From: Utricularia gibba
Lineage: Eukaryota; Streptophyta; Magnoliopsida; Lamiales; Lentibulariaceae
Length of the DNA stretch: 64,000 nt
Reading direction: 5' to 3'
NCBI GenBank assembly: GCA_002189035.1
Contig: NEEC01000016.1
Coordinates: forward strand, 2,255,001 to 2,319,000
The position numbers were made by a program, and so were the translations under genes. Positions 1 to 64,000 of this stretch are shown here, piece by piece (the stretch's first letter is position 1; each line of letters starts with the position of its first letter). The notes below the pieces were generated by a model that ran no database searches, was not told where the DNA came from, and worked only from the letters and a program-made list of their open reading frames with translations.

Positions 1-2056
1 AGTGAGTGTGCTTACCAACTTTCTTATTCACCCTTGGATTGTATATGATGCATCCATAAGGACCACAGTGCCCGTATATGATAATTGAAAATGCCACTTC
101 ATTAAGTGGTTAATGATCATGAAGTTCCTGTTCTTGTTTTATTCAGCACTGGAATTAATCTTAAGTTCATGATTTCAGATTGCCACAGTGTGCGCTCTTG
201 CAGCTCATACGCTTCACCGTCCAGTCCGCATATATCTAGACAGAAAAACAGATATGGTAATTGCTGGTGGAAGGCATCCTATGAAAGTAACATACACGGT
301 TGGATTCAAGCTAGATGGGAAGATAACAGCCTTGCACCTAGACATCCTGATCGATGCTGGGATTACTCCTGATATAAGTCCGGCAATTCCGAATAACATG
401 ATTGCTGCTGTCAAAAAGTACAACTGGGGAGCTCTGTCATTCGACGTGAAAGTGTGCAAAACAAACCGTTGCAGCAAATCAGCCATGCGTGGCCCTGGAG
501 AAGTCCAGGGATCTTATATTGCCGAGGCAATAATTGAACACGTAGCTTCGGTGTTGTCCTTGGAAGCTGACAGTGTGAGGACTAGAAACTTGCACACACA
601 CGCCAGCCTGAGAATGTTTTATAGGAGTTGCTCTGAGGATCCCTTGGAGTATACATTGGTTTCTATTTGGGACAAGGTTGCAAGATCAGTGCAGTTTGAA
701 AAACGACAAACAATGATACGAGAGTTCAACAACTCCAGTATTTGGCGCAAAAGGGGCATTTCAAGAGTGCCTGTAGTGTATGAATTGACAGTGAGGCCAA
801 CTCCAGGGAAGGTGAGCATACTCACGGATGGATCCGTTGTAGTGGAAGTGGGAGGAATAGAACTGGGTCAGGGGCTCTGGACAAAGGTTAGACAGGTTGC
901 TGCTTATGCTCTGAGTGCAATAGCTTGTGATGGCACAGAAGACTTGGTGGACAAAGTACGAGTTGTCCAGGCAGACACTCTGAGCTTAATACAGGGTGGC
1001 TTCACCGCTGGAAGCACAACTTCTGAGTCTAGTTGCGAAGCTGTTAGATTATGTTGCAATGTTTTGGTAGAACGCCTGGCACCTCTAAAGGAAAAGCTGC
1101 AAGAGAAAATGGGTACGGTCACCTGGGATGCTCTCGTTCTCCATGTGAGCACTTTTTTTTTTTTTCTCGTTTATTAGCATAATGAAAGCCATTGAAGAGA
1201 AATCCATTCTGCTTACATAGGCATGCTATCAAAGCATTAACTTGGCGGCGAATTCAATGTTTCTTCCTGATCCAGATTCAACAAAGTACTTGAACTTTGG
1301 CGCTGCAGTAAGTGAGGTGAGATGATATATCTTTTAACTCCTTCAAACAGTGAAGGCACTTGGATCGGCATTGTTCATGGGCGATTCCATTTGTTGCAGG
1401 TGGAGGTAAACATTCTGACCGGTGAAACTACATTTCTGAGTACAAGCATCGTCTACGATTGCGGTCAGAGCATGAACCCAGCAGTGGATATAGGCCAGGC
1501 ACGTTTTCATTTATCTGCAACTAATTGGGTAGCAGAAGAAACAACGAATTGCTACTTCACCCGTGCAGATTGAGGGAGCATTCGTACAAGGGATCGGATT
1601 TTTCATGCTCGAAGAATATAACTCCAACGGCGATGGTCTAGTAGTCGCCGACGGCACCTGGACATACAAAATCCCAACTATGGACACAATACCAAAGCAG
1701 TTGGATGTGGAACTGATCAACAGTGGGCGTCATCGGAGACGTGTTCTCTCATCCAAGGGTTAGTGGATACTGCTGCCTTGTTTATGGTTAGCGGTTAGAG
1801 CATGAAGCTTTTCACTCGCTGTGCAGCTTCAGGCGAGCCACCGCTGCTCCTGGCGGCGTCGGTCCACTGCGCAACAAGAGCTGCCATCACAGCGGCACGA
1901 CAACAGCTCAGGTCTTGGGGCGCCCTGGAAGGCACAGATCCGACGTTCCAGCTCGAGGTTCCGGCGACCATGCCGGCCGTCAAGAAGCTGTGTGGCCTGG
2001 ATGCTGTGGAGGCATACTTGCTATCTCAGCGAGAGCTGTTGTCATCCTCGTCCTAG
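1..2056 (+). CDS. aldehyde oxidase (molybdenum hydroxylase), C-terminal ~526 residues; 5' part outside window
   Basis: Plant aldehyde oxidases are cytosolic molybdo-flavoenzymes that oxidise aldehydes such as abscisic aldehyde or indole-3-acetaldehyde to acids. Five exons can be placed: 179-1144, 1221-1316, 1400-1498, 1569-1758 and 1827-2056 (stop TAG). They join in frame without a break, and the protein matches the molybdopterin-binding half of the family throughout. Visible landmarks are RRPVRIYL-like HRPVRIYLDRKTDM near the start, VEVGGIELGQGLW, GGFTAGSTTSESSCEAVR, IEGAFVQGIGFFMLEEY, and GEPPLLLAASVHCA, which holds the catalytic Glu of the xanthine dehydrogenase/aldehyde oxidase family. 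Position 2 reads GTGAGT, so the preceding exon may end at base 1 and 2-178 be intron (inference). The iron-sulfur and FAD domains must lie upstream. The third intron has a GC donor. Which paralogue this is, and its substrate, cannot be told. Confidence 0.93.
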
Positions 2057-2082
2057 TCAATCACATGTGCGCACTGCTGTGC

Positions 2083-2088
2083 AATAAA
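2083..2088 (+). terminator. polyadenylation signal AATAAA of the aldehyde oxidase gene
   Basis: A canonical AATAAA lies 27 bases after the stop codon, in a T/G-rich stretch. Its position fits a near-upstream element for 3' end formation. This supports 2056 as the true end of the gene. Confidence 0.6.
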
Positions 2089-2514
2089 AGTGTCAAATTT
2101 TGGATTAGGAAACGCACCGTTTGAAATCCAAAGTGTTTAGGCAATGTTCCATGTGCACAAACTTTTGTCAAGATATAACTTGAATTATTCTACCATCAAC
2201 ATCCACAAGGACGACGAGCTGTCCTCTTGGAGTTTGATAGAAGTCATAGTTTTAAGAAAGTTGGTGAGCTTTCATGACATAAAACATACATGATTTTTTG
2301 CAATTTACAAGCTTTTTGTCATAACCAGCTTTTAGGGCTCGGGAAAATGAGTCATGACCACTCTATCGTAACTAAAAACTATAACTCAAGGTGTATCTCA
2401 TAACGCGATCCATTAATATCAAAATATGTAAATACATATGTGAGATTTCAAAACAAGAATTGAAATAAGAGAAAAAAAAAAAGGTAAACTAGAGAAATAT
2501 CAGACACTCAATCA

Positions 2515-3480
2515 TGACCAATCAGAAAGCGTCATATGTTTTAAGAAGCTAATGACAACAGAGATAAAACATGCAGTATAGCCAATTGGAAAGCACCATG
2601 TGTTTCAATATGGTGTTAACATGTGTTTCATGCATAATAATAAAGTGCCATGTATTTTTGATTGTGGTGACGTATATTTCTTTTAGAGGAATTATAGATA
2701 AGCATAACAAATGTTATAAAAAGAAGATAGAGGAAAGGAAAAAAAGATTAAAAAGGAGGAAAACATGAGGGATCAAAGGTGGATCCGCTAATAGTGATAT
2801 CATAGAGACACTTTGTATCATTGTGTAGTAGTGCCAAAATCACATAACTTTACAAGCTCATATCAAAGACGTTTACCAAAGAGTTGGCTTTGGAAGAGCT
2901 GATTTAGACAAGGGTAAGTGGGATGATGTGTTCTGAATTTTATGCTCTATGTTCTACATGCAAATATGTGCTTACGTGATTGTCTACGTGTTTCATGGTT
3001 TTGACTATGATTCATGAGGTATGCTTAACGTCACTTTTGCATCTTTATATTTTGATTATGTCTCAAAAGAATTTATCAATTTGGAGATGAGAGCAAGAAG
3101 TTATGAGTTTATTTTTAAAACTTTTGAAATCTACCGAGTACTGGAAACTGGTTTTTGAGTCTAACTTCAAGATTTTGTAACTTTCTATTACATACTCAAA
3201 TTTCTGTGATTTTTGTTACTAGAGAAAGCCCTGATCCTTAATTTTCAAATGATATATTTGATAATTTAAAATAAGGAAAAGTCCATGAGATATGACATGA
3301 CATTCATGTGTATCGTAATGTGTTATGAGATTGAGGTGCAATGCTTTGAAGTATAAAACTTATGGAGGAGCTGTGAATGCACACTTCTATATGTCAAGCA
3401 TGCTTGAGGTAACTCCTATTGGAATTTTAGCCACCAGATGGTATGCAATTGAAGAATTGAAATGGAAAAAGGGTAAAGAG
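2515..3480 (+). repeat. dispersed repeat, probably an LTR (family G), copy 1
   Basis: No gene is seen. The sequence matches, in reverse orientation, the stretch 20955-20264: shared landmarks are the CCAATCAGAAAGC start, the GATTGTGGTGACGT block (2662-2675), the ATATGTCAAGCATGCTTGAGG block near 3390 and the TTTTAGCCACCA block near 3427. It begins with TG after a boundary shared by both copies, which suggests an LTR, but no target duplication was found. The interval 2090-2514 between this and the aldehyde oxidase gene holds no recognisable gene. Confidence 0.6.
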
Positions 3481-3834
3481 GCTAAGGTTGTGCAAAATTA
3501 ATAGAATTTCAAATATTGAACTGAATTTTATGTTATTTGGTATTTGGAATTCAGTATTCGGTATTTGGTATATACTTTGTAGATTATTCTTAAAAAATTT
3601 GGATTTTGGTTTGGTATTTGAAATAGGAAATATAATTTGGTATATACCGAATAAGCCAAAGGTTTTATATTATTATTTAAATATATATTCTTTAATATGT
3701 AATATATTATATATTTTAGAATTATTAGGGTTCTGTCCTTTTTAGGAATCATGCCATCGCTATTCTTCGTTCTTGAATACACTTTGGCTTTAAGAAATCT
3801 GGTCCAAATTCAACCACCACCATTCTTCTCTACC

Positions 3835-4344
3835 ATGGATCATGATTCAACTCAGCCACTATCCATTAAGCAATCTTTTAATCACCCACCTCCTCCACCA
3901 CTTTTTGGGCAATCTGCAACAGCTTTAGTGTCTACTATTGGTAGATCTAGTGGGAAGAAGAGAAAACAAATGACTTTGAGATCAACTTTATGGTTTGATT
4001 ATGAAAGATTTGAAGGTTCTGATGGATCAATGAAGGCCCCAAGTAAGGCATGTGGACTTGAAATAAGAGCTAATACTACGAATGAGACGTCTACACTGAA
4101 GAGTCATAATAAAACTTGCAAGAAAAGGATACAACCTACTAATACTAATTCAAAGCAAACACTTATCACATTCAATTCTAGAGTCAATTCTAATATGACT
4201 ACTATCAGGTGCTATGCAGAAACTATTAGAAAGACTTTGATACAATTAATAATATCTGCCGAGCTTCCTTTTTCATTTGTTTCAAGGCCTGAATTTGCCT
4301 ATTCTATGTCTATTGTTTGTCCTAAGTTTAAAGTTTCTTCAAGA
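3835..4344 (+). pseudogene. hAT transposase, N-terminal fragment (degenerate BED finger)
   Basis: The reading frame opens at an ATG followed by MDHDSTQP. After a low-complexity proline stretch comes a weak BED-type zinc finger (Cys, then LKSHNKTCKK), followed by the block ISAELPFSFVSRPEF and PKFKVSSR. In plant hAT transposases of the RICESLEEPER/Ac type that block follows the finger and precedes the catalytic domain. Homology stops at about 4345, where sequence shared with the solo LTR at 31488-32638 begins. The frame runs on to 4443 only by chance through the LTR. The finger lacks one clear Cys-X2-Cys pair, so it is already decayed. Confidence 0.75.
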
Positions 4345-4349
4345 TGGAC

Positions 4350-5371
4350 AATTTCCTTCGAGCAATACAGCATAGGTCGCAACACAAATCCCAAGGAGCC
4401 GAATATGAACAGTGTAGTGGTAGAGGAGGAGGCAGAAGTCTGAAAAGGAGTACACAAAAAATCCAAGGAAGAGAAAAAGAGGAATCTTGGATAAAAAAGG
4501 AGGACAAGATGAGAGAGAAAAAGATCTTCCCCATTGGAGACTCATGACATTTTTTCCGGAGAAGGATTTGGGGGGAGGGGGGGGGAGGAAGGGGGACGAC
4601 GACCCTAAAGAACCAGTTTCTCTTTGAAGATTTATTTTCGTTCTTGATGTATACTGTTCCTAGCTAAGACTAGTTTTAGATTTACTGCGTGAACAATTTG
4701 TCTTTTCTATTTCTGTTATGCACTGCTTATTGTTGTTTAACTTTGAGACCAGAATGTTACTTAGGATATACTATGAAAACGTTTTCCTTTCCGTTGTTAT
4801 GAGTGGCTAAGCACTTAGGGGTGCCTTGGGGTGAAAGGGGGAAAGATGTGCTAATCAATCTTTAGACCTAATCAACCATAACTCATGTCACTTTCTTAAC
4901 AAACTAGGATAGACCAAGGAGGGGGAAGTAGTGAAACCCAACTTACCAACCCTAATTACAAGTAGACAAAAGATTAGGGGGAAAATAAAAATCCGGGTAA
5001 ACCTAGATTTTTGTGTGTTAGTTGTATGATTTATGGTTTGCGTGAGCTTGTTTAGTGATAAGCATACATCCCCTAGGAGTCCCAAGGCATCACCCATTTC
5101 ATCTTAAAAACAACCGAGTTCCAAAACTTGTTACTTTTCTTTACTATATTTTATCACAACTTTGCCTTGGTCCTAGTTAAGACCAAATCTATTAATGTGA
5201 CACTTATTTCATGCATTGACTTTCACATAACAAGCACCTATCTCCTTGTGTTCGACCTTAGTCCACTATGCTTATTTTTTACATATGATTTGAGGTGAAT
5301 TAGGTTTATAAATTTTATTTGATAGAAGAGATTTGCAAATTAACGACTTTGCACTAATTTTTCATTTATCA
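4350..5371 (+). repeat. 5' LTR (family A), missing its first part
   Basis: It aligns along its length with the complete solo LTR at 31488-32638, from CGAGCAATRCAG to the terminal TTTATCA. The start of the LTR (TGATAACACATA in other copies) is missing. The copy carries a G-run at 4570-4595 that is not present in the solo copy. Confidence 0.85.
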
Positions 5372-5374
5372 AAT

Positions 5375-5392
5375 TGGCACTGTTTTCGGGGA
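5375..5392 (+). other. primer-binding site, tRNA-Asp type
   Basis: TGGCACTGTTTTCGGGGA starts three bases after the LTR end. The canonical tRNA-Asp-complementary site of Athila-like elements is TGGCGCCGTTGCCGGGGA, so four positions have changed. Confidence 0.8.
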
Positions 5393-5560
5393 GCGGTGTT
5401 TAATTGTTTTGTGATTCGGTTAATGCATTTGTGTTCTTCTGGTGCAGGTGATCTTGTTTTCTACCCAAAAATCGAGAGACCTATCAGCAAGAACCGCACA
5501 AGAGTGAAAGAAGCAGCAAGGTTGAGCAGACTCCCTACTATAACTCAAGCTAATTTCATT

Positions 5561-6478
5561 ATGGCAGAACAGGAGAAGACCCTAAATGAGCTTGATGTAG
5601 CTGACCACACGTACAGAGGGCTGTGTATTAGGTTCTCTGATGACACAGCCAACGAATTAAAGCCAGCTATGATTAATTTTCTGCCCAAGTATTGTGGGAA
5701 AGTGGGTGAAAACCCACATGAACATCTTGATAATGTCACTGCTGTTTGCACCTCTTTTAAGAGTGCTGGGATGACTAAGGATGCCATCTCTTTGAGGGCA
5801 TTCCAATTCACATTGGAAGGAAGTGCAAAAACGTTGTTCAACGCTTTGAAGCTTGAGAGCATCATAGATTGGAGTGGTATGAAGAAGGTATTCTTGAGTA
5901 AATATTTCCCTGCTTCAAAAGCTGAAGGAATAAGGAAGGAAATCAATGACATTGAGCAGCAAATGGTGAATCTTTGCATGAATATTGGGAGCGTTTTAAT
6001 CAGCTGCTAGGATCCTGCCCACACCTCGAATTTTAGACCAATGCATTGGTCAAATATTTTTATGATGGTCTTCTATGCACATATAAAGCCATGGTGGATT
6101 CTGCAGCACGTGGCTTTTTGAGAAAAAAGACTCCCACGGAAGCTCTTGCATTACTTGAGGAGTTGGCTGAGCATTTCAGACATATTATCAGAAAATAAGC
6201 CTCAAACAGAAGGGTTTATGAGCTAGAATGCAAGCCAGAGTCATCAGAAAGTGAGTTGAAGAAGAATGTGGCAGCCATGTTTGAGATGATGAAGGAGTTA
6301 TTTTTATTCCAAGTTAAAATATGCCTTGTGGGAATTGCCACAGAATGGGACACATTGCTGATAAATGTCCCGAATTGATGGAGGAAGAACATGTGAAAGC
6401 AATGGGATATTTGGAGCCACAAAGGAAGAAATATGATCCTTATTTGAACACCTACAATCCTGGATGAAGGGACATCCA
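5561..6478 (+). pseudogene. gag: gag polyprotein, Athila-like, broken
   Basis: Starts at MAEQEKTLNELD. The retrotransposon gag core is clear: NFLPKYCGKVGENPHEHLDN, LRAFQFTLEGSAKTLFNAL and KKVFLSKYFPASKAEGIRKE. A frameshift follows at about 5985-6010, after which the gag homology continues in another frame (SAARGFLRKKTPTEALALLE near 6100). At about 6322-6400 a CCHC zinc knuckle reads CGNCHRMGHIADKC, spacing C-X2-C-X4-H-X4-C. The gene is not functional. Gag proteins form the cytoplasmic particle in which the element is reverse transcribed. Confidence 0.85.
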
Positions 6479-6990
6479 AATTTTAGATGGAGTAACAATG
6501 AAAATTCTTACAAGGGTGAGAGTTCATTTGCTGGACAGTAAGGATTTCAGCAAAATTTCCAGGAGCAGCAACAACGTTCTTATCAAGCTCCATGATTTCG
6601 CAAGCCAAACCAGTAGATGCAACAACAATTTCAGCCTCCAAACCAGAATCCCGACTCTGGGGGAGGACAAAATATCAGCACAATGACATTGAGAAGCAGG
6701 AAAGAAAAGCCTGGAAGAGAATTAGTCCAACCTAAGAGTAATTTAGCGACGGGAGAAGAGTATGAAGTTGAGGTGGAAGGAGATGCTGAAGAACAAGAGG
6801 TGGAGATTGCTACTGAGCCTCTTGTGGTAAAAGTAACCTCCCCACCATTTCCAGGAAGGTTGAAGGCAAGAGAAGAGAAAAATGAAAAAGAAAAATATTG
6901 AGAGCTTTAGGTAATACCCAATTAAACTTGACTCTTCTTGAGTACACTGACTTGGTGCCCAAAAGCATGAAATACCTGAAGTAGCTCTTT

Positions 6991-7635
6991 ATGTCAAAGC
7001 CAAAACTGAAGAAAAAAGGCAAGGTGAAGCTGAGTGAAAGTTTCTCAGCCCTTTTGACTTGGAAGCTACCTAAAAAACGCAAGGATCCTGGAACATTTTT
7101 TATTCCTTGCAAAATAGGTGACTGGAACATCAGGAGAGCAATGGCTGACCTGAGAGCCTCCATAAACGTGATGTCATTTTCTGTGTAAGACACTCTCAAG
7201 TGAGGACCTTTACAAGCCTTAGGAGTGCAAATTGAGTTTGCTGACCGAAGAGTTATTTCTCCAAAAGGCTTGGTTGAAGATGTTCTAGTGAAGATTGAGC
7301 AGCTAGTGTTTCCAGCAGACTTTTATGTGGTGAATATGCCTGCTGGAAGTTCAAGGGATACAACCATCATCCTTGGAAGACCATTCTTGAGCACTTCCAA
7401 TGCCATAATCAATGTGAAGATGGGCACAATTGAATTATCCTTTGATGAAGAAAAGATTATGCTGGACATGAAGGAGGTGAACAATTATCCCAACGATTTT
7501 GAGAGTGTATGCTCAGTGGATGTGATGGATAAATTGATTGAGGAGCATTTCGAGAAGGCCATCCAAGAGAAGGAAGAAGAGCATGAGGAATCATTTTTTG
7601 CAAGAGTGGAACTCAAAAAGGGTCAGAACGGGTGA
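6991..7635 (+). pseudogene. retropepsin-like protease, Athila-like, broken
   Basis: The frame at 6991-7188 ends in RAMADLRASINVMSFSV. Active members read DLGAS at this site, so the catalytic Asp is kept but the following Gly is changed to Arg. The flap and C-terminal part continue after a frameshift at 7225-7635 (QIEFADRRVISPKGLVEDVL, then IILGRPFLSTSNAIINVKMG). A short spacer rich in Glu follows and leads to the reverse transcriptase. Confidence 0.85.
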
Positions 7636-8297
7636 ATGCTATGCAAATCAAGACCCTGGAGGAGAGAACAGTTGAGTTGAAGCCACTGCCCACACACCTG
7701 AAGTACGCATCCTTGGATGAAGAAATGAACAACCCTATTATCATCTCTAATAGTCTTATCTTAGATCAAGAATCGCAACTGCTGGAGGTGCTGATCAGGA
7801 ACAAGAAGGCAATTGGTTGTACTCTTGCAGATATTGAAGGCATCTTTCCTTCTATATGTATGCACAAGATTCTATTAGAAGATGGAGCAAAATCTTTCCG
7901 CCAGCCACAAAGATGACTCAACCCAAATATGATGGAAGTGGTAAAGAAGGAAATTGTAAAACTTAATGATGCAGGTATAATCTACTCCATTACAGACAGC
8001 GAATGGGTGAGTCCAATCCATGTGGTGCCCAAGAAGACTGGTATGACATTGGTGGAGAACAAGAAGGGAGAGCTTGTGTCACAAAGAATCCAAAATGGGT
8101 GGAGAGTGTGCATAGACTATAGGAAATTGAATGAAGTGACCAAGAAAGATCATTACCTTTTACCTTTCATTGATCAAATGCTCGAAAAAGTAGCAGGGAA
8201 ATCTTTTTATTGCTTCGTAGATGGTTATTCTAGATATAACCAGGTTGCAATTTCAGGTATGGATCAAGACAAGACAACTTTTACTTGTCAAACATCT
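7632..8297 (+). pseudogene. reverse transcriptase, Athila-like, N-terminal part only
   Basis: The linker at 7632-7916 (ELKPLPTHLKYASLDE, ...KKAIGCTLADIEGI) is the usual lead into the polymerase. After a TGA the domain continues at 7929-8297: SEWVSPIHVVPKK, GWRVCIDYRKLNE, FYCFVDGYSRYNQV and DKTTFTC. The YxDD active-site motif would come next but the element is cut off there, and hAT sequence follows. Confidence 0.88.
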
Positions 8298-8305
8298 TGA
8301 ATAGT

Positions 8306-9060
8306 TTTATCAACTTACTTTGAAAGTCTATGCTTCTAACTTTGTCACTGCCAATTGTTTTTTCCATGAGATTACAAAGGTTGATGAAGCTTTACGTGAA
8401 TGACAAAACTCTAGTGATGTGAACTTGGTTGAAATGGCAATAAAAATGGGAGAAAAATATTTGAATTATTGGGGTGATGCCGAAAAGATGAACAAGCTAA
8501 TATTCATTGCTGTTATTTTTTATCCTTGTCAAAAATTTGAGTATTTGGAGTATTGCTTAAATGATATTTATTGTGAAAAGCCAGTTGATATGATTTTTGA
8601 GATTAGAAAAACTCTCTACACTTTATTTGAAGATTATAAAGGGAAGTCGATGACGGAAAATATAGAGGATGTGATTAGCAATAATGCAAGTGATGGTGAT
8701 TGTGGGGACAATGGCCACTTGTGAAAGAAACTTAATAATGGGAGTGACAATGATATCAAATTATTGGAAAGGCTGGATCAATGGAAGAAGAACAAAGGTA
8801 TGGAAGCTAAAGTTGATAGATCAGAATTGAATAAATATTTGAGTGAAGATACAGAAACAGTCAAGGCCAATTCTAAGTTTGATATTTTATCATATTGGAA
8901 AGTAAATGCTCTTAGGTTTCCTGTGCTTGCTCAAATGGCTTGTGATGTTTTATCAGTTCCTATCTCTATTATCGCATCTGAGTCGGCATTTAGTATAGGT
9001 ACCACGTTTTTTTTCATAACCTATTCTAGTTTAATATACAATCTTTCCGTTTTTATTTGA
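8306..9060 (+). pseudogene. hAT transposase, C-terminal part with dimerisation domain
   Basis: The block LTLKVYASNFVTANCFFHEI opens the homology and is followed by an in-frame TGA. The frame at 8419-8724 carries the helical DUF4413-type region (LVEMAIKMGEKYLNYWGDAE). The frame at 8764-9000 carries the hATC dimerisation domain: SELNKYLSEDTE, FDILSYWKVNALRFPVLAQ and IIASESAFSIG. These are diagnostic of Ac-like hAT transposases. It is out of frame with the N-terminal half and has several stops. The rest of the element (9061-9680) is AT-rich and contains an imperfect duplication of the AAGCCTAAGTTATTG unit (near 9376, 9580). Confidence 0.87.
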
Positions 9061-9680
9061 TATACGATAGGTGGTTGAATTCTCGATCCTTTTAGAAGTT
9101 CTTTGAGTCCCAAGAGTATAGAATCACTCATATGCACCTAAGATTGGCTTAGAGGATTATATGATCTAGGGAAGACTGAAGAAGATCATTTGGAGCAAGA
9201 GAAATTTGAGAATGGTAATTATCACATTATTGATGACATTTTTATAATTATATATTATTATTTTTTGATATTATCTCTCTAAACTAATATTATGTTTATT
9301 AAATCTTATTGTTTCAGAGATAGCGGGAATTTTTTCCATCATTTTGGAGTAGGAAGTTATGAGTTCTTTGTAAAGCCTAAGTTATTGTATTTTATTTTAT
9401 GGAATGAAATTAAGATTTTTTTATCTTTTGAAGTTAAATGTATTTTTAATATATATATTATATTTGAGACATTAATTGTTGATTTGGATTCTAAAGTGAG
9501 TTTAATTTATTAAGATATTATTAATAACTTATGCTAAAAGGCCTTGTAAAGCTATTAAGATACATTAGTAGGCTTTGTAAAGCCTAAGTTATTGAGATAT
9601 TAAGATTTAATTTATAGAATGAAATTAAATTTTAGTTGATTTGGATGGTAAAGTGAGTTTCTAGTCTAACTAAAATTTAT

Positions 9681-10019
9681 AAAAGGCTTCTATTGGTTCC
9701 TAATCTGAAAGCAGAAAACAAAATGTAAATTGAAATTTCAAGTAACAAACATTAGGCATTTCAATAAATCCGAAATTAAACTGAGCAAATATGGATTGAA
9801 ATTCATCTTAAAAATCTGGGTTCTAAGTGTGCATGCTGAAACATCAATGAAGGTGACTTGTCTAATACATTCGGATGATGAAAGTACTTGAACAAGTTAA
9901 ACATTAAAAATAGAAAATGAAAATAGTGCATGAGTCATGAAATAAAAGTGCATAAACTAAGTTTTTAGAAACAAAAAGATAGGTTGTTCAGTGCTTCAGT
10001 TCTAGCGCTCTCTCTTGCT
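9681..10019. other. no gene seen
   Basis: AT-rich sequence between the hAT-1 remnant and the next LTR. No coding or repeat homology inside the window was recognised. Confidence 0.5.
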
Positions 10020-11505
10020 TCTTCTCAAACTACAAGTTCTAAAGCTTCTTACAAATTTTTAAATATGAAAAAAGCAAAACACAAATAAATGTAGTACAAG
10101 TATCGATTTCATGAAGTTGAGTTTTGTGAAAAACATTTTGTGCTAACCTCTTACAAATTGTCATAGGTTTGTAAAAGTGGTTTAATGTACTAAAATATAA
10201 ATTGAAGAATAAGTAATGGACCTTGATTAAACGAAGCAGTTCCAAAGAAAGAGAATCTGTTTCCTTCTTTGTCTCTCCTCACCTTGATTTCATTGGTTTC
10301 TTTCAAATTAATTAGTTATAGAAGTAAGAAATACTCTACTGTCCCTTTAGCTCTTTTATAAGAAAGCATAGGAATAGCTTCATGTAACTCTCTTGGACAA
10401 TTACGAGGACAAGTGGATTGGCACTGATTGCTCTCAAAACCGAACTATATGCATGTGCCTAATTGTTGCCAATGACCAATGGCAGATACGAGGTTACTAC
10501 ACATCCATTAGCAAAGTATCACTATCATAGACAAGTCGCTATCTTCCTCAAACAAACAAGGTTAGAGATGATGCTCTTCATCTTACTCTTTATCAAAATC
10601 TACAAGGACTGGTTAGCTACTCAAGGATCATGACTAAAGCAGTGTTCCGAAATATTTCTAATTCCCGAAAAATATAAAGTAGAAATAGAAATAATTTATA
10701 GAAGTAAGAATGTTGTTACTTTTAATTTTTACTGTTCGTATAACTTGATTTTAGAAATATTTCTACTATAATTAAAAATAGAAATTAATTGTGTTCCGTG
10801 CAAAAATTATTTTTGTTATTTCAAAAGTAGAAATAGTATCCAGAAATATATTTCGAAACACTGCTTAAAAGGTGTTACCAAATGACTATAATATGATGTG
10901 TAGAAATATATGAAATCAAGAAGAAATTCAATGAAATATCAAGACCTTGAAGGAAACTTCATTAATTCTTAAACGCTAAGAAAGTTCAGCCACAAATGGC
11001 CACGGAAACAGAAACTGAAAAACATAAAACTAAAAGTCTTCTTCCTCCCTATGATGAAGAGGAAGAACAAAAGTGATAGTCTTAAATTCAGAGAAAATGT
11101 TTTTCTAAAGTGTTCTAAGTTTGATTTGATTCACATCTCACGTGCATTTAACTCCTCTGCTTCTCTTTCGTCATTTCTTTTATCTTGTTTGCGCAACCAA
11201 CTTTCCCACTCATGCATGGACCCTGAACAGTGTTATTCTTCCACCCATAATATATCTAAATCACATACAAGTGATGAAATGTTAGTGTTTTGTCTCACAA
11301 TTCTTTTGCCATATTCCAAGATTGCTTCTTGTCAATTTTGGGTGAAAATACATGAAAAATAACACAAAAATATATACAAATATAATAACAACACTTTTCT
11401 AATAAATATAATAGTTATTAATATAACTCTTAATTAGGTGACTTAATCCTAAATTAATATATAATAAATACATAATAAATACATAAAAAGTGACATGTAA
11501 TATTA
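10020..11505 (-). repeat. LTR, family D, reverse orientation, diverged, with a MITE inside
   Basis: Aligns with the better-preserved copy at 52640-53881: shared blocks include GTAGTACAAGTATCGATTTC, the TGGACCTTGATTA block near 10216 (TGGGCCTTGACTA at 52815), the GTGTGCC/GTGCCTAATTGTTGCCAATG block near 10455, and the terminal AAAGTGACAT. The frame 11051-11362 is not a gene; it lies inside the repeat. Confidence 0.75.
10640..10863. mobile_element. MITE, hAT-like, 224 bp
   Basis: The ends are near-perfect inverted repeats: CAGTGTTCCGAAATATTTCT on the left and, read from the right, CAGTGTTTCGAAATATATTT. The family-D copy at 53215-53240 shows the same site without the insert. Flanking 8-mers GACTAAAG and CTTAAAAG would be a decayed target duplication. 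No coding capacity. Confidence 0.8.
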
Positions 11506-13068
11506 TAGGATTTCATAGTATCCGAACCAACATATGTTCAAGCGAAATTCCATTGAGATTTGATAGGTGATGTAATCCACATAAGCTTCTTTTTCCATTT
11601 TTGAAAATTGGATTGTAGATCATTCACTAATTTGTATTTGGGTTGAGCTTGAAAACGCCAAATAACATGATGAAACGTGTTTGATTTTTTCCCCTTTTTA
11701 AGTGGTATCATGATTAGCAATCTAGAAGCACTTGCATCATACCCTTATTCATACAAAATTGTAAAAAAGCCCAAAGTTGGATAATTGAAGCATGGGTGAT
11801 CATGCAAACAAAGTTGAGCAATTAAATGATAAAAGACAAGAGTATAATTCACAACCTTATTCCTAACATTTTTCTTGGTACCAGGTATGCATTTGCTGGA
11901 TTTTCTTATACCTTTGGAATTCCTTTCACTCTATCCAATGACTGCAATCATAGGTATTATTGGTCTTTGATGCACAAATGAATATATCTAATTTTTAATT
12001 GATTTTTGAAAGTAACAATTGACTTGGTCAACTTTTATCTTGTTTCTTTCATAGTCTTCCTTTGATGCTTGCTTCCCACATTAGTAGTACTCACATCAAC
12101 TTCACACTTCTCTGAAATTTCAATGCGACATCATTTATCCATTTGTTCTCTATTTCAAAAATGGATACTACATCATTCAACAATAAACATTCAATAAGGT
12201 CTCAAATGCACTCTCAATAACAAAAAATAAGTGATTGCACATATAAAAATAAAAAATTCTATAACCTAGCACACATATCAAAACAAAAAAAAATTACTAG
12301 AGCTTATGTGTTCTCCCATTAATTAGCAAACTTATCAAACCAATTGCTGTTATATCTAGCAAGCTTTTGTAAATTATTAAATATTTTTGTTGTGTTCTAA
12401 CATTTCTCACAAACAATATAAATGAATAGTGTGCTATGTTCTAATACAAAACTCAAACCATAAAAATCATCCCCAAATAACCAATAGCAATAAACTTGAA
12501 TAAGCACCTACTTCAGGTAACTTTTACATTTGAATAAACGCTCATTTTGCATATTCCATTTTTCTTATTCATAAGCTCTTAAGAAAAGAAAATTGAGAAA
12601 CATACCACAAAGCTCAACAGTAGAGTGTTTTCATGAGGAAAAACCTAAAAGTAGAAATTTTGGCATTTGATATATATTTATGTAAGTACATTTAAGTAAT
12701 TTCATAATATTTTTCTTTTAATTTATAATTAAGTAACGATTTACCTACTTTTAAAAAAACTCGCAAATAACATATCATTCATGAATTATAGTTAAAAAAC
12801 ACTCATTCAATAAATTTACTACTTATAATTACATTAAGTTGCTTATAAGTAATGTAAAAGACCCCCATAGTACACATATGTGGAAATAACCTATTTTAAA
12901 AACACTATATTTTGGTTAAGTTTTTGAATTTTAATTAAAAAATAAGAAATAATTAAAAATATTTTAATTTTCTCGATTGAATATGAAATTAATGTCACCT
13001 GAAAAGTAAGAAAATTTTGATTGTGCTCGTTCATCGATGGCTGCCCACTATGACGCCGCTCCATGTAG
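11506..13068. other. no gene seen; AT-rich repeat-derived DNA
   Basis: About 1.5 kb of AT-rich sequence with only short chance frames on both strands (for example 11538-11720 and 12891-13073, minus strand). No protein family or repeat shared with the rest of the window was recognised. Confidence 0.5.
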
Positions 13069-13660
13069 GTCACTATTTAATCCATTGATCCTAAAATATG
13101 GCCACATAAAAAACGTTGTCTCCCTGGAATCAAAAGGATGTGAGTTGCTGTTTTCTACCTTACTCCTCTTCAAAACTTGTAAATAGTAATAAAGTAACTA
13201 TAAATCTTGAATAAGGTGCTATTACATAAAGACTGTAATATAATCACGTGGAGACATACAAAACCCGATCATCTTCAAAGAAGTAGTGGAGATTAACTTG
13301 CAAAACATAGAGTTGGGAGTCTCTCAACATAGAAACATGAGTTTTTAGCCACAAACAACCATAAAAGTAAGGAAACAAAGAAAAGTTCTGCAGGGATAAA
13401 CTAAGTGTGAAACTGAAAACTTAAACTCCCATCTAAAATTGAGAATTGTCCATGTCATCTGAATTTCATGTTCTTTTAATTCTGCAGTAATCTTGAGTGA
13501 CTTGCGACCTCCTACTCTGATGCTGCTACACTAATGATTTTTTTTTTTTGTTAAAAGCTATCATGTACTGCACGTCAAGGCTCATCATTAGACGTCTGTA
13601 GTCTATTAGAAATCAAGGAGAATGTCACTTTGGGAAGATTTGTTTTATTTTGAATTTTTT
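13069..13660 (-). repeat. LTR fragment, family C, reverse orientation
   Basis: Matches the family-C copies at 49443-50677 and 59600-60770, for example CAAGGCTCATCATTAG followed by CAAGGAGAATGTCACTTTGGG (13589-13633). The right end is cut by the family-B LTR that starts at 13661. Confidence 0.75.
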
Positions 13661-14752
13661 TGCTAAATGTTGCGATCTATCACATTTAACGTAGTATGGT
13701 AAGCAAGGGTCAAATCCATAGGAAATGGTTGCAATTTCCTGAAGTTCTTTACATTTACTAAAAACAGGAGGTTTTTCTGGGAGTTTGGCTCTCATGCACG
13801 TAGGACATAAAATAACATCAATTCAAATGAACAAGTTGCAAGGGTGAAGAAGCATAGAAAATAACAGGGATTCGTAGAGAATATAAAGTAAAGATATCTT
13901 GGATGAATTTTACACTAGGGTCTAACTCTTGTGTCACTCAAGAGAACCCATAAGCTTAAACCTAGTTTTGACACGCTTAAAAATAGGGAAAAGGGTCGCA
14001 GGAACAGTAAATAACACGTTAAACGTTAACCGAAACACAAAGAGCTTAAACAAGAACACATTCATAAGCTAATATAGAGTTCACAAGAGGGTTCTTGTTC
14101 GTAACAAGGCATCAGAAAATGTAATAGAAAGCATTAAACACAAATAGTAACAATAACAAGTTCAACAACAGGAATGGAAGGGTAGAAAATAGAAATAAAA
14201 TGTCCAATGGTTGCTCTCGGTCGTAGATTTGTTGAAAATGAAAGTTCTGGATGGAAATGTGGCAAAGAAATGTAGATCTGAAGGTCGTCCGAGTCATTCG
14301 TCGGAGAAACATAGTTCTCCTCGCTCAAACTCCTCTATTGTTCACTATCTCTCTTTCTCTTCTTCCTCTTTCCTTTTCCCGCTCAAAACAAGGGTATCTC
14401 CATCTTTTCTATGGGCTTCTAGAAGGATGATCTCTACTTCATATCTTATCTTTTCAGAAGGCAGCTACTTTCGGTGAAAAGTGGCTTTTTCTCTTCTTTT
14501 CTACTTCTTTTGACATGTCAACGTGGAAAATGCATTGTTACAGTGCTAGCTCTTACCCTATTAAGACTTAAACACAGACTAAAGGAAAAATATGAGTTTT
14601 TCAACTCAATTTTTGTCAATTGAGCCTACACAATGAACACATATCAACAAACTAAATACACAGAAGGAGACGATTTAGCACACTAAACAACATTTATCCC
14701 TACAAATGACACCTAAAACACATATAAAAACACAATAAGAATAGTGTTATCA
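13661..14752 (-). repeat. LTR, family B, reverse orientation (3' LTR of a truncated element)
   Basis: It starts TGCTAAATG and ends GTGTTATCA on the + strand and aligns with 23164-24326 along most of its length (TGGTAAGCAAG, GGTTGCAATTTC, TCTAACTCTTGTGTCACTCA, TTTAGCACACTAAA). The flanks TTTTT and TACTA do not match, so it is not a solo LTR. The sequence to its right, GACTTGTCCTCAAGTCT, resembles the region next to the 3' LTR of Athila-like elements read backwards. Confidence 0.75.
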
Positions 14753-15694
14753 TACTATCCTACAACAACACTAGACTTGTCCTCAAGTCTAAAACAGAAA
14801 AAAGAACAAAGACTGCCTAAAACTGAGTTTGATGAGGCAAAGAAAAGGTCTCCGATCATGCCATCCATGTAATGAGTGAAGATAAGATATAGCAAGTGCG
14901 GGTTAGAAAAATTTCACTCAAGTACAAATAATAGAGGTTACTTGCATGCTTCAAGTGTTCAAAAATCACTTATGCGCTAGTCTCTTGGAGATCAGCACTA
15001 GGTTCTACGGGTAGTAGGGCCCTCGTTATAGAGGTTTCATATGCACAGGGTCGCTATGGGTAGAGCTATGCCAGGCATGGCAAGCATGCTAGGCATGTGG
15101 CCGTGGCTCGTGGGTTTGTGTAGAGCACATAGAGGTTAAGAGCATCCATGGGAATGCAACACACGCGCTGCGGGAGGTGTGGCATGCATGGCAAGATGAG
15201 TTGCACGGGGTGCATAGAGGTTGATGTGGTGTGCGAGTGAGAGTAGGGTAGGTGGAGACGAGGTGTCAAGTGAGAGCTTGGCGGTTGAGAGGTACTTGGG
15301 CATTGGACGGCCAAGAGGAGGCTTCATTTACCATGGGAGTCGGATGGAGGTTGAGTCAAGGAACGGTTGGGTAATGAGAGTGGGTTCCATGATTGGGAGT
15401 CTACTAGAGTGTGCTGGAATTTGTGGCAGAATTGTCGAGATTGATGCCTTACCTTCTCTACAAGGTGAAGGTGTGGGATGGCATTGATGACCTAGGGAAT
15501 AATGATGAGTGATGGGTGGCAACGTAGCGTATGGGTTAAGATGGCAGGGGTGCCTTGAGTATGAGTTCGAGGATGAGGCCTACCCATCTTTTGCGTTTCA
15601 GTCTAGTGTGAACTGGCCTATAAGCCTTTTTGTAGACTTCTTTTTACTTAGGCTATGAGCAGTACAACGTTGAATAGTTTAGAGGTTATGTCTT
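14753..15694 (-). mobile_element. internal non-coding remnant of the family-B element
   Basis: No protein is recognised. The stretch 15000-15560 is clearly G-rich for this neighbourhood and has many GCATG/CATGC words. Frames in it (15066-15314 minus, 15221-15487 plus) show no known domain. The element is interrupted at 15695 by the family-A LTR, and 24599-24770 after that LTR is probably its continuation. Confidence 0.5.
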
Positions 15695-16856
15695 TGATAA
15701 ACGAAAAAGTTTGCAATGTCATTAAGATTGCAAATTCTTCCATCAAATAAATTTATAAACTTAATTCACATCCAATCATACAACAAATATGAGCATAGTA
15801 GACTAAGGTCGAACACAATGAGCTATGTGCTTGGTTTGTGAAGGTTGATGCAGGCTGTTTTTGTCACATTTGAAAGATTTAGTTGAAGTTAGGAATAATG
15901 CAAGTCTCTGATAATAGACAGTAAAGAAATAGCAGAAAAATGTGACTACTAACTAGAATAAGCTAATTTAATGTCTGGAGGCTTTTGAGAGTGACATGAT
16001 AATTGATACACTTAACCATCCAACTTAATGATCATTCATCTAACAATACAAGGATTCAAGTCTACCCAAACCCTTGATTTTTGTAACTTTTGGCCTACCT
16101 CTAGTTTGGTTGTTTATGATGAACATAACCACTTCCCCCTCATGGGTATAGCCTGATTTCATAAGGAAATGGCATGGTTATCGAGCTAGTGTAGTCTAAC
16201 AAACAATAATCATGTATACTTTCTTCTAGCCTAAGGAATTACATGTATTTAGCCACTCATGTTGAAGGTAAATAAAACTAGAACATAAAACATCATCTGC
16301 ATCGTATCCATATCACAGTTTGATAACTAAGAAACAAACAAGAACCAAATGTAAAAAGTTGAAGCAGAAAGCTAAAGAAAATGTCACAAGGTATTCCTAA
16401 CTGGGCATAATGTTCTTGAGAAACAAAAGGCAATTTTCATATGTAAGCTTCGTTCTTGGGTCGTCTTCTTCATTCTTCCTCCTAAGGGCACGTTTGGTCA
16501 CAGGTCTGAATTAATAGGGGTTAGAATTACTAAGTTTTAGAATTGAGTTTAAATTTATCTCAATTTAGATAAAAACGCATTTGGTAGTAGTGTTTACTTA
16601 AACCCTGATTTATAGTGTGATTTGTTTTTCATTTACCCCCCAAATAACTTTTAACCTTGGTTTATAGTGTAATTATATCAAAAAGATCTTTTACCTATTT
16701 CACCCCCCCCCCCCCAATAACTAATTTGCCTCCTTTTTTTCATTTACCGCTCTTATACCTATTATATCAAAAAACTCTTTTTTCCACACTATGGTCTTCG
16801 AATTTCGAATCTCTTGCAGGTTTTCACATCTTGATACAGATTCTTCTTGAAAATCA

Positions 16857-17307
16857 TGGATAAAAGGTTGGAACATTGAGATATAATCCATTCCCACTTT
16901 ACCCTGATTGGGAAGATATTTTTATATGAGATAGGGCGATTGGTGAATTCAGAGTAGGTTGTGGAGAATTTGTGGATGAAATTCTAGAACAGGTTGATGA
17001 AAGCGTTCGTCTTAGTCCTGAACTAGATGAGTCTCTACCAATAGAGGTGCCATTTGAAGGATTTACTGATGATGTCTTTCCAAGCATGTTTGATTCAATG
17101 ACCAAGCTACCAATCATGCGGAAAAATGTGGCTTCAAGTGATGTTGATATGGCAGCTCACATGGAAAAGTTAATGGACAACACGAATGATGCTATTGATC
17201 ATCTTGGCTATAGACTTGGTCATGGTACATTGGCAATGGAGAGAAATGATCAGGTTGTTGATCTTATATTTTCCTTACCATTTTCAGGCTTAATTATGCA
17301 GATTTGA
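16857..17307 (+). pseudogene. Harbinger ORF1-like (Myb/SANT-associated) protein fragment
   Basis: The open frame is 16972-17307. It has an acidic start followed by DVDMAAHMEKLMDNTNDAIDH, a pattern seen near the C-terminus of the Myb/SANT-like accessory protein of plant Harbinger elements, which helps the transposase reach the nucleus and bind ends. The assignment rests mainly on position and this helix; the Myb domain itself is not visible. Upstream sequence 16860-16971 carries related but shifted or broken coding sequence. Confidence 0.5.
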
Positions 17308-17906
17308 TTAGAGCTGGAGAAATAATTATGACTAATCCACCCAAGATGCATTTGTTTTTTAGGGCAAATGAAAGGGTACATTTGGTAATGATAAGGGACA
17401 TTGCAATGTCTCAATGAAGTAGTTCATGATGATTTGAATTTTGAATTATGCCTCCTTTGAGAAGTTCAAAATTGCATTGTATTCATGTTCCCTTGTTTAT
17501 GCAGAAACCATTTAATTGCAGAGAACATTTTAAATCATGAGCTTTGTTATGCCATGGTATGGTTATAGCTCGAAAGTTTCTGCCGAAAATTTTGTATATG
17601 GAGTTTCTACCCCATTAGAGATGTCGATTGAATTTAATGGAGCCTCTGGTTCAAAGCAATTTATGTAGCTTTTGTTGATACTAAGATCAAGAATGCTAAA
17701 AGTAGAAACCATTTGGCCTGCTGCATCAACAGGCTACTACCATGTCACTTGCTTTAACTTGGAAGCTTCGTAGTTATTGTCATTGAACTTTTTCACTCTC
17801 CTTCTCTAGCTTCCTGTGAAACCACCTCAAACTATTTACATAAAGATAGGGGCAGACAATTGATTAAAGCACATGGAATAAATGAATGAAATTCACATGT
17901 AGTAGT

Positions 17907-19284
17907 TGTTAGTGTATGTGTTCTAGAGACAATCAATTCATTGGCAAATTTTATCCTTTGATGTTTACCTTGAATTGTGATCAAGTTTACATCATTGATA
18001 AAATCCTCTACTTGATCTATGTGCTATAGAAATTATGATGAGATCATAATGTGAGATTCTTCAAGCATTTATGTTCAAGTTAAAAACTCCCTAGCTAGAG
18101 TGTTTGTGAAATGAGGATATCACAAATACGGATAAGCTGGCGCACATTGAGTTACCTAAACTGTTTAGGAAATAGTTCTCACAATTGATGTAATGAGATT
18201 ACTAGAACCTATGTGTGGGTGTCGATTAGAGAATCGATTCACTGGATGACTATCTTCGAGATGCTACTATGGGAAGCTAACCAAGTGTCAGTAGCAAGAT
18301 CTCGAATATGACAGCCGTGCAAGTAAGCTTAGACTTGAGGTTAACGAAGTTATCTTGATTTTAAGCTCACATTTTCGCTCATTACTAATGGGAGCCTAAC
18401 CATGGCTTGCCTAGTATGAATGAGTAGAGATGTGACTCCTTAAAATTGGAGATAGTTGATTGATCAATAAAGGATTCATCACTCATGTTAGCGATAAGAT
18501 CATATCTCAAGTAATTGCATCAAAGCCTAACAATAAGTCTTGGGCCCAGGGTAATGACACTCGAATTGTTTGAGTAGGTTATTAAGTGTTAGTGCTTGAA
18601 TGCAATTATAAGTTCGATACATCAGAAAGACACACACCATGTTCTGGTATCGAATGAGATATAAGTATGATGAAAGTTGTTCATTGCATGGTGGCTGGTC
18701 ATGGAAAGGCTCAATCAGTTCACCTGATTATTCTTTAATCTTGGGGATCATGATATGTTGCTAGACATCACTCATGATCGATAATAATGGATTTGATTAA
18801 TTAAGAGTTAATTAATAAATCCATTATTACGGCCTTGATTGAGGAAGCCTATAGGGTCACACACAATAGTGGAGTCACTCATCGATATAAAATAGAATGA
18901 TACGATTACATGAGATCTCATATAGATATGATTTGATATGTCACAAAATATCTATAAAAAAAAGATTTAGATCTTGAGATCTACTGCAAGGTCTTCGTGC
19001 TCTCGGAGACTGATCCACAAGGAGGCGTTTTTCTCTACTAGCACCTGAGAAATTCGACCAGCATTCAAGAGCCTTGAGAAGGTTATTGACGGAGTGCTCC
19101 ACATGTGGATAGCATAGAGGTTGTTTGCTATTGGCGGTTGGTGAACAACGGAGTCGTCTGAAAGGTATTTTCAGCATCCCTTTGTCTGATATATACCGTA
19201 TTTCAAGATTTGCGTTGGGGGTTTCTCAAAATTTTTAAAATTTTGCTGCTTTTGAGACATACAATGTCTATGAGAAACCCAACA
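17907..19284. repeat. solo LTR (copia-type pattern), 1378 bp, inside the Harbinger element
   Basis: Starts TGTTAGTGTATGTG and ends GAGAAACCCAACA. The flanks are identical: GTAGT at 17902-17906 and GTAGT at 19285-19289. No internal genes. The TGTTAGTGTATGTG...CTAGAG opening resembles LTRs of plant copia elements from memory; superfamily is inference, the duplication and ends are seen. Confidence 0.88.
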
Positions 19285-20263
19285 GTAGTAGCCCCATTTT
19301 TTATGCTGATTGTCAAATGAGTCATTGCTAAAAACTCATCCCAACTGAGCTTGCTTAGCTCCTGCTTTTCCTCCATGGAGAGTTCAAAATTGGGCTCCCT
19401 ACTGCACATGAATGCAGCCCTGCGAGTCCAAGAAACATGCACACCCTTCTTGTACATAAATCAGTTTTATTAAAATGTAATCATATATGATCATAAAATA
19501 AAAATATTATTATACATTAGGGGTTTGACTCTTAAGAAAGCATCTATTGATAGAAGTATAATAAAAGTGATTTAATTTATTTGAGTTTAAATAAATGTAG
19601 TATAAAAATATTCAATTTTTATATAGCATTTGATTATTAGTATTAGAATTATATTTTGTGTATAACGTAAATGGTATTTGTTATGCAAATAAGATAATGA
19701 ACATTTTTAGTGTATTTTATGAAGTAATGTATTTCTTTTAAATGTATATAGATGATAATCATTTTAAAAATAAATTTATGCGGATGCATATTTTATGAGA
19801 TAATGATCTTCATCATGGTGTTAATCATCACCCCAATCATCCCAAGCTGTATCCCTCCAAAATGACTGGAAATGAGATCTCTTTTCCTATAACTTCGATC
19901 ATAGCACCTAATCGTGCCTTTTCTGTTAATTTCTTGGAATAATTAGCGGTTAAGGCACTGAATGCAATTCATTAAATCAAGAAGACCACGTAAAGCAAGT
20001 ATGTATCCATTCAAAATAAAGGTTCATTAGAAAACAAGAATAAGCAATAACATTTGACATATCATGAGTCCATTAACTATGTGACCATTTATGTGCATGG
20101 TTGCACCCCTTAATCTCAGTAACTTTAGTTTGGCAACCTTAGAGGCCAAGATCAAGAAGTTCTTTTTGGCTTTGGCCCTCATGAAATCAGTAAAGGGGTG
20201 CCACCCCCTTTACCAACTCCTCACGATTGAAGCTCCTTTTCCCTTTTTCTATTCCTCAACCTC

Positions 20264-20955
20264 ATACCCTTTGGTGGCTAAAACTCCATAAAGAGTTGCC
20301 TCAAACATGCTTGACATATAGGAGTGTGCGACCACAGCTCCCCATAAGTTTTCTACTTCAAAATAATGCACCTCAATCTCATAAACATCACGATACATAT
20401 GAAAACCATGTCATATTTCATGAATTTTTCCTAATTTAAAATTACTAAATAAAAATCATTTTAGAACACATAGAAGCACAAATTTACACATATACAAAGG
20501 AACATAAATTTAGAACTCATCATCCCGCTTACCTTTTTCGAAACCAGCTCCTTCCAAAGCCAAACTCTTCGTAAACGCCTACGCTATAAGCTGAGAAATC
20601 TCGTGATTTTGAAACCACTACACAGCTCTCATCAAACCAAAATTCACAATGATGCAAATTGTTTTTATGATATCTCTATAAGCAGATCCCCCACATTTTT
20701 CTCTTTTCAAAAATGTTTTTCCTTTCATCTATGTTCCTTTTATTATGTTAGTCATGCTTATCTATAATTTCTCTAATTGAGATACACGTCACCACAATCA
20801 AAACACATGGAATTTTCTTAATCTACATGTCAACACCATATTAAAACGCATGGCACTCTCTAATTGGCTATGGTACATGTTTTACCTGTGTTGTCGCAAG
20901 CTAATTAAAACACATGGTGCTTTCTGATTGATCATGATTGCATGTATGATCTTTT
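20264..20955 (-). repeat. dispersed repeat, family G, copy 2, inside the Harbinger element
   Basis: Reverse complement of 2515-3440. Matching blocks include TTTGGTGGCTAAAACTCC, CATGCTTGACATATAGGAGTG and CACGTCACCACAATCAAAAC. No target duplication was found. No gene is present in 19290-21240. Confidence 0.6.
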
Positions 20956-21214
20956 TCTATTCCACATTTTCTTTTCCTCCTATTCCAATTCTAGTTTTGA
21001 AATATCACATCTTGAGCAAGATTACTCCAATTTGTCCATTCTTGGTTTATCTCTACACCATCTACAAATTCATCTTACAAAACATCATTGCCATCACTAT
21101 CCTCTAAAGGATCAACATCTATCCGTAACCGAATCAAATTATGAAGTAATGTAAAAGCAATGATAATTAATGCTTGCATCTTTAAACAATAGAATGAGGG
21201 ACTTCATAAGATTG

Positions 21215-22200
21215 CCCATCATCCTTTTAATAAACCAAAAGCTCTTTCAATAATATTTATCGCATATGATGCATATTAAATAATTCTCTAGGATTTTGTA
21301 GAGCTTGTGTACCGGAACCCCATTCCTTCAAGTGGTATCGAACTCCTCTATATGGACTCAAAAATCCAGCACAATGTGTATAACTATTGTCATATAAATA
21401 GTATTCACCTAATATTCCAAAAAAAAATGTCAATACATATATCCTAGATGCATTTAATGTATCTAATATAATAAAGCAACAATGATTACAGAAAAAGAAT
21501 GGCATATCTAAATACAAAAGAATATCAAAACTTGGAGTTACTGACCAATGCGGACAAAGAGACGAGTTGGTCTTGAAAATGCATTTCATAATACACGGCC
21601 ATCCACATCCGAACCCTCTCATCCAGCGAGCATGTAAATAAAGTTCATGTTTTTGTCACAAACACTCAAAACATTTGTAGAAATTTTTCCCTTGTGAGAC
21701 CTAAATCGTGCTTTTAGAGATTCTTTAACACGTATATCGACATAAGTCCCATCCAATGCACCTAAACAATTCTAGAAAAACAAGAAAGTTATCAATCTCA
21801 TACATATAGATATTCAAGTACAAGTAGTAGTACCTCAAAGTATTTGAATCTTGGAGTAGCATTTTCTTCATGTATTGGCATTGGTTTAAAAAGAAACTTA
21901 TCTTGAATCATGATTACAATAGATAGAACCTCATCGAAGCACTTTGAATATTATATGCTGACCTTTCTTAGTCCCTCTTATGAATACGCATTTTTGTATG
22001 ATGAGCCAAAATTCCCAAAAAAATGGCAACATTTTCTTTTACTTGTACATATCTTGAGTTCTGCAATCCATGTTGCTCAAGTAGAAAACATAGCCTCCCG
22101 AATGTGTCTTAGTTCATTCTCAAAGTCTCAAAGTCAGTGCTATTCAAATCTGATACAAATCTATTGAGTCTATCTATCTATCAAGGTATTTTTTCAAGAT
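21215..22200 (-). pseudogene. PIF/Harbinger DDE transposase, broken
   Basis: Read on the minus strand, the order is: [15 protein letters not shown] near 22030 (helical N-terminal region), NCLGALDGTYVDIRVKESLK near 21760 (first catalytic Asp in LDGT), SHKGKISTNVLSVCDKNMNF, then GEYYLYDNSYTHCAGFLSP and YRGVRYHLKEW (second Asp), FNMHHMR and, one frame off, NIIERAFGLLKG near 21230 (catalytic Glu). So the full DDE triad can be placed, but there are several stops, frameshifts and possibly an intron near 21780-21830. Transposase cuts at the terminal repeats and inserts at TWA sites; this copy cannot encode an intact enzyme. Confidence 0.88.
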
Positions 22201-23163
22201 AAGAATATTTTGTTTGAATCAACATTGATCCATTATTATCCTCTGTCTTGCTAAGATATCTTAGTGTTGCATATCTCATGAACAAGAGATTACACAACAA
22301 TATTTTAACCCCAATCAATGCAACAATTTCATTCACAAAATCATCATCCATTTGCAGAATCTACAGAGAAAAAATATTAAAGTATCATTAAAATCATTCA
22401 TCTACTAAGAGTCAGAAGATCCTAAAAAAATTCATGCTTTAAAAATCATGGAAGAAAAATTGTACAACTATAAGACCATACAAGGAGCAAAAATGAACCC
22501 AATATGAAGAAACCTATTCATATCATTCAGAAAATCAGAAATTACCCGAAAAGAACCTTTGATAGAGACCCAAAGAAAGAAAATCGAGGAATTGAGGAAA
22601 ACTTCAAATGAAATGCAGTAAAATTTACATCAAAGAAATCCTCAAATCTTGTGGTGTTAAATTCGCAATGGTGGTAGGAAAAGGATTCTGAAAAAATCCA
22701 GTCAAGGGAGATGCAGGAATGAACAAGAAGAAAAGATGTGTACATAAAATATGACCAAATTGGTGGAGAAAGGATGTAGAATGAATTAGAGCTAGAGGGT
22801 TAAATTAGAGAAGTTGCAAAAAATCAAAGGGTAAAAATTCACTAAAAAAGAGATAACATCTAGTTTATTTTAAACATACAAGGGGGGTGGGTTGAATTTT
22901 AATCCATGAAGCTTAGAAAAATGGTGTTTAGTTTAAATCTGGATTGAAATTGATCCCCTCTACCAAGCACGAAACAAATTTAGTAAAACTAGCTTAAACA
23001 CCCCTACCAAACACGCTCTAAGTTCTAAGTTCATCCTAGATCTCCCCCAGGAGTCTGTGGCATGTTGTTCAATGTCATGGAGTAATTTTCTATTTCTAAT
23101 CATTCCAAAAATCCTCTTTTTCTTCACCTTGGGAGTTGGTGTATGATGAACGTTAGAATGGGA

Positions 23164-24326
23164 TGCTAAATGTCACAGTTTAGCACATTCAACGCATCAA
23201 AAGAAATTTATAAACCTAGCTATAGCTATTCTACTACACAAATTATAGGAATTAATGTAGTCTGGTAAGCAAGAATCGAATCCACAGGGAATGGTTGCAA
23301 TTTCTTGAAGTCCTTTACATTTACTGGAAACAGGGGAATTTTCTGAGGGTTTAGCTCTCATGCGTGTAAGACATAAAATGATAGCGGTTGAAATGAACAA
23401 GTTGCAAGGGTGAAGAAGCATAGAAAATAATAGGGATGTGTAGAAAATATAAAGTGAAAGTGTCTTGGTTGGGTTTTATACCAAGGTCTAACTCTTGTGT
23501 CACTCAAGAGAGCTCATAGGCTTAAACCCAATTTTAACATGCTTAAAAACTAGGCAAAGGGTTGCATGAACAGTAAACAACATATTAAACTTAAAATCAA
23601 ACACGAAGGGCTTAAACAAGAATATGTTCATAAGCTAAGATAGAGTTCACAAGAGATTTCTCGTTCACAGCAAAGCATCACAAACGTAACAAAAAGCATA
23701 GAAACGCAGAAAGTAACATTACCAAGTTCAACAACATAAATGGAGTGTAGGAAACAAAAATAAAAGTGTCAGGCTGCTTCTGTGGGCTGTAGATCTATTG
23801 AATCTCAAAGTTATGGGCAGAAACACGGTCTGTAGACGTAGATTTGAGGCTGGCCGAAGGTGTTTGCTGGAGAACCACCGTTCTCCTCTGCTCACGCTCG
23901 TCTACTATTCACTCTCGATCCCCCTCTCTCTCCTACTTCCTCTTTTCTTTTTCCCACTCAAAGTAGAGGTATCTTTGTCTTTTTTATGGGCTTTTAGAAG
24001 GAAGTTCTGTACTCTATATCTTATCTTTTCAGATGCCTGCTTTTGGCGATAAGTGGTTTTTTCTAAGCTTTTCTACTTTTTTTTGACTTGTCAATGCGGA
24101 AAATGTGCTGTCAGTACTAACTCTTACCTTGTTAAGACTTAAATATAGATTAGAGGAAAAATGAGAGTTTTCGGCTCAATTCTTACCAATTGAGTCTATT
24201 TTCACAATAAACACATTTCAGCAAACTAAATACACAAAAGGAGATAATTTAGCACACTAAAAAACATTTAACCTTATTAAACACACTAAAAACACATATA
24301 AAAACACAATAAAAACAATGTTTTTG
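23164..24326 (-). repeat. LTR, family B, second copy, nested in the family-A solo LTR
   Basis: Starts TGCTAAATGTCACAG and aligns with 13661-14752; it is longer near the start, where copy 1 has a deletion. The right end (CAATGTTTTTGG) has drifted from GTGTTATCA, so the last base is uncertain and no target duplication is evident. The frame 23798-24052 within it corresponds to 14211-14477 in copy 1 and is not coding. Confidence 0.75.
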
Positions 24327-24774
24327 GTGTACTTCATTTAGCTTTTGTCCCTATCTTATGCAACTTCACTATTCTCTTTTAGTTCCTTGAGATTTGAGTT
24401 GTTGACGTATGCTACATTGCTCAGGGGAACGATTAGAACTAAGATTAGGACTAAATCTATGATTTAGTCTCAACTAGGAGTAAAATATGCAAACCATGTT
24501 GCTAATCACAAATACATAAACACACAACAAAATCTGTGTTTTGTACTAGAATACTAATCATTTTCTTATCTTGAAACACTCAAAAGTATGTGCTATCAGT
24601 CTTACCAGAAGTGCAACCCACCCATGCAAGGAATCGGGCAGCCTTAAGTAGGATCCCACATTACAATTAGTATCATCTCTTTGGACTTGTGTCCACTCCT
24701 TTCTTTGGATCCATTATATTTAAGGCTTGATGCACTCTTGTGCAGTGTTATTTTGTTGAGAGCATTATATGGCT

Positions 24775-27165
24775 GTGTTTTCAACCCGACTGGGAATTGG
24801 CCGGGTTGACCTAGGTTACCCACACCCAGAAGATTTCCGAGATGGGTAACCCTAAACTAGACATACCCCACATTTAATTACCTATTTTTCTTTCAATTAC
24901 TTTTCTTCTCTCCTCGTTACATCAAACCCTCATGTCCTATGGGTTCTTGAAGTAGCTAGAGTTTTAGAAAATCACAATTCCTAATACATTCTGTTTCTAT
25001 TCCAAGTTATTACACACACATTTTTTGGGTAAATATTTTTTTGGCTTTCTTCATGTTTAGCTTAATTTTTTTGATCTATTTTTTTGTTTGTATTTGAGAT
25101 TTCCAAAAATGAGTTTCTATTGAATTGTTGAAAAAATATCTTTTGACAGTCATGGGCAGCATTGTTCTTCAATAATCATTTGTGCTTCTTTTTTATACAA
25201 AGAAGGTAGTTTTTGTGAGTTCATTTCATTTTATAAAAGTGTTACAAAATTCTTATTTATGTTTTTGTGAGTTTATTTTCAATCAAGATAGAATGTTTAT
25301 ATTTTTTAAAATATGGTGAATTAATGGTTGCACTTGTGTTGTAGTTAGTTTTTGCAATGTCGGATGAAACAGGCATAGGAAGCAATGCTTCAACTCAATA
25401 ATCGCTTCCATCATGAAATAGCAACAAGTATGATGAAGGTTGGAATTTTGCAGTGATTAAACAAGTGAATGGACGTGAATGTATTTCATGCACATATTGT
25501 GATAAGATTTTTAGAGGAGGTGGGATATATAGATTAAAATTAAATCTTATTGGTATAAAAGGGGAGGTGACACCATGTACTCATGTTCCTCTTGATATGA
25601 GTAATAAAGCGGAAGAACATTGTGATGATATGAAAAGCATGCAGAAAAAGAAAAGGAGAATTGGAATTTTAGATGATTTTGTTGATTTTCTTGATGTGGA
25701 TATTATAACTAATGATGCACCAAGATTACAGAGTGAGGACAGTGTTGTAAAAGAAAAGATAACTGTAAAAAAATGTTCAACCATCCTTAAAAAAATTTTG
25801 GATTGGAAAGGATGCAGTAGCAATAGCATATATAAAGATTGTTAATTTCTTCTATGATACTTATCCCAACTCATTGTTGTAAGTCTCATTGTTTTCTAAG
25901 CATGCCGATAGTTGTATCAAAGTTAGGCAATGCATTCAAGTCTCCATCATATCATGAGCTACGTGTGACTTTATTGAGAAAAGTGAAACAAGAGTTACAT
26001 AATTGGATTGATAGTATTAGAAGCTCGTGGAAGGAAACTGGTTGTGGTATAATGACTGATGGTTGGATAAACACAATCTATCAATCTTTGATTAATTTTT
26101 TCGTTTATAGTCCGAATGGGATGATCTTTTGTACGTTAGTGGATGCTTATGACCAAGATAAAAATTCTGAAACATTGTTTGACATATTTAAAAAGATCAT
26201 TGAATGGATGGGACCTAAAAATATTGTGCATATTGTTACTGATAATGCTTCTAACTACAAAGCTGTAGGAGTACTCATTTAAGATCATTTTCCGTCTATA
26301 AATTGATTTCCATGTGGTGCACATTGTGTTAATTGATGTTTAAAGATATTGAAAAGTTTCCAAGCATTCAAAAACTTGTCCAAAGAGCTGCTACAGCATC
26401 GAGATTTGTGCATAACCATAGACATTGGCTTGCATGGTTAAGAAAAAGGGAATGATGGAGAGAAATTGTTAGACCAGCTGAAACAAGGTTTGCAACAAAT
26501 TTTATTGCACTTCATAGTTTAATTCTTCAGTGAAAGGAAGATCTTCAATTGTTAACTTTATATCGAGAATTCAGTTTATGTAGATGTATTGTTGTACAAG
26601 AGCATTATGATCCCATTGATATTGATAAAATTATAGAAATTAATACATGGTTTTGGAAAATGAGGAAGACCCATTTTTGGATGTTGAAGATATTGAAAAA
26701 ACATTATATGAAGAAATAGAAATTCCAACAGTAGAGTAAAAAAGTATTGAACATGAAGATGAAGGTTTGTTTACATATTTTGTAATTATGTTCTTAGAAT
26801 GCTAGTAGTGAAATTTCTTCATCATATAGGTTTGCTGAATACGGAAAGTGTTGAAGTGGGAGAAGAGTTGAATTTTAACGTTATTGAATTAATATTTGAA
26901 GATATTCAAAACATGACACTTGAGAAATATGATGAGTGTGATTATCAATGACAAATATCTTTATAGTTGTGATTGATAATTTTTTGTTATTGTGATTTGT
27001 ATGAAATGTTTCGACTCTTTGTTATTTTTATTTAAATTAGAAAACCATGTGATGTTTAAGAATTATTCTTGTTAGACATAGACATATTCACTCATTACTA
27101 TTTGTCATTGTGTTTGACCAAGTTTGACTGGGTTGACCAGGGTGAACCCGAACACACAAGATTTT
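24775..27165 (+). mobile_element. hAT element remnant (hAT-2)
   Basis: The coding part (25357-26960) is flanked by similar end sequences: GTGTTTTCAACCCGACTGGG at the left and, read from the right, GTGTGTTCGGGTTCACCCTG. Both sides carry GGGTTGACC words. Exact ends and the 8-bp duplication were not fixed. Confidence 0.65.
25357..26960 (+). pseudogene. hAT transposase with BED finger and DUF659-type domain, broken
   Basis: Starts MSDETGIGSNAS, followed by a stop at 25399. The BED finger frame (25453-25845) has CISCTYCDKIFRGGGIYRLK, then a lysine-rich and acidic linker. After a frameshift the DUF659 region follows at 25900-26280: KSPSYHELRVTLLRKVKQEL, CGIMTDGWI and HIVTDNASNYKA, the typical plant hAT core. 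Further pieces (near 26300-26750 and 26830-26950) are recognisable only as short blocks between stops, and the hATC dimerisation domain is not visible. Not functional. Confidence 0.85.
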
Positions 27166-27634
27166 CTGGTGATCAAAAAATTGCGAGTTGAAAACATAGT
27201 TATACGGGCGAAACATCTTAGATCTTGGATAGAACAAGCCACCTCACACCCATATCACTTTATTCCTCAAGAAGCTATAATATCAAAGCCAAGACAAGAT
27301 TGTGTGGATGAAAGAAAGTGCGTAATCCCAAATTCAAGAAAGAAGATCGAGAGCAATAAGCACCTCAAAACGCAAGCATGTTACATGGTAACAAAATTCC
27401 AACCCCCAACAATGCATCAACCAATCATCCAAAGCCCATAAGAATCTAAGATAGAGGGAAAACCTACTCAACTATTCTTCTAGAGAGCCTGAGGTTATTA
27501 TCAGATACTTTTTCATTGTGTGTGTGTGTGTTTAAGATCATAATAATTCGCTCAACTATAACCCGATTCAAGATGCATTAGCACAGCAATAATTAGCCGC
27601 TTCTTAAGGTACAAGCGTGGGGGTTGGCGGGTGC
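27166..27634. other. no gene seen; short (TG)n run
   Basis: Holds a GT dinucleotide run at 27518-27532. It lies just downstream of the phospholipase gene (minus strand) and may include its 3' untranslated region. No clear AATAAA on the minus strand was noted. Confidence 0.4.
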
Positions 27635-29381
27635 CTACGTTCTCGTGGACAGAGATGGCCGCATTCGGACGATTTGTTCTTCATCAACACCCATTCTCTT
27701 GGCAGCAAAACCGGCTTCCAGGAAGCTCTTCACAGCACCCTTAACGTACTCTTTCCCTTCCTTCACACTCATCTCCTTACCGAACCTCCCGCCCTCAAAG
27801 CTCGTCAGCACATCGTCTCCTCTCAGCACGGCGCCCAGCTGAATCAGCTCATGCTGAAACTCGCTCACTCTCGCGTCCTCCCTCGCTTCCCCCTCCCGTA
27901 TCTTCTCCGGGACCGGAAGTCGCACTGCGTCAACACGCATGATCATGAGCTCAAAGCCGACGAATGTCTACACATGTGCGTGTTGTACCTGGGCAATCCC
28001 ATCGCGGCTCGCCGAGTGTTTGGAAAATGGCGTCGAAGGTGCCGCCCACGCCTCCCTCTTCGTCAGGGGAGGGGAAGACAGGCCAAGCATCTTTCGTACC
28101 GTCGCCGGAATCGAAGAGTGCTCGTATTCTGATGTGGAGGTCGGGGAGCCATTGGGTCCATGAACCACTGCAAACGTTCAGAAAACCATTCGTATCCTCA
28201 AGTTACCGATTCCGATTCCCGTACTTGATTAAATACTGCTGCGGTTACCTGTGCCCTTGACGATCCATGGGGAGACGGCGATGGTGGGGACTCTGACACC
28301 CAGCCTGTCGAAGTTGAAAAGGAATGGTTCAGGTCCAACCACGTCGTCTGGACTAGGGACGCCTCTATTCGGCGTGGCCACGTGGTCATAGAATCCGCCG
28401 TGCTCATCGTAAGTGATCAGGAGCAGGGTACTGTTCCAATGCGGGCTGCTCCTCAGTACCTCGTACACCTCCTTCACAAACATCTGCCCCTGGAACACAT
28501 CGTGGGAAGGGTGGTCGTCGTTGGCCGGCTCCCATTTCGAGTCGAAGTACCGCTGCTCTACTACCACGTACGCCGGCAGTTTCCCCTTCATTGCGTCCTT
28601 CTTGAAGGAGGAGCCGTAGGAGTGGAATTTCGAGATATACTTCAATTTCCTCAGATTCCGGTAAAACAGAGTCGCCGGAATGTTCTGGTAGTAGATCCCG
28701 AAGGACAGTCCGGCGTCGTGGAGGTCATCGAAGATGGTGCGCTGGGGGTATCCCAACGCTAGCTGAGTCGCTAAGTTGGATGTGGCGCCGTGGGAGGTCC
28801 CGGAGTGGACGTAGAGGCGATTCGGCTGCGTCGACGCGGGTACGGAAGCGAACCACCGATCGAAGACGGCGAATTCCGATACCAAGGCTGAGTAGACCGC
28901 AACCTGTGAGTTGTTGATTTCAATCAACCAAATCAAGGACGGAATCTGAGGAAGCAGCGAAACGCACCTTCTGAGGTGTAAAGCCATTCATGACGCTCTG
29001 AGGCATTTCAGGATCCATGGAAAAAGCCTGTTGCGCGAAGCCGTTCATTGGCGGCGGGGAAGCGGAGGTGTTGTCGGAGCCAAAAATCTGCTCGCGAATG
29101 GCCTGAAAAGAATGCCCAGGATCAGGGTCGACGTAGTGCCCCAGATTACCGAAGAAGATCCGAGTGGAATTAGGGTTGGTGGAATTGATGAAATTGGATT
29201 CGGAACCGTCGACGCCATCGATCTCCGGGTTGAGGTTCTTCATCCAGCCCAACATGTGGTCGAATGAGCGATTCTCCATTACGAGCACCACCACCGTCTT
29301 AATCGGACTGCTCGCATCAGAATGCCGGAGGAGAAGAAGAAGAAAGACGAGCGGCAGCGGGGGGACTGCGGTGGTCGCCAT
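27635..29381 (-). pseudogene. non-specific phospholipase C (phosphoesterase family), four exons, one-base deletion in exon 3
   Basis: NPC enzymes hydrolyse membrane phospholipids to diacylglycerol and a phosphorylated head group. Minus-strand exons: 29381-28968, 28903-28249, 28167-27989 and 27924-27635, all with GT-AG introns and agreeing phases. Residues 1-24 form a hydrophobic signal peptide. Family motifs are [17 protein letters not shown] (about 33-49), [29 protein letters not shown], and [18 protein letters not shown]. The C-terminal RVSEFQHELIQL and MRPSLSTRT are also typical. Coding length is 1538 bases; one more base would give 1539 (512 residues plus stop), a normal family length. 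The missing base falls at 28042-28047, where the frame should read through Trp-Ala-Gly-Thr-Phe. All catalytic motifs lie before it; about the last 140 residues are lost. It may be a null allele, a young pseudogene, or a sequencing error. Confidence 0.9.
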
Positions 29382-29502
29382 GGGAGAGGGAAAAAGGAGA
29401 AAGCAAGTGCGGATTAGGTTGGGATGATTCTGTTTTGTCAACCGCGTGGGCCGTGGCGCTTGTCCAGAAGCGCATGTGCATATGCAGGAGCAGCCTTTTC
29501 TT

Positions 29503-29510
29503 TTTAAATA
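29503..29510 (-). promoter_or_regulatory. candidate TATA box of the phospholipase gene
   Basis: TATTTAAA on the minus strand lies 122 bases before the ATG at 29381, a normal plant spacing once a short 5' leader is allowed. A GT-rich microsatellite and T-run (29513-29545) lie directly upstream. Confidence 0.45.
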
Positions 29511-29545
29511 GCATTGTGTGTGTGTATGTGTTTTTTTTTTATCCA

Positions 29546-31263
29546 TACATAAATAGATATATTGCATTTAGTGAAATAAATATGATTTTTTTTTACTTTT
29601 TTAAAATTAACATATAAAAGTATCATTGAATTTAATACGATTAAGATAATTTTATAGCAGCATTAAATATTAAAATTCTATAAGTTATAATTAATGAATA
29701 CTTTTCAATTATTATTTAATAGAATTAGAAACAACTAGACTTTTTTTATAATATAATTGTAAAAAAGGTCTAATCTTGATGATATTATGTTTTAGACAAT
29801 AAAATTATTAAAATATATTTTTAAAATAACATTATATTATGATGTATCATTTATTATTAAAAATAAATTTTATAGAAATTCAAATAATACAAATGAAGCA
29901 AATAATGCAAAATAAATCAAGCCTTAAAATTTCGTTACTGGTATTTTTAAAAAATGTAAAAAATAAAAAACTTAGAATGTATATTTTTATAACATATTAT
30001 AACTGTTGTGGTTGGAAAAATCACAATCAATTGGATTATAAGATGAAAATTACCATGAATTATAACTCATAAAACATGAAAATTAGGGATGGTGGTCACA
30101 CTTGACTGAAATCAAGAAAAGATTACTAGATGCTTCTCTGCCTTATGGTCAGAAGCACAAGGTCTCCCGTGATCAAAACTTTTTTTGTAAAAAAAAAGAA
30201 AAATCCTTCCTCGCCCTCTGCTCTCATTTTATCCACCATCCGGAGGAGGTTGTGGGACAGGTATGCAAGCAAGCTTTTGAATATATTCTGAGGTGTCACA
30301 TAACATTTTCCGCAAAATAAGGGTTTCTCTCAAATGCGATAGTCGTTTGAAGACTTTGTCTTTGTATTCATCGACTTATCACAAGTAGAAAACCCAGAAA
30401 TGAGATTAAATAGGATCTTCTTAGAGTAGATTGTTGGGAATGTGTAATAGGAACTAGGAAGGCATCAACCATTGATTTTGATAAAGTGATCATCCTCATC
30501 ATAAAATTGTACCCTTGTCAAGGGACAACTTTTCTCAAGAGTGCTGATAAAATATCCTTGTAAAATATCTTGATTTTATAATTAATTTGTAAATTTTCTA
30601 CGCCAAATTGTGTTAATTCTAAATTACTCTAATTTTTCAATTTTTTTGAATATTTTATAAAAAATATAATTTAAAATTTATTTTTTTATGTAATAAGATA
30701 TTTGTCAATGAGAATCACTCTTGAATAAGCTTATTGATTAATAAGCTTTTGACTGAATCAAAATTTATTGATGTAATTTTCCACATCATCTATAGTCAGA
30801 AATCAATTATCTATACATTGAGTGTAATTTCATCATATTGGTAAAATTACATTGCTAATCTAGAAAAATTGAATTAGAGAAATTTATTGAAAAAATTTAA
30901 AAATCAAGAAATTTAATAAATAATTTAGTCATGTTAGAATTAAGTATGTGTGTATAGGTGCTTGCAGCTAAGGATCTGCAATAAAACATTATTTGTACAA
31001 GTTCTATGCATGTGACTGATTTATTATGTTTTTCGACATTTAATTTGAAGTTTGATTTTGTTTTTCGTAATATTTTCTTTACCAAAGTACTCTTTACTAC
31101 CACATAACCTCAAAGGAGTGTGGGAGAATATAAAGTTGGCTTCAAGCACCTAATGAGAAGGCTCAATCGAATATTGTTGACAATACACATTTTGTCGGTC
31201 GCTTTTGTATAAATGGAGTAAAATTCTATAATTGAAAATGCACATACGAAAAAAATATATTCA
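29546..31263. other. no gene seen; strongly AT-rich
   Basis: About 1.7 kb of A/T-rich DNA with scattered short frames on both strands. No protein family or shared repeat was recognised. Confidence 0.5.
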
Positions 31264-33811
31264 TGATAGCACACAAATTTTCCTAAGTTTATAATATGAA
31301 ATTATAATTTTTTAGTTGTTTATTTCATAGTTGTAACTATTTTTGAATAATTTAGTTAACATATGAACTTTATGTACAAATGGACTAAATCGTTTGATTT
31401 AACCCATTCTATGTTACAAATGTGTTTTAAGTCTAGCAGCAAATCACAAAAATCAGGAAAGAAGACAAAAATTTTGTGCAAGGAGCATGATAACACATAT
31501 TTTTGAGTGATTGAATGTATGGAAAAGTTTCATATTGTGCTACAAAAATTTAGTTTTATATTTTTGAGCATAAATACCGCAATTGTGTTATTTTAGTCTT
31601 AGTTGGGACTAAATCTACGATTTAGTCTCAACCTTCTAATAGTTTTATTCGAGCAATGCAGTGCATGTCGCAACACGAATCCCAAGAAGCCGAATATGCA
31701 CAGTGTAGTGGCAGAAGATGAGTCCAAAAGTTTGAAAAGTGGTACACACAAAATCTAAGGAGGAAAAAAGGAGATTTTGGATAAAAAGGAAGGAAAGATG
31801 AGAGAGATCTCACTTTGGAGACTCACGACAAGTTTCTGGAGATTTTTCTGGAGGAAGAAGAAGGAGGGGAACAACGAACCAGAAGAACACAGCTTCTCTT
31901 TGAGAATTTATTTTCGTTCTTGATCTTTACTGTTCCTAGCTAAGACTAGATTTGGATTTCCTGCATGAACAAATTGTCTTTTCCACTTCTGTTGGATATT
32001 GCTTGTTGTTGTTTAGCTTTAAAGCAAGGATGTTGTTTAGGATATGCTATAAAAATGTTTTCCCTTACCTTATCATGAGTGGCTAAGCACTTAGGGGGGT
32101 GCCTTGGGATAAAAAGGGGAGAAATATGCTAATCCATTCATAGACCTAATAAACCATAAGTCACACCATTTCCTTAATAAACTAGGATAGATCTAGGAGG
32201 GGGAAGTAGTGAAACCCAACTTAACAACCCTAATTAGAGGTAGACCAAAGATTAGGGGCAAAACAAGAATCCGGGTAGACCTAGATCTTGTAAGTTAGTT
32301 GTATGGCTTATAATTTATGTGAGTTTATTTAGTAATAGGCATACATTCCCTAGGAGTCCTAAGGCATCACCCATCCATTTCAGAAACTACCGAATTCCAA
32401 AACTTGTTGCTTTTCCTTACTGCATTCCATCGTAATTCTGTTTTATTCCTAGTTAAGACTAATTTTACCAACGAGACACTGATTTCATGCATTAACTATC
32501 ACATAGCAAGCACTTGCTCTTCGTGTTCGACCCTAATCACTAGGCTCATAATTGTTTTATGCTTGAATGTGTGTTAGGTTATAAATTTATTTGATAAGAA
32601 AGTTTACATTTACGACGTGTGAATTTTTTCGTTTATCAGAGCAACTTAGCATATGTGCAACATAATAGAGGGGACAATGCATGTACTATCATGACAGGAT
32701 TTTGCGAGTCAAAGGCATGAGAAGAAAGGATTGTCATAAATTCGTACTTGCTTTGTGAAATGAAGAAAATATTTTTCTTGCGAGGAGAGAGAATAGGCAT
32801 AGCTTCGGGAGCTTCAGCAGCAGCAAGACAAAGGGGGCTTCTCCTCTAGCATGACGAACACTATACTAGAGGGAAGAACAAGAGCAATTTTCTAGAGAAG
32901 AACCTCTAATGTGAAGAACGAACACCAAGACCCTGTCCAGTACTACTGTTTCAGACTGTGAACAGTAGCAGACGGAAATCAAAACCAATTTTGCTTTAGT
33001 TTCGTTTGTTGAACATTTTTCGTTTATGTGACCAATTTTTTCACGATGTCTTTGACATTTTAACTGCTTTATCTCAATGCTATCATGTTTTACCTTCTAT
33101 ACATGAATAGCTAAACTTTAGCCGATGCCTTAAGAAATAGAATGGTAATGTGGGAGCTAGAGTTTATAATATGATTTGTCATTATATCTTAGCATTTATT
33201 CTATCATTTCATGAGTAGACCAAAGAGGGGAAATAAGTAGCTCCGCAACTCAGATGCTTGATTTAGAGGTAAACCAACAAATCAAGGCGGCAACAGTAGG
33301 TATTAGTCTAACGTAGAACTAATAGAATCAGGTAGAACTAGTTCTATATACTTTGCATATGGGTATATCTTATTGAGAAGTTGGTGATGATATTGAGGGA
33401 CTATCTTAACCAAAAATATGATAAATGACTTGGGTAGATCTAAGTTATTTGAAGTTGTGAGTATAAAAACTTTTTAAATTAAATTAGAGACCTTAGTACC
33501 ACATCACCTGCACACCCATAAGGATTTTAATAATACTTTGTACTAGAACCAGTATCTGTTATTTCCAGCGTTAAGACTTGAATTTGTTTATTGAACTTGC
33601 TTACTATTATTAGTATGGGCTTAAACTAAGGACCACTATTTCCGAAATCTGGATCTGCTGAAACACATAGCAAACACAAGCACTTTGTGATCGACCTTGA
33701 GTTCCATTACATTTTGTGTTTACTTTTATTTTGTGAGGATTAGGGATTACAAATTTATTTGATACAAAAATTTCTATTTTTGCAACGACATTAGTAAATT
33801 TTTGTTTATCA
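31264..33811 (+). repeat. solo LTR, family E, interrupted by a family-A solo LTR
   Basis: Starts TGATAGCACACAAATTTTCC and ends TTTTTGTTTATCA. The 5-bp flanks are identical: ATTCA at 31259-31263 and ATTCA at 33812-33816. With the inserted LTR and its duplication removed the length is about 1.39 kb. Ends and 3' portion (CACTTTGTGATCGACC, AAATTTATTTGATA) are related to family A. A partial copy lies at 54718-55005. Confidence 0.9.
31488..32638 (+). repeat. solo LTR, family A, 1151 bp, complete
   Basis: Starts TGATAACACATATTTTTGAG and ends TTTTTTCGTTTATCA. Flanks GAGCA at 31483-31487 and GAGCA at 32639-32643 are identical. It serves as the reference for the other family-A copies (4350-5371, 15695-24598, 34212-34925, 55299-56471). 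The copy at 4350-5371 is followed by a primer-binding site, which shows that this is the LTR of an Athila-like element. Confidence 0.95.
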
Positions 33812-34211
33812 ATTCAATTTCTATAAATTATTTAAAAATAAGTAACATATCATCTTGAGCATTATATCAACATTTTCGTGAAGATGAAACATCATGAACT
33901 TTGGAATGTGTTGTGTTACATTTTAGACATTGGAAATTTTTGAAATTTGTTGTTGAAATTCACTATTTTTAGTATTACACCAAATACATCAACTATTTCT
34001 AGTCTCTATAAATAGTGCCTCGACTTCAACCATTTCAATTATCTACCATGAATTAAAATAATTTGGAAGACTATCAACATTTCATCAAACTCATCAATAT
34101 CTTCTTAGAAATGAATAACACAAGCTTAATAAATGTAAATAAATCAAAATATAAAAAATCATCATATTAATATCAATTAGAGTATAACATTATAATTTGT
34201 AAAACATACAT
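33812..34211. other. intergenic; plant-type TATA motif
   Basis: CTCTATAAATAGTGCC at 34002-34017 is a strong plant TATA context. No open gene follows before the reverse LTR at 34212, so it may be a promoter cut from its gene or transposon. Confidence 0.35.
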
Positions 34212-34925
34212 TGATAACGAAAAATCTACACACGTCGTAAATATGCAAACTCTTCGATTAAATAAATTTATAAACCTAATACACATTCAAATATAATACA
34301 ATTATAAACATAGTGTTTAGAGTCGAACACGAAGAGCAAGTGCTTGTGAGTATCGATGTATGCAATCATTGTCATGTTGATAGCTTTAGTCTAAACTAGG
34401 ATCAAGGTATATTTACGATGAAATATAGTAAAGAAAAAAACAAACTTTTAAACTCAATTGTATCTAAGATGAGGTAGGTGGTGCCTTGGGGCTCCTAAGG
34501 TTAATATGTAAGTTGCTATAACTATTCCTCTAAAACCATAGATCATTCACATAACAAGCAAAGGTCTAAGTTTACCCAAACCTTTGTTTTCCGTAATTTT
34601 TGGTCTACCTCTAATAGGGTTGCTCTTGTGAGTTTCACTACTTCCCTCTCTTGGATCTCTACTGTTTTGTAAGGAAATGATGTAATACTTGATTTATTTG
34701 GTTTAGTAAACACTAAACTTCTTAAACTCTTTACCCCAAGTCACCACTAAGTGCTTTAGCTACTCATGATATGGGAAAAAAAAGCGTTTTCATAACATGT
34801 CCTAAGCAACATTCGTTTCTCGAAGTTAAACAACAGCAAATAGTACATAATAGAAATATAAAGGATAAATTGTTCATGCAGTAAAATTAGAACTTTTCTT
34901 AGCTAGGAATAGTATTCTTTAAGAG
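34212..34925 (-). repeat. LTR, family A, reverse orientation, truncated
   Basis: Starts TGATAACGAAAAATC and follows the reverse of the reference LTR (TAGGGTTGCTCTTGTGAG..., CTTAGCTAGGAATAG) until about 34925, where the first 400 bases or so of the LTR are missing. MULE sequence follows. Confidence 0.75.
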
Positions 34926-34933
34926 CGATTATC

Positions 34934-36150
34934 ATGGTTATGATAAAAGATCTAGTGGCTTTTTACAATTATCAATGTGATTCAACATTTACAAATATGA
35001 TGATGCAGCTCTATGAACTGCTAGATCTTGACTTGTTAAAGTACGCTTTCAATATTTTTGCTCAATATTTTGATATTAGCTCCCAAAGTGTGCGATATAT
35101 GGATCTAACATCGGATTACGATGTTATAATTCTGAACCCTTCCAATCACTATGGAATGGTCTTGGATATCTTTGTTTCTAGTTATGTTCATGTAGCAGCG
35201 ATGATGGGATTATTCAATCTAACCTAATCATCTTGTAGCAATTCTTATCAGCATCAATACTTGTCGCATGGATTGAATAATCCAAATTCATTGGGAGGTG
35301 ATATAATGTATTACAGCCTAGATGAATCTCACCATTCTAAAGACCATATGATGGATAGTTTTGCTGATTGTGATCATGATTGTGATTTACAAGGAGAAGA
35401 GCAATATGAGCACTGCGTTCCAATCGAATTTGTAGAAAATTTAGCCAGAAACATAGATGCTCTGGAGGATGAAAGTGACAAGATACCATATCCCTTGGTG
35501 AAGGGTCAGTTATTTCCCGACAAGGAATCATTTCGATTGGCTATTGTTGATTACTCTAAACAGATAGGTCGTGAGTTTCATATTACGGAAAGGGATGCCA
35601 CACATCTTGAATTACGTTGCCCTTTACAAGCAACTCAAGACTGCAAATGGAGAGTACGAGCTGGACGATCCAAAAGGCTTTAGGCATGGAAAATCTCTAC
35701 TGTTGAAAAGATCCACACATGTAGACATGTCGGCCCTCATTGATTTAACCATACAAACACTGGACTAGAATATATAGCAAGAATAGTAATTCTTTTTCTC
35801 AAAAAGGGTATATGAACGAAGGTCAACAGAATCTAAACAACAATTAATACAGAGACTAGTTATGTTATTCCATATCATTGTGTATGGTATGGAGTATGAA
35901 GAGGGTTTGAATTATTATATAGCACTTGGGAGTCAACAGTACAAAAGCTCCCTACTTTTCTACAAGAAGTAATGATCCAAAATATTAGTGATGCTTTACA
36001 AAAACAAACATTAGTGATGCTTTAAGGAGTTTGTATCTAAATAAATTTGTAAAATTGTTTTGTAGCATTGCCTATAATTTCACTCTCATATTGATCAATT
36101 CAACATCGAAGCTCCACCTTCAAAGGCAGCATTATACTCTGTTAGGTATG
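34934..36150 (+). pseudogene. MuDR-type (MULE) transposase, N-terminal part
   Basis: The first frame (34934-35227) ends in a stop, and the next (35261-35683) gives an acidic region and then the MuDR DNA-binding domain: KGQLFPDKESFRLAIVDYSK, REFHITERDATHLELRCPLQ and CKWRVRAGR. A stop and frameshifts follow; WKISTVEKIHTCRHV (about 35680) continues the homology. Later blocks (NYYIALGSQQYK near 35920) are weak. The catalytic DDE region is absent. At about 36150 the sequence changes to Tat gag. MULE transposases cut and paste at long terminal repeats; this one is dead. Confidence 0.82.
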
Positions 36151-36152
36151 AC

Positions 36153-37400
36153 CACTGAAAAGAGAGCTTGAGAAGGTTCATCGACCGATTTAACTGCCAA
36201 GCGCAAGACGTCCAGCTGGATTAAAAGGAGAGGGTAGAAATAATGAAACGGGCCTTAGGAACGTCGAAATTGGGACAGAGTCTATCAAAGTCCCTGCCAA
36301 AGAATCTCAGAGAATTGTTAAGGAAAATCATGAAGTACATCCGAGTTGATGACGACCTCAGGGCCGAGATGAAAAGCCGCGTGAAGATCCATCCGAGCCC
36401 GCAGCAAGAGACCCAACTTAACCAGGGGCCTAGGCCGAACAAGCATCGTGAAATATATCATGTGGAACTAGCCAGAATAGATGCCTTCTGCGAAATACAC
36501 AAGACTAGCGGGATGATACTGCCAACTACCAAGTAATGAAGAGGATGATCGAGCAATATCATGCTGGCGGGGGAATGAGCAACACTATACGAAACCCCGC
36601 ATCGATGACAGACCGGAAAAGAGGACGTAACGAACGAACCAGGAATGAAGGTAACCGATATCCAAAGTTCCCCTCAAAACCAGTGAGGGAAGACCCGAAA
36701 GCCAATAGGAAACCGAATCTCGGAGGAGGACAAGACGTACCGGAAAATTCACGGAATTCACACCCAATGCAAGGAAGTCCCCCCTACATTCGGGAAATCC
36801 ATGTGATATTCGGAGGGACCGAAATGGATGTATCCGGAAAAGCGCAGAAGAGATATTTGGATGAAGCCAGAAGAGGAGAAGTCTTCGAGATAGGAGATGG
36901 TTCGACTGAGAAAACTGCTTGGGAAAAAGAAGAGATCAGCTTCTCCGGCAAAGACGTCCCAGTCACCCCAGCCGCAAGAGATGAACCTTGGGTGGTATCG
37001 GGAATATGCGGGAGCACCAAGGTAAGAAGGATTCTTATTAATCAAGGATCCTCCTGCAACATCATGAAGAAAGAAGTAGCCGAGTTAATGGCATCATCCA
37101 GCGAGGGAAACATCCGCCACGTGTGCATGGAGCGATCAACGGGCTGTGCAGACTATCGGGAAAATAACCCTGCCCGTAACATTCAATGCGACAGGGCAGA
37201 ACCGAACCGAGAGGTTGGAATTCTTGATCCTGGATTCAGAGGTATCATACAGCATCATCCTCGAGCGACCCGGCATCAACCAATTCGGTATGATACCCTC
37301 CACGGTGCATTTGAAAATTAAATTCCCGACATCGAGGGGCATTTGCACGATGGGCATCGACCAACCAGTCGCCCAGTCCTGTTATGTATCTTCCTGCTGA
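36153..37400 (+). pseudogene. Tat gag C-terminal part and protease
   Basis: Gag homology begins at ESLRRFIDRFNCQAQDVQLD (36155-36220) and continues as MKRALGTSKLGQSLSKSLPK and LLRKIMKYIRVDDD. The linker has PPYIREIHVIFGGTE, the GG block usual before the protease of Tat elements. The protease follows: KVRRILINQGSSCNIMKKEV (37021-37078). Active enzymes read DTGSS here, so the catalytic Asp is replaced (NQGSS) and the enzyme is dead. Homology goes on in other frames to about 37400 (LEFLILDSEVSYSIILERPG). Confidence 0.83.
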
Positions 37401-37469
37401 GACCCCTACGCGAAAAAGTCGAGAGTGATGATGGCAGAAAAGAAACCCCGAGAACCCCCTAGACAAAGA

Positions 37470-38530
37470 TTGACAATGGAGGAAAATGGAGGATGTGCAT
37501 TGACTTCACCGACCTCAACGCCTGCTGTGAAAGGGACCCTTATCCTTTGCCAAAGATTGACAAGCTAGTAGACGCCATTGCTGGATCCCGATTCCTGAGC
37601 ACCATGGATGCCTATTCGGGATACCACCAAATTTTCATTACCGAGAGAGACCAACCGAAAACCACCTTCTACACCAAGGATGGGGTTTACTGTTACGTGG
37701 CCATGCCCTTCGGTTCAAAGAATGCTGGGGCGACTTATCAGAGGTTGGTAAATAAAATATTATGTTCTGAAATCGGTACCTCGATGGAGGTATATGTGGA
37801 CGATATGATCGTAAAATCTATGAATGAAGAAGACCACTTAGCGTATTTGAATTCTTGTTTCTCTTTGTGCCGGTCATACGGGTTAAAACTCAACCCACTG
37901 AAATGTTGCTTTGGGATGCGAAGTGGAACATTCCTGGGGCATTACGTATCAGAGAGAGGAATCAAGACTGACCCCGAGAAGATTAAGGCAATATGCAAAA
38001 TGCAACCCTGAAGGACAATCAAGGAGTACCAGAGCCTCATGGGTAAATTGGCTGCCCTTAGCCGTTTCATATCTCGATCAGCTGATAAGTCGGCATCCTT
38101 CTTCAAGGTCTTGCGAAAGGGAAATGCTCTAGAATGGAAAAAGGATTGCCGGCTTGCCTTTGAAAAACTCAAGGAATATCTCTCATCACCCCCGCTTCTT
38201 GTGGCTCCGAGAGCAGGAGTGCCTTTAGGACTATATCTGTCTATATCGCCCATTGTAGTCAGCGCAGTCTTGATAACCATCTTGGCAGATAATCACCTTC
38301 CGGTGTATTATGTGAGCAAGCTTCTGTTATCGGCCGAAACATGTTATTCGGTGACAGAAAAATTCATCTTGGCTCTGAAGATGACAGCCACAAAGCTAAG
38401 GTCATATTTCCAAGATCTGCACATCGTGGTATTCACCAATCAGCCCCTGAAGAATATCCTATCTCGACCAGAGATTTCCGGAAGGGTTGCCAAATGGGCG
38501 GTCGAATTGAGTACAATGGATATTCAGTGA
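37470..38530 (+). pseudogene. Tat reverse transcriptase and RNase H
   Basis: The N-terminal part of the polymerase is deleted; the domain begins at GKWRMCIDFTDLN (about 37485). It keeps FLSTMDAYSGYHQI, TTFYTKDGVYCYVAMPFGSK, MEVYVDDMIVKS (active site YVDD, about 37785-37820) and LKLNPLKCCFGM. A TGA at 38009-38011 (probably from TGG Trp) separates the thumb and connection (SLMGKLAALSRFISRSADKS). RNase H continues to 38530 with SAETCYSVTEKFILAL and RVAKWAVELSTMDIQ. Of the coding parts this is the least damaged. Confidence 0.9.
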
Positions 38531-39734
38531 CCTTGCGAGCCGTGAATTATATTACCCAGCAACAAGGAAATGATATCTCTCCACAGCTGAGTCACATCGA
38601 TGATTGGACATCACCCTACATCCAGTATCTACGAAATGGAGAAACACCATCTGATAGATTCAAAGCCCGACAGTTAGAGATTAGAGCAAAGAGATATGCA
38701 CTGGTAAATGGAATTCTCTATCGCATATCCCTCTTGAGGTGTGTCGGGGCAAAGCATTCTCAAGAACTTATAATCGATCTGCATGAAGGGGAATGTGGCA
38801 GCCACGTCGGCATATGATCTTTATGCAGGAAAGCCTTGAGAACCGGGTATTATTGGCCAACTATGGAGTGGGATATTACCGAAATGGTGAAGAAATGCAA
38901 AGTATGTCAATACCATGCGAGTACACCGAGAAAACCAGTAAATAACCTGACCCCTCTTCCATTGTCATGCCCGTTCGATCGATGGGGAGTGGATTTCATG
39001 GGGCCGTTCCCCCAAACCTTGGGCCAAAGGAAATTTGTCATCGTGGGATTCGAGTATTTCCCCAAATGGGTGGAGGCTGAGGCCGTGGAAAAAATATCAG
39101 AGGAGACCACTATTCGATTTCTGTGGAGAAATATCTTCATCCGGTTCGGAATCCCTCAAGAACTTGTGACCGATAATGGAACCCAATTCGTTGGGGAAGA
39201 ATGGAGGCATTCCTGGATAAATATACGGTCAAACACAACTTCACCTCGGTGGATCACCCGTAGAGCAATGGTCTCACAGAGGTAACGAATCGAACGCTCC
39301 GGCTAGGAATGAAGACTAAACTTGAAGATTTTGGAGGATCATGGGCAGATCGCTTCGATGAAGTGCTGTGGTCATATCGCACCACCCCTCGAACCACCAC
39401 GGAAGAATCTCCGTTCTTATTGGTTTACGGTGCAGAAGCCGTATGCCCTATCGAACTAACCCTGAAAAGACATATATAGCCGACTAGGGCTCATCAGAGG
39501 AGAACGGAAAAGAGATATAAAAAGACGGTGTCCCCAAGGGAATTCTCCAAGGGAGATTTGGTGCTCCGAAGCATTCAACCACAAAGACATGTTGGAAAAT
39601 TAGATCGCAAGTGGGAAGGCCCTTATCGGATTTCAAGGGTAATCAGAAAAGGAGCGTATCGTCTAGAACAATTAGACGGCGTGGAATTCTCAAGGTCGTG
39701 GAATGCATCACACCTAAGGGAATTCTATACCTAA
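38531..39734 (+). pseudogene. Tat integrase
   Basis: The HHCC zinc-binding region is at HEGECGSHVGI (38782-38814) through KKCKVCQYHAS (about 38890-38925), split by a stop at 38815. The catalytic core shows DRWGVDFMGPFP and LVTDNGTQF, holding the first two acidic residues. A frameshift near 39200 and a stop at 39260 (CAG to TAG) precede the Glu region (QSNGLTEVTNRT, read around the stop). The C-terminal part is FSKGDLVLRSIQP and ...SWNASHLREFYT, stop at 39732-39734. About 60 bases present in the other copy (ADLRKLELELLEEK) are deleted near 39490. Confidence 0.88.
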
Positions 39735-40549
39735 CTGGCTCAATGTCAATCTCCATCACAGGATTGCACAGAATTCGGTATTCTCTCCCTCAAAACACTC
39801 AAGCATAAGCCCAGGCAGACCGTGAAAGATCTAAACCACAAGCCCTGGCCAAGCAACGCGAACCCAGGCACATCCCCCAAAATGGCATCCCTTGCGGGAT
39901 ACGTCAAACCAACTCGGGATCTCCCCGATACATATACATGTGATCTCCCAAAAACCAGGCATAAGTCGATGACAAGAATAAGCCCTGGTATAATTCGGGC
40001 ATTGGTTCCCGTAAACCGCACGCGTAAGCCCCGAAAAGCCCTTAAGTTTTGACCTTATTGTCGAAATCTCAAGATGACAAGTGCACCCAAAGAAAATCCA
40101 CCCATGTTCAAAACAATGGGGTTCGGCCAAAAGAGGGCCCTTCCCGATTGGGGAAGTCGCTCAACCCATGAGGGGTTCCGACCTACTTCTTTAGCAGCGG
40201 TTCATCACGCATGAGGAAATACTAAGACAAACAAAAATCAAAAAGCCCAAACAAAGGTTTGGCAAAGAGACACCCACCCTCGGATCACAAAAGCATAGGC
40301 GAACCTTCCAAGCCTAAACACGTGATAGACATAACAAACCAACTTGGGGCTTCCCCCGAAATGTGATATCATCAAAGGCAAAAATGATGCGCAAACAGTG
40401 GAGTAAATCAGAAGGAAATCCCGAACCGGGATATCAAAAATGTTCAAGAAGCCCTACAGCAGGGGAAAATACACCAAGTGGAAAAAGTCACTAAAGTGCT
40501 GGAGGAGATGGGGGATTAATGGGAGGATTGACAGAGGAACCGGTATGTT

Positions 40550-42020
40550 GCTCCATTCTGGCTCTCAACTTGGAATCATTCTCTCGCTCTATCCTCGCTC
40601 GAATCAGTGCAATCAGCCGCTCTCGATCAGCTTCGAACCCGAACTCTGGGGCCTAGAAAGTATCTACGATAACATCAAGCATGTTCTCATCCTTCGTCAA
40701 GGGGTTTACCCTGTTGAAGCGTAGATCCATGATTGAAAGCCCGAATTCCCGGCTGAACTGTCGCCTCTGACGGTACAGAAGTAAGCCGATTAAGTCTCCT
40801 GCATAGATATCGGAGAGTTCGGCAAAACAGGCCGAGTTAACAAAATCATCCAGAAGACCCTGCCGAGATGCTTGTTGATCAAGCAATTCGGCCTCTAGTG
40901 CCGAGATGCGGTCCCTGGAATGCTCTAACTCCGCTTCTGCCTCCTCAAATCAGACTTTGAGGCCTTCTCTCTCCGATTTAGCTTCGTCAACCACCTTTCC
41001 CATTTCCTCGACCACATTCCGCAATTCTTCCTCCTGGTGAGCGCGTTTCCCTAGAACGATCTTCAGCGAACTCCCCTCCTCCTCCAACAACTTTATCTGG
41101 GCATCTTGAGGCACAACCTAGGCTTGAAGTCAAGAGACTACCTCCGACTGGGAACCAATCTCTCTAACCACTCTCCATCCAAGAGTTAAAGCCTGAAGGA
41201 ATATTGTCGAGTCAAGAACCGACTACTTAGAATTTAGAAGAGGAAACGGGATGCGTACCTGCCAGATCCCTTCAAGTACCGTTTCCGATCAAACATCCAA
41301 GGTACTAGGCATAGCTCCATCCAGGATTCTCCTTAGTTCAGCTGGAACTGAAGGTTGGGGAGCATCGGGTTATCTCTTACTTCCACAAGGGTTGAATCCC
41401 TCTGTATCTCAATTGGGGGAGCTGATGTCGAAGCACCAGCCGAAAAGAATCTCGCATCAGGAATGGGAGCATCACTGAGATCGAGTGATGGAGGAATTTT
41501 CTCTTTCCCTTTTCCGGCCTAAGGATGGGGAGTCAACTCCCAAGTCTCGGAGACTTCTACTACTGGATCTTCCCCCGAGGAGAGATCGGTGGCGTCTGGC
41601 TGAGTTCCAAACGTATCAATCCGAAAAAGATTATAAACGGGAATTCACAGTAACTGTTAGATAGAAGAAAGGCCTGTGCAGGGGAGGACACCTCGGGTTC
41701 CTGCGCCCTCTACATCTCGGCAGAGAACCGCGCCATCACCGAATCCTCTAGGGAGTTTCTTCGAGCCATCTCTTCAGCTGAAAACGGAAGTAGGAAAAGT
41801 AATAAGGCATAATGCCGATTCTGACCCTCTTCTTTTTCTTGGGGGCCTCGGTTCGAACAGGTGGGGGATCGGGGATGAAGCCGAAACAAGAGGAAGTGAC
41901 GGAGTGGGGCCGAGAGGAAAGTTTCTCGAATCGGCGCCGTCGAAAGAAATGATATCGGGCCAATGGGGATCTCGAGAACGACCGATAATACTCGATCTTT
42001 TCAGGGATTCACCCGAAAAC
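40550..42020 (-). pseudogene. antisense extra gene of the Tat element: spliced coiled-coil protein, copy 1
   Basis: On the minus strand, going leftward: an exon with MARRNSLEDSVMARFSAEM after a TTTTCAG acceptor (about 41770-41700); an exon ending before the donor GTACGCAT (about 41470-41262); and a coiled-coil exon (41130-40550) reading IKLLEEEGSSLKIVLGKR, EEELRNVVEEMGKVVDEAKS, DRISALEAELLDQQASRQG, FVNSACFAELSDIYAGDLIG, LLLYRQRRQFSREFGLSI, KDENMLDVI and ERLIALIRARIEREND. The same protein, in the same order and with matching splice sites, is present in the copy at 61590-62990. A TGA at about 40950 and a TAG at about 40655 break this copy. No enzyme motif was seen; the function is unknown. Confidence 0.75.
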
Positions 42021-42627
42021 ATCAAGGCACGAGACTCGTACTGGATTGAGCCTCGACTAAGCCTCTCGTAAAGGACCTCACGGGATTTGGAAGAAGATTG
42101 GTATGTGCCGAAGAGCTTAACTCTAAATGGGCTCGGAGGATCGATTGGGAAATTCCATCGAAAACTCGAAGGGGGTGCTACCTATACAAATGATGACCAC
42201 CAATCGTGGTGAGTATCAGGGGCTTTAACAATGAAGTTGGGGTTACCTTCGAATCGGCGAAATTGAAAGTGAGATCGGCCATCCATCGGGGACTTGGCTT
42301 TACGAACGGCTATGGAATTCGGGGGAATAGAGAAGGTAGTAAAGCAGAATATGGAATAGAAAAGGAAAGTAGTAAAGCAGAATATGAAATTCGGGGCGAG
42401 ACAGTAAATCGGGATTGCAAAGATATAGAGAAAACGGACTATTAAAGGATGAAGAGGGAAGCGTAAACTGCTTTCGAAATAATCAAGCTGAATTAGGAGA
42501 CTGAGTACCGAATGCGAAGGGAGGGGATGTTTAGTTCACTAGATCTCCTACCCATTTTCAAAAAAAAATGAAAGAAGCCCAAAACCCTAGAACGAGGCAG
42601 GATTCAGGAAGGGTGAAGGACTTAGAA

Positions 42628-43208
42628 TGACAAGGGGGACCTGTCAAAAATCCCAGAAGACCGAACGGAAAAGACGAAGAACCGAATGATACTTAGAAAA
42701 TTGGCGGTTTCCGACAGATATCGCGACAATCGAGCGGCAGATGAGTGCAACGGAGCGCGGAGGGCACAAAACTCTTGCAGGCAACAGAGAGGGCAAAGGA
42801 AAGAACTGACGCGAAGGGCACTTATTTATATGGGAAAGGTTCGGGAGACGAAGTGTCGTGACGTTTGAGGTACCCATAAAGCAACCGACATTTGCAGATG
42901 TCATGATTCGGTCAGATTGAACCCTTCTATAAATAGAAGGAACTATGACAAAAAGGGGGTTGGACACAAAAAGAAGGATTCTTCAACTTGTATTCTCTTC
43001 TTCACCTTCTCCGTCTAGTGAAAACCTTTTCCGATGAGCTCCGGTAGCTCCGCGGTTTTTCCGCTTTCCGGCGGTTTCCACGTAAAAATCTTTGCTCATT
43101 TTTACTTCAATTGAACCAACCGTGAAAAACACAACTAAGTGCGACATTCTCGATCACACCTGTCACCTTAAATCGGCCTCCCACCGGATACCGATTTTAC
43201 CCGTAACA
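42628..43208 (+). repeat. 3' LTR of the Tat element, family F
   Basis: Starts TGACAAGGGGG and ends ACCCGTAACA. The right half aligns with the solo LTR at 50702-51226 (GGTTTTTCCGC, CGGTGGTTTCCA-like blocks, ATACCGATTTT). A TATA box TATAAATA is at 42928-42935. The left half has diverged. Sequence before it (39735-42627) is the element's 3' non-coding region apart from the antisense gene. Confidence 0.82.
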
Positions 43209-43544
43209 AAATTTTATTATCATGTATGTTAAACTAATATCAAACTAATATAAATGTAAATATTCATAAAAAATGATAACGTTTTGTTTAATAGTAATAT
43301 ATAATTATGATTTTCTTACATTTCAATAATTAAAATTAATTGTTCATTATATCATTATCTCAAATGATTCGATGTGTTTTTTTAAAAATAAATAATGTAA
43401 TAGCATTGTTTTAAATTTTTACAAAAAATAATACAAATTACATGTATAATATAGTTACTACATTTATTTAGCATATGTCATTGGTAATCCTCAAATTTTT
43501 TTATATTGAAATTTAATAAAAATAGAAATATATATCATTGGTAA
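43209..43544. other. no gene seen; AT-rich
   Basis: Short AT-rich spacer between the Tat 3' LTR and the hAT-3 element, with no recognised homology. Confidence 0.45.
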
Positions 43545-46438
43545 CCCAGCCCGGCCCTAAATTAAAGAGCTCCCGCTAAAAATCGGGCTAAGGTCGGACT
43601 GAAGCGCGATTACATATATTACTATTGGCATGGCCCTACCTTGATTATTGGTTGGTCCGGGCTTGGTCGGGCCGGCCCACGGGCTTACCGTACAATACAT
43701 AAAATATTTTATAAATTATTCACTATTAATATTAATATTCATTGAATACTTTATATAAAATAAATTAAAATTAATATATGAATTCTCAATTCATATAACT
43801 TATTCAAAAAATAACATAATCCATGATAACATAATTAAAATTATCCTAAACCAAAAAAATGATAACATTATATCAAAATATCAATCATTATTTGAATCTT
43901 GTGTATATGTTTGAGTATCTTCCATCTCCATATCTTCATCTATTTCAATAAAACATATAAATTCAAAATATATTATTAAAACCAATATGCACAATTAATA
44001 AAAAATAAATATTACATTACCTTAAGTATCAAATTCCTTAAATCCATGTAACCAATTACGTGCACAAATAAGAGATTGCACCGTATTCGGAAGTAATCTA
44101 CTTCTATACTTACTCAAAATGTGACTTCCAATACTAAAAGTGGACTCTGAAGCAATTGTAGTTATGGGAATACTCAAAATATCTTTTGCCATCATTGATA
44201 AATTAGGAGAATGATAACTGTTCTTAAAAAATCTAGAACATTCATATCAGAATCATCATCTCCATTCTCCATATCCAAATATATATAAAGTTCACATTTA
44301 CCCTTTCTTAAAAGTTGTTGCTTCATTTCTTTGCGATAATCCTACAATTGTACAAAGAAAAAAGTATGCATATTATAAAAAATATTATACTAAATTAAAT
44401 ATATTAAGGTAAAAAATCAAGCTTACCTCAAGAAAAAGTTTAGAAGAAGATGTAGTTGAGCCTTTTAACTTTGAGCATTCATGTGCATATGAACTGGAAT
44501 CTTTCAACATAATTACACTAGATTGATCAGATAATATCCACATTTGTTCATAAGCATGAAATAATCTTCTCAATACTATTTTAACTATCTACTTTCTCTT
44601 CATAATTATAAGGATCAAGTTTTTCATAACAATATCTTAGAAATTCCAATTTTGTATTTGGATCAAGAACCATCCAAATGCAATAGTAATAGAATACTCA
44701 TCCCAATACTTCTCAATTTTCTCTTTCATTGCTAATATCATTGTTTTTATTACTTCATCTTTGCAACTTCAAAGTTCTTTAAGCTTCAATTCAATCATTG
44801 CAACCTGTATAAAATACAAGTTGGAAGTGGGATACCATGATCCTAATATCAAGTTTGTAATCTCATAAAATAGTCCCAATATATCAGAAATCTTCATTGC
44901 TCTCTCTCATTCATCTTTGGTAAAACTAATAAGAGAATTACCAGTACTATAGTATAATGCAGTGATTGCAAGACGATACTTTAAGACAGTTTGTAACATC
45001 AAATAAGTAGAATTCCATCTATTAGGTACATCTAACTTTAAAAACCCCCACTAACATCTTCCAAGTGCTCATCCCTGATATATTTTTCAAATTCTCTCAT
45101 TCTACCTTGAGAAGATCTAACATATTTAACACAATCTCCAATTTTTTTCAAAGCAATATCTATCACTTTCAATCCTTCATAAACAATCAAATTCAAGATA
45201 TGTGCATAGCATCTTATATGAAAAAAAATCACCATCACATAATAACCCATTCTGCATTTGAAACCTTTCTTTTAAAATTCTGACCATACTGTCATTGGAA
45301 GTAGCATTATCTAGTGTGATTGAAAAGATTTTTAAATCTATTCGCCAATCTTTCAATACTCCATATGGTTTACCCGCTAATAACTCTTCAGTATGTGGAC
45401 CATCCAATTCCACAAATACAAGCAATTTAGAGTTCACTTTCTAATTTTCATCAACATAATGAGTAGTCATAGTCATATACCTTTTAATAGTAACAACTGT
45501 CCAAGTATTTGATGTCAAAGAAAGTCTTCCAAAAATAGAGGACAATAAAGATGTCAATCTTTCCTTCTCATTAGCATATATTTTCATACAATCAACTCTT
45601 GCCATAATTCTACTAATAGATCTAAAATCATGATTTAGAATTCTATTTGCAGCATTAACTTCTTCATATTCATCATAAGCAAATGGAAGATCATGCATGA
45701 TAATTGCTCTTGCTACTGAATCTCAAAATTAATTATGATCAAATTTCGCTTTTTTAATCAAAGTAGTTTGACCACTAAGTAAAGAACTTACATCATGAAA
45801 TTTTGGACACATTAAACAACTTTGAGAATGCCTTAATAAGTGAGATGTACCTGATTTGTCACCACAAGTCAATATTTTCTTGCAATAATTGCACTTGCAC
45901 ATTTCTACACCATTAACTTTTCCAATCTTTTCAAAATGATGCCATACTTCAGACTTGGGCTTCTTAGATAATGGAATAGTATCACTGACATCTTTTGAAT
46001 CCTTTCCAATAGAAGATGTAGGAGATGGTAAAGATGATCGTAATATTTGCCAATCGCAACTATGTTCTTCAATATTATTTATATCCATCCTAACATGTAT
46101 AAATAAACATATAAAAATGATAACAAAAATAAAGACGATATCAAAACTAGAATCATAAGATAAGTCTATTGAATGCATATCAAAAAAATTTGTACTAAAT
46201 CAATTGCTTTATGGAGGCTGCCAATGCGTTTTCTGAAGGTTTAGAATACTAAATGAGATTATTTGGATGCCTAAAACCCTAACCCGCATAGGGCCTTAGG
46301 CCCATCACGCTTTTCGGGCCCTAAACCCAATGAGCCCTAAGGGCTTCAGGCTTTGGGTCCCAAAAGCCCGATCAAGTTTCAGGTCATCAATATTTAGGCC
46401 CAAGCCCATGGACTTGGGCCTAGAGTTTCATCCCTATG
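43545..46438 (-). mobile_element. hAT element (hAT-3)
   Basis: An Ac-like transposase runs on the minus strand between GC-rich ends full of GGGCC/GGCCC words (43545-43700 and 46270-46430), set in very AT-rich DNA. The right end reads CATCCCTA with a perfect 9-bp inverted repeat (AGGCCCAAG, 46396-46421) just inside. The left end and the 8-bp target duplication were not resolved. Confidence 0.75.
44025..46088 (-). pseudogene. hAT transposase (Ac/RICESLEEPER type), broken
   Basis: Begins MDINNIEEHSCDWQ at 46088. The BED zinc finger is intact: EVWHHFEKI, CKCNYCKKILTCGDKSGTSH and LLRHSQSC. The catalytic domain follows: SLTSNTWTVVTIKRYMTMTT, VELDGPHTEELLAGKPYG, ITLDNATSNDSMV and CYAHILNLIVYEGLKVID. 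Near 44160-44030 the dimerisation domain reads [20 protein letters not shown] and [19 protein letters not shown]. Order and completeness are good, and this is the best-preserved DNA transposase in the window, but it needs several frame changes and has stops (for example between 45040 and 44580). Confidence 0.87.
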
Positions 46439-47229
46439 TATTACGCTTTAAATGTGCTTTACGTTTTTTTATAATTAAAATTTGTTAAGGTGACACACAA
46501 CATATAGTTTTTCGGAAAACAATAATACATATGAATCTTCCATACAATTTGAGGAATTTATATAAAAAATAAATATAACTTAATATATAAAATATTAAGA
46601 AATAAGTTCCAAATTTTAAAAGAAAAATAACTCAAAAATAAAAAATAAAAAATGGAATCTTTTAACATTATTTATCAAAAAAAATATATAACTATACAAA
46701 TACATTAACTATCAACTAAAAGTATAACTATACAAATATCATTAAATAAACATATTTTTTCGAAAATTGTGTATAAATTAAAATTCAAAAAATTTAATAT
46801 AATGAATGAATATATAAAAATAAACAAACAAAATGTAATAAAAATTACTTAGTGAAGAAAAAAGAAGACGAATTGAGGCCAATATACAAAACAAAAAAAT
46901 AACTTATCAACTAGAATGGTAAAAATTGAGAGTCATTACTTTTAATAACAACATTTTAAAGATTTTAAATTTGAAATTAAAATAAATGGATCTAGAAAAT
47001 TAAAAAGTCACACTTTTTAATTTAAAATTGGGATTTTAACTTAATTAAAAATTTATAAAACACTTTTTTTAAGATAGCATGTGTTTTCTGAAGTTAAAAC
47101 AAAAGTCGTTTCAGGCACTGCAAACACATGATACATTGCATGGAAATAACATATAAAAAAGAAAAGGAAAAAAAGCTTGCTTTAGCTACTTCTTCACATG
47201 TTAGCAGTGTACATTGCAGTACATTTATT
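46439..47229. other. no gene seen; very AT-rich
   Basis: A/T-rich DNA with many A-runs and no recognised coding or repeat content. Confidence 0.5.
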
Positions 47230-47234
47230 AAGAA

Positions 47235-47463
47235 ATTGAGCGTGAGAGCCAAATGAATCGAAAGATTCTTGTTTGGTTCGGGAAGGGATTAGGGAAGTTT
47301 TAAAATAAGCACACAGATAATCTACTTTCATTAAGTAATTTGTTAGATAATCGAAAGCAGGGAATCTTGAATGCTATTTGAAATTGAGAAGAACTGCGTT
47401 GAACAATTGGAATACGTCTGGATTCCCTTACGTAAAGTGGAAACAGAAACAGATGAGTTTCGT
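47235..47463 (+). pseudogene. atpF: atpF fragment (plastid ATP synthase subunit b), end of intron and start of exon 2
   Basis: The end of the group II intron (GAGCGTGAGAGCC... TTGGTTCGGGAAGG) is followed by exon 2: LLDNRKQGILNAI, EELR, and LRKVETETDEF. Plastid atpF reads LLDNRKQRILNTI and LRKVETEADEF here. A gap of about 15 bases and a frameshift are present near 47400. Homology ends at 47463, and the following open frame to 47553 is not part of atpF; its origin was not recognised. Confidence 0.8.
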
Positions 47464-47639
47464 GAAAGTTTATATACATCTGCCCTTTCTCAACGCATTT
47501 ATTTAGAGCATGGAATCCGTCTTTTACTCTCTTCGGATGATAAATATTTCTAAGAGCATGGGTGAATCAAACCTATGTTTGAATTGAAGTATTGATGCAA
47601 GTTATTCCCTTCTGAAACAGATAGATTCATATCTAAAAG

Positions 47640-48235
47640 AGGTTGACAATAAGTTATTTTCAAAAAATTTGAAATATATTTATTAGATAATAAAAAAGAT
47701 AATTTTGAAAAATTTTCTAACTATGATCTTTTAGCATATAAATTCTTAAAAAGAGTCTTTTTTTTTTCAGACTAGCTTTTCAATCAAATAATAATCAAGA
47801 GATTTTGGAATACGCCTAAAGAAACACTTTTTGAAACGCTGAAGAATCAAACTATTTTAAATGGTTGGAATGATATGCTATATATGAAAAATGACATTAG
47901 TAAAAATAATATTTTGATTGTCAAATTCTCAAATTTGATCTTAGGCAAAAAGATAATATTGAAAGTTACCTTACGACGAATATCAATATATACAAAAATA
48001 CTCAAATTTATAGAAATAATTTAAAAAGAATTCATATTTTTCTTAAATTTCCAGAAATAAAGCAAATAAATTACCAGAACGGGCTTTTCGATTGGACCGG
48101 AATGAATGCAGAAAGAATAAAGGGTAGCATACGAAATCTTGAATTTTGGTTCTTCTCCGAATTTATTTTAATTTGTAAGAGATATAAAAAACAGTGATTT
48201 ATACCAAGTAAATTACTTATTTTAATCTACCTAGT
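47640..48235 (+). pseudogene. ycf1: ycf1 (TIC214) fragment
   Basis: Two blocks match the C-terminal third of plastid ycf1: [19 protein letters not shown] (about 47690-47745) and LFDWTGMNAERIKGSIRNLE followed by FWFFSEFILICKRYKKQ (48085-48190), ending near IPSKLLILI. Between them several frame changes are needed. In the plastid these blocks lie close together in the same gene and order, so this is one decayed piece. Confidence 0.8.
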
Positions 48236-48274
48236 TTGACGAGGGAGAACAGACCATTCACTAGGGTGATTCTG

Positions 48275-48394
48275 AAATCATGGAAATGTAGTTTGATCAA
48301 GCCACTCAGTATTGGAAACAGGCTATCACACTTACTCCTGGTAATTATATTGAAGAACACAATTGGTTGAAGATCACAAGACGTTTTGAATAAA
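48275..48394 (+). pseudogene. ycf3: ycf3 last-exon fragment (photosystem I assembly)
   Basis: Reads [20 protein letters not shown], then [13 protein letters not shown] and a stop. This is the end of plastid ycf3 (…[27 protein letters not shown]), with few substitutions, and it ends at the native stop codon. Confidence 0.88.
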
Positions 48395-48400
48395 ACAAGG

Positions 48401-49442
48401 CACTTTTATATTTTTTATATATTAATTATAAAAACATTCATTATTGATTTTGGATTCATTTTTATCTCATTATAGAAAAATGGATTATTCATTTGTGTTG
48501 GCTTTGTAGAAAGAATCAAGTAGAGAATTCCAGAATATCCTTTCTATTTATTATATCATTATATATATACATTTCCAAAGAATGGCTGCTCACGTGATTT
48601 GGGATGGAGTAAAAAATTACTATCATCAGGTTGTACAAATGAATCGTTTTTACAATGATCCAAAGCCGAAAAAGAGTTGTATGATAGATCCAAAAACTTG
48701 CCCTGGATCGACTTCCAGATCATAATTACTCTAGTAAGAAACTAAAGAAACCAATAGAAAAATAGAACATAACTAATTTTAGAAATATCTATTAAATAAA
48801 GGTTTACTAATTATAATTTAAATTTGATTGTGGTGGATCTATTGGTTGGTTGAAAACGTTGAAGTTGAAATAGACAAGATTTGGTTCAAATAAGATTAAA
48901 GGGAATTTTATACCCTTTAATTTCTTTGTACTTGTGTTGTTCCTAATTTGTTTCAATACGACTTTATAAAATGGGTCTAAGCAATAGGCACAATACAAGG
49001 CTCGTGATGTAGAACTTGGTTGATTTATACTATTAATTTAGTTTGACTCAGAGGCACTAAGTATTTTCCAAATTAATGGAAGAATTGCAATTTTAGTAGC
49101 CTATGCATAATTCTATAAAACAAAATAGACTTCGCTTATTCAGGTTAATCTAGAACATAAAGGCTGATCTTGGTTCTTGTTGAAATTGGATAAGTGGAAT
49201 TTACTTTCTTATCATTCAATGAGCATCTTGGATTTCATAAAAATTAGGAGCAATATAATCCTTACGTTTCAGGCATTAAGATATGTTTCAAGCCCAAATG
49301 ATTATAATAGGAGATTCTCAAGATATCTTAAGATTTTTGATGAATGTCGTTTCTACAACAAATTTTAAAGATTTTTTAAAATTCATAAAACACAAATGCG
49401 TAGTTGTATATCGAATGTAGAGAGTTGTTTTTTAGTGAAAGA
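48401..49442. other. no gene recognised
   Basis: AT-rich. Short frames such as 48584-48725 (+) and 48998-48807 (-) have no recognised homology. The latter could be organellar or chance. Confidence 0.4.
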
Positions 49443-50677
49443 TGAAGTTATATCGAATACTACTATCACGATTTATAAATGATTTTATAAAGTAAAAGGT
49501 GTGAGAAAATGATGAAGCTTGAGTAAGAAGGTAAGAGGGTTATAAGCAAACAACGGATTTAAACTTAAGCAATGCATCTTAAATAAAGATAATGTTTCTG
49601 GGATTGGAATCTTTTCTAGCTACGTTCATCGCATCTTCACTCTTCTGTGATCTTCTTAAGTACTCGGTTATAAGAGTAAGGAAATGCCAACCATCCCTTA
49701 CACTCTCTTGCAAAAAGGCATGGGTATAGCTTGATATTGCTCCTCCTTGGACGAACGTGAAGATAAAGGGTCCTACCGTCATACCCTCATGGTCGAATAG
49801 CGCACATGTGCCTTAGTGTTGCCAATGATCTAATGAGTGCAGATACAAAATCACTATCTGTCCATTGATCTTGAGGTATGGCTACAAACAAAACGTTTTC
49901 TTCCTCTTGGCAAAAGGGCATGAGTTGGTGCTTTCCATCTTACTCCTTTTCAAAACTCGTATGTAGTGATCAGCTAACCATGAATCTTAAATAAGGGGAC
50001 TGTTACAAGAAGATTGCAACATAGTCGTGCGAAAACATATGAAACTCGATCACATTCAAAGAAGAAATGAAGATCAATTAATGAAACATAGATTTGGGAG
50101 TATCCCGACCCGAAACGGAAGTTGAGCCACAAACGAACTAAGTAAACGAAAACAAAGTTCTAGAGAGAAACTAAAGGAAAAATCCTGTAGAGAGAGAACT
50201 AAAGTCTAAACTAAAACTGGAATTCAATGCTCATGTCTGAACTGAACTGAACTTCAATGAAATTCTGAGTTTTCATGTCCCCTTGGATCTACTGTGAATT
50301 GGAGTGACTTTCATGAAAGTTCCTACTTTAACACTAGTATGCTAATGATTTCATTTGTCAGAGACTTCCGTTTTCAACACCTCAAGGCTCATCATTAGGC
50401 ATCTGCAGTCTTTCGGAAATCAAGGAGATGTCAGTTTGGGAAGATATGTTTTTTCGCCATCTGATGCTTCGTTCCTCATACCTCTTATCACGTGTTCGAC
50501 TCTAGAAAAACTTAAACAAAACTAGAAAAAAACATTAGTTAAAATATAAGATGTAACATAATTATCCTAATCTAGATAAAAATTTAAATCTTATATTATA
50601 GACTCCTAACTAAACAAATTTGATCACATTTAAACATAAAAACGACCTAAAAGATAGTGAGAAAATGACATTTAACA
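49443..50677 (-). repeat. LTR, family C, reverse orientation
   Basis: Starts TGAAGTTATATCGAATAC and ends AAATGACATTTAACA. It aligns with 59600-60770 and 13069-13660, and more distantly with family D (both share a GTGTGCC...TTGCCAATG block and a GGCTCATCATTAG or related block). Flanks do not match, so this is a 3' LTR whose internal region (50678-50701 and from 51232) continues to the right. Confidence 0.78.
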
Positions 50678-50701
50678 ATTCTCGTTCTTGAAAATCCACA
50701 C

Positions 50702-51226
50702 TGATGGGGTATAAATTGTTCTCTGAAAAGGCTGCCGAAAGGAGCTATGGGGGGATAGCGCCAGCCGACAGACCGATATGTGTCAGAGATTTGACAGCAG
50801 TGACCGTATAGCGTAATCTGAAAAGCGGCCGAATCATAGCAGAACAGGCGGCGATCATCTGAAAAGTAAGGTCACCGTACAAGTACAAAAAGCAACTGAC
50901 ACCTGCAGAAGGGAGGAGGTGGCCGGATCGACCTTTTCTATAAATAGGAGAAGTTATGAAGAAAAAAGGGTTGGACCCTAAGCCTTCCAACTGGTATCAT
51001 TTCTTCACCACCATCGTCTAGTAGAAATCTTCTCTGGCGAGCCCTGACAGCTCTGTGGTTTTTCCGCCTTGCGGTGGTTTCCATGTAAAACATCTCCGCC
51101 CACTTTCATTTCATTAGATCAAACTGAACGGATCACGAGAAGAAGCATATAAAGAAGCGACATTTCTGATCGTATCCATAACCCGAAAATCGGCCCAACC
51201 CCGTATACCGATTTTCTCCTATAACA
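50702..51226 (+). repeat. solo LTR of the Tat element, family F, 525 bp
   Basis: Starts TGATGGGGTATAAATTG and ends CTCCTATAACA. Flanks CACAC at 50697-50701 and CACAC at 51227-51231 are identical. TATA box TATAAATA at 50939-50946. It lies inside the internal region of the family-C element. The minus-strand frame 50990-50745 is a shadow. Confidence 0.92.
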
Positions 51227-52422
51227 CACACTTTTTCAAACCCAGATTCAAATTCCTTCTCTAGGTAAATACTTTTATGCATAACTCTTCTGGTTGATCT
51301 ACACTATACTATATTCTGGTAAGATGATAAACACTAACTAACACTCCTCCAGGTGCTCTCTCTCTATATAAAATAGACTAAAACCTAATTTGGAGATTTC
51401 CAACAATGACAAACTTCAATTTGTATTCAATCCTCAAAATTTTTAATTTGGCATACTTCTCTATATTTTAACTATTGTTGAGTTGGATGAAACTTCAACC
51501 AAAGAGCATTTAGGTAAAATTACATATATTTAGATATTTCATTTTGAACTATTTAAATTCTTTTATTGCAAAAGTACAAAGAAATGATAGAAACCACTCT
51601 TGCGTATGATCACAGAGAGCATGATTTCTATGAATGCTTACAAATTATTATTTTATATACTTGATATTACAATATTTTTAAATTTATTTCTAAAATATCA
51701 ATTCAGTCAACAACGTTAATGTCTTTTTTATAGCAATAAACAACTCAATAGTTCAAGGGAAACATGCATTTCCAAAAACATTCATTTGGTGATTTTGATA
51801 ATTTTTCAAGTGAATATATGCATATAAAGAACATATGATTAATGATAAAGTTCTTCAATAAATAATTAAAGCTACCACTACATATTTCATAAGTCAACTA
51901 ATTCTTCAAAAAGGGAAAATGCATTTAGTTGTGCATACACTTTTGAAACAATTGATGTTGTGTCATATTTCAACATATTTGTTTCAATTTGCGTGTTAGA
52001 TTGACAGCATTGTTTGAAGTTGAATAGGAAAAATGCAAAAAGCATGTCAGTTAAATTATATTATGTAAAAACGTGATTGGGGCTTTTTTCCTTATTCTGA
52101 GGGTGAGGTGGGTTTAACATTCGTCAAAGCCCAGTTTAAAAACCCCATTTTGAGGGTGAGGTGGGTAACATTGTGTTCCATTTGGGCTAGATAATGTAAT
52201 TTCACCAGTTTGTAAAGTTTTTTTTAGTGCAGGAGCAAAAGAAGATTAATAAGGTGAGGTGAATGTGAGGATTCAAGTTCTCATAACTCACCTTTTCAGT
52301 TTTTAACATGTTCTACTTCATACTAACTAAACATTAGAGTATTGGATGAGTGAATTAGGAGGAAGGTGTTGCTCTAGATTCATGCAGCCAATCATATATG
52401 TCCAAGTATAATCATGAGGTGG
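51227..52422. other. no gene seen; short direct repeat
   Basis: AT-rich. A 17-bp unit TGAGGGTGAGGTGGGT occurs twice (near 52097 and 52154). Nothing else recognised. Confidence 0.45.
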
Positions 52423-52517
52423 TGCCACATGTTTATATTGCATGTGTGCCAGATGTTTCTATTGCATGTTTGCCATACATTCACATTGCATGTGTGACAC
52501 ATGTCCATATTGTTTGC
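52423..52517. repeat. 24-bp tandem repeat, about four copies
   Basis: The unit TGCCACATGTTTATATTGCA+TGTG repeats four times with a few changes (starts at 52423, 52447, 52471, 52495). On the minus strand it is read as a Cys/Asn/Trp repeat at the end of a 219-residue chance frame. Confidence 0.85.
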
Positions 52518-52639
52518 AAGATAAGGATAGAGTATATAAGGGGCGTTTATATGATGGAGTTTTACAAAGGTGAGGAAAAGAAGTTTATTTGGAAAAGTGG
52601 AAGGAAAAGTTTCAATACCTACAATGTTGCATGTCATTT

Positions 52640-53881
52640 CCTCAACAAATTTTAAATATTTAAAACGTAAAACACCAAAAAGCGTAGTACGAGTATCGAT
52701 CTCAAGGAATTGTTTTTCATGAAAAGTGTTTTGTAAAGACCTTTCACAAAATGTCATGGTTTTGCAAAATGTGGTTTTTAAGATGCACAAAGAAAAGTTA
52801 CAACCTAAGTGATGGGCCTTGACTACGGGACGCAGTTCCTGCGAATAAGATTCCATCTCCTTCCTTTGTCTATCCTCGCTTCGGTTTTCACTGATTTCTT
52901 CCGAATAGCTGGTTATAGGAGCAAGGAATAGTCTACTCTCCCTTACACTCTGATTGACAAGGAGGCACGGGAATAGCCTCATGTTATTTCCCCTTGGACG
53001 ATTAGGAAGACAAGAGGATTGCCTTCGATTGCCTTCATAACCGAATTGCACGCGTGTGCCCAGCTGTTGCCAATGGCCAGTGGCAGGTCTAAGGTCACAA
53101 CCTGTATATTGTCGCGGTACCTAGGCCACAAACAATCCGCTACATCCCTCGAATCGGCAGGGTTGGAGTTGGTGCTCTTCTCCTTGATCTTCACCAAAAT
53201 CCGCGAGGAGTGGCCTGCTACTCATGGACCTTGACTAAGAGTCATTATAGAAAGACTACAAAGAACCAAGTGTATTGCTCAAGACTTGGAAGGAAATTTC
53301 ATCTACTCCCAGAAACTAAAGAGTTTTAGCCACAAAGGGCCATCAAAACAGAAATGAAATTGGAAACTAAATGTTCTTCCTCCTTGGAGAGGAGGAAGAA
53401 CCTAAAAGTTGTAAGTACAAGAGAAATTGTTTAAAAAAAGTCCAAAACTAAGTGCTCCAAGTGACTTTTATATCTCTCCCCACGTGTATTAATTCATCTG
53501 GGTCCCCTTCCCATCATTCCTTCTATCTTGCATGCTCCAGTAGCTTTCCTTTGCGTATAAGTTAGCGCCCAATCATTGCTGCAGACTCTGACATGCCGTA
53601 AGTCAGGAGCCTTGACCGGTGTTAGTTTTCCACCCATAATCGCTCCAAGTCGCGTACAAAGCACGAAAAGTCAGACTCTGACCACCTACAATACTCCTGC
53701 AACACTCCTTACATGTCTCGGTCAAAGTGTGAGCAAAAAGACATAAAATATATAAAAAATAGGAAAATAGGAATTTTCTAATAAAAATCAAATACTTAAT
53801 AATAAGACTCCTATTTGGGCGACTTAGCAATTAATTAATACATAATAATACTAATAATTAACTAGAAAATGACACTTAACA
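52640..53881 (-). repeat. LTR, family D, reverse orientation (3' LTR)
   Basis: On the minus strand the LTR begins TGTTAAGTGTCATTTTC, directly after a purine-rich tract AAGTGTGGGGGAATA (53896-53882), the polypurine primer for plus-strand synthesis. It aligns with 10020-11505 (reverse) and 58186-59205 (forward). The left end is not exactly defined. The 219-residue minus-strand frame 53051-52392 lies within it. Confidence 0.82.
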
Positions 53882-54717
53882 TATTCCCCCACACTTAAAT
53901 CATGCTTGTCTTCAAGTATGAAAATCATAGCAATCCATGAAAAACGGCAGAACCTAAGTCATGATGCATTACTAAGGTACATTTGTTCCTACAACAGGTA
54001 TTTACTCCAATTCTTTTCTTGTCCTTCAATCAAATTAAGGCAAGCCACTCAAGTTCGCATGCATCAGTTAAAGACTTAACCAATGACTATTTATACACTA
54101 GCATCATCAAAGTAAAACAGCAAGAGACATACACTATAGTGACACAAGACCTTCTTCTCTCTTTTCTCTCTTTTTTTTTTTTTTGATAGAGGTCCCCGCT
54201 TTGGGGAAGAATATTTGGATTACGGAACCTCATGTGTGGTGTTAACCACGGTTTCGCCAAGCATTCTTACCTTTGGCACCCCTATTATCTCTTCTTTCTC
54301 TTTTTTTTTCGGTCTCGGTCTGGTCACTATAAGAGCAGCAAAAATTTATTCACAGCATAATATATACAAGGAATGAAAATGTAATCATAGCCACGGTATA
54401 ATCTTTTCTAAAACATGCAACAAAAGCTTGATATCTAGAAGGAAAAATAATTGAAGTATTTTCCTAACAGCAAGGAATTCATAAACCTAAGCATGATCAA
54501 TCCTAAAAATTCTAGCCTTATTCATGGAAGCAAATGTACTTGAGGAGCATAGTGGGGATTTTTCATAAACAAAAACAAAAGAAAAACAAAACATGAAGCA
54601 CGAAATCAGAAAAAAATTCAAAACAATTCAACACATAAGTCCTAATGCCCAGAAAATACTAGAAAATAAAAAGAGGTGTAAACTCCTCCCCCACACTTAA
54701 TTTTGAGGATGCACCTT
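53882..54717 (-). mobile_element. internal 3' non-coding region of the family-D retrotransposon
   Basis: Contains the polypurine tract next to the LTR, a TTGTCTTCAAGTATG block like the one beside the family-B LTR, and a second CTCCCCCACACTTA tract (54686-54699) that may be a decayed polypurine site. No protein-coding remnant recognised. Confidence 0.6.
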
Positions 54718-55005
54718 AGTATTATATTGAGTTAAAATCACCACTTGTTACATTTCGCATTGAAATCTGATTTCGTTTACTAAACTTACTTACCACTACT
54801 AGTCCAAGTTTGGACTAAGACTTACTATTATTCCAAATTATAAATTTACTAAAACACTTAACAAGCACAAGCTCTTCGTGATCGACCCCGACATTCACTA
54901 TACAAGTTTTCTAAATTTGTATTTTTTGTAGATTAGGGACTTTAAATTTATTTGATATGGAAGTTTGCTTTTATTGCAACGACCATCTAAAATTTCCATT
55001 TATCA
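54718..55005 (+). repeat. LTR fragment, family E
   Basis: Matches the last 290 bases of the solo LTR at 31264-33811, for example AAGCTCTTCGTGATCGACC and AAATTTATTTGATATGG, ending CCATTTATCA. The 5' part is missing. The interval 55006-55298 holds no recognised gene. Confidence 0.75.
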
Positions 55006-55298
55006 TACTATGATTTCATGTTATTTTGTAAAACTGTTTTCCAATCCCAAAAATATGGTACTTTTTGCAAAGGATAGCCACCCCTGTAAGCTTTAAGATG
55101 ATATGAGTTTGTTGTAGCTTATGCAATCTATATCTCTATGTATCATTTGATAAACAAGTTAGGAAAGAATGAAGAAGACATAGATGCATATCTCCAGCAC
55201 TATGGTTGTACCACGTGTACTACGGCTAATATGTCAAGCATGTCTGAGATATCATATATAAGTGAAAGGCTAATAAGTATGAAGGTGAAGTAAGAAAG

Positions 55299-56471
55299 TG
55301 ATAAACGAAAATTTATGCAAATCATTAAAATTGCAAATTCACTTATCAAATTAATTTTATAAACCTAATTCACAACCAATCATACAAAAAATATGAACAT
55401 AATGGTTCAGGGTTGAACAGAAGAGCCACGTGTTTACCACGTAAAGGTTGATGCATGCTGGTTTTTGTAACGGTTGGAAATTAAGTCTAAGCTAGGACTA
55501 ATAGTTTCACAATAATATGCAGAAAGACAGTAAACGGGTAAAAGTAGATCTTTATTTAAAATCGATAAAGGTGATCTTTGGGACTTGTAGGGGCTGCATG
55601 CTCATCACTAAAATAATCTCATCTAAACTACAAATCAAGCATCCAACAAGAAAAAGTTTAGGTTTACCCAAACTCTTGTTTTCCTTTAATCTTTAGTCTA
55701 CCTTTAGTTAGGATTGCTTAGGATGAGTGTCACTACCTCTACCTCTTAAATCTATGCTGGTTTGTTAAAGAAGTGGTTGATTTATGACTAACAAGATTAA
55801 AAGAATGATTTGCATATTCTCCCTTTTAGTCCCAAGGCACCTCTAGTTGCTTAGTTATTTATACTAAAAGAAAATAAAACACTTTCATAACACAGCGTAA
55901 ACATCATCCATGTTTCAGAGTTGGACAACCAAAAATAAACAATAATAGAAACAAAAATCATAAGTAGTTTGTGGTGATAGCTAAAACTACTCCTGGATAG
56001 GAGTAGTACTCTTGAGAAGAAAATCTCCAAGTGTAGTTGAGTTCTTCATCGTCTTCCTTCTTCCTCATGGTTCTTCTACAATTTCCTAATAGATCCCTCT
56101 CTCCAAAATTGTTTGTCATGTTCTTCAAAGTGTGGAGATATTTTTTTTTTCCTCATTATGTCAAAAATCTACTTTTTCTTTCACATTGAAATTCGATGTC
56201 TTATTTTTTCAGCTTTTGTCCCTACCTTCTGTCACTTCATTGTTCTCTTTTGGCTCCTTGAGATTTAGGCTGCTAAAATGTGTTGTATTGCTCAAGAGAA
56301 TAATTAGGACAAAGATTGGAACTAAATGCATGTTTCACTCTCAATTAGGAATAAAATACGCAAATAGTGGTGCTAGTCACCAAAATATAGAAATACATAA
56401 TGAAATTTGAGTTTTATAACAAAATATTAATTATTTTTCAATCATTAAATACTCAAAAATATGTGTTATCA
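55299..56471 (-). repeat. LTR, family A, reverse orientation, full length
   Basis: Starts TGATAAACGAAAATTT and ends AAATATGTGTTATCA; 1173 bp. It aligns with the reverse of the reference LTR end to end. Flanks are GAAAG and AAAAA, which agree at three of five positions, so this is probably an old solo LTR with a decayed duplication. The + frame 56132-56410 is not a gene. Confidence 0.85.
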
Positions 56472-57693
56472 AAAAAATATGACTGTGAAAATGTGATAAT
56501 CACTTTGCAAACGCATAAAAACTATCAAAGTAATAAATATTATCGCTTCCACATGAAATTGATTATTTATATTTTCCTTAAAAAATGACCTAAAAAGGAC
56601 TGAAAACAAAACAATATAATTGTTTTTTTTAAAAAATATAGAAAGATAGTCTTAAATCAAGGTTCCACTTCTACTAAAACTCACCAATGTGTATCTATGT
56701 AAATCTAGAGGATTGACCAACTTATACAAGTTCTGAAATTGTTATTCTAAAGTAGTAATACTCGATAACTTTTATAATATCATGACTTGTTTAATAGGAT
56801 TATATAATAAACTATGCCACAAGAGTCATTTCATCTTCACTTGATTTTAAGCAGTACCACAAGATTAGATCTAATATACCTTACCCATGATGTTTCATTT
56901 AGTTCTTCTTTTTAGGCACTTGAGGCTAATCATAGATTCTCTCATACTCCCTTAGGATTATATGGCATTAATGAGTACATTGATAAAAAAAATGTTAAAT
57001 AACATGGTAAAATAATCATATACATAGAACTTGTGCGAGTAAGGATTTGCCCCAGATTTTTAGCCATAAGTGCCTATAGGCATATGTTTGACTCACAAAA
57101 TAAACTTCTCTCAAAATAAATCAAATTGATTAAAAAATATATAAAAATAATTTAAGAATATAAAGAAAGTGAAATGAAAAAATATACAAAACCTACCTAT
57201 AGTATCATAAAAAGTACAAATAAAAATGACGTAAAATCACTTACGGCATGTCAGAGTATCGCATACGTGTGTTCTAATTCAAAACACATTTGAGAAAGTT
57301 AAAGAATATTTTGAACCTTATAGAACATATGCATTTCACAAACAAAAGAAATAGATTCATTTTTGTGAAAAAATTGGGAGCAAGTATGATAAATTACCAA
57401 GAATGCTTCTAAATTCTTACATATATATGACTCTATAAACATGTCATTGGATGTCAACACTTTTTTTTTTCTTTTAGTTGATCAATCGAGGAAATGATTA
57501 CAACGTGTCATCCTAATACAATAAGGTACCTACATATTTTCTATAATTAGGGAGACATTGGAGAGGTCTTTGGAGCTCTTAAAATCCATATGATTCAAGT
57601 ACTCATTTATCAAGTTAACCATACTACGAAATGGGATATAGACCTATTACTATTGCGAGACTAGATAATATTCTAATGTAAGGCCAAGGGTCT
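56472..57693. other. no gene seen; AT-rich
   Basis: No recognised coding or shared repeat content in about 1.2 kb. Confidence 0.5.
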
Positions 57694-57861
57694 TGTGACG
57701 GTTATGTATCCCACATTCATTATAGATGGGGGAGTGGACATGCTTAAATAGAGGAACATTGCTAATATAAGGTCTTTTCCTTGGAAGGGGAGAACATAAA
57801 ACTGTGAGGGTTGGATACCCAAAACGGACAATATCATGCAAGGCGAGTGTGGGTCGTGACA
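57694..57861 (+). repeat. small TGT...ACA element, possibly a TRIM-like solo LTR
   Basis: Starts TGTGACGG and ends TCGTGACA, so the last eight bases are a near inverted repeat. It holds TATCCCACATT, a TATA-like TTAAATAG (57744-57751) and ACGGACAATATC, the arrangement of a widespread family of short plant LTR-like repeats. Flanks GGTCT and TCTAA do not match. Confidence 0.4.
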
Positions 57862-58185
57862 TCTAATGTCTTCAGAATATGATGACGTATTAGAACATTA
57901 TCGACATTCATCATATCATAGAGAAACTGACATATCTTTTAACACTTCTTATTTTGCCGTTGTTAGGAACTCCATGTCACTATTGCAATTATCCATGAAA
58001 TGTTTAAATGAGGGGCCACACAAACCAACTAATATGATACCATTACAACATTCCACTTCTACATTTTAAAAACTTGAATAGTGAATTTCTTCTTTAAAAA
58101 AAGGACAACAAAAAAAAGTATTTTGTATTTTTTTTATTTTCATACTATGTATTTATTTTACATTATATTTGATTTCATATCTATT

Positions 58186-59205
58186 TGTTAAGTGTCATTT
58201 TCTAGTTAATTATTAGGTATTATTATGTGTAATTATGTATGAAGTCGCCCAAATTAGGAGTCTTATTATTAAGTATTTGATTTTTACTAGAAAATTCCTA
58301 TTTTTCCATTTTGTGTATATTTTATGTCTTTTTTCTCACATTTTGACCGAGACATGTCAGGAGACTCTAAGTATATGTTGCAGGAGTATTGCAGGTGGTC
58401 AGACTCTGAGTTTTTGTGCCTTATACGCGAGTTGGAATGATTGTGGGCGGAAGACTTACACTGGTCAAGGCCCATCACTTACGGCATGTCAGATTTTGAA
58501 GCAATGATTGGACGCAAACTTGCACGCAAAGAAAGTCTAGTGGCGTACACAAGACAGAAGGAATGATAGGAAGGAGACCCAAAGGAGTTAATGCACATGG
58601 GAAGTCATATAAAAGCCACTTGGAGCACTTAGTTTCGATATTCTCTTCGCACTTTTGAACAATTTCTCTTGTACTTAGAACTTTTGAGTTCTTCCTCCTC
58701 TCAAGGAGGAAGAACACTTAGTTTCTTTTCGTTTCTGTTTCCATGGCCCTTTTGGGCTAAAACCTTTAGTTTCTGGGAAGTAGATGAAGTTTCCTTCTAA
58801 GTCCTGAGCAATACACTCGGTTCTTTGCTGAATTGATTTCGGATTCCGCATACTTCCACGCGCCTTGTTGCAGTCTTTCTGTAACGACTCTTAGTCAAGG
58901 TCCATGAGTAGCAGGCCACTCCTCACGGATTTTAGTGAAGATCAAGGTGAAGAGCACCAACTCCAACCCTGCCGGTTCGAGGGAAGTAGCAGATTGATTG
59001 TGGCCTAAGTACCGCGACAATGGACAGGTTGTGACCTTGGACCTACCATTGGCCATTGGCAACAGCTGAGCACACGCGTACAATTCGGTTTTGAAGGCAA
59101 TCAAAGGCAATCCTCTTGTCTTCCTAATCGTCCAAGGGGGGATCACATGAGGCTATTCCCATGCCTCCTTTTCAATCAGAGTGTAAGGGAGAGTATACTA
59201 TTCCA
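58186..59205 (+). repeat. LTR, family D, forward orientation, 3'-truncated
   Basis: Starts TGTTAAGTGTCATTTTCTAG and follows the reverse complement of 53881-52935 closely, including GGACCTTGACTAAGAG read in reverse, then stops at TATTCC before an A-run. With 52640-53881 it forms an inverted pair about 4.3 kb apart. Frames 58235-58507 (+) and 59146-58895 (-) are shadows. Confidence 0.82.
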
Positions 59206-59599
59206 AAAAAATTATTAATGAGTCATTAAACTATAACTAATATATCATATCAATGTATTACAAAATATTTATTTAAAATTAGAAAACATATTTTATTTGC
59301 AAATATTCATTGTTAATTAAAAGTTGCGTTAGAGACCAAATTAAATTATATTCAATAGATCAGATTAAACATAGTTTTGTTGAGCTTTTGTTAGAGACGA
59401 ACATGTGACAAGAAGTGTGAGAAAGGAAGCATCACATAGCAACGTTCATCACCTGGATTTACCGCTTCTACATTATTTTCTTTGTGAATGTGTTGTATAA
59501 TGTTTGTTCAGACTTATAAATATTTGTTGATGAGGAAAACCTTTAGGAATGCGACACCTTTAGAATTTTCCTTCCATTAGTTGATTTTCGAGGGAATGG
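59206..59599. other. no gene seen
   Basis: AT-rich spacer between family-D and family-C repeats. Confidence 0.45.
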
Positions 59600-60770
59600 T
59601 GAAGTTATATCGAATACGGCTGTCGTGATTTGTAAACAGTTTGTAAAGTAAAAGATGGTAGAAACATAAATGATGAAGGCTTGAGTAAGGAAATTGTAAA
59701 CAAACAACAAAAATGAACTTAAGCGATAAATCTTAAATAAAGAGATGTTCCTAGGATTGGAATCTTACCTAGCTATTTTTGTTAGATCTCCCTTCATTTC
59801 TGATCTTCTCAAGTACTCGATTATAGCAGTAATGAATTGCCCACCCTCCCCTTACATTCTCTTCCAAGGAAGTACGAGAATAGCCTGATATTGATCTCCC
59901 TTGGATGGACAAGAAGATAAGAGATCCAATCATTGTTACATTCATGGTCAAATTGTGTGCATGTGCCTGAGTATTGCCAATGACCCAATGAGTTCAGATA
60001 CGAGGTCATTATCTATACAATTATAGACAAAAATTTTTCCCCCAAACAAAAGAGCATGAGTTGGTGCTTCCTACCTTGCTTCTCTTCAAAACTTGTAGGC
60101 AATGATTAGCTAACTATGAATCTTGAATAAGGGGCTACTATAGAAAGACTATAACATAATCGCATGGAGACATATGGAATCCGATCAAATTCAAAGAAGA
60201 AGTGGAACTAACAAAATATAGAGCCGGGAGTCTATCAACTAGAAACATGGGTGTCTAGCCGTGAATGGTCATATAAAGCAGGAAAAATAAAAGCAAACTT
60301 CTAGAGAGAACCTAGAGGAAAATCTTTTGGAGAGATAAACTAAGTGTAACTGAAATCGAAACTGAAACTAAAACTAGAATGAAAGTCTGAGAATTATCCA
60401 TGTCATCTAAATTTTGTGTCCATCTAATTCTGCAATGATCTTGAGTGACTTGAAAGGGACCTCCTACTCTGACACTGCAACACTAATGTTTTCTTCTGTT
60501 AGAAGTTCCCATGTACCACATGACAAGGCTCATCATTAGGCATCTGTAGTCTTCTAGAAATCAAGGGGATGTCACTTTGGGAAGATCTATTCTATCACCA
60601 TGTGATGCTTCCTTTCTCTGCTGCATGTTCACCTCTAATCAAACTTCAACAAAACTAAACTAAAATATTAGATAAAATACATAAATTAAGATAATTATCC
60701 TAATCTAGATACAACCAAAAACATATATTGTAAACCTATAATTTGACAATTCTAATTACATATAAACATA
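59600..60770 (-). repeat. LTR, family C, reverse orientation, truncated
   Basis: Starts TGAAGTTATATCGAATACGG and aligns with 49443-50677 to near its end; the terminal part (TGACATTTAACA in the other copy) is missing where Tat integrase sequence begins, at about 60775. Confidence 0.78.
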
Positions 60771-60774
60771 GATA

Positions 60775-61105
60775 CAACGAAGAAGAAAATGCTGATTTAC
60801 GAAAACTGGAGTTGGAGCTATTGGAAGAAAAATGACAAAGTATTTATAGTCGGTAAGGGGCTTATTCGAGAAGAATGGAAAAGGATTATAATAAGTCCGT
60901 TTCCCCAAGAGAATTTTCAAAAGGAGACTTAGTGCTCCGAAGCATTCAACCATAGAGGCATGTGGGCAAATTAGACCGCAATTGGGAAGGCCATTATTGG
61001 ATCTCAAGGATAATAAAAAAAGGAGCATATCGTCTAGAACAACTAGATGGCGTAGAATTTCCAAGGTCATGGAATGCCTTGCATCTGAGGAAATTCTACA
61101 CCTAA
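60775..61105 (+). pseudogene. Tat integrase C-terminal fragment
   Basis: Opens with ADLRKLELELLEEK, a piece that is deleted in the first copy, then after a stop continues KDYNKSVSPREFSKGDLVLR, HVGKLDRNWEGHYWISRI and SWNALHLRKFYT, stop at 61103-61105. This is the tail that follows the integrase core and contacts target DNA. Two stops and a frameshift. Confidence 0.83.
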
Positions 61106-61589
61106 CCAACCCGATATCAATCTCGATCACAAGTTTTCATAGGTTTCGATATTTTCTTCACCAAAACATTCAAGTGGTTATAAATCCCTCCAAAGTGGAG
61201 ATGAGATTACAAAATCGTAAGCCCTGGCTAAGTCATATAAGCCCAAGCAGACCTCTGAAGTCCACGCCCCCTGACGTGCATCGTGAATCATGAGCCCTAG
61301 CCAAGCCATGTAAGCCTAGGCAAATCTCTTAAGTTTCCACCTCTTGGTGAGCGCAGCAAACCAGCTCGGGGCTCCCCCCGAAATATAAAATCCTCAAAAC
61401 CCAGGCACCAGTGATAAGGGTTAGCCCTGGTACAACACGGGCACCAGTTTTCTAAAACCGTTCGCGTAAGCCCTTAAAAGGCCCTTAATTACAAATTTTA
61501 CTGTCGAATCTTGAGACGGCAAGAGCACCCAAAGCAAATCCACCCGTGTTGTTAAAACAATGGGATTCTGGCCAGAAGAGGGCCCATTC

Positions 61590-62990
61590 AGATTGTTAAA
61601 GCAAATCCACCCTTGTTGTTACAACACGGGCACCGCAGCTTGGCATCGTTCTCTCGACCGATCCTTGCCCGAATGAGTGCTATCAGGCGCTCCCAATCCG
61701 CCTTGCTTCCGAATTCGGGAGCTAGACACACGTCTGCGATCACATCCAACATGTTCTCATCCTTCCTCAAGAGATCGATCCTGTCGAAGCGCTGGTCCGT
61801 GATCGACAACCTGAACTCCCAGCTGATTTGACGTCTTTGCCGATACAAGAGAAGGCCAATTAAGTCCCCAGCGTATATATCTGTTAACTCGGAAAAGTAG
61901 GCCGAGTTAACAAAATCGTTGAGAAGCCCCTGCCGAGAAAATTCACAATCATGTAACTCCCTCTCGAGAGCCGAAATGCGATCCTATGCACGCTTCAATT
62001 CCGTTTCAGCCTCTTCAAACCTCACCTAGAGCCTCCTTTTTCCGACTTGGCGTCATCAACTGCCTTCCCTATTTCTTCGACGAGGTTTTGCAACTCTTCT
62101 TCCCGATGAGCACACTTTTCGAGAATACTTCTCAACGAACTTCCCTCCTCGGCCATTGAATTCATCTTTGCGTCTTGGCCCTCAACATGTTTTCGAAGTC
62201 AAAGGATCTCCTATGAATGAGTATCGGCTCCTTTGGCCATCCTCTAGCCAAAAGTCAGAGCCTGAGAAGGGGACACCGAAGAAGGAGCTGAACCATGTAT
62301 AACTCTGAGAAAAGAAGAAAACTTGTACCTGCAAGATCCCTTTCAATATAACTTCCGGCTGAGCGTTCGAAAGACTTGGCGCAGCCTCCTCCAACAACCT
62401 CCTCAATTCGGTCAGAACCGACGATAGAGGAAGCACCGGATCGCCCCTAACCTCTGCATGAGCAGGCTCTCTCAGTACGGCATTAGGGGGCCGAGGTAGA
62501 GGCATCCGCCGAAAAGAGCTCCGCGTTGCGAATCAGAGCTTCATCCGGAACCAGTGAAAGATTGAGTTTCTCTTCCCCTTGTCAGCTAGGAGAGGGGGAG
62601 TCGGCCCTCGAGTCTCAAAAACTTCAACCATTTGATTCCCCTCTGACGGGTGATCGTCAGCATCTGAATGAACTTCTAGGGATCCGATCTAGAAAGAAAG
62701 GTAACAAAGTGAGAATCGGGAACCTATATTCACCAATAACAGAAAACAAACCTACACAAAAGGTGTTGCCTCGGGTTCTTGCATCCTTTGAATCTCGGCA
62801 GAGAAGCAGGCCATGACCAAATCCTCCAGAGCACTTCTTCGGGCCATTTCTTTAGCTGCAACCAAAAATCGGGAAAACAATCACGATTCACCGCGGATGT
62901 TGAAACCTGGGGAAGCAGAGCCTAACTACCGCTTTGCTTCTTAGAGGGTTTATGGGCAAGCGCCTTAACCCTCTTCTTTTTCTTGGGGGC
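61590..62990 (-). pseudogene. antisense extra gene of the Tat element: spliced coiled-coil protein, copy 2
   Basis: Minus strand, going leftward: KKKRVKALAHKPSKK (about 62985-62940); after a TTGGTTGCAG acceptor, an exon with MARRSALEDLVMACFSAE (about 62848-62790); an exon ending VILKGILQ before the donor GTACAAG (about 62505-62332); and the coiled-coil exon (62270-61590) reading MNSMAEEGSSLRSILEKCAH, EEELQNLVEEIGKAVDDAKS, DRISALERELHDCEFSRQGL, FVNSAYFSELTDIYAGDLIG, LLLYRQRRQISWEFRLSI, KDENMLDVIADVCLAPEF and ERLIALIRARIGREND. The last exon is open from 61848 to 61588. Stops near 61995 and 62030 and a frameshift break it. Same protein as at 40550-42020. Function unknown. Confidence 0.75.
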
Positions 62991-63189
62991 CGCAAGTTGA
63001 CCAGTTCGGGGAATCGGAGACCAGGCAGGAACAAGGGAGAGATTAAGGCGACACGTGGTGATGAAATCGGCCTAAATCGGTTTGAGACTTACCCACAGAA
63101 AAGCGATATGCCTGAAGTCGGTATATTAATAATTCTGATTCACCGACTTGCCTTGAAAAGGCCAATATCGGTAAATCAGAGGGGCTGAA

Positions 63190-63707
63190 TGATGGGGTAT
63201 AAATCGAGTGAGGGAAATTGGCTTCTAAAAGATTGCCAAAAGGAGGTCTGATGGGATAATGCTAGCCGACAAACTGATATGTGTCAGAAATCTGACAGCG
63301 ACGGCCATATGGCATAGTCTGAAAAGTAGCCAAATTACGGCAGAGCAAGCGGCCGATATCTGAAGAGTGAGATCACAATGCAGGCGCAGAAAGCAACCGA
63401 CATCTGTAGGATTCAGGACTCAGTTAGATTGACTTCTTCTATAAGTACAGGAAATCACAAAGGGAAAGGGGTTCGATCCTTAACTTCCCCACTTGTATTC
63501 TCTCCCTTCAACTCCATCTAGTGAAGATTATCTCTGGCGAGCTCCAACAGCTTCGTGGTTTTTTCCGTTTTACGACGGTTTCCCCCTAAAAATCTTGCTT
63601 TATCGGAACCCCAAATACCACGCCAATTCAAACCGGGTACACTGCTCCCGGCCACACCCGTAACTCAAAATTCGGCACAACCCTGATACCGATTTTTGCC
63701 CTTAACG
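63190..63707 (+). repeat. 3' LTR of the second Tat copy, family F
   Basis: Starts TGATGGGGTATAAATCG after a purine-rich stretch (CAGAGGGGCTGAA) and ends CCCTTAACG (normally TAACA). Aligns with 50702-51226 over its full length. TATA-like TATAAGTA at 63440-63447. Confidence 0.87.
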
Positions 63708-63711
63708 TAAG

Positions 63712-64000
63712 TGATAAACGAAAAATTTTGAATATTGTTGCAATAAATCAAATTTTCATATCAAATAAATTTGTAAACCTTAATTCTCACAAAATTGAAT
63801 TTCAAGGTCGATGAAGGAGCATGTGCTTGCCATATTTTTCTTATATACAAGATCGCAAAATAGATGTCACTTTTAGTCTAAGCTCAAACTAATAGCAATA
63901 CGCAAATTTCGTAAATAAAATCGAATCACAATTTAAAAGATAACAAGTGCAAGTTTTGTGCACAATGTAATACTATGATACCTCAAAGTGGTCTATACTC
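63712..64000 (-). repeat. LTR, family A/E type, reverse orientation, running off the window
   Basis: Starts TGATAAACGAAAAATTTTG only four bases after the Tat LTR. The following blocks (AAATAAATTTGTAAACC, then TTTAGTCTAAGCTCAAACTA) are closer to family E. The rest lies beyond the window. Confidence 0.75.

What the first reader, a model, noticed from the sequence alone, without database searches (positions are those of the whole stretch)
40550..42020. Extra antisense, spliced coiled-coil gene carried by a Tat-type retrotransposon (copy 1)
Seen: on the strand opposite to gag-pol, downstream of the integrase, there are exon-like blocks with matching splice sites and a long heptad-rich protein with a conserved C-terminal domain (AGDLIGLLLYRQRRQ). 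The same blocks in the same order occur in an independent copy at 61590-62990. Known: Tat-lineage elements often have additional ORFs between integrase and 3' LTR, some in antisense. Inference: an element-borne gene, possibly captured from the host, with its own promoter near the 3' LTR, transcribed towards gag-pol. The antisense transcript could also damp sense expression.
Basis: partly seen in the sequence, partly recalled or inferred. Interest (0 to 1): 0.72.

Follow-up and report, generated by a model that had tools for sequence, protein, structure and literature searches.

The report
Spliced antisense gene in plant retrotransposon
A plant jumping gene of the Retand type carries, on the strand opposite to its main genes, a four-exon gene kept intact by natural selection; antisense genes of this kind are known, but its conserved introns are not described in the papers I could search.

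Summary
Opposite to gag-pol, between integrase and 3' LTR, lies a protein gene with four exons and three short introns (65-73 nt in the reference copy). The two window copies are decayed members of a family with about 120 places in the 100 Mb genome. In other copies it encodes about 677 residues: an N-terminal TRP28 domain (PF04195), a basic nuclear-localisation-like stretch (KKKKRVK...KRQR), a coiled coil and a conserved C-terminal block. Comparison shows real coding and, almost certainly, splicing. dN/dS between subfamilies is 0.13 for exon 4 and 0.13 for TRP28; shifted frames give 1.0-1.8. GT/AG stay conserved in 88-100% of sequences while intron interiors fall to 52-61% pairwise identity. 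A TATA box 263-289 nt upstream of the ATG lies in single-copy internal DNA, not in the LTR, so the gene probably has its own promoter. This is a member of the known class of antisense extra ORFs of Retand elements (Grande gene23, Retand ORF4, legume ORF2). What appears new is the conserved multi-exon structure joining TRP28 and the coiled coil into one product. Capture from the host has no support. Likely role (inferred): a nuclear, DNA-contacting, multimerising accessory protein. No RNA data could be examined.

The parts
40491..41192 (-). copy 1, exon 4: coiled coil plus conserved C-terminal block; 4 in-frame stops
   Evidence: alignment to intact-exon copies; dN/dS
41193..41258 (-). copy 1, intron 3; donor CAG|GTACGCAT, acceptor TTCCTTCAG|GC
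41259..41620 (-). copy 1, exon 3; 2 stops, 1 frameshifting indel
41621..41673 (-). copy 1, intron 2; both splice sites degenerate here (GC, GG), GT/AG in most other copies
41674..41777 (-). copy 1, exon 2; 1 stop
41778..41823 (-). copy 1, remainder of intron 1; donor deleted, acceptor TTTTCAG|CTGAAG present
41824..42555 (-). copy 1, exon 1 from ATG (42555): remnant of TRP28, WW motif region and KKKR basic stretch; 1 stop, 4 frameshifting indels
   Evidence: TRP28 in sister copies
42824..42830 (-). copy 1, antisense TATA box (TATAAATA), 275 nt upstream of the ATG: putative promoter of the antisense gene
   Evidence: same region is single-copy per element
42875..43120 (+). copy 1, truncated 3' LTR remnant (71% identical to 50886-51124 and 63387-63596)
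37463..39740 (+). copy 1, pol remnant: RT, RNase H, integrase; no additional RNase H domain seen between RH and INT
61619..62261 (-). copy 2, exon 4, C-terminal end lost
62329..62688 (-). copy 2, exon 3; donor 3 CAG|GTACAAG
62752..62855 (-). copy 2, exon 2; acceptor 1 TTGCAG|CTAAAG
62930..63071 (-). copy 2, 3' part of exon 1 (AAPKKKKRVKALAHKPSKKQ); TRP28 part not recognisable

Best explanation
The feature is the antisense accessory gene (TRP28 type) of a Retand-lineage Ty3/gypsy retrotransposon family. Shown by comparison: it is a four-exon protein gene on the strand opposite to gag-pol, under purifying selection, with conserved splice sites and reading phases; TRP28 and the coiled coil belong to one gene. 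Strongly suggested: it is transcribed from its own TATA promoter, in the internal DNA between the gene and the 3' LTR, towards pol. Inferred: the introns persist because the element's genomic RNA is the opposite strand, on which these sites are not splice sites, so reverse transcription copies them unspliced. Inferred: the protein enters the nucleus by its basic stretch, contacts DNA through TRP28 and oligomerises through the coiled coil. It may regulate transcription of the element or accompany its DNA to the integration site. Antisense RNA could act as well.
For: Gene model of 865, 104, 363 and 702 nt exons with consistent phase and a single premature stop in one natural copy. dN/dS in exon 4 falls from 0.53 between young copies to 0.14 at dS above 0.4, and is 0.13 between subfamilies, against 1.03 and 1.79 in the shifted frames. 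TRP28 region 0.13, exon 3 0.29. The third-position excess in exons 1 and 4 remains without CpG sites. GT/AG in 88-100% of subfamily sequences; only 1 of 52 interior columns of intron 3 is at least 90% conserved. TRP28 over its cut-off next to many copies; 20 TRP28/C-block pairs on the same strand in the right order, most of them 1.5-1.9 kb apart, none on opposite strands. TATA at -263 to -289 in 17 of 20 copies inspected, in DNA found once per element, whereas the LTR probe occurs in pairs about 9.5 kb apart. Heptad periodicity that 0 of 300 shuffles reach. RVT_3 domain between RH and INT. Grande GENE23 is nuclear and has its own promoter (PMC7264820, reporting Gomez-Orte 2013).
Against: No RNA evidence. 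No single inspected copy is free of every defect. Donor 2 is weak in many copies (CCA|GTCTGT). Within the youngest subfamily introns diverge less (0.061) than third codon positions of exons 1 and 4 (0.096-0.118) and no more than some first and second positions, so introns are not a clean neutral yardstick. TATA is not found in several subfamilies. DNA binding and nuclear entry were not tested. The structure model is weak (mean pLDDT 68) and has no match in the PDB.
Confidence: 0.68

Rival explanations
1. The antisense RNA rather than the protein matters: it pairs with genomic RNA and feeds silencing or damps sense expression.
For: Orientation towards pol with a TATA box; proposed as a possibility in PMC7264820.
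Against: Selection acts on codons (dN/dS 0.13), and on splice sites, which an RNA-only role does not need. It may coexist with the protein role.
Confidence: 0.15
2. The protein is structural or assists DNA integration (for example tethers the pre-integration complex to chromatin) rather than regulating transcription.
For: Coiled coil, basic stretch; SMC-like hits of related ORFs (PMC4093653, PMC11963269).
Against: A separate promoter away from gag-pol is less expected for a particle component; no direct evidence either way.
Confidence: 0.3
3. A host gene captured by the element.
For: Introns are typical of host genes.
Against: No Pfam match except TRP28, no PDB relative; the 129 TRP28 and about 120 C-block places are repetitive; the literature finds no TRP28 outside transposable elements (PMC11963269). 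It is found in many diverged subfamilies, so any capture would be ancient.
Confidence: 0.05
4. Chance: exon-like blocks in the antisense of decayed DNA.
For: Both window copies are broken.
Against: Codon-position periodicity, low dN/dS and conserved splice sites across subfamilies.
Confidence: 0.01

Closest known systems
TRP28 (PF04195) antisense ORFs of Retand elements (PMC11963269)
   Same: Position between pol and 3' LTR, antisense orientation, TRP28 domain, LTR spacing of about 9.5 kb
   Different: That survey lists uninterrupted ORFs of 600 nt or more and I saw no mention of introns in the parts read; here TRP28 and the coiled coil are exons of one gene
Grande gene23 (maize), as reported in PMC7264820
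   Same: Antisense, own promoter upstream of the gene, nuclear protein
   Different: Its original paper is not held, so exon structure and sequence similarity could not be compared
ORF2 of legume elements such as pvRetro13 (PMC4093653)
   Same: Antisense, similar product size (211-939 aa listed), SMC-like coiled-coil annotation
   Different: Listed with one ORF2 size per element; the word 'intron' does not occur in the paper
Antisense genes of HTLV retroviruses (HBZ)
   Same: Works alike in outline: antisense gene near the 3' end of a retroelement encoding a nuclear protein
   Different: No homology claimed; the HTLV promoter lies in the 3' LTR (PMC7264820), here the TATA box is internal

Membership tests
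Retand-lineage retrotransposon | Ty3/gypsy pol with RT, RNase H and integrase | tested here: met
   Pfam RVT_1, RT_RNaseH, Integrase_H2C2, rve
Retand-lineage retrotransposon | additional RNase H (aRH) between RH and INT (Ogre and Retand, PMC6317226) | tested here: met
   RVT_3 51.5 bits after RT_RNaseH in a sister copy, integrase zinc-binding domain in the next open frames; not seen in the decayed window copy 1
Retand-lineage retrotransposon | antisense TRP28 ORF between pol and 3' LTR (97% of recent clusters, PMC11963269) | tested here: met
   TRP28 over cut-off upstream of the C block in sister copies; two copies scanned singly fall below the cut-off (22.5 and 14.1 bits)
Retand-lineage retrotransposon | clusters with Retand in an RT phylogeny | not tested
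   no reference RT set at hand
antisense extra ORF class (aORF-3R) | present in most copies and conserved like other element proteins | tested here: met
   many copies with the gene and purifying selection; the share of all copies was not counted
antisense extra ORF class (aORF-3R) | transcribed from its own promoter (Grande) | tested here: inconclusive
   TATA box in 17 of 20 copies inspected, not found in several subfamilies; no RNA data
captured host gene | homologous host gene outside transposable elements | tested here: inconclusive
   none found in Pfam or PDB; no plant proteome available

The most novel reading that the evidence does not exclude
The separate antisense ORFs reported in Retand elements (TRP28 ORFs and 'Smc'-like coiled-coil ORFs) are exons of one ancient spliced gene, encoding a nuclear regulator that acts on the element's own DNA, analogous to HBZ.
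Probability: 0.3. Interest if true: 0.65.

Novelty: new variant of a known kind. Interest (0 to 1): 0.45.

Why it matters
The 2020 review of these genes (PMC7264820) asks researchers to look for antisense and spliced transcripts and says their function is unknown. This family gives exact junctions, a promoter candidate and a protein under selection, so splicing, localisation and function become directly testable. It also warns that surveys based on uninterrupted ORFs may split one gene into pieces.

Tried and rejected
Promoter inside the 3' LTR: first suspected from copy 1, rejected because the region with the TATA box occurs once per element while the LTR probe occurs in pairs; in copy 1 a deletion appears to join internal DNA to the LTR. 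Profile search of the C block in the TRP28 loci L031-L060 gave nothing, because these loci end before the expected distance of about 1.65 kb. Structure prediction of the C block from the two window copies was weak and matched no PDB fold. Exon 1 of copy 2 could not be aligned, so exon 1 comparisons with copy 2 are not used. An integrase dN/dS comparison mixed coding and non-coding DNA and is not used. A frame on the gag-pol strand that shares third positions with the gene shows a mirrored low ratio (0.31-0.46); the annotated frame is lower in each exon tested.

Full report
What is in the window. Copy 1 is a truncated Ty3/gypsy element: pol domains RT, RNase H and integrase on the plus strand at 37463-39740, then about 3 kb ending in a truncated LTR at 42875-43120. 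Copy 2 (60858-63600) holds only the integrase end, the same blocks and an LTR.

The family. The C-terminal DNA block matches 40 scored places and the C-terminal protein block about 120 places in the 100 Mb genome, many with an open frame of 150-260 codons. An internal probe next to the gene occurs once per element, and an LTR probe occurs in pairs, about 8.5-9.6 kb apart in the pairs I noted; in one pair the second LTR is 98% identical to the probe over 251 nt. So these are real elements, some of them fairly young.

The gene. In one natural copy (L016 with L072) four exons of 865, 104, 363 and 702 nt join in phase over introns of 73, 66 and 65 nt; the product has about 677 residues and this copy has one premature stop. 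Order of parts: TRP28, a conserved WW-containing region, a basic stretch KKKKRVKAVAHKPSKRQR at the end of exon 1, a more variable region in exons 2-3, a coiled coil and the C block in exon 4. Heptad periodicity is present only in the first half of exon 4 (p = 0.005; 0 of 300 shuffles with a longer window). TRP28 passes its Pfam cut-off beside at least eight family copies. In 20 pairs of TRP28 and C block within 4 kb, TRP28 comes first on the same strand, mostly 1.5-1.9 kb before the C block; one pair has the reverse order and none is on opposite strands.

Is it coding? Pairwise dN/dS of exon 4 declines with divergence (0.53, 0.35, 0.24, 0.14), as expected if copies drift after insertion but their lineages are selected. 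Between subfamilies the ratio is 0.13, against 1.03 and 1.79 in shifted frames; TRP28 gives 0.13 and exon 3 0.29 (dS is near saturation, so the values are approximate). The annotated frame of exon 4 has 0-2 stops in the sister copies and 9-18 in the other two frames. Removing CpG sites does not remove the third-position excess in exons 1 and 4; in exon 3 of the young subfamily there is none without CpG.

Is it spliced? Across 16-18 usable subfamily sequences donor and acceptor dinucleotides are 88-100% conserved while intron interiors average 52-61% pairwise identity; in intron 3 only 1 of 52 interior columns is at least 90% conserved. Acceptors alternate between CAG and TAG, as selection on splicing would allow. 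This is comparative evidence; no RNA was examined.

Promoter. A TATA box stands 263-289 nt upstream of the ATG in 17 of 20 copies inspected, within two different sequence contexts (TTTCCCGTATAAATAAG and TTCCATTATAAATATCC), and at a similar place in five of the diverged loci of this family. It lies in internal DNA.

Mechanism. Shown: coding, conserved splice sites, one gene, antisense. Suggested: own promoter. Inferred: nuclear entry, DNA contact, oligomerisation and a regulatory or integration-related role. These inferences lean on published work: Grande GENE23 is nuclear and has its own promoter, TRP28 is predicted to bind DNA, and legume ORF2 proteins match SMC (PMC7264820, PMC11963269, PMC4093653). 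Introns can survive in a retrotransposon only if genomic RNA is not spliced there; antisense placement provides that (general logic, not tested here).

Comparison with the known. The element meets the tested Retand features: antisense TRP28 between pol and LTR, and an extra RNase H between RH and INT (PMC6317226, PMC11963269). I found no mention of introns in these antisense ORFs in the papers read, and searches for spliced TRP28 genes found none. Subscription papers, including the gene23 and 2011 extra-ORF papers, could not be read, so priority on introns is not certain. Verdict: a new variant of a known kind.

Noticed in passing
window 52925-53704 and 58376-59204: Pair of long inverted repeats (337 nt at 92% and 260 nt at 83%) about 5 kb apart, possibly a nested or inverted transposon.
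   Followed up: no
window 4638-5372, 15694-16171, 31928-32638, 34211-34928, 55645-56013: A dispersed repeat of up to about 740 nt in both orientations, 68-73% identical to the stretch at 34211-34928.
   Followed up: no
window 50886-51124: Fragment of an LTR related to that of copy 1 (71%), perhaps a solo LTR.
   Followed up: no
window 45729-46199 (-): Open frame that looks like a BED-type zinc finger, perhaps a hAT transposase remnant (from memory, not searched).
   Followed up: no
L095 (C2:2203400-2207100): A far more diverged antisense gene with TRP28 and a C block at about 50% identity, 3 kb apart, apparently with a similar exon order.
   Followed up: partly
genome: About 109 of 129 TRP28 places have no C block of this family nearby, so other antisense TRP28 gene types probably exist in this genome.
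   Followed up: no
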